Source: Streptomyces afghaniensis 772
GTDB lineage: Bacteria; Actinomycetota; Actinomycetes; Streptomycetales; Streptomycetaceae
Direction of reading: 5' to 3'
DNA: 45,855 bases
Assembly: GCA_000415505.1 (NCBI GenBank)
Contig: KE354178.1
Span: 1 to 45,855 of the forward strand
Shown here: positions 1 through 45,855 of the stretch, one piece after another
Layout of the letters: each line of letters opens with the position of its first letter
Position numbering within the stretch: the stretch's first letter is position 1
Made by a program: the position numbers and the translations under genes
The notes under the pieces: generated by a model
What the model was told of the DNA's origin: nothing
Databases searched by the model: none
What the model saw: only the letters and a program-made list of their open reading frames with translations

Positions 1-627
1 TGACGGTGGGACCGCCCCCGGTGCCGACCCCCGCCGAGCTCGCCCGTCTGAGCCTCCACCCCGACGACGACCTGGCCCCCAACCCGCCCCGGCGAGGCCC
101 TCCTCGTCGCCCTCGACCGCGACCCCGGCCCCGCTCGCCGGCTGCGCCCGGACCCGCGCCGCCGGGCCCTGGAGGCGGAGCAGACGGTCGGGGACGCCCT
201 GGACCGCCTGGACGGCGCCGGCTGGCACGCCGTGCACTCCGTCCCGCTCCCCGGCGGCAGCCGCATCCACCACCTGCTGATCGGCCCCGGCGGGCTGTAC
301 GCCCTGCACACCCTGTACGCGCGCAAGCAGCGGGTGACGGTCGCCGACCCCATGGTCACCCTGGGCCGCCGCGAACCGGCCGCCCTGCTCCGCCGCGTCC
401 GCGCCGACGCCGACCGCGCCTCCTACGCCCTGACGGCGGAGGTCCGCCCCGTCCTCGCCCTGGTCGGCCCGACGGCCGTGTCGGTCCCGGCCGCACCGCG
501 CGAGGTCCGCGTCGTCACGGACCTGGAGGTGTCGACCCTGGCCCGTCAGGGCGGCGTCCTGAAGCCGGCGGACGTGGAGGCCCTGCACGCGATGGCACGG
601 GACCGGAACACATGGACGCGGGTGTGA
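1..627 (+). pseudogene. NERD-like protein, 3' part, frameshifted
   Basis: The gene enters from the left edge. The C-terminal part (stop 625-627) resembles the nuclease-related domain: a GWHAVHSVPL strand, then RIHHLLIGPGGLYALH, where NERD proteins usually have an I-D-H and then an I-D-x-K motif. Those acidic and lysine positions are not conserved here, so nuclease activity is doubtful. The upstream part reads in the third frame (GPPPVPTPAEL...DDDLAPN) and continues in the first frame as RPGEALLVALDRD. Removing one C from the run at 83-85 joins the two halves smoothly. The first in-frame start after the shift is GTG 232. Either the gene is broken or the base is a sequencing error. It converges on the ligD-type gene. 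Confidence 0.55.
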
Positions 628-667
628 GGGCGTGCCGCCCGACTGAGAGCGTGCGAGGCCCGTAGAG

Positions 668-1549
668 CTAAGGCAGCCGGCCCGCGCTGTCCGGGTCGAG
701 GAGCGGGGCGAGCAGATCGCCGTAGTCCTGCACCCGCGCCGCGATGTCGGTGGCGTGGAAGTCCAGCCGTCCGGGCGAGCCGCACTCCTCGACCTCCTCC
801 CAGGTCACGGGCGCGGAGACGGTCGGCTCGGGGCGGGCCCGGAGGGTGTAGGGGGTCGCCGTGGTCTTGCGCGCGGCGTTCTGGCTCCAGTCGACGAAGA
901 CCTTCCCCGGGCGCAGGTTCCTGGTCATCCGGTGCAGCGCGAGCCGGGGCATGGTCTTCTCCGCCTCGACGGCCAGCGCCTTGGCGTACTCGGACACCCG
1001 CTCGGAGGACGCCCCGCGCACGGCGGCGAGCAGGTGCAGCCCCTTGGACCCGGAGGTCTTGGCGTAGGCCTCGATGCCGTCCGCCGCGAGCCGTTCCCGC
1101 AGCCACAGCGCGACCTCGCAGCACTGCACGATGCTCGCGGGCGCCCCCGGATCCAGGTCGAAGACGATCCGGTCCGCCTCCTCCGGCGTGCCGACGAGCC
1201 ACTGGTGGGTGTGGAACTCCGTGACGAGGTTGGCCGCCCACATCAGGCTCGGCAGGTCCTGCACCAGGACCATCCGCGAGGGCCCCTCGACCCGTGGCAC
1301 CTCGGCGGTGGTGACCCAGTCGGGCGTACCCGGCGGGACGTTCTTCGTGAAGAACACCTGCCCGTCCGGCCCGTCCGGATACCGCAGGAAGGACACCGCC
1401 CGGTCACGCAGGTGGGGCAGCAGGACCCCGGCGACGGTCGCGTAGTAGTGCAGGACCTCGCCCTTGGTGAAGCCGGTGGCGGGATACAGCACCTTCTCCA
1501 GATTACTGAGCGGGAGCCGTCGCCCCTCCACCACTGTGATAGGCGCCAT
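668..1549 (-). CDS. ligD: LigD-type DNA polymerase/primase for end joining
   Basis: This 293-residue protein is a stand-alone polymerase (PolDom) module of bacterial LigD, an archaeo-eukaryotic-primase fold that fills gaps and adds nucleotides at Ku-bound double-strand breaks. Visible catalytic motifs are DLD at residues 131-133 (metal binding), SGSKGLH at 166-172 (triphosphate binding) and the VFVDW aspartate at about 220. There is no ligase or phosphoesterase domain, so a separate ligase is expected elsewhere. The start MAPITVVEGR at 1549 was chosen because it leaves a 63-bp divergent gap to ku; the frame stays open far upstream only because of high GC. Divergence from ku suggests shared control. 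Confidence 0.9.
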   Translation of the reverse strand: MAPITVVEGRRLPLSNLEKVLYPATGFTKGEVLHYYATVAGVLLPHLRDRAVSFLRYPDGPDGQVFFTKNVPPGTPDWVTTAEVPRVEGPSRMVLVQDLPSLMWAANLVTEFHTHQWLVGTPEEADRIVFDLDPGAPASIVQCCEVALWLRERLAADGIEAYAKTSGSKGLHLLAAVRGASSERVSEYAKALAVEAEKTMPRLALHRMTRNLRPGKVFVDWSQNAARKTTATPYTLRARPEPTVSAPVTWEEVEECGSPGRLDFHATDIAARVQDYGDLLAPLLDPDSAGRLP

Positions 1550-1612
1550 ACGATAAGAATCCCACGCAAAACAGGACAAACACTCCCGAGAGTGACCGGA
1601 AGGGTGCTGCAC

Positions 1613-2635
1613 GTGAGGTCCATTTGGAACGGCGCCATCTCCTTCGGCCTGGTCAGCATTCCGATCAAGCTGGTGAACGCCACCGAGAGCCACTCGATCT
1701 CCTTCCGCCAGATCCACACCGAGGACGGCGGCCGCATCCGCTATCGCAAGTTCTGTGAGCTGGAGGACCGCGAGGTCACCCAGGGGGAGATCGGCAAGGG
1801 CTACGAGGACGCGGACGGTTCGATCATCCCGATCACCGACGAGGACCTGTCCAGCCTGCCGATCCCGACGGCCAAGACGATCGAGATCGTCGCCTTCGTC
1901 CCGGCCGACCGGATCGATCCGCTCCAGATGGACGCCGCGTACTACCTCCAGGCGAGCGGCGCCCCGGCGGCGAAGCCGTACACCCTGCTGCGGGAGGCGC
2001 TCAAGCGCAGCAACAAGGTGGCGATCGCGAAGTTCGCCCTGCGCGGCCGGGAGCGCCTCGGCATGCTCCGGGTGGTCGGCGAGGCCATCGCGATGCACGG
2101 CCTGCTGTGGCCGGACGAGGTCCGCGCCCCCGAGGGCGTGGCCCCCGACACGAACGTCACGGTCCGGGATCAGGAACTGGACCTGGCCGACGCCCTGATG
2201 GACACCCTGGGCGAGGTCGACCTGGAGGACCTGCACGACGAGTACCGCGAGGCGGTGGAGGAGGTCATCGCCGCGAAGGCCGCCGGCGAGGCCCTGCCGC
2301 AGGCCCCCGAGCCGGCCACGGGCGGCAAGGTCCTCGACCTCATGGCCGCCCTGGAGAACAGTGTCCGCGCGGCCCGCGAGTCCCGGGGCGAGGAGGCCGG
2401 CGAGCACGCCGAGGTCAAGTCGCTCCCGCAGCGCAAGACGGCCCGCGCGGCGCCCAAGGAGACCGGCGGCAAGAAGTCGGCGTCCACCGCGAAGAAGACG
2501 GCGGCCAAGAAGACCACGGCCTCCGCGAAGAAGTCGACCGCCAAGTCCGGCCAGGGCGCGAAGAAGACGGCGTCGAAGAGCACCGCGAAGAAGACGGCCA
2601 CGAAGAAGTCGACCCCGCGCAAACGCCCGGCCTGA
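1613..2635 (+). CDS. ku: Non-homologous end joining protein Ku
   Basis: Ku binds DNA double-strand ends as a homodimeric ring and recruits LigD-type enzymes. The 340-residue product opens with RSIWNGAISFGLVSIPIKL, the typical bacterial Ku N-terminus, and keeps the Ku core to about residue 250. From about residue 285 it has a basic low-complexity tail made of repeated KKTA/AKKS-type blocks, common in actinobacterial Ku and thought to aid DNA binding. Start GTG 1613 is preceded by a GGAAGGG ribosome site at 1598-1604. A second in-frame GTG at 1604 would add three residues. It is divergent from the LigD polymerase gene. Confidence 0.93.
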   Translation: MRSIWNGAISFGLVSIPIKLVNATESHSISFRQIHTEDGGRIRYRKFCELEDREVTQGEIGKGYEDADGSIIPITDEDLSSLPIPTAKTIEIVAFVPADRIDPLQMDAAYYLQASGAPAAKPYTLLREALKRSNKVAIAKFALRGRERLGMLRVVGEAIAMHGLLWPDEVRAPEGVAPDTNVTVRDQELDLADALMDTLGEVDLEDLHDEYREAVEEVIAAKAAGEALPQAPEPATGGKVLDLMAALENSVRAARESRGEEAGEHAEVKSLPQRKTARAAPKETGGKKSASTAKKTAAKKTTASAKKSTAKSGQGAKKTASKSTAKKTATKKSTPRKRPA

Positions 2636-2671
2636 CCCGCACGGCCCCTCGAACCCGGCCCTGCGGGGTCG

Positions 2672-2893
2672 GACGGTCTTGAGCCGGCCGCCGTCGACGA
2701 CCAGGTCCGCTCCGTTCGGGGCGCGGGTGCGGCCGCTCACCAGTATGCGGACGACCTGGGCGACCTCCTCCGGCTCGGTGAGCCGGCCCGTGGGGCGCCG
2801 ACGCCGTCCGGGTCGGTCCAGGCCGGGGTGCGCGCCGGGCCGGGGAGACGGTGTTCATCCGGACACCCTTCGGGTCGACTTCCATACTGGCCC
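2672..2893 (-). pseudogene. Decayed short-chain dehydrogenase/reductase remnant
   Basis: The 302-bp gap after ku has no intact gene but holds recognisable SDR C-terminal pieces on the minus strand. EVDPKGVRMNTVSP (about 2893-2850) matches the SDR segment after the catalytic helix. After an apparent one-base loss, PARTPAWTDPDGVG follows in another frame. After a further gap, RLTEPEEVAQVV and then ADLVVDGGRLKTV (to 2672) match the SDR C-terminus. The N-terminal Rossmann part and YxxxK site are absent, apparently removed at the junction with the neighbouring regulator gene. No function is expected. Confidence 0.6.
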
Positions 2894-2937
2894 AACGCCA
2901 CGATGTCCGACCGGAAACGCTTACCGGACCTGGACGC

Positions 2938-3507
2938 TCAGTGATGCTCGGAGACGAGCACCGCACGAGTGCCGGGCTCCAGCGCCTGGAAGACATGGGG
3001 GACATCGGCCGGATAGCAGATGTAGTCGCCCGGGCGGAGCTCCACCGGCTCGTCGGCCGTGCCCACCAGGGCCCGGCCCGAGCTGATCACGACGTGCTCG
3101 ACGACTCCGGGCGGGTGCGGCGCCGAGGAGCGCTGCGGCCCGGGCTCGGCGGCGACGCTGTAGACGTCCCGCCGGGCCCCGGGCGGGGAGGCGGCGAGGA
3201 GCGTGGCCCGGTAGTCGCTCTGCTCGGACCCGACGGCCGGCCCTTCCCCCGCCCGGATCACCTGCACCTGCGGCCGCGACACGGCGACCAGTCGCGAGAA
3301 GGGGATCTCCAGGGCCACGCAGAGCGCCCACAGCGTCTCCAGGCTCGGATTCCCCGTGCCCGACTCCAGCTGGGAGAGCGTGGACTTGGCGAGCCCGGCC
3401 CTGCGGGCGACCTCGGTGAGGGACAGCCCCGCCCGGACGCGCTCCGCCCGCAGCGACGCGGCGATGACTTCGATCGGGGGCTTGGGGGCGGGGCCGGCCT
3501 CGGACAT
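2938..3507 (-). CDS. XRE-family regulator with C-terminal cupin
   Basis: This 189-residue transcription factor has a helix-turn-helix at about residues 15-70 (RAERVRAGLSLTEVARRAGL...STLSQLESG) and a small cupin barrel at about 110-185 (HPPGVVEHVVI, GDYICYPADVPHVF). Proteins of this architecture sense a small molecule with the cupin and often control an adjacent transport or catabolic gene. It is divergent from azlC-azlD and a perfect palindrome lies 26-41 bp upstream of its start, so it probably controls that operon and itself. The ligand cannot be read from the sequence. Start ATG 3507 gives the standard family length. Confidence 0.88.
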   Translation of the reverse strand: MSEAGPAPKPPIEVIAASLRAERVRAGLSLTEVARRAGLAKSTLSQLESGTGNPSLETLWALCVALEIPFSRLVAVSRPQVQVIRAGEGPAVGSEQSDYRATLLAASPPGARRDVYSVAAEPGPQRSSAPHPPGVVEHVVISSGRALVGTADEPVELRPGDYICYPADVPHVFQALEPGTRAVLVSEHH

Positions 3508-3532
3508 GGCGCGTTCGCTCCAATGGTCGTTC

Positions 3533-3548
3533 GTTCGTCTTGACGAAC
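3533..3548. promoter_or_regulatory. Palindromic operator between xre-cupin gene and azlC
   Basis: GTTCGTC-TT-GACGAAC is a perfect 7-bp inverted repeat with a 2-bp centre. Its centre overlaps TTGACG (3540-3545), a good -35 for azlC, with CACTAT at 3564-3569 as a possible -10 (18-bp spacer). The 9-mer GCGTTCGCT also occurs at 3511-3519 and 3579-3587, one copy on each side. The palindrome is the best candidate for binding by the XRE-cupin regulator; this role is inferred. Confidence 0.6.
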
Positions 3549-3576
3549 ATCGTAAGCCATGTCCACTATAAAAAAC

Positions 3577-4320
3577 ATGCGTTCGCTATGGAGAACACCG
3601 GGAGACCGAATACCGGGAGGCCGAACACGGGGAGGCCGAACACCGGACTGCCGAACACTGGATGGCGCGCTGCTCCGCGACATCGCGCTGGTCTGCCTGG
3701 CGGTAGGGGTGATCGGCATGTCCTACGGCGCCGTCGCGGTCACGTCCGGGTTCGCCTGGTGGTTCCCGGTCCTGATGGGGGTGCTCGTCCTCGCCGCCTC
3801 GTCCGAGTTCCTGTTCGTCGGGATCATCGCCGCCGGCGGCAGCCCGATCGCCGCGCTGCTGGCCGGGCTGCTGGTCAACGCGCGCCACCTGCCCTTCGGT
3901 CTGGCGGTGCCCGACGTCCTCGGGCGGGGCCGGCGCAAAATGCTCGGCACGCATCTCATGAACGACGAGACGGTCGTCTTCGCCCTCGCCCAGGACGAGC
4001 CGGAGCGCAAACGGGCCGCGTACTGGCTGTGCGGCCTGGGCATCCTGATCTGCTGGCCCGCCGGCGCAGCGCTCGGCGCACTGCTCGGCAGCGTCGTGCG
4101 GGACACCGACGCACTCGGCCTGGACGCCATGTTCCCCGCGGTGATCCTGGCGCTGATCCTGCCCGCGCTGAAGGACAAACCCCTGCGGCGCACGGCACTG
4201 ACCGCCGCGGCCCTGGCCCTGACCGCCACCCCGTTCCTCCCGGCGGGCCTGCCGGTCCTGCTGGCCCTGGCCGCCCTGCCCCTGTTCACCGTCAGGACGA
4301 GGAAGAAGGCCACACGGTGA
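3577..4320 (+). CDS. azlC: AzlC-family branched-chain amino acid exporter, large subunit
   Basis: AzlC with AzlD forms a membrane exporter for branched-chain amino acids and analogues. The product (about 247 residues) has several hydrophobic segments from ALVCLAVGVIGM onward and the family signature GLLVNARHLPFGLAVPDVL. Start ATG 3577 is favoured because it lies 7 nt after a plausible -10, suggesting a leaderless message; ATG 3559 is also in frame, and neither has a clear ribosome site. The N-terminus is unusual: codons across 3600-3659 consist of four copies of a 15-bp tandem repeat, giving Gly/Arg/Thr-rich sequence before the first membrane span. It overlaps azlD by 4 bp. Confidence 0.85.
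   Translation: MRSLWRTPGDRIPGGRTRGGRTPDCRTLDGALLRDIALVCLAVGVIGMSYGAVAVTSGFAWWFPVLMGVLVLAASSEFLFVGIIAAGGSPIAALLAGLLVNARHLPFGLAVPDVLGRGRRKMLGTHLMNDETVVFALAQDEPERKRAAYWLCGLGILICWPAGAALGALLGSVVRDTDALGLDAMFPAVILALILPALKDKPLRRTALTAAALALTATPFLPAGLPVLLALAALPLFTVRTRKKATR
3600..3659 (+). repeat. 15-bp tandem repeat, four copies, inside azlC 5' end
   Basis: Units at 3600, 3615, 3630 and 3645 follow GGGAGGCCGAACACC with one to four changes each; a partial copy GAGAACACC precedes them. The unit is a multiple of three, so copy-number change keeps the azlC frame. In another frame it would encode NTGRP repeats, but that frame does not lead into the membrane protein. Confidence 0.85.
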
Positions 4321-4652
4321 GCGACACCGCCATACCCATCCCGCCGACGCTGGCGGCGATGCTCGCCCTGGCGGCCGGCACTTTCCTGCTGCGCCTCTCC
4401 GGACCGGCCCTACGCGCGAGATGCACGCTCCCGGAGCGCGCCGAAAAACTGCTGGAGGTCTCGGCGGTCCTCCTGCTCGCCGCCCTGGCCGCCACGTCCG
4501 CCCTCACCGAGGACCACGCCTTCACCGGCCCCGCCCGACCGCTCGGGGTACTGGCCGGCGGAGTGCTCGCCTGGCGCAGGGCCCCGTTCCTCGTGGTCGT
4601 ACTGGTGGCGGCGGCCACGACGGCACTGCTGCGACTGGCGGGAGTTCCCTGA
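4317..4652 (+). CDS. azlD: AzlD-family branched-chain amino acid exporter, small subunit
   Basis: This 111-residue protein has four hydrophobic stretches (LAAMLALAAGTFLLRL; LLEVSAVLLLAALAAT; LGVLAGGVLAW; FLVVVLVAAATTALL) and the LRLSGPAL motif after the first helix, as in AzlD. GTG 4317 overlaps the azlC stop as GTGA, so the two are translationally coupled. AzlD is needed with AzlC for export. It ends 25 bp before the convergent Asp23 gene. Confidence 0.85.
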   Translation: MSDTAIPIPPTLAAMLALAAGTFLLRLSGPALRARCTLPERAEKLLEVSAVLLLAALAATSALTEDHAFTGPARPLGVLAGGVLAWRRAPFLVVVLVAAATTALLRLAGVP

Positions 4653-4677
4653 CGCTCCCTTAGGCGGACCTGACTCC

Positions 4678-5178
4678 TCAGGCCACGCGCCGCCCCTCCT
4701 GCCCGGACTCGCCCTCGTCCTCCTGCTCGTCCGGCAGATGGACGTCGTCGACGGCGATGTTGACCTCGACGACCTCCAGCCCGGTCATCCGCTCCACCGC
4801 GTTGATGACGTTGGTGCGGACATCCGCGGCGGTGTCGGCGATCGCCGCGCCGTACTCCACGACGACATCGAGATCGACGGCGGCCTGGCGCTCGCCGACC
4901 TCCACCTTCACTCCCTGGGTGACCCCACTGCCCCCACCCGGCACCCGCTGGCGCACGGCCCCGAAGGCCCTGGTCATCCCTCCGCCGAGGTTGTGCACCT
5001 CGGGGATCTCCCGGGCCGCCATGCCCGCGATCTTCGCCACGACCACGTCCGCGACAGCGGTGCTTCCCCGGGTCTCCGGGGGAGCCGTGCTGTCTCCTCG
5101 GCGGACCTGCGGTGTCGTGCCCCCGTCCTGCTTTCCCGTGCCCGTTGCGGTGTTTCTGCGCTGTGTGGTCTCCGTCAT
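4678..5178 (-). CDS. Asp23/Gls24-family envelope stress protein
   Basis: This 166-residue soluble protein carries the Asp23 (DUF322) domain at about residues 40-150: AVADVVVAKIAGMAAREIPEVHNL, then VKVEVGERQAAVDLDVVVEYG and a final TGLEVVEVNIAVDDV strand. Family members are abundant membrane-associated proteins linked to cell-envelope stress. Both ends are charged and low complexity. ATG 5178 has AGGTG about 9 nt upstream; GTG 5187 (three residues longer) has poor spacing. Streptomyces often has several Asp23 paralogues together, but only one is seen here. Confidence 0.85.
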   Translation of the reverse strand: MTETTQRRNTATGTGKQDGGTTPQVRRGDSTAPPETRGSTAVADVVVAKIAGMAAREIPEVHNLGGGMTRAFGAVRQRVPGGGSGVTQGVKVEVGERQAAVDLDVVVEYGAAIADTAADVRTNVINAVERMTGLEVVEVNIAVDDVHLPDEQEDEGESGQEGRRVA

Positions 5179-5286
5179 GACCGTCACCTCGTTGATCGGT
5201 GCGGGGTATGAGCAGCGTCGCTCCTATCCACCGTAGAACAATGGTGCGTACGGTGCGAAAGTGCTGAAACTGCCCGAACTGGCCAC

Positions 5287-5883
5287 TCACCGCGCGAGGC
5301 GGTCGACGTGGCGCTGAAGGACGGCCGACGCCGTCTCCGGCGAGTGATGCCCCGCGAGAACGTGCACGGTGAGGCCGTCGGCGACGGCGAGGAGCGTATG
5401 CGCCTCCTGGACGGCGTCGAGGTGCGGCGGAAACTCCTGGGTGTCCTGTCCATAGCCGATGAGCCACACGACGAGATCATGAAGCTTGGCGTACGTCTCA
5501 TGCAGGACGGCGGCGAGCCTCTCACTGGTGGGAGCATGACCGACGAAGGCCAGCCACACATGCGCCTGAGCCCTCGACTCCTCGTCCAGCAGGGCGAGTT
5601 CCGCCAGGGTGTGCGACAGCAGGGTGGTCGCGGCCTGTGGGGTGGAGGTCGCGGCGATGCGCTGGTCGGCCCGCTCGCTGACGCGTTGTGAGATGTGCTC
5701 CAGGGCGAAGAGCAGCATGTCCTCCTTGGTGCGGAAGCATCGCTGCACGGCCCCCATGGACACGTCCGCCTCGGCGGCGACATCCCGGAGGCTGACGGCC
5801 TCCATCCCGGAACGCGCGACCAGGGCGCACACCGCCTCCGCGATCCGCAGCCGCCGCTCCTCGTAGTCGACCTGCTTGGGCAC
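5287..5883 (-). CDS. TetR/AcrR-family transcriptional regulator
   Basis: This 198-residue regulator has an N-terminal helix-turn-helix (RIAEAVCALVARSGMEAVSL, then RDVAAEADVSMGAVQRCF, about residues 11-60) and a helical ligand domain. GTG 5883 is preceded by GGGAGGAG. The longer reading frame upstream crosses the promoter and is not used. Two matched palindromes lie in the 105-bp divergent gap to the small membrane-protein gene at 5989, suggesting that it represses both itself and that gene. The ligand is unknown. Confidence 0.88.
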   Translation of the reverse strand: MPKQVDYEERRLRIAEAVCALVARSGMEAVSLRDVAAEADVSMGAVQRCFRTKEDMLLFALEHISQRVSERADQRIAATSTPQAATTLLSHTLAELALLDEESRAQAHVWLAFVGHAPTSERLAAVLHETYAKLHDLVVWLIGYGQDTQEFPPHLDAVQEAHTLLAVADGLTVHVLAGHHSPETASAVLQRHVDRLAR

Positions 5884-5911
5884 GCGCCGCTCCTCCCGAC
5901 CCCTCTTTTCC

Positions 5912-5925
5912 GATGCACTTGCATC
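5912..5925. promoter_or_regulatory. TetR-type operator, copy 1
   Basis: GATGCA-CT-TGCATC is a perfect 6-bp inverted repeat. It matches copy 2 at 5950-5963 in length, spacing and sequence (shared form GATGCR-NN-YGCATC). It lies about 30 bp upstream of the tetR start, where it could block its promoter. Confidence 0.65.
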
Positions 5926-5949
5926 ATAACCGCGGACCCTGCACGATGT

Positions 5950-5963
5950 GATGCGACCGCATC
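5950..5963. promoter_or_regulatory. TetR-type operator, copy 2
   Basis: GATGCG-AC-CGCATC is a perfect 6-bp inverted repeat centred 38 bp from copy 1 and about 33 bp upstream of the small membrane-protein gene. Its match to copy 1 argues for one regulator binding both. Confidence 0.65.
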
Positions 5964-5988
5964 GAAAAAACTCCCGAAGGGCCCCGTC

Positions 5989-6252
5989 ATGCCAAAACAG
6001 CAGCTCAATGCCTCGAAAACCCACTCGGGTCAGGGCCTGCTCTGGCTGTTCGGCGCCATCCTGTCCGTCCAGGGCTTCGGCTCCGCCATGACAGAGGCAG
6101 GCTGGAACACGAGCTTCGGCGTCGCCGGCCTCCTACGCGCAGCACACGTCCCCGAATGGGGCACCCTCCTGGTCGGCTGCGGGGGTGCGGCCCTACTGGC
6201 TACGGCGGCACGCCGCCACTACACGAAGGGCCGGGCCAGTCGGCGTCCTTGA
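5989..6252 (+). CDS. Small membrane protein under probable TetR control
   Basis: This 87-residue protein is not recognised as a named family. It has two hydrophobic segments, GLLWLFGAILSVQGFGSAM (about 16-34) and WGTLLVGCGGAALLATAAR (about 57-75), and short basic ends, so it is probably a two-helix inner-membrane protein. A GAAGGG sequence upstream of ATG 5989 can serve as ribosome site. It is divergent from the tetR gene with two matched palindromes between them, so it is the likely target of that regulator. A role in export or stress is possible but unsupported. Confidence 0.65.
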   Translation: MPKQQLNASKTHSGQGLLWLFGAILSVQGFGSAMTEAGWNTSFGVAGLLRAAHVPEWGTLLVGCGGAALLATAARRHYTKGRASRRP

Positions 6253-6484
6253 GCGGCTCGGGCCTCACCGATTACCCAGTAGAGCGTGATGGGCCGTTCG
6301 AGGGTGGGTCTGAGCTGGGACTTTGGCAGAACTCAAATAGGCCTCCGGCCCTCCGAAGCAGTGCCGCTCCGCCGACCTGATCGGCTGCAGCGTCATGGGT
6401 TTTCTCGTTACTCGACGGGGCGGCCGATGAGTTTGTGGCTCCCGGCCGGTCCAAGCTCGTGACACCTCAGGAAAGGACACCGCC

Positions 6485-7090
6485 ATGTCGGAGCTTCTCG
6501 TCGACTTCATCACCTCCCTCGACGGCCACGCATCGGGAGAGGGATGGCCCGGGTTCTGGGGCCTCGAGGGCCCGGAGTACCTCGCATGGCTCGGTGAGCA
6601 GCCCGAGGCCACCTACCTGATGGGAGCGAACACCTACCGCTTGATGTCGGGCTTCGCCGCAGGCGAGGTCCCGAGTGGCCAAGACGAGTTCAGGCCCGAA
6701 GAAGAGGCGTCCGTCGACGAGCTCACGCAAGCGTCCAAGGTGGTGTTCTCCTCCTCACTCGAGGAGCCACTGACGTGGGCCAACTCCACGCTCGTCCGCG
6801 ACGACGCCGTCGAGGCGGTCCGCGCCATGAAGTCGAGTGGCTCGGGGCTCCTCAGCACGATCGGCAGCATCAGCCTGTGCCGGTCGCTGCTACGAGCCGG
6901 ACTCGTCGACCGCTTCCGGGTCGTGATGTTCCCGGTGATCACCGGGGCCACGGGCGAAGAACGCATCTACGACGGCTATCCGGACGTTGCCCTCGAGATG
7001 ATCGAGCACCGCACCTTCGACGGCCGCATCCAGTTGGTCGAGTACAAGCCCCGCGTGCTCGAGCACCCGCCGCTCGGCGTCCCTGCGTGA
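6485..7090 (+). CDS. Dihydrofolate reductase/RibD C-terminal-like protein
   Basis: This 201-residue protein belongs to the DHFR-like/RibD-C fold: an N-terminal strand LLVDFITSLDGHASGEGW, LMGANTYRLMSGF (the conserved G-x-x-T-Y segment), KVVFSSSLEEPLTWANS, then GLLSTIGSISLCRSLLRAGLVDRF with a degenerate glycine motif for NADPH, and a VVMFPVITGATGEERIYDG end. Proteins of this group are usually stand-alone NADPH-dependent reductases of unknown substrate; many occur in actinobacteria. The start is preceded by CAGGAAAGGACACCGCC. Nothing nearby shows the pathway. Confidence 0.8.
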   Translation: MSELLVDFITSLDGHASGEGWPGFWGLEGPEYLAWLGEQPEATYLMGANTYRLMSGFAAGEVPSGQDEFRPEEEASVDELTQASKVVFSSSLEEPLTWANSTLVRDDAVEAVRAMKSSGSGLLSTIGSISLCRSLLRAGLVDRFRVVMFPVITGATGEERIYDGYPDVALEMIEHRTFDGRIQLVEYKPRVLEHPPLGVPA

Positions 7091-7181
7091 CGTCGTCCCG
7101 TCCGCCGGTCTGGACGGCCGTCAGGCCGGCGCCGGCGGGCGCGGAGCAAGACCTGATCAATAAAACCGCGAAGGGCTTGCT

Positions 7182-7371
7182 GACAGCCTCGCCACCGTGG
7201 CTCTCGCGATGATGGGGGAGGACCCCAATGCACCAGCGCTGGAGGACGTTCGGCGCGCCGTGCGAGGGGCCGTCGTACCGGGCTCACAGGGACGATGAGC
7301 CGCCGGCGGACCTGGAGGCGGCGTGCACGTGGCTCGCGGCCCACTCTCTTGAGCGGATGGGCCCGTACTAG
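7182..7371 (+). pseudogene. Integrase (tyrosine recombinase) fragment beside tRNA-Arg
   Basis: The 450-bp stretch 7091-7540 has no intact gene. It contains two adjoining reading-frame pieces that resemble the N-terminal SAM-like part of integrases from actinomycete integrative elements. The first is LADSLATVALAMM...ALEDVRRAVRG (7182-7298, ending at TGA). The second is DEPPADLEAACTWLAAHSL (from 7294, ending at TAG 7369-7371). The catalytic half is missing. The fragment points towards the 3' end of tRNA-Arg(CCG), the position expected for int next to an attachment site. It is probably the scar of a lost integrated element. Confidence 0.55.
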
Positions 7372-7451
7372 GCGCGCCGGTCGGGCGCCACTCACGCTGA
7401 TCGTGTCGAGTGTCGATCGCAGGTCTATCGCGACCAGCGCGAAACAACGAC

Positions 7452-7488
7452 AAAGAGCGGGAGTCAGTGAGACTGACTCCCGCTCTTT
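7452..7488 (-). terminator. Terminator hairpin after tRNA-Arg
   Basis: A perfect 17-bp stem (7452-7468 with 7472-7488) with a 3-nt loop lies 52 bp beyond the tRNA 3' end on its strand. The outer AAA/TTT closes the arms. This is a strong intrinsic hairpin without a long U run. Confidence 0.85.
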
Positions 7489-7540
7489 CATGTCGGCATC
7501 CGCCCTGGTCAGCGTGTGATTTCTGCTGATCTTCGGCGAG

Positions 7541-7612
7541 TGCCCCCGGCAGGATTCGAACCTGCGCACACGGCTCCGGAGGCCGTTGCTCTATCCCCTG
7601 AGCTACGGGGGC
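7541..7612 (-). tRNA. tRNA-Arg (anticodon CCG)
   Basis: The minus strand folds as a full cloverleaf: acceptor stem GCCCCCG/CGGGGGC, D arm with AGCTCAGGGGATAGAGC, anticodon stem ACGGC/GCCGT around loop CTCCGGA (anticodon CCG, reading CGG), and T arm GCAGG-TTCGAAT-CCTGC. The discriminator is A and CCA is not encoded. Its 3' half is a typical attachment site for integrative elements, and an integrase fragment lies just downstream. Confidence 0.97.
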
Positions 7613-7775
7613 GTGTCGGTCGCGTTGCTCGCGGCGACGGGTAGAACACTACCAGCTCCCTCGGCGTGGTCATGAACGGGTTTCCGCTGTCGGGGGCGGG
7701 GTTGTGGGTCGCCCGGTCGGGGTGGAAGTGGGGAAAACCCGGACGCGGTGGCCGGGGCCGACCTACTCTCGAGTT

Positions 7776-9479
7776 GTGCCAGGCGCGTCGGGCCGGGTGC
7801 TTGTTGTGGACGACAACAAGGTCATCCGGCAGTTGATCAGGGTCAACCTCGAGCTGGAGGGGCTTGAGGTCGTGACCGCGGCCGATGGTGCCGAGTGTCT
7901 CGATGTCGTTCATCAGGTGCGGCCCGATGCCGTGACCCTCGACGTCGTCATGCCCCGGCTGGACGGGATCCGGACCGCCGCTCGCCTGCGAGCCGATCCG
8001 CGTACCCGTGACATGCCCCTCGCGATCATCAGTGCCTGTACCCAGTACGAGGTCGAGGCCGGGCTCGAAGTGGGCGTCGACGCCTTCCTCGCCAAGCCCT
8101 TCGAGCCCGCTGAACTCGTCGGGATGGTGCGGCAGTTGATCGAGCGGGAGCGGAGTGGGGGCAGGCCGGGGGCGGTAGTCGTGCCGCCGGCGGTGGTGCG
8201 CCGGCTTACGGGTCCGTCCTCGGTGCGGGGGAGGCCGAACGGGCCGGGAGCGCCGGCGGGTGATCCGTCGGCCGCGTACGGATCGCCGGTCCATAGCCGT
8301 GCACGGCGGCTGTGCACAGCAGCTGCCACGGCCCTCACGCCCCGCGTCCACATCCCGGACCCTTCCCGAAACCGGCTCGCCTCCGCACCCCCCTCCTCCC
8401 ATACGCTTGTCCCCGTGACCCCCGTCGAGCTCTCCCGCACCGTGCTGCACGCCGTGCGTCGCGCTGTCGACGAGGGCGAGCTCAGCGTGACCGTGCCGGA
8501 GCGGGCCGTGGTCACTCCGCCGGGGCCCGGGGGCTGTGGCGACTACGCCACCGGCATCGCCCTCCAGCTGGCCGGCGCGGCAGGGCAGCCGCCGCGGCGC
8601 GTGGCCGAGATCCTCAGGGCGCGGCTTGCGGGGGAGGCCTTCATCGGCGATGTCGTCGTCACGGGGCCCGGATTTCTCAACTTCAGCCTGGAACACGACG
8701 CCACCGCACTGCTCGTCGAGGAGATCCTGCGGCGTGGGCGGCGGTACGGCCACGCCGAGGGGGCCGGCGGGACCGTCGTGCGGCTCCGGTGCCCGGCAGA
8801 GGTCCGTGCCGTCGTCGTCGCGGATGCCCTGGCCCGCGTGCTGCGCAGCCAGGGTGACGTCGTAAGCGTCACGTGCGACGGCCGGCCCGCGCCGGAGTGG
8901 GAGACCGTCCTCGGTGTGGATGCCGACCCATCGGGCAGTCGCTCCCGCTCCGCAGGCCCCCGCTCCCTCCCCGACCTCGACATCACCATCCACCCCGCCC
9001 CCGCCCCCACCGACCCCGTGCCCCTCGGCCGCGACGCCGGCCGCTGGGCACTGCTGTACCCGGCCGCCCACGACCGGCCCCGGATCCCCGGTGATCACCT
9101 GGTCCAGCGGGAGGCCAACCCTCTCTTCCGCGTCCGGTACGCCCACGCCCGCACCCGGGCACTCCTGCGCAACGCCGCCGACCTGGGCTTCCACCCCGAG
9201 CCCGGCCCCGTGAGCGACGCGGAGGCACTGCTCGCCGCCCTCGGCGACCACCCCCGCATCCTCACCACCACCGCCACCCACCGCGGCCCCGACCGCCTGG
9301 CCCGGCACCTCGTCACCGTCGCCGACGCCACGCTGCCCCTGCTCCCCGCCGTGCTGCCCCTCGGCGACGAGAAACCCTCGGCCGCCCACCGTGCCCGGCT
9401 CGCCCTCGCCGAAGCCGCCGGGGCGGTGCTGGCCGGTGGCCTGTCCCTGCTCGGCATCGACGCACCCGACCACCTCTGA
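7776..9479 (+). CDS. Response-regulator receiver domain, reading in frame into NrtL
   Basis: From GTG 7776 the first about 125 residues form a complete CheY-like receiver: acidic pair D12-D13, phospho-acceptor D56 ([11 protein letters not shown]), switch S86 and K107 (AKPFEP). There is no DNA-binding output domain. No stop occurs before 9477, so translation would give a 567-residue protein joining the receiver, through a Pro/Gly/Arg-rich linker (about residues 127-213), to the ArgRS-like protein described next. The linker looks non-coding in composition and contains a promoter-like element. I therefore suspect two genes whose separating stop was lost, but a genuine fusion is not excluded. No histidine kinase is adjacent. 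Confidence 0.6.
8402..8407 (+). promoter_or_regulatory. Candidate -10 for a leaderless nrtL transcript
   Basis: TACGCT lies 7 nt before GTG 8415, the spacing seen for leaderless actinobacterial messages, and there is no ribosome-binding sequence before this GTG. A clear -35 is not seen. This supports a separate nrtL start inside the longer frame. Confidence 0.45.
8415..9479 (+). CDS. nrtL: ArgS-related anticodon-binding protein NrtL
   Basis: This 354-residue protein is built from parts of arginyl-tRNA synthetase. The N-terminal domain (about 1-95, ending [15 protein letters not shown]) resembles the ArgRS N-domain. A short vestige of the first Rossmann segment follows ([20 protein letters not shown]), in which the HIGH signature is absent. 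The catalytic core and KMSKS loop are missing. It resumes at [20 protein letters not shown], the ArgRS link to the DALR anticodon domain, which fills the C-terminus. It should bind tRNA or similar RNA but cannot aminoacylate. It lies 16 bp upstream of lysA, the position of true argS in Corynebacterium. Confidence 0.82.
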
Positions 9480-9495
9480 GAGACGCATACCGATC

Positions 9496-10887
9496 ATGAG
9501 CCGTTCCGCACACCCCGCCGGGCCCCGTCACGCCGACGTCCTCCCCGAGGGCCACTACTCGGCGCCGCCCGCCGACCTGAACGCCCTGGACCCCAAGATC
9601 TGGGCGCAGACCGTGACGCGTGACGAGCACGGTGTCGCCACCGTCGGGGGGATCTCCGTCACACGGCTCGCCGAGGAGTTCGGCACCCCGGCCTACTTCC
9701 TCGACGAGGCCGACTTCCGGGCCCGCGCGCGTGCGTGGCGTACCGCGTTCGGGGCCGACGCCGACGTCTACTACGCCGGCAAGGCGTTCCTCTCCCGTGC
9801 CGTCGTGCGCTGGCTGCACGAGGAAGGGCTGAACGTCGACGTCTGCTCCGGCGGCGAGCTGGCCACCGCCCTCTCCGCCGGCATGCCCGCCGACCGCATC
9901 GCCTTCCACGGCAACAACAAGTCCGTCGACGAGATCACCAGGGCCGTCGAGGCCGGTGTGGGGCACATCGTGCTCGACTCCTTCCAGGAGATCGCCCGCG
10001 TCGCCCACATCGCGCAGAGCCTCGGGAAGCGGCAGAAGGTCCTGATCCGGATCACCGTCGGTGTCGAGGCTCACACCCACGAGTTCATCGCCACGGCCCA
10101 CGAGGACCAGAAGTTCGGCATCCCGCTGGCCGGCGGGCAGGCCGCCGAGGCGGTACGCCGTGCCCTCCAGCTCGACGGCCTCGAACTCGTCGGCCTCCAC
10201 AGCCACATCGGTTCGCAGATCTTCGACATGTCCGGGTTCGAGGTCGCCGCCCACCGGGTCGTCTCGCTGCTCAAGGACGTCCGCGACGAGCACGGCGTCG
10301 AGCTGCCCGAGATCGACCTCGGCGGCGGGCTCGGGATCGCGTACACGAGTGACGACGACCCGCGCGAGCCGCACGAGATCGCCAAGGCGCTCAGCGAGAT
10401 CGTCAGCCGTGAGTGCGAGGCCGCCCAGCTGCGCACGCCGCGCATCTCCGTCGAGCCGGGCCGCGCCATCGTCGGCCCGACCGCCTTCACGCTCTACGAG
10501 GTCGGCACCATCAAGCCCCTCGACGGGCTGCGGACGTACGTCTCCGTCGACGGCGGCATGTCGGACAACATCCGCACCGCGCTCTACGACGCCGAGTACA
10601 GCGTCGCACTGGTCTCCCGCACCTCCGACGCCGAGCCGATGCTCGCCCGGGTCGTCGGCAAGCACTGCGAGAGCGGGGACATCGTCGTCAAGGACGCGTT
10701 CCTGCCGGCCGACCTGGCACCGGGTGACCTCATCGCCGTACCGGCCACGGGCGCCTACTGCCGGTCCATGGCCAGCAACTACAACCACGTGCTGCGGCCG
10801 CCCGTCGTCAGCGTGCGGGACGGCGAGGCCCGGGTGATCATCCGCCGTGAGACGGAGGAGGACCTGCTGCGTCTCGACGTCGGCTGA
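9496..10887 (+). CDS. lysA: Diaminopimelate decarboxylase
   Basis: LysA removes CO2 from meso-diaminopimelate to give lysine, using PLP. The 463-residue product shows the PLP lysine in [18 protein letters not shown], the phosphate-binding [17 protein letters not shown], and the catalytic CESGD loop and [12 protein letters not shown] segment of the fold-III decarboxylases. ATG 9496 follows nrtL by 16 bp with a weak upstream GAGAG. A hairpin 20 bp after the stop separates it from hom. The N-terminus is about 40 residues longer than in E. coli, normal for actinobacteria. Confidence 0.96.
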
Positions 10888-10906
10888 ACGAGAAGCCGAA
10901 GGGCTC

Positions 10907-10935
10907 GGGGCGGAAGATCTCCTGTCTTCCGCCCC
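10907..10935 (+). terminator. Hairpin after lysA
   Basis: An 11-bp perfect stem (GGGGCGGAAGA with TCTTCCGCCCC) and 7-nt loop follows lysA by 19 bp. It lacks a U run, as is common for streptomycete terminators. The AT-richer stretch 10936-10975 after it may carry the hom promoter, but I cannot fix the hexamers. Confidence 0.75.
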
Positions 10936-11040
10936 CGTACAAATGAAATAGACATCTCACGATCCGGACCGGGGGCAGAAACTCCCGTCCGGTGAGTGAG
11001 ACTGGTTCCACCGTAGAAGGTAATGAGGAAACGAGGTCGG

Positions 11041-12333
11041 ATGATGCGTACGCGTCCGCTGAAGGTGGCGCTGCTGGGCTGTGGAGTGGTCGGCTCAGAG
11101 GTGGCGCGCATCATGACGACGCACGCCGACGACCTCACGGCCCGGATCGGCGCCCCGGTGGAGCTGGCGGGCGTGGCCGTGCGGCGGCCCGACAGGGTCA
11201 GGGAGGGCATCGACCCGGCCCTCGTCACCACCGACGCCACCGCCCTCGTCAAACGCGGTGACATCGACGTCGTGGTGGAGGTGATCGGCGGCATCGAGCC
11301 CGCGCGGACCCTCATCACCACCGCCTTCGAGCACGGCGCCTCCGTCGTCTCCGCCAACAAGGCGCTGCTCGCCCAGGACGGAGCGGCCCTGCACGCCGCC
11401 GCCGACGAGCACGGCAAGGACCTCTACTACGAGGCCGCCGTCGCCGGTGCCATCCCGCTGATCCGGCCGCTGCGCGAGTCCCTCGCCGGCGACAAGATCA
11501 ACCGGGTGATGGGCATCGTCAACGGCACGACGAACTTCATCCTCGACAAGATGGACTCGACCGGGGCCGGGTATCAGGAGGCCCTCGACGAGGCCACCGC
11601 CCTCGGCTACGCCGAGGCCGACCCGACCGCCGACGTCGAGGGCTTCGACGCCGCCGCCAAGGCCGCCATCCTCGCCGGTATCGCGTTCCACACGCGCGTG
11701 CGCCTCGACGACGTCTACCGCGAGGGCATGACCGAGGTGACGGCGGCCGACTTCGCCTCCGCGAAGGAGATGGGCTGCACCATCAAGCTGCTCGCCATCT
11801 GCGAGCGGGCTGCGGACGGGGCGTCCGTCACCGCGCGCGTGCACCCCGCGATGATCCCGCTGAGCCACCCGCTGGCCTCCGTGCGCGGCGCCTACAACGC
11901 CGTGTTCGTCGAGTCCGACGCCGCCGGGCAGCTCATGTTCTACGGCCCCGGAGCAGGCGGTTCCCCGACGGCCTCGGCCGTGCTCGGCGACCTCGTCGCC
12001 GTCTGCCGCAACCGGCTCAGCGACGCGACCGGACCGGGTGAGTCCGCCTACGCCGCCCTGCCGGTGTCACCGATGGGCGACGTGGTCACGCGCTACCACA
12101 TCAGCCTCGACGTGGCCGACAAACCGGGTGTTCTCGCCCAGGTGGCGACCGTCTTCGCCGAGCACGGCGTCTCGATCGATACGGTTCGCCAGCAGGGGAA
12201 GGACGGCGAGGCGTCCCTCGTCGTCGTCACGCACCGTGCGTCCGACGCGGCCCTCACCGGGACCGTCGAGGCGTTGCGCAAGCTCGACACCGTGCGTGGT
12301 GTCGCCAGCATCATGCGGGTTGAAGGAGAGTAA
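11041..12333 (+). CDS. hom: Homoserine dehydrogenase
   Basis: Hom reduces aspartate semialdehyde to homoserine, the branch point to threonine and methionine. The 430-residue protein has the Rossmann motif GCGVVGSE (about 14-21), the catalytic region AGAIPLIRPLRESLAGD, NGTTNFIL and AEADPTADVEGFDAAAK, and a C-terminal ACT domain (about 350-425, ISLDVADKPGVLAQVATVF) that normally binds threonine for feedback inhibition. ATG 11041 follows a GAGG sequence; ATG 11023 would add six residues. It is followed 6 bp later by thrC, so the two form an operon. Confidence 0.95.
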   Translation: MMRTRPLKVALLGCGVVGSEVARIMTTHADDLTARIGAPVELAGVAVRRPDRVREGIDPALVTTDATALVKRGDIDVVVEVIGGIEPARTLITTAFEHGASVVSANKALLAQDGAALHAAADEHGKDLYYEAAVAGAIPLIRPLRESLAGDKINRVMGIVNGTTNFILDKMDSTGAGYQEALDEATALGYAEADPTADVEGFDAAAKAAILAGIAFHTRVRLDDVYREGMTEVTAADFASAKEMGCTIKLLAICERAADGASVTARVHPAMIPLSHPLASVRGAYNAVFVESDAAGQLMFYGPGAGGSPTASAVLGDLVAVCRNRLSDATGPGESAYAALPVSPMGDVVTRYHISLDVADKPGVLAQVATVFAEHGVSIDTVRQQGKDGEASLVVVTHRASDAALTGTVEALRKLDTVRGVASIMRVEGE

Positions 12334-12339
12334 CCAGCA

Positions 12340-13398
12340 ATGACCCACCAGTGGCGCGGAATCATCGAGGAGTACCGGGACCGCCTTCCGGTATCCGACA
12401 GCACGCCGGTCGTGACGCTCCGTGAGGGCGGCACGCCGCTCGTGCCCGCGCAGGTGCTCTCCGAGCGCACGGGCTGCGAGGTCCACCTCAAGGTGGAGGG
12501 CGCGAATCCGACCGGGTCCTTCAAGGACCGCGGTATGACCATGGCCATCACCAGGGCCAAGGAGGAGGGGGCGAAGGCCGTCATCTGCGCCTCCACCGGC
12601 AACACGTCGGCCTCCGCCGCCGCGTACGCCGTGCGGGCCGGGATGGTCTGTGCCGTGCTCGTGCCGCAGGGCAAGATCGCGCTCGGCAAGATGGGCCAGG
12701 CCCTCGTGCACGGCGCGAAGATCCTCCAGGTCGACGGCAACTTCGACGACTGCCTCACGCTCGCGCGCGGCCTGAGCGACAACTACCCGGTGGCGCTGGT
12801 CAATTCGGTCAACCCGGTACGTATCGAGGGCCAGAAGACCGCCGCGTTCGAGATCGTGGACATGTTGGGTGACGCGCCCGACATCCACGTCCTGCCGGTG
12901 GGCAACGCGGGCAACATCACGGCCTACTGGAAGGGCTACACGGAGTACGCCGCCGACGGCGTCGCCACCCGCACCCCCCGGATGTGGGGCTTCCAGGCCT
13001 CCGGCAGCGCCCCGATCGTGCGCGGCGAGATCGTCAAGGACCCCTCGACCATCGCCACCGCCATCCGCATCGGCAACCCGGCCTCCTGGCAGTACGCGAT
13101 CGCCGCGCGGGACGAGTCGGGTGGGTTCATCGACGAGGTGACGGACCGTGAGATCCTGCGCGCCTACCGGCTGTTGGCCTCGCAGGAGGGCGTCTTCGTC
13201 GAGCCCGCGTCCGCCGCGTCCGTCGCCGGTCTGCTGAAGGCCGCCGAGCAGGGCAAGGTCGACCCGGGGCAGCGGATCGTGTGCACCGTCACGGGCAACG
13301 GCCTGAAGGACCCCGACTGGGCCGTCGCCGGTGCCCCGCAGCCGGTCACCGTACCCGTCGACGCGGCGGCCGCGGCGGAGCGCCTCGGACTGGCCTGA
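12340..13398 (+). CDS. thrC: Threonine synthase
   Basis: ThrC converts O-phosphohomoserine to threonine with PLP. The 352-residue protein is the short bacterial type: PLP lysine in [11 protein letters not shown], the substrate loop [14 protein letters not shown], the phosphate-binding GNAGNI, and a C-terminal [20 protein letters not shown] precedes ATG 12340. It is immediately downstream of hom; thrB, the enzyme before it in the pathway, is in the next unit 294 bp away. Confidence 0.96.
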
Positions 13399-13408
13399 CG
13401 TGCGCCTA

Positions 13409-13439
13409 CGTGTCGAGCGCCGGTGTAACGCTCGACACG
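13409..13439 (+). terminator. Hairpin after thrC
   Basis: CGTGTCGAGC pairs perfectly with GCTCGACACG around an 11-nt loop, 10 bp after the thrC stop. It probably ends hom-thrC transcripts, although no U run follows. Confidence 0.65.
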
Positions 13440-13532
13440 GTCCGGCGTAAGACGGCGCTTGCCGGGGGAGTTTCCCTACGGGGGGTGCACAGGGGGCTTA
13501 CGACACGCATCGTGCGCCTCCTGTGCGCCCTA

Positions 13533-13562
13533 TGTCGCCACAGAACCTTCCTTCGATAGGCT
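13533..13562 (+). promoter_or_regulatory. Candidate thrB promoter
   Basis: TGTCGC (13533-13538) and TAGGCT (13557-13562) with an 18-bp spacer resemble a streptomycete housekeeping promoter. It would give a leader of about 120 nt before thrB, containing the hairpin at 13587-13613. Confidence 0.4.
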
Positions 13563-13586
13563 GTACTGAACCCGCCCGCCGCATAT

Positions 13587-13613
13587 GCCGCGGAGCTGCG
13601 CCGTCTCCGCGGC
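13587..13613 (+). other. Leader hairpin upstream of thrB
   Basis: GCCGCGGAG pairs perfectly with CTCCGCGGC around a 9-nt loop, 80 bp before the thrB start. No threonine-rich leader peptide is obvious, so classical attenuation is not supported. The rest of 13440-13692 shows nothing else I can name. Confidence 0.5.
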
Positions 13614-13692
13614 CCCCAGGGTTCTCGTACGCCATCGAATGTCCATCCCACGTCATTCGACAATCACGCAGCTCAAGGAGAGTCATCGAGCG

Positions 13693-14622
13693 ATGGCCGG
13701 TCCAGCGTTCCGCGCCGCCGCCGTCCGGGTGCGCGTCCCCGCCACCAGTGCCAACCTCGGCCCGGGCTTCGACGCCCTCGGCCTCGCGCTGGGGTTGTAC
13801 GACGACGTGGTCGTCCGGGTGGCCGACTCCGGGCTGCACATCGACATCGCGGGTGAGGGCAGCGAGACCCTCCCGCGCGACGAGCGGCACCTTCTCGTAC
13901 GTTCCCTGCGCACCGCCTTCGATCTGCTGGGCGGGCAGCCGCGCGGCCTGGAGATCGTCTGCGCCAACCGCATTCCGCACGGCCGGGGCCTGGGCTCCTC
14001 CTCGGCCGCCATCTGTGCCGGCATCGTCGCCGCCCGGGCCGTGACCATAGGCGCCGAGGCCAAGCTCGACGACACCGCGCTGCTGGAACTCGCCACCGAG
14101 ATCGAGGGCCACCCCGACAACGTCGCCGCATGTCTGCTGGGCGGCTTCACGCTCTCCTGGATGGAGGGCGGCGCGGCCCGGGCGATCAGGATGGAGCCCG
14201 CCGATTCCATCGTTCCGGTGGTTTTCGTACCCGGAAAGCCGGTACTCACCGAAACCGCGCGCGGCCTGCTCCCGCGCTCCGTGCCGCACGTCGACGCGGC
14301 CACCAACGCGGGCCGTGCCGCCCTGCTCGTCGAGGCCATGACACGGCGCCCCGAGCTGCTGCTGCCCGCCACCGAGGACCGTCTGCACCAGGAGTACCGC
14401 GCCCCGGCCATGCCCGAGAGCGCGGCGCTGGTGGAGCGGCTGCGGGCCGAGGGCGTCCCCGCGGTCATCTCCGGCGCCGGCCCGACGGTCATGGCGCTGG
14501 CCGACGCGGGCACCGCCGACAAGGTCGAGGCCCTGGCGGGCGCCGACTGGGCCGCCAACCGGCTGAGTCTCGATCCGCAGGGCGCGATCGTCCTGCCGCT
14601 CGCGGCCTCCAGTGACATCTGA
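13693..14622 (+). CDS. thrB: Homoserine kinase
   Basis: ThrB phosphorylates homoserine for ThrC. The 309-residue GHMP kinase has the N-terminal VRVPATSANLGPGFD strand, the ATP-binding IPHGRGLGSSSAA glycine loop (about 97-109), EIEGHPDNVA, and the C-terminal motif AVISGAGPTVMAL. AAGGAGAG lies slightly far (about 11 nt) from ATG 13693; no better start is seen. It is separated from hom-thrC by a hairpin and probably has its own promoter. Confidence 0.95.
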   Translation: MAGPAFRAAAVRVRVPATSANLGPGFDALGLALGLYDDVVVRVADSGLHIDIAGEGSETLPRDERHLLVRSLRTAFDLLGGQPRGLEIVCANRIPHGRGLGSSSAAICAGIVAARAVTIGAEAKLDDTALLELATEIEGHPDNVAACLLGGFTLSWMEGGAARAIRMEPADSIVPVVFVPGKPVLTETARGLLPRSVPHVDAATNAGRAALLVEAMTRRPELLLPATEDRLHQEYRAPAMPESAALVERLRAEGVPAVISGAGPTVMALADAGTADKVEALAGADWAANRLSLDPQGAIVLPLAASSDI

Positions 14623-15024
14623 AAGCGCACGGTTGCCGGATTTCGAGAGGGGGAATGTTTGTTGGATCCGGTAGTGTTAACCTCAAGTCTGCACCCGACC
14701 CCACCATGGCGAGGTGCCTCGTGTCCCCGTCCGGGACAGACATTCTTCCGGGAGCCCCCCAAGCCGCACTGTGTTCCGTACGTCGGACCGTACGCCGTAC
14801 ACGGACACTGAGCGGGGCGCAGGGCACGCTCCGGAACCGGTGCGACCACGCCGCGTGACACTGACACTGGGTGTCACGGCACATGGAAGCGCCATCACCA
14901 GATTCCTCCGCCGCTGAGGCGGACCACCGCCCCGGCACGGTTCACACCACACGGACCGAAGCCGGACAGCACAACCGGTCGCCGAGCCAGACAGGCCGAC
15001 GTCCGCTCCAGGGAAGGACCCTTC
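14623..15024 (+). promoter_or_regulatory. Long leader region of rho
   Basis: This 402-bp stretch has no convincing gene. TAGTGT at 14672-14677 within an AT-richer segment is a possible -10. Downstream, 14771-14808 forms an imperfect hairpin of about 11 bp, and GTGACAC at 14855-14861 pairs with GTGTCAC at 14871-14877. A long structured leader fits the known autoregulation of rho in other bacteria; the promoter position is uncertain. Confidence 0.45.
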
Positions 15025-17070
15025 GTGAGCGACACCACCGATCTGATGGGCGCACGTGTCGAGGAGACCGCTGCCGCGCCCGCCACGGACGCCTCCGCGC
15101 CTGCCACCGGTGCCGGCTCCCGGCGGCGCCGCGGTACCGGCCTCGAGGGCATGGTGCTGGCCGAGCTGCAACAGGTCGCATCCGGCCTCGGTATCAGGGG
15201 CACCGCGCGTATGCGCAAGAGCCAGCTGATCGAGGTCATCAAGGAGGCGCAGGCGTCCGGCGGCGCCGCTCCGGCGGCGAAGGCCGAGGCCCCCGCCGAG
15301 ACCAAGCCGAAGCGCCGCGCCACCTCCCGGACCCGTACGGGGGACAACGCCGAGAAGGCGGAGAAGAAGGCGGACGCGAAGCAGGCTTCCGAGGCCCCCG
15401 CCGAGAAGGCCGACAAGGCCCAGAAGGCCGTGGCCCAGCAGCAGATCGACATTCCCGGCCAGCCCGCCAGCGACGACGCGCCCTCCGAGCGCCGCCGTCG
15501 CCGGGCCACCGCCGACGCCGGTTCCCCGGCCGCCGCCGCTCCGGAGACGGTCGCCGCCGAGGCGAAGAACGAGGCGAAGAACGAGTCCAAGGGCGAGTCG
15601 CAGGCGCAGCAGCAGTCCCAGAACGACGCCAAGTCCGACGGGGGCGAGGGCGGCGAGGGCCGTCGTCGCGACCGCCGTGACCGCGGCCGGGACAGGGACC
15701 GCGACGGCGGCCGCGACCGCGACCGCCGGGGCAACAAGGGCGACGACCAGCAGGGCGGCCAGCGCGGCCAGCAGAACCAGCAGCAGGGCGGCGGCCGCCA
15801 GGACCGTGACCGTCAGCAGGATGACGACGACTTCGAGGGCGGCCGGCGTGGCCGTCGCGGGCGTTACCGCGACCGCCGGGGCCGCCGCGGCCGCGACGAC
15901 GTCGCCTCCGAGCCGCAGATCGCCGAGGACGACGTCCTGATCCCCGTCGCGGGCATCCTGGACATCCTCGACAACTACGCCTTCATCCGCACGTCCGGCT
16001 ACCTGCCCGGCCCGAACGACGTGTACGTCTCCCTCGCCCAGGTCCGCAAGAACGGCCTGCGCAAGGGTGACCACATCACCGGTGCGGTCCGTCAGCCGAA
16101 GGAAGGCGAGCGCCGCGAGAAGTTCAACGCGCTGGTGCGCCTGGACTCCGTCAACGGCATGGCGCCCGAACACGGCCGTGGCCGCCCGGAGTTCAACAAG
16201 CTGACGCCGCTGTACCCGCAGGACCGCCTCCGCCTGGAGACGGACCCGGGCGTCCTCACCACCCGCATCATCGACCTGGTCTCGCCCATCGGTAAGGGGC
16301 AGCGCGGTCTGATCGTGGCCCCGCCGAAGACCGGCAAGACCATGATCATGCAGGCGATCGCCAACGCGATCACGCACAACAACCCCGAGTGCCACCTGAT
16401 GGTCGTCCTCGTCGACGAGCGTCCGGAAGAGGTCACCGACATGCAGCGGTCGGTCAAGGGCGAGGTCATCTCCTCGACCTTCGACCGCCCGGCCGAGGAC
16501 CACACGACGGTCGCGGAACTCGCCATCGAGCGTGCCAAGCGGCTGGTCGAGCTCGGTCACGACGTGGTCGTCCTGCTGGACTCCATCACGCGTCTGGGCC
16601 GTGCGTACAACCTCGCCGCCCCGGCCTCCGGCCGCATCCTGTCCGGTGGTGTCGACTCGACGGCGCTGTACCCGCCGAAGCGCTTCTTCGGTGCCGCCCG
16701 GAACATCGAGGACGGCGGCTCGCTGACCATCCTCGCCACCGCCCTGGTGGACACCGGGTCCCGCATGGACGAGGTGATCTTCGAGGAGTTCAAGGGCACC
16801 GGCAACGCGGAGCTCAAGCTCGACCGGAAGCTCGCCGACAAGCGCATCTTCCCGGCGGTGGACGTCGACGCGTCCGGCACCCGTAAGGAAGAGATCCTGC
16901 TCGCCAGCGACGAACTCTCCATCGTCTGGAAGCTGCGCCGGGTGCTGCACGCCCTCGACCAGCAGCAGGCCGTCGAACTGCTCCTCGACAAGATGAAGCA
17001 GACGAAGTCGAACGCCGAGTTCCTGATGCAGATCCAGAAGACAACTCCGACGCCGGGCAACGGCGACTGA
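15025..17070 (+). CDS. rho: Transcription termination factor Rho
   Basis: Rho is a hexameric RNA-dependent ATPase that ends transcription. The 681-residue protein starts with a Rho-N domain (about 35-75, [18 protein letters not shown]), followed by a very long insertion (about 80-300) rich in Lys/Ala/Glu, then Arg/Asp/Gln/Gly. The cold-shock RNA-binding domain follows (about 302-375, [13 protein letters not shown]) and the RecA-type motor with Walker A PPKTGKT near residue 433 and [10 protein letters not shown] as Walker B. E. coli Rho has 419 residues; the insertion is typical of high-GC actinobacteria and can extend RNA contact. GTG 15025 follows GGAAGGACCC. Confidence 0.95.
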
Positions 17071-17087
17071 GGTAAGCACTGCGTAAG

Positions 17088-17116
17088 AGGGCCGCTCCCG
17101 GAAACGGGGCGGCCCT
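17088..17116 (+). terminator. Intrinsic terminator after rho
   Basis: AGGGCCGC pairs with GCGGCCCT, and an inner CCCG/CGGG pairs across a GAAA tetraloop with one bulged T. TTTG follows. It lies 17 bp after the rho stop. Confidence 0.85.
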
Positions 17117-17182
17117 TTGTGCTGTTCGCGTGAGGGTAGGATCACGCTCTCTTCGAACATGTGATCCCGAGGGGGGACATTC

Positions 17183-18988
17183 GTGGGTAGAACCATGCCT
17201 GGGGGCGGTCGGCACAGACGCCGGATACGCATCGGCCTTCCCGTCGCCGCGGCCGGTGTGGCCGCCGCCGTGGCCGCCGCGCTGCTGACGACGTCCGCCG
17301 GCGCGGCCACCCCGCTGCCGCAGCCGACGGTCAAGCCCGCCACCAGCTCGCCGTCGCTCGCCGAGCTGGAGAAGCGCGTCGCGGGTGCCATGGCCGGTGA
17401 CGACGTCGCGGGCAAGACGAGCAAGGCGTCGCTGAGCGCGAGCTCGAGCACGAGCCCTTCCACCATCGACCCGAAGATCATCGGCGGCAGCGAGACGACC
17501 ATCACCTCGGCCCCGTGGATGGCGCAGCTGCACTACTACGACGACCGGGGCACCTCGACCACCAGCGACGACATCGGCTTCTTCTGCGGCGGCGCCGTCG
17601 TCGCGCCGACGAAGATCCTCACCGCCGCGCACTGCGTCAAGGGCTACGACTGGCACGCCAACGGCGCGATCGTCACCGGCACCTCCCAACTGCCCTCGGC
17701 CGACGGCACAGACCTGCACGGCGGCACCGTCACCGGCATCTGGCGGCAGTGGAACCACCCGTCGTACAACGCGACGACCATCGACAACGACATCGCGGTG
17801 CTCACCCTGCCCGTCCCGGTGAAGGCCACGCCGATCCGCATGACGACGTCCGGCGACACCACGTCGTACCAGGCCGGCACCAGCGCCAAGGTCTACGGCT
17901 GGGGCCGCACCAGCTCCACCAGCGACGACATCTCCGAGACGCTGAAGACGGCCACGCTGCCCGTCCAGTCCGACACCACCTGCGCCGGCACGTACGGCAG
18001 CGACTTCGTCAAGGGCCACATGGTCTGTGCGGGCAAGCCCGCCACCGGCAGCGACACCGGCACCACCACCGCCTGCAACGGCGACTCCGGCGGCCCGCTG
18101 GTCGTGAACAACCGGATCGTCGGTGTCGTCTCCTGGGGCGTGACTGACTGCGTCGCCAAGGGCGCCTACAGCGTCTTCAGCAAGGTCAGCACCTACGTCG
18201 GCGCCGCCTACCCGCGCCTCGACGACACCAACATCAGCGGCGACCACAAGGCCGACCTGTGGGTGCGCAACGCCTCCACCAAGACGGGCTACTCCAAGGA
18301 CTCCAAGGGCACGTCCTTCGCCGCCCGCGAGTCCTGGGGCAACTGGAACGGCTTCAACACCGTCCTCCAGACGGACTTCGACCGGGACGGCTACCAGGAC
18401 CTGGTCTACCGGCGCAGCAGCGACGGCGACGTCTTCTGGACCCACTACGTGATCTCCACCGGCACCTGGTCCACCAAGCAGATCGCCGACAACTGGAAGA
18501 CCCGCACCCGCATCATCACCCCCGGTGACGTCACCGGCGACTACCTGCCCGACCTGCTCTCGGTCGACTCGGCGGGCGTGATGTGGATCTACCCGGGCAA
18601 GGGCAACGGCACCTTCTCGCCCCGCGTCAAGGTGAGCTCCGGCTGGAACCAGTACAACTCCGTGCGCGGCCACGGCGACTTCACCGGGGACGGCAAGACC
18701 GACCTGATCGCCCGCAGCGCGTCGGGCAGCTACATGTACCTCTACAAGGGCACCGGCAAGGCCGGCTCGGGCGCCTTCTCGGCCCGGGTCAAGGTGCGCA
18801 CCTGGAGCGGCTACAACGCCTTCGACGCCACAGGCGACATCACCGGCGACGGCAAGGCCGACTTCCTGGCCCGCACCCCCGGCGGGACGCTCTACCTGTA
18901 CCCGGGCACCGGCAAGGCGACCAGCGAGATCTTCGCCACAAGGATCTCTGTCGGTACCGATTTCAAGCAGTACGACATCTTCGGCTGA
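17183..18988 (+). CDS. Secreted trypsin-like serine protease with VCBS/FG-GAP repeats
   Basis: This 601-residue protein has a signal peptide (basic start, hydrophobic GLPVAAAGVAAAVAAALL, cleavage near SAGA-AT). A propeptide extends to about residue 98. A chymotrypsin-fold domain begins at IIGGSE. The triad is visible: H150 (TAAHC), D203 (DNDIAVL) and S302 (GDSGGP). The C-terminal half (about 350-600) has repeated Asp-rich units such as DFDRDGYQD, DVTGDYLPD, DFTGDGKTD and DITGDGKAD. These are FG-GAP/VCBS-type calcium-binding propeller repeats, common on streptomycete exoenzymes. GTG 17183 follows GAGGGGGGAC. Substrate is unknown. Confidence 0.9.
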   Translation: MGRTMPGGGRHRRRIRIGLPVAAAGVAAAVAAALLTTSAGAATPLPQPTVKPATSSPSLAELEKRVAGAMAGDDVAGKTSKASLSASSSTSPSTIDPKIIGGSETTITSAPWMAQLHYYDDRGTSTTSDDIGFFCGGAVVAPTKILTAAHCVKGYDWHANGAIVTGTSQLPSADGTDLHGGTVTGIWRQWNHPSYNATTIDNDIAVLTLPVPVKATPIRMTTSGDTTSYQAGTSAKVYGWGRTSSTSDDISETLKTATLPVQSDTTCAGTYGSDFVKGHMVCAGKPATGSDTGTTTACNGDSGGPLVVNNRIVGVVSWGVTDCVAKGAYSVFSKVSTYVGAAYPRLDDTNISGDHKADLWVRNASTKTGYSKDSKGTSFAARESWGNWNGFNTVLQTDFDRDGYQDLVYRRSSDGDVFWTHYVISTGTWSTKQIADNWKTRTRIITPGDVTGDYLPDLLSVDSAGVMWIYPGKGNGTFSPRVKVSSGWNQYNSVRGHGDFTGDGKTDLIARSASGSYMYLYKGTGKAGSGAFSARVKVRTWSGYNAFDATGDITGDGKADFLARTPGGTLYLYPGTGKATSEIFATRISVGTDFKQYDIFG

Positions 18989-19030
18989 AACCGCAGGTGA
19001 GCGAGGTACCCCTCGCCGACACGAACACAC

Positions 19031-19063
19031 ACTGTGCCCACCGCCCCACGCGGTGGGCACAGT
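19031..19063 (+). terminator. Terminator hairpin after the protease gene
   Basis: A perfect 14-bp stem (19031-19044 with 19050-19063) with a 5-nt loop, 42 bp after the protease stop. It should isolate the protease from the LCP gene. Confidence 0.85.
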
Positions 19064-19197
19064 CCGTTGTGCAACCCTTTCCCGAGTTTCTCCGTCTGAC
19101 CAGGCGGAGCGACGATGGTGCCAGGAGGCAGTCCCCGACCGATCACGCCTGGTACTGACCGCAGGGGGTAACCGACCGTAGACGAGCTGAGGAGCAC

Positions 19198-20334
19198 ATG
19201 TCTGCCGAGAGCACGCCGGGCCCGGGCATACCGGGCGATACCGGCACCAACGGGCCGCGCCACCGCGCCAAGGGCCGACGCCGCAAGCCCCCCAAGCGCC
19301 ACAAGGGCCTGATGGTGACGGCCTGGACCGCCGCGGGGATCGTCGTCCTGGGCGGCGCCGGGGCGGGGTACGTGTACTTCAAGCTCAACGGCAACCTCAA
19401 GAGCGTCGACATCGACCAGGCCCTCGGCACGGACCGGCCCAAGAAGGCCGACAACGGCTCGGAGAACATCCTCGTCCTCGGCTCCGACACCCGCGCCGGC
19501 GGCAACAAGAAGCTCGGCGGCGGCACCGACGACGGCAGCGCCCGCTCCGACACGGCGATGATCGTGCACGTCTACAAGGGCCACAAGAAGGCCAGCGTGG
19601 TCTCCATCCCGCGCGACACCCTCATCGACCGGCCCGAGTGCACGGACACCAAGGGCAAGCAGTACCCCGCCGCGAACGGCGTGATGTTCAACTCCGCGTA
19701 CTCCACCGGCGGGGCCGCCTGCGCCGTGAAGACCGTCGAGTCGATCACCGACCTGCGCATGGACCACTACCTGGAGGTCGACTTCGCCGGCTTCCAGCGG
19801 CTCATCGACGACCTCGGCGGCGTCGAGGTCACCACGACCAAGAACATCGACGACCCCGACAGCCACCTGAAGCTGAAGGCCGGCACCCACAGACTCGACG
19901 GCGAACAGGCCCTCGGCCTGGTCCGCACCCGGCACGGCGTCGGCGACGGCTCCGACCTCGGCCGCATCCAGCTCCAGCAGGCCTTCATCAAGGCGCTGGT
20001 CAACCAGGTCAAGGACGTCGGCGTCTTCACGAACCCGAAGAAGCTGCTCGACCTCGCGGAGACCGCGACCAAGACGGTGACGACCGACTCCGACCTCGGC
20101 TCGGTCAACAAGCTCGCGTCCTTCGCGGGCGGCCTCAAGGGCATCACCCCGTCCAACATGCACATGGTCACGATGCCGGTGGCCTACGACCCGGCCGACC
20201 CCAACCGGGTCCTGCTCCAGAAGAAGAAGGCCGACGAGATCTGGAAGGCCCTGGAGAACGACAAGCCGATCCCGAAGAGCGCGACGAAGGGCACGGCGAC
20301 AGGTGAAGCCAAGGGTGTCGTGAGCGGCCGGTAG
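19198..20334 (+). CDS. LytR-CpsA-Psr (LCP) family cell-wall ligase
   Basis: LCP proteins attach polyprenyl-linked glycopolymers to peptidoglycan outside the membrane. The 378-residue product has a basic cytoplasmic N-terminus, one membrane span (about 40-62, [19 protein letters not shown]) and an extracellular LCP domain. Family motifs are [34 protein letters not shown], the [15 protein letters not shown] segment and [21 protein letters not shown]. The pyrophosphate-binding arginines are present. GAGGAGC lies just before ATG 19198. The WecA-type transferase at 25594 could supply a lipid-linked precursor, but they are not in one operon. Confidence 0.9.
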
Positions 20335-20343
20335 GAGGCGCGG

Positions 20344-20369
20344 GGAACAAACGACGGCAACCCCCGGTT
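20344..20369 (+). promoter_or_regulatory. SigR-type promoter upstream of rpmE
   Basis: GGAAC (20344-20348), an 18-bp spacer and GTT (20367-20369) match the SigR consensus GGAAY-N18-GTT. As I recall, rpmE is a known member of the SigR thiol-stress regulon in S. coelicolor. The start would be about 95 nt before the rpmE TTG. Downstream, CCAGTC-N6-GACTGG (20383-20400) forms an inverted repeat in the leader. Confidence 0.75.
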
Positions 20370-20473
20370 TTGGGGGATGGCCCCAGTCCTGGCAGACTGG
20401 TACGTCGGCCCCGGTTCACGCTCCCGCACCCCGCGGCAGCGACCCGGCGCCCTCCCGAAACCTAGGAGACACC

Positions 20474-20695
20474 TTGAAGCGCGACATCCACCCCGCGTAC
20501 GTCGAGACGCAGGTCAGCTGCACCTGCGGCGCGTCGTTCACCACCCGCAGCACCATCGAGTCCGGCGCGATCCGTGCCGATGTCTGCTCCGAGTGCCACC
20601 CGTTCTACACGGGCAAGCAGAAGATCCTCGACACCGGTGGCCGCGTGGCCCGCTTCGAGGCCCGCTTCGGCAAGGCCGCCGGCTCCAAGAAGTAG
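20474..20695 (+). CDS. rpmE: 50S ribosomal protein L31, zinc-binding form
   Basis: L31 sits at the ribosomal subunit interface. The 73-residue product has the four zinc-ligand cysteines C16, C18, C38 and C41 (SCTCG, VCSEC), so it is the C+ type. Such forms are often replaced by a cysteine-free paralogue when zinc is scarce. The start is TTG 20474, preceded by TAGGAG. It has its own SigR-type promoter and is followed by a terminator with a U run. Confidence 0.95.
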
Positions 20696-20707
20696 CGAGC
20701 CCCATTT

Positions 20708-20759
20708 CGCCGGTCCGCGGACGCGCCCCCTCACCGGGCGCTCCGGGACCGGCGTTTTT
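20708..20759 (+). terminator. Intrinsic terminator between rpmE and prfA
   Basis: CGCCGGTCC pairs perfectly with GGACCGGCG, with GC-rich sequence in the loop, followed by five T residues (20755-20759). This is one of the few terminators here with a clear U run. Confidence 0.85.
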
Positions 20760-20801
20760 GGTCGCCCGCCCCTTCACCCACGTCAGTACACAGGAGCCAA
20801 G

Positions 20802-21878
20802 ATGTTCGAGGCCGTCGAGGAACTCGTCGCCGAGCACGCCGACCTGGAGAAGAAGCTCGCCGACCCGTCGGTCCACGCCGACCAGGCCAACGCGCGCAGG
20901 ATGAACAAGCGTTACGCCGAGCTCACCCCGATCGTCGCCACGTACCGCTCCTGGACGCAGACGGGCGACGACATCGAGACCGCGCGCGAATTCGCCGCCG
21001 ACGACCCCGACTTCGTGGCCGAGGTCAAGGAGCTGGAGCAGCAGCGCGAGGAGCTGACCGAGAAGCTGCGCCTGCTCCTCGTCCCGCGCGATCCCAGCGA
21101 CGACAAGGACGTCATCCTCGAGATCAAGGCGGGCGCGGGCGGCGACGAGTCGGCCCTGTTCGCCGGCGACCTGCTGCGCATGTACCTGCGGTACGCCGAG
21201 CGCGTCGGCTGGAAGACCGAGATCATCGACGCCACCGAGTCCGAGCTGGGCGGCTACAAGGACGTCCAGGTCGCCGTGAAGACCAAGGGCGGCCAGGGCG
21301 CGACGGAGCCCGGACAGGGCGTGTGGGCCCGCCTGAAGTACGAGGGCGGCGTGCACCGCGTGCAGCGGGTCCCGGCCACCGAGTCCCAGGGCCGTATCCA
21401 CACCTCCGCCGCCGGTGTCCTCGTCACGCCCGAAGCCGAGGAGGTCGACGTGGAGATCAATCCCAACGACCTCCGCATCGACGTCTACCGCTCCTCCGGG
21501 CCGGGCGGACAGTCCGTCAACACCACCGACTCCGCCGTGCGCATCACGCACCTCCCGACCGGAGTCGTCGCCTCCTGCCAGAACGAGAAGAGCCAGTTGC
21601 AGAACAAGGAGCAGGCACTGCGTATCCTGCGCTCCAGGCTGCTCGCCATGGCACAGGAGGAGGCGGAGAGGGAGGCCGCCGACGCCCGCCGCAGCCAGGT
21701 CCGCACCGTCGACCGCTCCGAGAAGATCCGTACGTACAACTACCCGGAGAACCGCATCTCGGACCACCGTGTCGGCTTCAAGGCGTACAACCTGGACCAG
21801 GTCCTGGACGGCGACCTCGACGCGGTGATCCAGGCCTGTGTCGACGCGGACTCGGCCGCCAAGCTGGCAGCCGCGTAA
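20802..21878 (+). CDS. prfA: Peptide chain release factor 1
   Basis: RF1 reads UAA and UAG and triggers peptide release. The 358-residue protein has the stop-codon-reading PAT motif ([16 protein letters not shown]), and the catalytic GGQ in [16 protein letters not shown], with a C-terminal [21 protein letters not shown] segment as in RF1. CAGGAGCCAAG precedes ATG 20802. prmC, which methylates the GGQ glutamine, starts 35 bp downstream, a conserved operon. Confidence 0.97.
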
Positions 21879-21913
21879 GGACACGTAGGACTACTGAGTA
21901 CCGGAGGACTTGC

Positions 21914-22759
21914 GTGAATCTGCTGCTCGCGGAGGTGGCCCAGGCCACCCAGCGGCTCGCCGACGCCGGCGTGCCCTCGCCGCGCACCGACGCGGAGGAG
22001 CTCGCCGCGTTCGTGCACGGCGTCAAGCGCGGCGAGCTGCACTCCGTCAAGGACTCCGACTTCGACGCCCGCTACTGGGAGGTCATCGCCCGCCGCGAGG
22101 CCCGCGAGCCGCTCCAGCACATCACCGGGCGCGCCTACTTCCGGTATCTGGAACTCCAGGTCGGCCCCGGGGTGTTCGTGCCCCGGCCCGAGACGGAGTC
22201 CGTGGTCGGCTGGGCCATAGACGCCGTACGGGCCATGGACGTCGTCGAGCCGTGCATCGTCGACCTGTGCACCGGCTCCGGCGCCATCGCGCTCGCCCTC
22301 GCCCAGGAGGTGCCGCGTTCGCGCGTGCACGCCGTGGAGCTGTCCGAGGACGCCCTCAGGTGGACCCGCAAGAACGTGGAGGGGTCCAGGGTCGAGCTGC
22401 GCCAGGGAGACGCCCTGACGGCCTTCCCGGACCTCGACGGCCAGGTCGACCTGGTCATCACCAACCCGCCGTACATCCCGCTCACCGAGTGGGAGTATGT
22501 CGCCCCCGAGGCGCGGGACTACGACCCCGACCTGGCCCTGTTCTCCGGCGAGGACGGCCTCGACCTCATCCGGGGCCTGGAGCGCACCGCGCACCGGCTG
22601 CTGCGCCCCGGCGGTGTCGTGGTCGTGGAGCACGCCGACACCCAGGGCGGCCAGGTGCCGTGGATCTTCGCCGAGGACCGCGGCTGGACCGACGCCGCCG
22701 ACCACCCGGACCTGAACAACCGCCCGCGTTTCGCCACGGCCCGCAAGGCGCTGCCGTGA
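21914..22759 (+). CDS. prmC: Release-factor glutamine N5-methyltransferase
   Basis: PrmC (HemK) methylates the glutamine of the GGQ motif in RF1 and RF2 using S-adenosylmethionine. The 281-residue protein has an N-terminal helical domain, EPLQHITGRAYFRYLEL, VFVPRPETE, the SAM motif VDLCTGSGAIALALA and the catalytic VITNPPYIP motif. GTG 21914 is preceded by GGAGGA. It lies directly after prfA. Confidence 0.95.
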   Translation: MNLLLAEVAQATQRLADAGVPSPRTDAEELAAFVHGVKRGELHSVKDSDFDARYWEVIARREAREPLQHITGRAYFRYLELQVGPGVFVPRPETESVVGWAIDAVRAMDVVEPCIVDLCTGSGAIALALAQEVPRSRVHAVELSEDALRWTRKNVEGSRVELRQGDALTAFPDLDGQVDLVITNPPYIPLTEWEYVAPEARDYDPDLALFSGEDGLDLIRGLERTAHRLLRPGGVVVVEHADTQGGQVPWIFAEDRGWTDAADHPDLNNRPRFATARKALP

Positions 22760-22829
22760 GCACACCGGGCACACCGCAGTCTTCGTGGACTTCATCCCAG
22801 CAGCACGTGTACGAGGAGGCCAGCTAAAG

Positions 22830-23477
22830 ATGGCACGGCGATACGACACCAACGACGCGACCGACCGTGTGACCGGTCTGCGTGAGGCAGCGTCCGCCGT
22901 CCGCCGTGGCGAGCTCGTGGTGCTGCCGACGGACACGGTGTACGGCATCGGCGCCGACGCGTTCTCCTCGGAGGCGGTCGCCGACCTGCTGGAGGCCAAG
23001 GGCCGGGGCCGCAACATGCCCACGCCCGTCCTCATCGGCTCCCCGAACACGCTGCACGGGCTCGTCACGGACTTCTCGGAGCTGGCCTGGGAGCTGGTCG
23101 ACGCCTTCTGGCCGGGCGCGCTGACGCTCGTCGCCAAGCACCAGCCGTCCCTCCAGTGGGATCTGGGCGACACCCGTGGCACGGTCGCCGTGCGCATGCC
23201 GCTGCACCCCGTCGCCATCGAGCTGCTGACGGAGGTGGGCCCGATGGCCGTCTCCTCCGCCAACCTGACCGGCCACCCGGCGCCGGAGGACTGCGACGCC
23301 GCGCAGGAGATGCTCGGCGACTCCGTCTCCGTCTACCTCGACGGCGGCCCGACCCCCGGCAACGTCCCGTCGTCGATCGTCGACGTGACCCGTGAGGTGC
23401 CGCTGCTGCTGCGCGCCGGCGCGCTCTCCGCGGAAGAGCTGCGAAAGGTAGTACCCGACCTCGAGGTGGCGAATTGA
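22830..23477 (+). CDS. sua5: L-threonylcarbamoyladenylate synthase (Sua5/YrdC/YciO)
   Basis: This enzyme makes threonylcarbamoyl-AMP from threonine, bicarbonate and ATP for the t6A37 modification of ANN-reading tRNAs. The 215-residue product has the YrdC domain: ELVVLPTDTVYGIGADA, KGRGRNMPTPVLIGS, FWPGALTLVAK, GTVAVRMPLHP and VSSANLTGHPAP. The usual long Sua5 C-terminal extension is absent. GAGGAG lies a little far upstream of ATG 22830. The stop overlaps the following gene by TTGA. Confidence 0.92.
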   Translation: MARRYDTNDATDRVTGLREAASAVRRGELVVLPTDTVYGIGADAFSSEAVADLLEAKGRGRNMPTPVLIGSPNTLHGLVTDFSELAWELVDAFWPGALTLVAKHQPSLQWDLGDTRGTVAVRMPLHPVAIELLTEVGPMAVSSANLTGHPAPEDCDAAQEMLGDSVSVYLDGGPTPGNVPSSIVDVTREVPLLLRAGALSAEELRKVVPDLEVAN

Positions 23478-24154
23478 CGGCCCCTGGAGCGGGGCGTGGC
23501 ATAGGCAACGGGGAAAGCGCGGCGGAGATCACGACGACGTTCGTGGGGCTTCCGCGCGACAGCTTCCGCATCCTCCACGTCAGTACCGGCAACGTGTGCC
23601 GCTCGCCCATCACCGAGCGGCTGACCCGCCATTTCGTGCGGGAGCGGCTCGGGATCCTGGGCGGCGGGCTGATCGTGGAGAGCGCGGGCACCTGGGGTCA
23701 CGAGGGCGCCCCCATGGAGGCCAATGCGGAGACCGTGCTGGCCGACTTCGGCGCGGACGCCTCCGGCTTCACCGGGCGCGAACTCCTCGACGAGCACGTG
23801 ATCCGCGCCGACCTGGTGCTGACCGCCACCCGGGACCACCGGGCGCAGGTCATCTCCATGGGGCACTCGGCGGGCCTGCGGACCTTCACGCTCAAGGAGT
23901 TCACCCGTCTGGTGAAGGCCATCGACCCGACGACCCTGCCGCCCCTGGAGGAGGGCGTGGTCACCCGCGCGCGTGCGCTGGTGCGTGCCGCGGCGGCTCT
24001 ACGCGGGTGGCTGCTGGCCCCGAACGCCGAGGCGGACGAGGTGTACGACCCGTACGGGGCGCCCCTGACGTTCTTCCGGTCCATCGGCGACGAGATACAC
24101 CAGGCACTCGATCCGGTCGTCACGGCCCTCACGGGCGTCCCCGCAAAGACGTAA
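23474..24154 (+). CDS. Low-molecular-weight phosphatase-like protein lacking the nucleophilic Cys
   Basis: The 226-residue protein has the LMW protein-tyrosine-phosphatase/arsenate-reductase fold. Where the P-loop normally reads V-C-x-G-N-x-C-R-S-P, it has HVSTGNVCRSP: the first cysteine, the nucleophile, is Ser37, while C42 and R43 remain. It keeps ESAGTWGHEGAPM and ADLVLTATRDHR; the usual DP acid region is replaced by EVYDPYG. It may bind phosphate groups without catalysis, use C42, or have another role. The start TTG 23474 overlaps the sua5 stop, so it is coupled to sua5. A C-terminal stretch of about 60 residues extends beyond the usual family length. Confidence 0.82.
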   Translation: MTAPGAGRGIGNGESAAEITTTFVGLPRDSFRILHVSTGNVCRSPITERLTRHFVRERLGILGGGLIVESAGTWGHEGAPMEANAETVLADFGADASGFTGRELLDEHVIRADLVLTATRDHRAQVISMGHSAGLRTFTLKEFTRLVKAIDPTTLPPLEEGVVTRARALVRAAAALRGWLLAPNAEADEVYDPYGAPLTFFRSIGDEIHQALDPVVTALTGVPAKT

Positions 24155-24225
24155 CGACCGCGCGCCCCGGGGGCCCCGGGCCTACATTGGACGTACGTCA
24201 CCGTCGACGCCGCCCGGAGCCCACC

Positions 24226-25464
24226 ATGACGGTCACCCCTGCCATCGAGGCCGACCTCCTGCGCCGCCAGGACCCCGAACTCGCCGACATCCTGCTCGGC
24301 GAGCGGGAGCGGCAGGCGACCACGCTCCAGCTGATCGCCGCCGAGAACTTCAGCTCGCCGGCCGTCCTGGCCGCCCTCGGCTCGCCCCTCGCCAACAAGT
24401 ACGCCGAGGGCTACCCCGGAGCGCGGCACCACGGTGGCTGCGAGTTCGCCGACGTCGCCGAACGCGTCGCCGTGGACCGGGCCATGGCCCTGTTCGGCGC
24501 CGAGCACGCCAACGTCCAGTCCCACTCCGGCTCTTCGGCCGTCCTGGCCGCCTACGCCGCCCTGCTGCGCCCCGGTGACACCGTCCTCGCCCTCGGCCTG
24601 CCGTACGGCGGTCATCTCACGCACGGGTCGCCGGCGAACTTCTCCGGCCGCTGGTTCGACTTCGTCGGATACGGCGTGGATGCCGAGTCCGGGCTGATGG
24701 ACCACGAGCAGGTGCGCACCCTGGCGCGTACGCGTCGCCCCAAGGCGATCGTGTGCGGCTCGATCGCCTACCCCCGGCACATCGACTACGCGTTCTTCCG
24801 CGAGGTCGCCGACGAGGTGGGCGCGTACCTCGTCGCGGACGCCGCGCATCCCATCGGGCTGGTCGCCGGGGGAGCGGCGCCGAACCCGGTGCCGTACGCG
24901 GACATCGTCTGTGCCACGACTCACAAGGTGCTGCGGGGCCCGCGCGGCGGCATGATCCTGTGCCGCGCGGAGCTGGCCGAGCGGGTCGACCGGGCCGTGT
25001 TCCCTTTCACACAGGGCGGCGCGCAGATGCACACCATCGCCGCCAAGGCGGTCGCGTTCGGGGAGGCGGCAACTGAGGCGTTCGCCGTGTACGCCCATCA
25101 GGTGGTCGCCAATGCGAGGGTTCTCGCGGCCCGGCTGGCCGCCGAGGGCATGGCTGTCACCACGGGCGGCACGGACACCCATCTCATCACCGCCGACCCG
25201 GCGCCGCTCGGCGTCGACGGCCGCACCGCCCGGGGCCGTCTCGCCGCCGCCGGCCTGGTCATGGACTGCTGCGCGCTGCCACACGGCGACGCCCGGGGAC
25301 TCAGGCTGGGCACGGCCGCCGTCACCACGCAGGGCATGGGCGAGGCGGAGATGGCGCGGATCGCCAAGCTGCTCGCGGGGGTGCTCAGGGGCGTGACCGA
25401 GACCGCGAGGGCCCGTGAAGAAGTGCGGGAGCTGGCCGGTGGATTTCCGCCGTATCCCCGCTGA
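24226..25464 (+). CDS. glyA: Serine hydroxymethyltransferase
   Basis: GlyA interconverts serine and glycine with tetrahydrofolate and PLP. The 412-residue product has LIAAENFSSPAVLAALGSPLANKYAEGYPG, the QSHSGSSAVLAAYAALL segment, VADAAHPIGLVAGG, and the PLP lysine K234 in TTHKVLRGPRGGMI. The usual T-T-T-T-H-K-T-L run is altered to A-T-T-H-K-V-L. It may be the second, less typical glyA paralogue of streptomycetes. Start ATG 24226 follows CCGGAGCCCACC. It stands alone, 71 bp after the phosphatase-like gene. Confidence 0.9.
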   Translation: MTVTPAIEADLLRRQDPELADILLGERERQATTLQLIAAENFSSPAVLAALGSPLANKYAEGYPGARHHGGCEFADVAERVAVDRAMALFGAEHANVQSHSGSSAVLAAYAALLRPGDTVLALGLPYGGHLTHGSPANFSGRWFDFVGYGVDAESGLMDHEQVRTLARTRRPKAIVCGSIAYPRHIDYAFFREVADEVGAYLVADAAHPIGLVAGGAAPNPVPYADIVCATTHKVLRGPRGGMILCRAELAERVDRAVFPFTQGGAQMHTIAAKAVAFGEAATEAFAVYAHQVVANARVLAARLAAEGMAVTTGGTDTHLITADPAPLGVDGRTARGRLAAAGLVMDCCALPHGDARGLRLGTAAVTTQGMGEAEMARIAKLLAGVLRGVTETARAREEVRELAGGFPPYPR

Positions 25465-25525
25465 GACGGGGTAAGCGCACCAGGGTGCACAGCTACTCGT
25501 GCAACCATCGTCGCTACCCGGAAGT

Positions 25526-25560
25526 CCCCACACATATGCGCGCATCGCTAGGGTGTGGGG
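25526..25560 (+). promoter_or_regulatory. Inverted repeat spanning a -10 before the WecA-like gene
   Basis: CCCCACAC (25526-25533) and GTGTGGGG (25553-25560) are perfect complements 19 bp apart. Between them lie the palindrome ATGCGCGCAT (25535-25544) and TAGGGT (25549-25554), a plausible -10. It could be an operator or an RNA hairpin; the regulator is unknown. Confidence 0.4.
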
Positions 25561-25593
25561 CTGAGATGGCCAGCGAGACCTGTGGGGAAGCCC

Positions 25594-26937
25594 GTGCGTG
25601 AATACCTGCTGACGCTCTGCATCACGGCCGCGGTGACGTATCTGCTGACAGGGCCGGTACGGAAGTTCGCGATCGTGGCCGGAGCGATGCCGGAGATCCG
25701 GGCACGTGACGTGCACCGGGAACCCACTCCGCGGCTCGGCGGGATCGCGATGTTCTTCGGCCTGTGCGCGGGCCTGCTGGTCGCCGACCACCTGACCAAC
25801 CTCAACCAGGTCTTCCAGGCCTCGAACGAACCCCGGGCGCTGCTGTCCGGGGCGGCCCTGATCTGGCTGATCGGTGTGCTGGACGACAAGTTCGAGATCG
25901 ACGCCCTGATCAAGCTGGGCGGCCAGATGATCGCCGCGGGCGTGATGGTCGTGCAGGGTCTGACGATCCTGTGGCTGCCGATCCCGGGCATCGGCTCGGT
26001 GGCGCTCACCCAGTGGCAGGGCACCCTGCTGACGGTGGCGCTGGTCGTCATCACGATCAACGCGGTCAACTTCGTCGACGGCCTGGACGGCCTCGCGGCC
26101 GGCATGGTCTGCATCGCGGCCACCGCGTTCTTCCTGTACGCCTACCGGATCTGGTACTCGTACGGCGTCGAGGCCGCCGCCCCCGCCACGCTCTTCTCGG
26201 CGATCCTGATGGGCATGTGCCTGGGCTTCCTGCCGCACAACATGCACCCGGCGCGGATCTTCATGGGCGACTCCGGCTCGATGCTGATCGGCCTGGTCCT
26301 GGCCGCGGGCGCGATCTCCGTCACGGGGCAGGTCGACCCGGACGCGCTCAACCTGTACGTGGGGTCGGAGAAGGAGGCCGTGCACCAGACGGTTCCCGTC
26401 TACATCCCGCTGCTGCTGCCGCTGACGATCATCGCGGTCCCGGCCGCCGACCTGATCCTGGCCATCGTGCGCCGCACCTGGCGCGGCCAGTCGCCGTTCG
26501 CCGCCGACCGCGGCCACCTGCACCACCGTCTGCTGGAGATCGGCCACTCGCACAGCCGGGCCGTGCTGATCATGTACTTCTGGTCGGCGCTGATCGCCTT
26601 CGGCGCGCTCGCCTACTCGGTCAACTCGGCGTCCATGTGGATCGTGCTCGGCGTCGTGTTCCTCAGCGCGATCGGCCTGGCCCTGCTCCTGCTGCCGCGC
26701 TTCACGCCGCGCGCCCCGCGCTGGATGGAGCGGTTCGTGCCGCCGCGCTACCGGCGCCGCGGGGTCCCGGCCGTGGCGCCCGAGGCCTCGACGCCGGCGG
26801 CCGCCGCCGAGCAGGCTGCCCCGGTCGCGCGTGAGGACCGCGCCCCGGTGGTGTCGGGAGTCTCAGGAGTCAACGGGGCCACCGCCATCGGCGCCCGTTC
26901 GCGGCTGGCGGACCGGCGCAAGGCCGGGACCCCGTAA
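25594..26937 (+). CDS. WecA/MraY-family phosphoglycosyl transferase
   Basis: These integral membrane enzymes transfer a sugar-1-phosphate from a UDP-sugar to polyprenyl phosphate, starting wall-glycopolymer synthesis. The 447-residue protein has about ten membrane spans and the superfamily motifs: HREPTPRLGG, LIGVLDDKFEID, NAVNFVDGLDGLAAG, IFMGDSGSMLIG and the GHLHHRLLEIGHSH histidine loop, which points to WecA/TagO rather than MraY. The C-terminal 60 residues are a hydrophilic Ala/Pro/Arg tail. GTG 25594 is preceded by GGGGAAG. In actinobacteria this gene commonly sits before the atp operon. Confidence 0.9.
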   Translation: MREYLLTLCITAAVTYLLTGPVRKFAIVAGAMPEIRARDVHREPTPRLGGIAMFFGLCAGLLVADHLTNLNQVFQASNEPRALLSGAALIWLIGVLDDKFEIDALIKLGGQMIAAGVMVVQGLTILWLPIPGIGSVALTQWQGTLLTVALVVITINAVNFVDGLDGLAAGMVCIAATAFFLYAYRIWYSYGVEAAAPATLFSAILMGMCLGFLPHNMHPARIFMGDSGSMLIGLVLAAGAISVTGQVDPDALNLYVGSEKEAVHQTVPVYIPLLLPLTIIAVPAADLILAIVRRTWRGQSPFAADRGHLHHRLLEIGHSHSRAVLIMYFWSALIAFGALAYSVNSASMWIVLGVVFLSAIGLALLLLPRFTPRAPRWMERFVPPRYRRRGVPAVAPEASTPAAAAEQAAPVAREDRAPVVSGVSGVNGATAIGARSRLADRRKAGTP

Positions 26938-26941
26938 GGAC

Positions 26942-26974
26942 CCGGGGCAAGGTAAGAGCCGGGACAAGGTAAGA
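26942..26974 (+). repeat. Short tandem repeat after the WecA-like gene
   Basis: CCGGGGCAAGGTAAGA (26942-26957) and CCGGGACAAGGTAAGA (26959-26974) are 15/16 identical with a 17-bp period. The rest of the 331-bp gap to atpI holds the atp promoter region and no gene. Confidence 0.7.
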
Positions 26975-27100
26975 ATCTGACTAGAGCATTGCCAAGCCGT
27001 GGGGTTGTGATGGGGGCGTGAAGCGCCCAATACCAGACAAGTCGGCGCCGTTCCTGCACAGACGCGCGGCTTCACTCTCATGTGTGACAGCCCGCACACC

Positions 27101-27144
27101 TTCAGGTAAAGACTGCATCAAATAGTTTGTGATACGGTTCACGA
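27101..27144 (+). promoter_or_regulatory. atp operon promoter with Rex-like operator
   Basis: TTCAGG (27101-27106) and TAGTTT (27123-27128) with a 16-bp spacer are a possible promoter. TTGTGATACGGTTCACGA at 27127-27144 matches the Rex operator (TGTGAACNNNTTCACA) at TGTGA and TTCAC with exact spacing, and overlaps the presumed start region. Rex is the NADH/NAD+-sensing repressor of respiratory genes in streptomycetes. The leader to atpI would be about 130 nt. The operator call is stronger than the hexamers. Confidence 0.65.
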
Positions 27145-27268
27145 GAACCCCCGGATAGAGCCGAAGGACCGCAGTGCGACGGTCCATTGGTGTGAGGTCT
27201 CCACTCAGCCCGGGACTACGCTCGTCCATGACGACACCCCTGCCCCCTGCGAAAGCGGAGTTGCCGCC

Positions 27269-27706
27269 ATGCCGTCCAATGACGCCCGGAACCTTCTGCA
27301 GTGCGCTGTGCCCACAGCGGCTGCCGGTGTGGTCGCCGTCGCCGTCAGCGGCGTGCTGGCCGGAGGCAAGGGAGCCCTCGGAGCAGCCGTCGGCACGGCC
27401 CTGGCCATCCTCTTCATGGGGATCGGTCTGTACGTCCTCCAGCGGACGGCAAAAACGCTCCCGCAGTTGTTCCAGGCCATGGGGCTGATGCTCTACACGG
27501 CCCAGTTGCTGCTGCTCCTCATTTTCGTCGCCCTCTTCAAGGACACCTCATTCTTCAACGCGAGGACGTTCGCCGCCGGGCTCGTCGTCGCGACCGTCGT
27601 GTGGATGGCTGCGCAGGCTCGTGCGCACATGAAGGCCAAGATCTTCTACATCGACCCGGACTCCGAGAAGAGTGAGAAGCCCGAGAAGACCGGGTCCCCG
27701 TCGTGA
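27269..27706 (+). CDS. atpI: ATP synthase-associated membrane protein AtpI
   Basis: This 145-residue protein has four membrane spans (AVPTAAAGVVAVAVSGVLAG; GAAVGTALAILFMGIGLYVL; LYTAQLLLLLIFVALF; FAAGLVVATVVWMAAQA) and a charged tail. Actinobacterial AtpI is poorly conserved and is identified mainly by position before atpB. In other bacteria AtpI helps assemble the c-ring. GGAGTTGCCGCC precedes ATG 27269. The 225-bp gap to atpB contains TATCGT at 27745-27750, a weak candidate for a second promoter. Confidence 0.75.
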   Translation: MPSNDARNLLQCAVPTAAAGVVAVAVSGVLAGGKGALGAAVGTALAILFMGIGLYVLQRTAKTLPQLFQAMGLMLYTAQLLLLLIFVALFKDTSFFNARTFAAGLVVATVVWMAAQARAHMKAKIFYIDPDSEKSEKPEKTGSPS

Positions 27707-27931
27707 CGAGTAGGGGCGCGATAAAGAGCACTGGGAACTCCTGCTATCGTCCGGTGCCAACTGCGGCATCGCGGGCGCGGGCACCTGAGCTGACGCCTGC
27801 TCGAACGCGAGGCTCGATGCCCCTCAGCCGCCCCCACATCCGTAACACCAGTCCGGTGCCGACCCGCGGCTGCGCGCCGCGCCGACACAACGAGGTTGCC
27901 GTACCCATGCGTCACGCCGAAGGAGCCCGTG

Positions 27932-28747
27932 GTGAGTGCTGACCAGACCCAGCTCGCCTTTGACTGGAGCTGTCGGATCATGTCCGACGGGTGTGGTTTT
28001 CCGGCACCGGGCCTGCACTCGTTCCTCTTCAAGCCGATCGCCACGGTTGGAGGGTTCGAGTTCAACAAGGTGATGCTGCTTGCGATCATCACCACCATCC
28101 TCGTCATCGGCTTCTTCTACGCGGCCTTCGGCAAGGCCAAGGTGGTGCCGGGCAAGCTGCAGATGGTCGGTGAAGCCGGCTACGACTTCGTCCGCCGCGG
28201 CATCGTCTACGAGACCCTCGGAAAGAAGGAGGGCGAGAAGTACGTCCCCTTGATGGTCTCGCTGTTCTTCTTCATCTGGATCATGAACATCTGGTCCGTG
28301 ATCCCGCTCGCGCAGTTCCCGGTGTCGTCGGTCATCGCGTTCCCGGCGGTCCTCGCCGCGGTCGTGTACGTCACCTGGGTCTCCCTGACCTTCAAGCGGC
28401 ACGGCTTCGTCGGGTTCTTCAAGAACATCACCGGCTACGACAAGTCGCTCGGCCCGGTGCTGCCGCTCGTGATGGTCATCGAGTTCTTCTCGAACCTGCT
28501 CGTCCGGCCGTTCACGCACGCGGTGCGACTGTTCGCCAACATGTTCGCCGGCCACCTGATGCTGGTGATGTTCACCGTCGCCTCCTGGTACCTGCTGAAC
28601 AGCTGGATGATCCCGGCGGCCGGTGTCTCCTTCGTCATGACCGTCGCCATGATCGGCTTCGAACTTTTCGTGCAGGCCGTCCAGGCGTACGTCTTCGTAC
28701 TCCTCGCCTGCACGTACATCCAGGGCGCTCTGGCCGAGCACCACTGA
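27932..28747 (+). CDS. atpB: F0F1 ATP synthase subunit A
   Basis: Subunit a provides the two proton half-channels next to the c-ring. The 271-residue protein has the DGCGFPAPGLHSF N-terminus typical of actinobacteria, several membrane helices, and the essential arginine R199 in HAVRLFANMFAGHL. The last helix carries GFELFVQAVQAYVFVLLACTYI. GTG 27932 is placed 6 nt after AAGGAG; GTG 27929 in frame is too close to it. It is the first structural gene of the ATP synthase. Confidence 0.96.
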   Translation: MSADQTQLAFDWSCRIMSDGCGFPAPGLHSFLFKPIATVGGFEFNKVMLLAIITTILVIGFFYAAFGKAKVVPGKLQMVGEAGYDFVRRGIVYETLGKKEGEKYVPLMVSLFFFIWIMNIWSVIPLAQFPVSSVIAFPAVLAAVVYVTWVSLTFKRHGFVGFFKNITGYDKSLGPVLPLVMVIEFFSNLLVRPFTHAVRLFANMFAGHLMLVMFTVASWYLLNSWMIPAAGVSFVMTVAMIGFELFVQAVQAYVFVLLACTYIQGALAEHH

Positions 28748-29062
<315 letters not shown>

Positions 29063-29101
29063 TTTTCTGCTCACCGACACGTTTCGACGAAAGGCACTGA
29101 T

Positions 29102-29650
29102 GTGATCGCCAACCTGGTGCAGCTGGCGGCCGAGGAAGAGCAGAGCCCGCTCATGCCTCCTGGCCCCGAGCTGCTCGTCGGCACCATCGCCTTCGCCATC
29201 GTGTTCTTCTTCTTCTGGAAGAAGCTGCTTCCGAACATCAACAAGGTTCTGGAGGAGCGCCGCGCGGCGATCGAAGGCGGTATCGAAGAGGCCGAGACCA
29301 TGAAGGTCGAGGCCCAGAGCGTCCTTGAGCAGTACAAGGCACAGCTCGCCGAGGCCCGGCACGAGGCCGCGCGTCTGCGCCAGGAGGCGCAGGAGCAGGG
29401 TGCCGCGCTCATCGCCGAGATGCGGGCCGAGGGCCAGCGTCAGCGCGAGGAGATCGTCGCCGCGGGTCACGCCCAGATCGAGGCCGACCGCAAGGCTGCG
29501 TCGTCCGCGCTCCGCCAGGACGTCGGCAAGCTCGCCACCGACCTGGCCGGCAAGCTCGTCGGCGAGTCCCTCGAGGACCACGCCCGCCAGAGCCGTGTGA
29601 TCGACCGGTTCCTCGACGACCTCGAGGAGAAGGCCGAGGCCGGCCGATGA
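29102..29650 (+). CDS. atpF: F0F1 ATP synthase subunit B
   Basis: Subunit b is part of the peripheral stalk. The 182-residue protein has one membrane span (about 24-40, LLVGTIAFAIVFFFFWK) and then a long charged coiled coil (KVLEERRAAIEGGIEEAE...), ending near DRFLDDLEEK. GTG 29102 is preceded by CGAAAGGCACTGAT. Its stop overlaps atpH by 4 bp. Confidence 0.95.
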   Translation: MIANLVQLAAEEEQSPLMPPGPELLVGTIAFAIVFFFFWKKLLPNINKVLEERRAAIEGGIEEAETMKVEAQSVLEQYKAQLAEARHEAARLRQEAQEQGAALIAEMRAEGQRQREEIVAAGHAQIEADRKAASSALRQDVGKLATDLAGKLVGESLEDHARQSRVIDRFLDDLEEKAEAGR

Positions 29651-30462
29651 ACGGAGCGAGCCGCGAGGCCCTGGCAGCCGCACGAGAGCGTCTCGACGCG
29701 CTGACGGACTCCACGTCCGTGGACGCCGGCGCGCTCGCCGACGAACTGGCCGCCGTCACCGCGCTGCTCGACCGCGAGGTGTCGCTGCGTCGGGTCCTCA
29801 CCGACCCGGCGCAGGCCGGTGAGGCCAAGGCCGAACTGGCCCAGCGCCTGCTCGGCACCCAGGTCAGCGGCCCGGCCGCCGACCTGGTCGCCGGAATGGT
29901 GCGCTCCCGCTGGTCGCAGTCGCGCGACCTGGTGGACGCCCTGGAGGAGCTGGCCAGCACCGCCGACCTCACCGCCGCGCAGAAGGCGGGCAAGCTCGAC
30001 GACGTCGAGGACGAGCTGTTCCGGTTCGGCCGGATCGTCTCCGGCAGCACCGAGCTGCGCGCCGCGCTGACCGACCGCAAGGCCACCACCTCGGCCAAGA
30101 GCGAGCTGCTGCGCAGCCTGCTCGGCGGCCGGGCACAGGCGGCCACCGAGCGTCTGGTGACGCGCCTTGTCGCCGCGCCGCGGGGACGTAGCCTGGAGTC
30201 GGGACTGGAGTCCCTGTCCAAGCTCGCCGCCGAGCGCCGGGACCGCATGGTCGCCACCGTCACCTCGGCGGTACCGCTGAGCGACGCGCAGAAGCAGCGC
30301 CTGGGCGCCGCCCTCGCGAAGCTCTACGGCCGCAAGATGCACCTCAACCTGGACGTGGACCCCGAGGTCCTCGGCGGAATCCGGGTGCAGGTCGGCGACG
30401 AGGTCATCAACGGCTCCCTCGCGGACCGCATCGAGGACGCCAGCCGCCGGCTCACGAGCTGA
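29647..30462 (+). CDS. atpH: F0F1 ATP synthase subunit delta
   Basis: Delta joins the peripheral stalk to the top of F1. The 271-residue product is about 90 residues longer than E. coli delta (177), the normal streptomycete form with an added N-terminal helical segment. The C-terminal [31 protein letters not shown] is the family signature. ATG 29647 overlaps atpF as ATGA. Confidence 0.94.
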
Positions 30463-30493
30463 GCAGCAACTCAATAGGCATTACGTACTTACG

Positions 30494-30540
30494 ACGGCCC
30501 TGGTTGGGCCGTGCAGAAGAATCCTGGGGGTCGCCCCCAG
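30494..30540 (+). repeat. Two hairpins in the atpH-atpA gap, one a common Streptomyces palindrome
   Basis: ACGGCCC-TGGTT-GGGCCGT (30494-30512) and CTGGGGG-TCG-CCCCCAG followed by ACCCCC (30524-30546) are perfect short stems. The second is of a type that I recall as recurring in streptomycete intergenic regions. They could cut, pause or stabilise the mRNA ahead of atpA, which needs higher expression than the F0 genes. Confidence 0.6.
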
Positions 30541-30586
30541 ACCCCCTAAGAAACTTCGGGCCCAACAAGGAGAGCAGGGAACCCAG

Positions 30587-32176
30587 ATGGCGGAGCTCAC
30601 GATCCGGCCGGAGGAGATCCGGGACGCGCTGGAGAACTTCGTCCAGGCGTACAAGCCGGACGCGGCCTCGCGCGAGGAGGTCGGTACGGTCACCTTTGCC
30701 GGCGACGGCATCGCGAAGGTCGAGGGCCTGCCCTCGACCATGGCCAACGAGCTGCTGAAGTTCGAGGACGGCACCCTCGGCCTCGCCCTCAACCTCGAGG
30801 AGCGCGAGATCGGTGCCATCGTCCTCGGCGAGTTCAGCGGCGTCGAGGAGGGGCAGCCGGTCAGCCGTACCGGCGAGGTCCTGTCCGTCGCGGTCGGCGA
30901 GGGCTACCTCGGCCGCGTGGTGGACCCCCTCGGCAACCCGATCGACGGCCTCGGCGAGATCGAGACCGACAGCCGTCGCGCCCTGGAGCTTCAGGCTCCG
31001 GGCGTCATGGTCCGCAAGTCGGTGCACGAGCCGATGGAGACGGGCTACAAGGCCGTCGACACCATGACCCCGATCGGCCGTGGCCAGCGTCAGCTGATCA
31101 TCGGTGACCGCCAGACCGGCAAGACCGCCCTGGCCGTCGACACGATCATCAACCAGCGCGACAACTGGCGCTCGGGCGACCCGAACAAGCAGGTCCGCTG
31201 CATCTACGTCGCCATCGGCCAGAAGGGCTCCACCATCGCCGGCGTGCGCGGCGCTCTGGAGGAGGCCGGCGCGCTGGAGTACACGACCATCGTCGCCGCC
31301 CCGGCGTCCGACCCGGCCGGCTTCAAGTACCTGGCGCCGTACACCGGTTCGGCCATCGGTCAGCACTGGATGTACCAGGGCAAGCACGTCCTGATCATCT
31401 TCGACGACCTGTCGAAGCAGGCCGACGCCTACCGCGCCGTGTCGCTGCTGCTGCGCCGCCCGCCGGGCCGTGAGGCCTACCCGGGTGACGTCTTCTACCT
31501 GCACTCCCGTCTGCTGGAGCGCTGCGCGAAGCTCTCCGACGAGATGGGTGCCGGCTCGATGACCGGTCTGCCGATCGTCGAGACCAAGGCCAACGACGTC
31601 TCGGCGTTCATCCCGACCAACGTCATCTCCATCACCGACGGTCAGTGCTTCCTGGAGTCGGACCTGTTCAACGCCGGTCAGCGCCCCGCGCTGAACGTCG
31701 GTATCTCGGTCTCCCGAGTCGGTGGTTCCGCCCAGCACAAGGCGATCCGCCAGGTCTCCGGCCGTCTGCGCGTGGACCTCGCCCAGTTCCGTGAGCTGGA
31801 GGCGTTCGCCGCCTTCGGTTCCGACCTGGACGCCGCGTCCAAGGCGCAGCTGGAGCGTGGTCAGCGCATGGTCGAGCTGCTGAAGCAGCCGCAGTACCAG
31901 CCGATGGCCACCGAGGACCAGGTCGTCTCCATCTGGGCCGGCACCACCGGCAAGATGGACGAGGTTCCGGTCGCCGACATCCGCCGCTTCGAGAAGGAGC
32001 TGCTGGAGTACCTGCACCGCAAGGAGCAGGGCCTGCTGACCTCCATCCGCGAGGGCGGGAAGATGTCGGACGACACCCTCCAGGCCATGGCCGACGCCAT
32101 CGCGGAGTTCAAGAAGCAGTTCGAGACCTCCGACGGCAAGCTGCTCGGCGAGGACGCCCCGGCTGCCGGCAAGTGA
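30587..32176 (+). CDS. atpA: F0F1 ATP synthase subunit alpha
   Basis: Alpha forms the non-catalytic nucleotide sites of F1. The 529-residue protein has the beta-barrel N-domain, Walker A GDRQTGKT near residue 172, [11 protein letters not shown] as Walker [22 protein letters not shown], and SISDGQ-like [29 protein letters not shown] precedes ATG 30587. The C-terminus is about 20 residues longer than in E. coli, as usual in actinobacteria. Confidence 0.97.
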
Positions 32177-32196
32177 CGACGGAAGGGACCTGACTC

Positions 32197-33114
32197 ATGG
32201 GAGCACAGCTCCGGGTCTACAAGCGTCGCATCCGATCCGTCTCCGCGACCAAGAAGATCACGAAGGCGATGGAGATGATCGCCGCCTCGCGCGTCGTCAA
32301 GGCGCAGCGCAAGGTGGCGGCGTCCACGCCGTACGCGACCGAACTCACCCGGGCGGTCACGGCGGTGGCCACCGGATCGAACACCAAGCACCCGCTGACG
32401 ACGGAGCCGGAGAACTCGACCCGCGCCGCGGTCCTGCTCCTCACGAGCGACCGCGGTCTGGCCGGCGCCTTCAACTCCAACGCCATCAAGGCCGCGGAGA
32501 GGCTCACGGCGAAGCTCGAAGGTGAGGGCAAGGAGGTCGTCAGCTACATCGTCGGCCGCCGTGGTCTCGCCCACTACAACTTCCGCGAGCGCAAGGTCGC
32601 GGAGTCGTTCACGGGCTTCACCGACGACCCGTCGTACGCGGACGCCAAGAAGGTCGCGGCCCCGCTGATCGAGGCGATCGAGACGGAGACGGCGGAAGGC
32701 GGCGTGGACGAGCTCCACATCGTCTACACCGAGTTCGTGTCGATGATGACGCAGACGGCCATCGAGGCCCGGCTGCTGCCGCTCAGCCTCGACGAGGTCG
32801 CGGCGGAGGCGAAGCCCAAGGGCGAGATCCTCCCGCTGTTCGACTTCGAGCCCTCGGCGGAGGACGTCCTGGACGCCCTGCTGCCGCGCTATGTGGAGAG
32901 CCGGATCTACAACGCGCTGCTCCAGTCGGCCGCCTCCAAGCACGCCGCCACGCGGCGCGCGATGAAGTCGGCCACCGACAACGCCGGAGAGCTCATCGAG
33001 ACGCTCACCCGGCTTGCCAACCAGGCCCGCCAGGCCGAAATCACCCAGGAAATCAGCGAGATCGTCGGTGGCGCCAGTGCCCTGGCCGACGCGACCGCGG
33101 GGAGTGACCGATAA
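32197..33114 (+). CDS. atpG: F0F1 ATP synthase subunit gamma
   Basis: Gamma is the central rotor shaft. The 305-residue protein shows the two terminal coiled-coil helices: [27 protein letters not shown] at the start and [18 protein letters not shown]...[19 protein letters not shown] at the end. A conserved [11 protein letters not shown] lies in between. GGAAGGGACCTGACTC precedes ATG 32197, 20 bp after atpA. It abuts atpD. Confidence 0.97.
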
Positions 33115-34551
<1,437 letters not shown>

Positions 34552-34585
34552 GCCTCGCGCTCGATATGAGCCTCGTGCTCATGAC

Positions 34586-34614
34586 GGAGGGGGCGGGCGC
34601 GTCCCGCCCCCTCC
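34586..34614 (+). terminator. Strong hairpin between atpD and atpC
   Basis: GGAGGGGGCGGG pairs perfectly over 12 bp with CCCGCCCCCTCC around a 5-nt loop, 34 bp after atpD. It is an attenuator-like element inside the operon. TAGACT at 34625-34630 beyond it is a possible -10 for separate atpC transcription, without a convincing -35. Confidence 0.65.
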
Positions 34615-34681
34615 GCCACGCCTACTAGACTTGTAACCAACACCCGGCACTCCCGCCGGGTGGTGACCCGAGGAGCCACCC

Positions 34682-35059
34682 TTGGCTGCTGAGCTGCACG
34701 TCGCGCTGGTCGCGGCCGACCGTGAGGTCTGGTCCGGCCAGGCCACCCTGGTCGTCGCGCGCACCACGTCCGGCGACATCGGCGTCATGCCCGGTCACCA
34801 GCCGCTGCTCGGTGTGCTGGAGTCGGGCCCGGTGACCATCCGTACGAGTGATGGCGGGACGGTCGTCGCCGCGGTCCACGGCGGTTTCATCTCGTTCGCG
34901 GACGACAAGCTCTCGCTGCTGGCCGAAATCGCGGAGCTGTCGGACGAGATCGATGTCCAGCGCGCGGAGCAGGAGCTGGAGCGTGCGAAGGCGGAGGACG
35001 ACGCGGAGGCCCAGCGCCGCGCGGACGTCCGTCTGCGTACGGCCACGGCGGCGCGCTGA
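34682..35059 (+). CDS. atpC: F0F1 ATP synthase subunit epsilon
   Basis: Epsilon binds gamma and the c-ring and restrains ATP hydrolysis. The 125-residue protein has the beta-sandwich domain (LHVALVAADREVWSGQATLVV, TSGDIGVMPGHQPLLGVL, AAVHGGFISF) and a short C-terminal helical hairpin (AEQELERAKAEDDAEAQRR). The start is TTG 34682, with CGAGGAG 9 nt upstream. The weak start and preceding hairpin suggest low expression relative to atpD, fitting a stoichiometry of one epsilon to three beta. Confidence 0.95.
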   Translation: MAAELHVALVAADREVWSGQATLVVARTTSGDIGVMPGHQPLLGVLESGPVTIRTSDGGTVVAAVHGGFISFADDKLSLLAEIAELSDEIDVQRAEQELERAKAEDDAEAQRRADVRLRTATAAR

Positions 35060-35084
35060 CTCAGCCCGTCGTGTGATGACGTCA

Positions 35085-35133
35085 CTCAGCCGCGGTTGGG
35101 TACCGGAGAGATCCGGACCCAGCCGCGGCTGAG
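35085..35133 (+). terminator. Terminator after the atp operon
   Basis: CTCAGCCGCGG pairs with CCGCGGCTGAG (11 bp), extended inward by TTGGGT/ACCCAG (one G-T pair) and CCGG/CCGG with one bulge, for about 21 bp around a short loop. It starts 26 bp after atpC. Confidence 0.85.
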
Positions 35134-35189
35134 GTGGATGTGGGTGTTTTTTACGTTCCGTTACCTAGGAGACGAGGAGGTCGGTGTCG

Positions 35190-35636
35190 ATGGTCCTCGC
35201 TCTGACTGTGTGCGGAATTGTCGTGGCCCTCGTGGTGGTGGGACTGTTCGTCTTCGGTCTGCGCCGCCGGCTCATCCAGCGCTCGGGCGGCACCTTCGAC
35301 GCCAGCCTGCGCTGGGACGCCCCGGAGCAGGGCGACTCCAACGGCAAGGGCTGGGCGTACGGGGTGGCCCGCTACAACGGCGACCGCGTCGAGTGGTTCC
35401 GGGTCTTCTCCTACTCGCCGCGCCCGCGCCGGATCCTGGAGCGTTCCGCGATCGAGGTGGCCGGCCGCCGGGTCCCGGAGGGCGAGGAGGAGCTGGCGCT
35501 GCTGTCCGATCATGTGATCCTGGTCTGTCTGCACCGGGGCACCCGGCTGGAGCTGGCCATGAGCGAGGACGCGCTGACCGGTTTCCTCGCGTGGCTTGAG
35601 GCAGCCCCGCCCGGTCAGCGCGTCAATGTTGCCTAG
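35190..35636 (+). CDS. DUF2550 family membrane-anchored protein
   Basis: This 148-residue protein has one N-terminal membrane span (VLALTVCGIVVALVVVGLFVFGL) and a soluble domain with KGWAYGVARYNGDRVEWFRVFSYSPRPRR and AMSEDALTGFLAWLEAAPPG, matching the actinobacterial DUF2550 family of unknown function. It regularly follows the atp operon in Actinobacteria. ATG 35190 lies 9 nt after GGAGG; GTG 35184 is also in frame but too close. It follows the atp terminator, so it is probably transcribed separately. Confidence 0.82.
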   Translation: MVLALTVCGIVVALVVVGLFVFGLRRRLIQRSGGTFDASLRWDAPEQGDSNGKGWAYGVARYNGDRVEWFRVFSYSPRPRRILERSAIEVAGRRVPEGEEELALLSDHVILVCLHRGTRLELAMSEDALTGFLAWLEAAPPGQRVNVA

Positions 35637-35642
35637 CTGTTC

Positions 35643-37466
<1,824 letters not shown>

Positions 37467-37531
37467 GCTGCGCCTCCTCGATGGAGTTGTTGGGGGCGTG
37501 ACTGAGCCTCACGCCCACTCATGGTGCGGTG

Positions 37532-37575
37532 AGAATAGAAAGGTCTGGACCACCGGTCAATAGGTCTGGACCACC
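37532..37575 (-). promoter_or_regulatory. chiC promoter with two DasR-type direct repeats
   Basis: On the minus strand TTGACC (37560-37555), a 17-bp spacer and TATTCT (37537-37532) form a strong promoter. Two identical 14-bp copies GGTGGTCCAGACCT lie at 37575-37562 (just upstream of -35) and 37554-37541 (in the spacer), 21 bp apart, about two helical turns. They match the chitinase direct repeats bound by the GlcN-6-P-responsive repressor DasR (core TGGTCTAGACC). Transcription would start about 60 nt before chiC. Confidence 0.85.
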
Positions 37576-37600
37576 ATGACCTGGAGCGGTCAGCGACCCG

Positions 37601-38242
37601 TCAGATCCCCAACTCCTGCGCGAGCACCGCCGCTTGTACCCGGCTGCGCAGCTCCAGCTTCCCCAGCAGGCGGCTGACATGCGTCTTCACGGTCGCCTCG
37701 GCCATGTCGAGCCGCTCGGCGATCCCCGCGTTGGACAGGCCCTCGCCGAGACAGGACAGCACCTCGCGCTCACGCCGGGTCAGCCGGTCGAGGACGGCCG
37801 GGTCGGCCGCGGGCTCCCGGGCCGGCTTCGCCGCGAACTCCGCGATCAGCCGCCGCGTGACCGCCGGGGCGATCAGCCCCTCCCCGCGCGCCACCGTCCG
37901 CACGGCCTCCAGCAGGTCCTTCGCCTCGGTGTCCTTGAGCAGGAAGCCGGACGCGCCCGCCCGCAGCGCCCCGAAGACGTACTCGTCGAGGTCGAAGGTG
38001 GTCAGCACCAGCACGTCGGCGAGCCGCTGCGCCACCACCTGCCGCGTCGCCGACACCCCGTCCAGCCGCGGCATCTGAACGTCCATCAGCACCAGGTCCG
38101 GCCGCAGCTCCCGGGCCAGCGCCACCGCCTGTTCGCCGTCCGCCGCCTCGCCGACCACCTCGATGTCGGGCGCGCTGCGCAGGATGAGGACCAGACCTGC
38201 GCGGACGGCCGACTGGTCCTCGGCGACCAGGACGCGGATCAT
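37601..38242 (-). CDS. NarL/LuxR-family response regulator
   Basis: The 213-residue protein has a receiver (VLVAEDQSAVRAGL; phospho-acceptor in DLVLMDVQMPRLDG; VLTTFDLDEYVFGAL; FLLKDTEA) and a C-terminal LuxR-type helix-turn-helix (LTRREREVLSCLGEGLSNAGIA, then TVKTHVSRLLGKL). ATG 38242 overlaps the kinase stop as ATGA. With the adjacent kinase it forms a classic actinobacterial two-component pair. Its target is unknown; the divergent membrane-protein operon is a candidate. Confidence 0.92.
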   Translation of the reverse strand: MIRVLVAEDQSAVRAGLVLILRSAPDIEVVGEAADGEQAVALARELRPDLVLMDVQMPRLDGVSATRQVVAQRLADVLVLTTFDLDEYVFGALRAGASGFLLKDTEAKDLLEAVRTVARGEGLIAPAVTRRLIAEFAAKPAREPAADPAVLDRLTRREREVLSCLGEGLSNAGIAERLDMAEATVKTHVSRLLGKLELRSRVQAAVLAQELGI

Positions 38243-39432
38243 TCGGGTTCTCCTTCGACGGTGTCGTGGACGGGCAGAGTGGCGCGTACGGCCCAGATCT
38301 TGCCGTCGAGCGAGTCCTCCGGGCCGGCCTCGAACGTGCCGTCCAGCAGCGCGGCGCGTTCCCGCATGCCGACCAGACCGGCGCCCGAGCCGGGGGCGCT
38401 CGGCCCGTCCCGGTCGCCGTACGGGCTGGTCACCGCGACGGTCAGCAGGCCGTCCCGCTGGGCGACGGACACCGCGACCCGGCCGGGTCCGGCGTGCTTG
38501 AGGGCGTTGGTGAGGGACTCCTGGACGATGCGGTAGGCGGCGAGTTCGACGGGCGCGGGGACCGTGTCGTGAGCGGCGTCGAGCGTGACGTCGAGGCCGT
38601 TGGTGCGGGCGCCCTCGACCAGAGCGCCGAGTCCGTCGAGCGTGGGGGCGGCGACCGGGGCGACGTCGCCGGCGGAGTCCCGCAGGATCCCGATGAGCCG
38701 GCGCATCTCCGCGAGTCCCGCCACGCTGTTCTCGCGGATGACGCTCAGGGCCTCCCGGGAGGTCTTCGAGTCGTCCAGGGAGAGCGCGGCCGTGGAGTGG
38801 ATGGCGATCGCGGACAGGTGGTTGGCGACCATGTCGTGCAGTTCGCGGGCCATCCGGGCGCGTTCGGCGGTGACCGCCTGGGTGCGGTCCATCTCGGCGA
38901 GCAGCGCGGTCTGCTCGGCGCGCAGCCGGGCCGCCTCGGCGGCGTCGCGATGGTTGCGGACGATCAGGCCGGTCGCGGCGGGTCCGAAGGCCACCAGGCC
39001 GGTGACCACGCCGATCAGCAGCGCCTCGGGCTCGCGCCACAACGCGAACGGCACCACCGCCCCGACGACCGACAGCAGCCCGGTGATCCTCGGGATGCGG
39101 TGGGCCGAGGCGGGCGGGCCGTACAGGACGGCCGCATACATGAGGTCGGTGTACATCAGGATCGTGACCAGGTTGCCCTGGGTGACGGTGTCCAGGACGA
39201 TCGCGGCCGTGCCGATCAGCAGGGCGATGCGCGGGGCGGTCCGGCGCAGCAGCTCGCAGCCGGCCATGACCAGCAGCGGCAGCAGGACGGGCCAGCGTCC
39301 CGGCAGGAACACGTACGCCTCGGTGTGCGGACGGGTGGCCAGACCGACGCCCCAGAGCAGCAGCCCGCCGAGCAGAGCGCCGAGCGCGACGTGGACGTCG
39401 AAACGGCGTGGGCGGGGGAGTCGTACGGCCAT
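38239..39432 (-). CDS. Sensor histidine kinase, HisKA_3 type
   Basis: The 397-residue kinase has about five N-terminal membrane spans (to about residue 160) with no large outer loop, so it may sense the membrane itself. The DHp domain shows ERARMARELHDMVANHLSAIAIH with the phospho-histidine in ELHD. The HATPase domain has ELAAYRIVQESLTNALKHAG and GAGLVGMRERAALLDG. ATG 39432 was chosen; the frame runs 21 codons further upstream without a good start. It is coupled to the regulator downstream. Confidence 0.9.
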   Translation of the reverse strand: MAVRLPRPRRFDVHVALGALLGGLLLWGVGLATRPHTEAYVFLPGRWPVLLPLLVMAGCELLRRTAPRIALLIGTAAIVLDTVTQGNLVTILMYTDLMYAAVLYGPPASAHRIPRITGLLSVVGAVVPFALWREPEALLIGVVTGLVAFGPAATGLIVRNHRDAAEAARLRAEQTALLAEMDRTQAVTAERARMARELHDMVANHLSAIAIHSTAALSLDDSKTSREALSVIRENSVAGLAEMRRLIGILRDSAGDVAPVAAPTLDGLGALVEGARTNGLDVTLDAAHDTVPAPVELAAYRIVQESLTNALKHAGPGRVAVSVAQRDGLLTVAVTSPYGDRDGPSAPGSGAGLVGMRERAALLDGTFEAGPEDSLDGKIWAVRATLPVHDTVEGEPE

Positions 39433-39584
39433 GCCACCATCCAACACGGCTGTCCCGCCGTGTGCGTGGACCCCGCGGAGGGTCCGTCGCTGCATCTTTC
39501 GATGTACCGCGGGTTCGTCAGTCGCGACGACGATTCCGGCCGCGCCGACCGGGAGCCTGGAAGGGTGACCGAGAGGAGCGCATC

Positions 39585-40163
39585 GTGATCGTCGCCTTGA
39601 TCGCCGCCTGTGAGATCGGCTTCTGGGTGTTGCTGGCGGCCGGACTGGCCTTCCGCTACCTGCTGCGCATGCGGCGTACGGGACTGGCGCTGCTGCTGTG
39701 CGAGCCGGTACTGGAGGTCGTCCTGCTGGTCGTCACCGCGCTGGACCTGAAGAACGGGGCCGAGCCGAACTGGACGCACGGGCTGGCCGCGCTGTACATC
39801 GGCTACACCGTCGGTCACGGCCACCGCACCGTGCAGTGGCTCGACGGCCACGCGGCCCACCGCCTCGGCGGAGCCCCGCCGCCACCGAAGCCCCCGGCCC
39901 ACGGCATGGCCCGGGCGCGTCACGAGGGCCGGATCTGGCTGGGCACGCTGCTGGGCGCGGCCGTCGCGACCGTGCTGCTCCAGCTCGCCATCTGGTACGT
40001 GGACGACCCGAGCCGCGTCACATCCCTGGAGAGCTGGCGCTATGTGGCCTGGCGCGCGGCGGGCATCCACGGCCTGATCGCGCTGAGCTACTGGATCTGG
40101 CCGCGGAAGGCGCCCGCAGGGGAGTCCGAGATGACGCCGGAGAAGGAGAAGGTGCGGCGATGA
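39585..40163 (+). CDS. Multi-pass membrane protein of unknown function
   Basis: This 192-residue protein has about four to five membrane segments: VIVALIAACEIGFWVLLAAGLAF, GLALLLCEPVLEVVLLVVTAL, LAALYIGYTVGHG, LGTLLGAAVATVLLQLAIWYV and a C-terminal GLIALSYWIW. A cytoplasmic Pro-rich stretch (APPPPKPP) lies mid-protein. I do not recognise a named family. GAGAGGAG precedes GTG 39585. It is divergent from the kinase gene (152-bp gap) and overlaps the next small gene, so it may be a target of that two-component system. Confidence 0.75.
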   Translation: MIVALIAACEIGFWVLLAAGLAFRYLLRMRRTGLALLLCEPVLEVVLLVVTALDLKNGAEPNWTHGLAALYIGYTVGHGHRTVQWLDGHAAHRLGGAPPPPKPPAHGMARARHEGRIWLGTLLGAAVATVLLQLAIWYVDDPSRVTSLESWRYVAWRAAGIHGLIALSYWIWPRKAPAGESEMTPEKEKVRR

Positions 40164-40348
40164 CCAAGGCCCGCGGAAACCTGGTGGAAGGCGCCGTCAC
40201 CTTGGTGATCGGCCTGGGGCTGTGGCTGTTCACCGGTGACGTGGAGATCCCCGTCTTCACCCTCACGAAGGTCGGCGTCGTGATGATGTGCGTCGGCGGC
40301 GCGCTGGTCGCCGCCGGGCTGTGGCAGGGGGCGCGGCGCAGGACGTGA
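40160..40348 (+). CDS. Small two-helix membrane protein, DUF5708-like
   Basis: This 62-residue protein has two membrane segments (GAVTLVIGLGLWLFTGD and VGVVMMCVGGALVAAGLW) separated by VEIPVFTLTK. It resembles a short Streptomyces family that I recall as DUF5708; function unknown. ATG 40160 overlaps the upstream stop as ATGA and AGAAGGAG lies just upstream. Confidence 0.72.
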   Translation: MTKARGNLVEGAVTLVIGLGLWLFTGDVEIPVFTLTKVGVVMMCVGGALVAAGLWQGARRRT

Positions 40349-40351
40349 GGG

Positions 40352-40924
40352 TCAGCGCTCCCCGCCCGGCACCCACAGCACATCCCCGACCTCCTTGTTC
40401 GCTGTCCTCGCGAGGATGAACAGGAGGTCGGAGAGCCGGTTGAGGTAGGTGGCCGTCAGGGGGTTCATGACCTCGCCGTGGACCTCCAGGGCCGCCCAGG
40501 TCGAGCGCTCCGCCCGGCGGACCACCGTGCACGCCTGGTGGAGGAGGGCCGCGCCCGGGGTGCCGCCGGGGAGGATGAAGGAGCGGAGCTTCTCCAGGCC
40601 CTCCAGGAAGCGGTCGCAGTCCGCCTCCAGCTTGTCGACGTAGGACTGCTCGACCCGCAGGGGCGGGAACTCCGGGTTCTCCACCACCGGCGTCGACAGG
40701 TCCGCGCCCACGTCGAACAGGTCGTTCTGCACGCGGGTGAGGACCTTGACGACCTCCTCGTCCAGGCCGCCCAGCGCGATCGCCGTGCCGATCACCGCGT
40801 TCGCCTCGTTGGCGTCGGCGTACGCGGCGATCCGCAGGTCGGTCTTGGCGACCCGGCTCATGTCGCCGAGGGCGGTGGTGCCCTGGTCGCCGGTCCTGGT
40901 GTAGATGCGCGTCAGATTGACCAT
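40352..40924 (-). CDS. Cob(I)alamin adenosyltransferase, PduO type
   Basis: This enzyme transfers adenosyl from ATP to cob(I)alamin to make coenzyme B12. The 190-residue protein has the N-terminal ATP-binding TRTGDQGTTALGD, the DLFDVGADLSTP segment, the FILPGGTPGAALLHQACTVVRRAER motif, and LNRLSDLLFILAR at the end, as in PduO/MMAB trimers. No other cobalamin gene is nearby. It converges on the small membrane protein gene with only 3 bp between. Confidence 0.93.
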   Translation of the reverse strand: MVNLTRIYTRTGDQGTTALGDMSRVAKTDLRIAAYADANEANAVIGTAIALGGLDEEVVKVLTRVQNDLFDVGADLSTPVVENPEFPPLRVEQSYVDKLEADCDRFLEGLEKLRSFILPGGTPGAALLHQACTVVRRAERSTWAALEVHGEVMNPLTATYLNRLSDLLFILARTANKEVGDVLWVPGGER

Positions 40925-40937
40925 GTGGCCAGCGTAG

Positions 40938-41687
40938 TTACGCTCCGGCCGTTCGGAACACGCGTGTGCCCACTGTCACGGACAGCGCCGTGAAACCGAC
41001 GGCCACCAGCACGCCGTACAGCATGTGTGCCGTGGCGTAGGAGCCGACGTAGGCGTCGCGGACGGCGTCGACCAGATAGCGGAACGGCATGAGGTGCGAC
41101 AGCACGTCCAGCCAGGCCGGGCCCAGGCTCATCGGGAGCATCAGCCCGGACAGCAGCATCGACGGCATGGTCAGCGCGTTGATCGCCGGGCCGAAGGTCT
41201 GCGGGGTGTGCAGCTTCATGGCCAGCGCGTACGACAGCGAGGCCAGCGAGAGCGAGAGCAGGGCGACGAAGCCGAACCCGATCAGGACGCCGGGCAGCGG
41301 GGCCCGCAGGCCCATCGCCATCGCCGCCAGCACCAGCAGCACGGCCTGGAAGACGAACACCGTGGCGTCCCTGAGCACCCGGCCGAGCAGCAGGGCCAGC
41401 CGGCTGACGGGGGTGACGCGCATGCGCTCGACCACCCCGTGGCCCTTCTCGATGAGGATCGAGAAGCCCGCGAACGACGCCCCGAAGAGGCCCAGTTGCA
41501 ACAGCAGGCCGGGCACGAGCAGCTGCCAGGAGCTGCCCCGCCCGCCGAGCGGCAGATCCGTCAGCAGGGGGCCGAAGAACAGCAGGTACAGCAGCGGCAT
41601 CAGCACGCCGAAGAGCAGCGCGAAGCGGGAGCGCAGGGACTGGCGGAGATAACGCCCGTAGACGAGCGCGGTGTCGTGCAACAGCAT
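40938..41687 (-). CDS. ABC-2 type transporter permease
   Basis: The 249-residue permease has six membrane spans and the ABC-2 signature near LSGLMLPMSLGPAWLDVLSHLMPFRYLVDAVRDAYVG. With the ATPase encoded 17 bp upstream it forms an exporter, probably of a drug or lipid. It lies downstream of the ATPase gene in the same operon and is divergent from a TetR regulator. The substrate cannot be told. Confidence 0.88.
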   Translation of the reverse strand: MLLHDTALVYGRYLRQSLRSRFALLFGVLMPLLYLLFFGPLLTDLPLGGRGSSWQLLVPGLLLQLGLFGASFAGFSILIEKGHGVVERMRVTPVSRLALLLGRVLRDATVFVFQAVLLVLAAMAMGLRAPLPGVLIGFGFVALLSLSLASLSYALAMKLHTPQTFGPAINALTMPSMLLSGLMLPMSLGPAWLDVLSHLMPFRYLVDAVRDAYVGSYATAHMLYGVLVAVGFTALSVTVGTRVFRTAGA

Positions 41688-41703
41688 CAGAGTCCTCTGT
41701 GTC

Positions 41704-42486
41704 CTAGACGGCGACGGGAGTCTGGTCGGCCGGCGCGGCGCTGCGGCCGGTGATGGCGAGGAAGGTGTCCTGGAGCGAGGCGTCGATCGAGCCGCCGTAC
41801 CGGAGCTTCAGCGCGCTCGGGGTGCCTTCGGCGACGACCACCCCGTGATCGACGACGACCAGCCGGTCGGAGAGGGCGTCGGCCTCGTCGAGGTAGTGCG
41901 TGGTCAGGAAGACGGTCGTGCCGTGCTCGTCGCGCAGCCGGCGCACCAGGTCCCACAGGCCGGCCCGGCTGCCCGGGTCGAGACCGGTCGTCGGCTCGTC
42001 CAGGAACAGCACCTTCGGGCGGTGGGTGAGCGCCATCGCGATGTCCAGGCGGCGCCGCTGCCCGCCGGAGAGCGCGGCGCACTTGCGGTCGAGGAGCTCG
42101 GTGAGATCCAGGTCGCGGGCGAGTTCCCCGGCGCGCTCGGCGGCCCGCGCCTTCGTCAGCCGGTACAGACGCCCCTGGGTGATCAGCTCCTCCCGCACGC
42201 TGATCTGCGGGTCGACCCCGCCGGACTGCGCGACGTAGCCGCAGGCCCGCCGTACCCCGGCCGGGTCTGTCGCCAGGTCGCAGCCCGCGACGGTGGCGGC
42301 GCCGCCGGTCGGTTCCAGCAGGGTCGTCAGCATCCGCAGGGTCGTCGTCTTGCCGGCCCCGTTCGGGCCGAGGAAGCCGAGGATCTCGCCCTCACGGACG
42401 GTCAGGTCGATGCCGCGCACGGCGTCCACGGGACCGTGCTTGGTCCGGAAGGCACGGGCCAGTCCGGCCGTACTGATGATTGCCAT
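41704..42486 (-). CDS. ABC transporter ATP-binding protein (DrrA-like)
   Basis: The 260-residue ATPase has Walker A GPNGAGKTT (about 41-49), Q-loop YVAQSGGVDPQISV, signature LSGGQRRRLDIAMAL, Walker B VLFLDEPTTGLDP and the H-loop FLTTHYLDEAD. These fit the DrrA/daunorubicin-resistance group of exporters. ATG 42486 is preceded by GGGGGG on its strand. It begins the operon with the permease and is divergent from a TetR gene, its probable repressor. Confidence 0.9.
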   Translation of the reverse strand: MAIISTAGLARAFRTKHGPVDAVRGIDLTVREGEILGFLGPNGAGKTTTLRMLTTLLEPTGGAATVAGCDLATDPAGVRRACGYVAQSGGVDPQISVREELITQGRLYRLTKARAAERAGELARDLDLTELLDRKCAALSGGQRRRLDIAMALTHRPKVLFLDEPTTGLDPGSRAGLWDLVRRLRDEHGTTVFLTTHYLDEADALSDRLVVVDHGVVVAEGTPSALKLRYGGSIDASLQDTFLAITGRSAAPADQTPVAV

Positions 42487-42534
42487 GCCCCCCAGAAAAA
42501 CAGAGTCTCTTAAAATTTGCAATGACCCCAATCT

Positions 42535-42560
42535 TTGACAGTCACCAGGGAAGCTAGGAT
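42535..42560 (+). promoter_or_regulatory. Candidate promoter of the exporter-linked tetR gene
   Basis: TTGACA (42535-42540) is a consensus -35; TAGGAT (42555-42560) is 14 bp on, a short spacer, and ends 6 nt before ATG 42567, so the message may be leaderless. The AT-rich segment TCTTAAAATTTGCAA at 42508-42522 lies between the divergent genes and probably belongs to the exporter promoter. I see no clean operator palindrome. Confidence 0.4.
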
Positions 42561-42566
42561 TCGGGC

Positions 42567-43208
42567 ATGGCAGAGGGGCTCAGGGAGCGGAAGAAGCGCG
42601 AGACCAGGCAGCGCATCTCGGACATCGCCACCGGTCTGTTCCTGGAGCACGGGTTCGTGACCGTGACGATCGCGGACGTGGCGGAGGCGGCCGACGTCTC
42701 CGTGAACACCGTCTACAACTACTTCCCGGCCAAGGAGGACCTCTTCTTCGACCGCTCCCAGGGGGTCGTCGACCGGCTCTCCCGCTGGGTGCGCGGCCGG
42801 GACGCGGGGGAGTCGGCCGCCCGGGCGGTGCTGCGCGAACTGCGCGCCGAGATCGAGGCCGTCTCGCCCCGCATGGGCCTCGTCGAGGGCTACGACCGTT
42901 TCATGCGCTGCATCGAGGAGGCGCCGCCGCTGCGCTCCCGGCTGTGGAGCATCCAGCAGGAGGTCCAGGACAACCTGGAGGCGACCCTCCGCGAGGAGAC
43001 GGCTGCCGGGGACGCCGATCCGCTGCCGGGGCTGATCGCCGGTCAGATCTGCTGGGTCCACGGCACCGTCTTCGTCGCGATCGGCCGCGAGATGACCAAG
43101 GGGCGCAACCCGGACGAAGTGTCACGGGAGATGCTCGTGCTCCTCGACGACATGGAGGAGTTGTTGAGCGAGAAGGTGCTCAACTACGCCGTCCGTGGCG
43201 CGGGATGA
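42567..43208 (+). CDS. TetR/AcrR-family regulator next to ABC exporter
   Basis: This 213-residue regulator has the TetR helix-turn-helix at about 10-58 (RQRISDIATGLFLEHGFVTV, then IADVAEAADVSVNTVYNYF) and a helical ligand domain. It is divergent from the ABC exporter operon with an 80-bp gap, the usual layout for a drug-responsive repressor. ATG 42567 has no ribosome site, consistent with a leaderless message. Confidence 0.9.
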   Translation: MAEGLRERKKRETRQRISDIATGLFLEHGFVTVTIADVAEAADVSVNTVYNYFPAKEDLFFDRSQGVVDRLSRWVRGRDAGESAARAVLRELRAEIEAVSPRMGLVEGYDRFMRCIEEAPPLRSRLWSIQQEVQDNLEATLREETAAGDADPLPGLIAGQICWVHGTVFVAIGREMTKGRNPDEVSREMLVLLDDMEELLSEKVLNYAVRGAG

Positions 43209-43334
43209 CCCCTGCTGGTGTGATGTCCGTCATGTGAGACGTGACGCGCATTACTTACTGGTCACACAGGCCCTCACGAGCGCTAGTGTCCGCCCGAGAG
43301 GCAGACATATACAGCGCGTCAGGGGAGTCGCACA

Positions 43335-44183
43335 GTGGCACGGAAGCTCGCCGTCATCGGAGCCGGCCTCATGGGATCCGGCATCGCCCAGGTCTCCGCA
43401 CAGGCGGGCTGGGACGTGGTCCTGCGCGACGTCACCGACGAGGCGCTGAAGCGGGGCACCGACGGCATCAAGGCCTCGTACGACAAGTTCGTCGCCAAGG
43501 GCAAGCTGGAGGCGCACGACGCCGACGCCGCCCTCGCCAGGATCACCGCGACCACCGACCTGGACGCCGTGGCCGACGCGGACGTCGTCGTCGAGGCCGT
43601 GTTCGAGAAGCTGGAGATCAAGCACGAGATCTTCCGCGCGCTCGACAAGATCGTGAAGGACGAGGCGATCCTCGCCTCCAACACCTCCGCCATCCCGATC
43701 ACCAAGATCGCGGCCGCGACGGAGCGCCCCGAGCGGGTCGTCGGCACGCACTTCTTCTCGCCCGTGCCGATGATGCAGCTGTGCGAACTGGTCCGCGGCT
43801 ACAAGACCAGTGACGAGACCCTCGCCACCGCCCGGGAGTTCGCCGAGTCGGTCGGCAAGACCTGCATCGTCGTCAACCGCGACGTCGCCGGCTTCGTGAC
43901 GACCCGTCTCATCTGCGCCCTGGTCGTCGAGGCGGCCAAGCTGCACGAGTCGGGCGTGGCGAGCGCCGAGGACATCGACCTCGCCTGCAAGCTGGGCTTC
44001 GGCCACGCCATGGGCCCGCTGGCGACGGCGGACCTGACGGGCGTCGACATCCTGCTGCACGCCACGAGCAACATCTACACCGAGTCCCAGGACGAGAAGT
44101 TCGCGGCTCCCGAGTCGATGCGCCGGATGGTTGACGCCGGTGACATCGGGCGCAAGAGCGGGCAGGGCTTCTACAAGCACTGA
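43335..44183 (+). CDS. 3-hydroxybutyryl-CoA dehydrogenase
   Basis: This enzyme oxidises or forms 3-hydroxybutyryl-CoA with NAD(P)H, in fatty acid breakdown, polyhydroxybutyrate or ethylmalonyl-CoA routes. The 282-residue protein has the GAGLMGSGIA Rossmann motif (9-18), the catalytic-region SNTSAIPITKI and GTHFFSPVPMMQLCELV (His of the catalytic pair), NRDVAGFVTTRL and the C-terminal GDIGRKSGQGFYKH. GTG 43335 follows AGGGGAG. TAGTGT at 43284-43289 is a possible -10 for it. Confidence 0.93.
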   Translation: MARKLAVIGAGLMGSGIAQVSAQAGWDVVLRDVTDEALKRGTDGIKASYDKFVAKGKLEAHDADAALARITATTDLDAVADADVVVEAVFEKLEIKHEIFRALDKIVKDEAILASNTSAIPITKIAAATERPERVVGTHFFSPVPMMQLCELVRGYKTSDETLATAREFAESVGKTCIVVNRDVAGFVTTRLICALVVEAAKLHESGVASAEDIDLACKLGFGHAMGPLATADLTGVDILLHATSNIYTESQDEKFAAPESMRRMVDAGDIGRKSGQGFYKH

Positions 44184-44191
44184 AACCGCAC

Positions 44192-44217
44192 ATGCCCCGG
44201 GGGCATCACACCCCCGG
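44192..44217 (+). terminator. Overlapping hairpins after hydroxybutyryl-CoA dehydrogenase gene
   Basis: ATGCCCC (44192-44198) can pair with GGGGCAT (44200-44206), or CCGGGGG (44197-44203) with CCCCCGG (44211-44217). The two stems share bases and cannot form together. They lie 8 bp after the stop, so termination is the simplest role. Confidence 0.6.
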
Positions 44218-44247
44218 GTGAATTCGGTATCGGTTCGCTTACAAGAA

Positions 44248-44282
44248 GCAACCTCTGCCCCCCTCACGCAGTCAGAGGTTGC
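44248..44282 (+). other. Inverted repeat upstream of STAS gene
   Basis: GCAACCTCTG pairs perfectly with CAGAGGTTGC over 10 bp around a 15-nt loop. It ends 51 bp before the STAS start. It could be a second terminator or a site controlling the STAS gene. Confidence 0.55.
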
Positions 44283-44333
44283 ATCACCGGCATCAGAAAC
44301 GCGGAGCACGAGACGCACGCACGGGGAGCGCAT

Positions 44334-44657
44334 ATGCACATCAGGGGCGACCACGCCGAGCTGGTCGTCGGGGGCCGCCTCGACGTCCGGAGCGCGGCGG
44401 ACGCCCGTACGGTCCTGCACTCGGCCGTCGACGACGGAGTCGGCGACCTGGTGCTGGACCTGTCCGAACTGGACTCCTGGGACGCCACCGGACTCGGTGT
44501 GATCATGGGGGCTCACCGGCGGGCCGGCCGCTGCGGCCGGCGCCTGGTCCTGCGCGGCGTGCCGCCGCAGATGCAGCGCCTGCTGGTGGCCACCCGCCTG
44601 CACCGGATCCTGGCGATCGAGGGAGGCATCGGGGTGGAGACATTGCCTCGCGTGTGA
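44334..44657 (+). CDS. STAS-domain protein (anti-sigma factor antagonist-like)
   Basis: This 107-residue single-domain STAS protein (GGRLDVRSAADARTVLHSAV, then DLVLDLSELDSWDATGLGVIMG) resembles SpoIIAA/BldG. In those proteins the phosphorylated Ser lies in the D-S-S-G motif; here it reads D-A-T-G with A51 at that place and T52 next. Phospho-control by an anti-sigma kinase would therefore be absent or moved to Thr. AACGGGGAGCGCAT lies before ATG 44334. It is followed, 265 bp on, by a large P-loop gene on the same strand. No anti-sigma or sigma gene is visible in the window. Confidence 0.85.
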   Translation: MHIRGDHAELVVGGRLDVRSAADARTVLHSAVDDGVGDLVLDLSELDSWDATGLGVIMGAHRRAGRCGRRLVLRGVPPQMQRLLVATRLHRILAIEGGIGVETLPRV

Positions 44658-44922
44658 CGTTCTGTGCGGGTGTGAACCGGGCGACCGGGGAGACCCGGAC
44701 GGACATCGCCGATCGTGCGACGCGCACAATCCTCACCAGACCGTGACGTCTCGGACGGCGCGGTACCCCGGACTGTCGTAGATACTGTGCGAAGGTTTAG
44801 GGTTCGGCTGCCCGCTGCCTGACACCCTTCCAGCGGGCCCGGACCAGAAGCGACAGCGCGGTGTGCAGCAAGGCCGGGAGGGCTTTTCGGAGCACACACA
44901 CGCTTTTGGGGGGCTTTGACCT

Positions 44923-45855
44923 ATGGACCCGAACACCCGGGGACCCGAGGAGTACGGCCACGACGGCGACGAGCGGTCGCCGCGTCAGCGCCCGCCCAGG
45001 GAATCCCTCACACCCGACTTCAGTCAGCACGCGCCCGCGCTCGCCCGCACGGTGCAGCTCGTCTCCGGCGACTTCCTGCTGACCGTCAACCCCGTCGACG
45101 GCAGCGAGATAGAGGTCTGCCCGCCCGCCGAACGGCCCGCCCGGCCCGCGAAGCTCACGACGGCGGAGCGCGCCGAGGCGGAGCGCGCGGCCCGGCCGCC
45201 CGTTCCGCCCGGCCCCGCGCAGCCCAGCCTGCCGCTGCTGGCCCGCCAGGACGAACGCGAGCGACTCGTGCGCCTGCTCGCGCGCGGCCGCTCGGTCCGC
45301 CTCACCGGCCCCGCCGGCTGCGGCCGCACCCGTCTCCTCGACCTCGTGGGCGAGGACTGCTCCGACCTCGCCCCCGACGGCGTCGTCCGCCTGAACGGCT
45401 TCGGCCGCAGCTCCGGCGACCTGCTGTACGACCTCTTCTACGCGGTGTACAACGCCCCCCTGCACCGCCCGGAGCGGGACGAACTGCTCACCTTTGTCCG
45501 GGAGATCGGCGCGGTCGTCGTCGTCGACGACCTGGAGTTCGGCGGCGCCGCGCTCGACGAGCTGCTGGAAGCCACCCCCGAGTGCGCCTTCCTGCTCGGC
45601 GCCACGCCGGACGTGCCGGCGCCCTCCGCCGACGCCGCCGTCGAAGAGGTCTTCCTCGGCGGCCTGGAGCGCGCTGCCGGACTCGACCTGCTGGAACACG
45701 CCGTCGGCCGGTCCCTCACCGACGAGGAGTCCAACTGGGCGGGCGACCTCTGGTTCGAGTCCGAGGGCCTGCCGCTGCGCTTCGTGCAGGCCGGCGCCCT
45801 GCTGCGGCAGCGGGACCGGCTGCGCGCCGGGACGGGCGCCGTCGACGAGTTCGGC
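44923..45855 (+). CDS. Large P-loop ATP-binding protein, N-terminal part
   Basis: The gene runs off the right edge; 311 residues are visible without a stop. After a charged N-terminus (MDPNTRGPEEYG...) there is TVQLVSGDFLLTVNPVDGSEIE (about 46-67) and a P-loop ATPase domain from about residue 112. Walker A is GPAGCGRT (129-136), with Arg135 where Lys is normal. Walker B is AVVVVDDLEF. It resembles STAND/AAA-type ATPases in layout. GGGGGGC upstream of ATG 44923 fits a ribosome site. The 265-bp region before it has no gene; TAGATACTGT at 44778-44787 is a weak promoter candidate. Confidence 0.75.
   Translation, partial: MDPNTRGPEEYGHDGDERSPRQRPPRESLTPDFSQHAPALARTVQLVSGDFLLTVNPVDGSEIEVCPPAERPARPAKLTTAERAEAERAARPPVPPGPAQPSLPLLARQDERERLVRLLARGRSVRLTGPAGCGRTRLLDLVGEDCSDLAPDGVVRLNGFGRSSGDLLYDLFYAVYNAPLHRPERDELLTFVREIGAVVVVDDLEFGGAALDELLEATPECAFLLGATPDVPAPSADAAVEEVFLGGLERAAGLDLLEHAVGRSLTDEESNWAGDLWFESEGLPLRFVQAGALLRQRDRLRAGTGAVDEFG

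Follow-up and report, generated by a model that had tools for sequence, protein, structure and literature searches.

The stretch of DNA analysed here, referred to as the window, comprises 45,855 nucleotides (contig KE354178.1, positions 1 to 45,855) of Streptomyces afghaniensis 772, the source genome being a 9.85 Mb draft assembly that comprises 1724 contigs and is 99.89% complete. An open reading frame scan of the window revealed a stop-free frame on the forward strand at 7704-9479. Translation from the GTG at 7776 yields 567 amino acids (aa), in which the receiver residues D12, D13, D56, S86 and K107 are all present. Searched against Pfam (E ≤ 0.001), this frame matched only Response_reg (residues 8-118; E = 4.8e-24), Arg_tRNA_synt_N (225-305; E = 1.2e-12) and DALR_1 (453-567; E = 1.3e-15), and no ANTAR domain was found. 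It scored 486.6 bits against the NCBIfam model NF045898 (NrtL; cut-off 340). Frame, residues and both profile searches thus bear out the description in a first-pass annotation of a full CheY-like receiver running stop-free into NrtL. The occurrence of the two domains in 7776-9479 is more than chance; the open linker between them is not, since 40% of dinucleotide shuffles of the window's 240-base linker stayed open in a given frame. An antisense frame of 662 aa (7509-9497, reverse strand) likewise spans the receiver gene and nrtL; frames of this kind are common in such G+C-rich DNA, and it is no evidence of a gene.

The receiver gene

The conserved part of the receiver gene occupies 7776-8165 on the forward strand. 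It encodes the acidic pair, the phospho-accepting Asp, the Ser/Thr and the Lys of a CheY-like single-domain regulator (PF00072, E = 4.8e-24), and shares 72-96% identity over the aligned part with the receivers of 103 relatives. Receiver length in 128 relatives was 139 aa upwards (median 155 aa), with highly variable tails. The protein ends after the receiver, with no output domain, in 127 of the 128; the frame in the window runs on, its original stop lying one frame away. Judged by type and gene order, the window receiver corresponds to SCO5351 of S. coelicolor, in which we take SCO5353 to be lysA. A protein of this type likely binds a partner protein and in this way relays a phosphorylation signal. 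In the passages that name it, SCO5351 is listed as a CheY-like orphan response regulator ('CheY, oRR') and reported as a positive regulator of actinorhodin and CDA as well as of aerial growth and sporulation (PMC9739842), is counted among actinorhodin modulators (PMC6585502), and has a homologue termed a widespread pleiotropic regulator (PMC9137472).

The divergent neighbour of the receiver gene is a tRNA-Arg gene (anticodon CCG; 7540-7612, reverse strand), the sole tRNA gene detected in the window by ARAGORN. Among 13 selected loci scanned, this tRNA gene was present in five of five from Streptomyces and in four of eight from elsewhere. One genome (G049) carries two more receiver copies, 78% identical to that of the window (G049:C1:76532-76948 and 10600190-10600606), far apart near both ends of a single 10.7 Mb contig and in opposite orientation, as in terminal inverted repeats.

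NrtL lacks the catalytic core of arginyl-tRNA synthetase

The nrtL gene (8415-9479, forward strand) encodes 354 aa with the N domain (PF03485) and the DALR domain (PF05746) of arginyl-tRNA synthetase (ArgRS). Tested alone, NrtL scored 488.6 bits against NF045898, 'ArgS-related anticodon-binding protein NrtL' (cut-off 340), and belongs to that family. Against the ArgRS model TIGR00456 it reached 43 and 31 bits (cut-off 261.65), and the HIGH/KMSKS core is absent, as had been noted at first pass. Alignment with five full ArgRS proteins confirmed this: the HLGH/HIGG segment and about 200 core residues, KMSKS included, are missing, while NrtL retains the N domain, the DALR domain and a small portion of the core. 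The anticodon-binding domain of NrtL is a match to PF05746 only, and an AlphaFold model (19 sequences; mean pLDDT 59.8, pTM 0.35) is good only over about residues 1-90. From its alignment, NrtL appears to be a remnant of argS without the catalytic core; with the tRNA-contacting parts of ArgRS retained, it is predicted to bind tRNA-Arg, probably without charging it. A complete ArgRS is encoded elsewhere in the source genome (contig C483; 450 bits, TIGR00456).

The NF045898 cut-off was passed in 87 of 119 genomes of the order and, among the matches listed, all passing ones lie within the genus; 17 genomes of the genus were, by count, below it. Fifteen genomes of other families scored 113-162 bits per listed stretch, because their full ArgRS shares the outer domains with NrtL. 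Among the papers listed for the term NrtL, titles and abstracts concerned the non-random two-liquid model and other uses of the acronym.

Both genes are preceded by leaderless-type start signals

A -10-like box, TACTCT (7764-7769, forward strand), lies 6 bases before the receiver GTG at 7776, and a second, TACGCT (8402-8407, forward strand), 7 bases before GTG 8415, as in leaderless-type promoters. According to two published studies, most TAnnnT boxes of S. lividans lie 5-7 bases from the start point, with 17% of transcripts being leaderless (PMC8079986), and in S. coelicolor the leaderless share is 21% (PMC4895711). A TAnnnT motif was present 3-9 bases before the receiver start in all 128 relatives and before the NrtL start in 127, the exception (L075) having an N in the box. 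The signal before GTG 8415 that the earlier annotation had pointed out is therefore real as a motif and, because the box is kept in 127 of 128 relatives, we infer that NrtL has its own leaderless-type start. Some 45 bases ahead of NrtL are conserved, including a block AAACCGG...TACGCTTGTCCC. A sigma-70 pattern scan of 7000-9700, which requires both hexamers, gave no promoter.

The intergenic stretch containing the putative NrtL promoter (8264-8414, forward strand) is read through in the fused frame. Its GC content by codon position is flat (0.71/0.71/0.75, versus 0.83/0.55/0.91 for NrtL), and receiver-to-NrtL distances in the 128 relatives fall into all three frames (47, 50 and 31 for frames 0, 1 and 2, respectively).

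Further sequence elements were observed around the two genes. The block before the receiver start, at about 7722-7775 (GTGGAAGTGGGGAAAACCCGGACG...TACTCT), is strongly conserved across the 128 relatives and is a possible regulator site. At about 8346-8414 there is a GTCCACATCCCGGA-like sequence with an inverted repeat GTCC/GGAC, which 45 of the 128 intergenic stretches contain; 30 of 128 have GAAACCGG or GAAACAGG 45-47 bases before NrtL.

The receiver stops before NrtL in nearly all relatives

A first set of 103 relatives with both genes (29 + 74 loci) contained no fusion. Addition of 25 regions gave 128 relatives with both genes on one piece; compared across 480 bases of the receiver stretch, 126 of these are distinct. 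One relatives search had yielded 80 loci, six of which had no receiver and carried NrtL close to where the piece begins. The receiver stops before NrtL in 126 of the 128. In one relative (L136) the receiver stop overlaps the NrtL start, and in one (L125, from the single contig of G005) the receiver-NrtL frame is open over 579 aa. The linker of L125 contains a TGA in another frame, in a sequence context as at the receiver stop of a further relative (L132).

Two more samples were consistent with this picture. In a sample of 119 genomes of the order, which included 103 further genomes of the genus, frames over NrtL of at least 479 aa were checked among the matches listed, and none of the 22 long-frame regions was a fusion (one repeats a record already counted). 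In the best 11 nucleotide matches among 392 genomes of the genus, four of which repeat earlier records, the receiver ends at 154-173 aa without exception and no fusion was seen. Pooled over all samples, read-through occurred in 1 of 154 distinct sequences. A search for a linker stop in relatives, the check proposed at first pass, thus speaks against fusion, and no conserved receiver-NrtL fusion family is apparent (1/128, 0/22 and 0/11 relatives). From shuffled linkers, and with a frame match in one case out of three, 17.6 open joins would be expected among the 128, a rough figure as the linkers include part of the receiver tail; one open join was seen. Open joins are thus rarer than this chance figure, which fits selection keeping receiver stops.

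A probable one-base frameshift separates the receiver from its original end

Pairwise alignments of the window with two close relatives (G009 and G237) revealed a one-base gap at about 8166-8172, which was also present in a 12-sequence alignment. These positions (forward strand) form a C/G run that is one base shorter than in G009 and G237, resulting in a frameshift whose exact place within the run is arbitrary. In the pairwise alignment with S. coeruleorubidus, the window tail displayed longer gaps and not the one-base gap. Downstream of the run, the original receiver end is still present at 8204-8263 (forward strand): its last 19 residues, identical to the peptide of the G009 locus (L009), are followed by TGA 8261-8263, and this end is no longer in frame with the receiver start. 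With this TGA the receiver would comprise 162 aa, as in G009 and G237; S. coeruleorubidus ends its receiver at the corresponding TGA after 161 aa.

The 20 end codons of window and G009 differ at four sites, all of them third positions; in the original frame all four differences are synonymous, and in the fused frame all four are non-synonymous. Compared with the more distant L043 and L010, respectively, the original frame had 4 and 5 synonymous and 4 and 5 non-synonymous codons, versus 1 and 2 synonymous and 7 and 8 non-synonymous codons in the fused frame. The tail peptide is intact and the differences are synonymous in the original frame, so the end of the receiver gene has survived and the fused reading must be either recent or erroneous. 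Because Gly, Ala and Pro are abundant in the receiver tail (8168-8263), its codon-position GC does not discriminate between the two frames. As the original TGA persists in the neighbouring frame, a one-base frameshift is the likelier cause of the lost stop than a changed stop codon. Of the alternatives offered at first pass, a phospho-receiver fused to a tRNA-binding protein finds no support, given the stops in close relatives and the intact tail and TGA in the other frame. The other alternative, a lost stop with NrtL also made alone, was correct in essence: it is supported by the stops of the relatives and by the conserved -10-like boxes, from which separate production of NrtL would follow; a change of the stop codon itself is the less likely form of that loss.

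The window contig was surveyed for further frameshifts gene by gene against S. coeruleorubidus and G009, starting from 35 and 38 predicted frames, of which 5 and 3 were dropped for want of a window match. None of the 30 and 35 matched frames contained a coding frameshift elsewhere on the contig, by a method that is blind near gene ends. The survey did not flag the receiver shift itself, and the contig error rate is therefore poorly bounded. Its sole candidate, near 20.72-20.80 kb (indels of net zero versus S. coeruleorubidus and minus one versus G009), was counted as non-coding, as it lies before the start, MFEAVEEL, of the next gene, which we take to encode RF1.

Outside the genus the receiver precedes a full argS

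Sixteen genomes from outside the genus were examined, 15 belonging to the order and one to the class. In 13 of them (L179-L181 and L184-L193), a receiver precedes a full-length ArgRS frame, both lying on one strand of one piece; the receiver of L193 is truncated at the end of its contig. The match starts are 0.37-1.26 kb apart, a figure that spans any small gene between. These are related receivers (37-66% identity), and in Streptomyces nrtL occupies the place of argS. In one of the other genomes (G067) receiver and ArgRS lie on separate contigs, and in two of the 16 no receiver was seen near ArgRS. In a 77% complete draft (G075), the receiver and a full ArgRS (HLGH, KLSKR) share one 709-aa frame on the reverse strand (L191; 1618-3745 in reversed coordinates), which may be the same kind of accident as in the window. 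Because the receiver precedes a full ArgRS in 13 of 16 genomes, argS most likely stood at the nrtL place before decaying into nrtL. The gene order indicates that the receiver-argS neighbourhood is old and does not by itself imply a functional link; the amino-acid genes after nrtL are likewise plain neighbours.

Discussion

We conclude with high confidence that 7776-9479 comprises two separate neighbouring genes joined by an accidental frame in one genome. The first, originally of about 162 aa, would encode a single-domain CheY-like orphan response regulator of the SCO5351 type, and the second NrtL, a probable relic of the argS gene seen at that place in related families. In nearly every Streptomyces genome examined the two are neighbours, each with its own putative leaderless-type promoter. 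A net loss of one base in the C/G run of the fast-changing receiver tail would have shifted the receiver off its own stop, into the reading frame of nrtL, by chance free of stops up to that gene. NrtL would still be made alone from GTG 8415, as the conserved -10-like boxes suggest, and the 567-aa product, if made at all, would be accidental. Against this reading, GC by codon position in the receiver tail does not speak for either frame, and read-through recurs, though rarely: into NrtL in L125 and into a full ArgRS in L191.

Whether the missing base reflects a real mutation or a sequencing error is a matter of roughly equal odds. We give an even chance to an error of sequencing or assembly, the strain then having two ordinary genes. 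The shift sits in a C/G-rich run of a draft in 1724 contigs, and everything downstream fits an unbroken receiver tail; the lack of any coding frameshift elsewhere on the contig, albeit by a method blind to gene ends, weakens this explanation and leaves the two-gene reading untouched. A real and recent frameshift is nearly an even bet. In this case a receiver-NrtL fusion would be made from the receiver promoter beside free NrtL, and would be tolerated because the tail matters little. The clean result for the 30 and 35 matched genes, the great variation of receiver tails and the like read-through in a second genome (L125) point in this direction. However, shifts close to gene ends escape the survey, as the one in the receiver did, the assembly consists of 1724 contigs, and the original tail differs only synonymously from that of G009, so that a real frameshift would have to be very recent. 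A selected, working fusion in which receiver phosphorylation controls tRNA binding by NrtL, as the adjoining genes in Streptomyces and the receivers upstream of full ArgRS outside the genus might suggest, is highly improbable given that almost no relative is fused and that the would-be linker holds both a stretch without codon-position bias and the conserved NrtL promoter region.

With two separate genes as the preferred reading, a false gene fusion is removed, illustrating that one missing base in G+C-rich DNA can mimic a new protein architecture. The finding worth keeping is that an orphan receiver persistently neighbours argS or the relic of that gene, nrtL. Among the titles and opening lines of abstracts searched, none reported a pairing or fusion of a receiver with argS or ArgRS, the Streptomyces lysA neighbourhood included. 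It is conceivable, if unlikely, that receiver and ArgRS form an old working pair, in which ArgRS or NrtL may be under the control of receiver phosphorylation, a link that would couple tRNA-Arg handling to development and antibiotic production. The receiver would then have stayed beside nrtL in Streptomyces after the enzyme core was lost, and the few frames that read through would count as naturally occurring hints of the partnership.

A receiver acting on an RNA-binding module, put forward at first pass as novel, would not be new in kind. ANTAR response regulators such as AmiR, NasT, EutV and PdtaR consist of a receiver joined to an RNA-binding module. The receiver-NrtL frame would share this plan; it differs from them in having no ANTAR domain by Pfam and in its apparently accidental joining. 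NrtL resembles arginine--tRNA ligase (argS, TIGR00456) in that the N and DALR domains align and the gene holds the same place as argS in other families, and departs from it in the loss of the HIGH segment and of about 200 core residues including KMSKS. Within the NF045898 family, the NrtL of the window is a full-length match whose sole difference is the upstream open frame. Similarly, the window receiver and SCO5351 are both single receiver domains of the CheY-like orphan type, and what sets the former apart is its C-terminal tail, frameshifted into nrtL.
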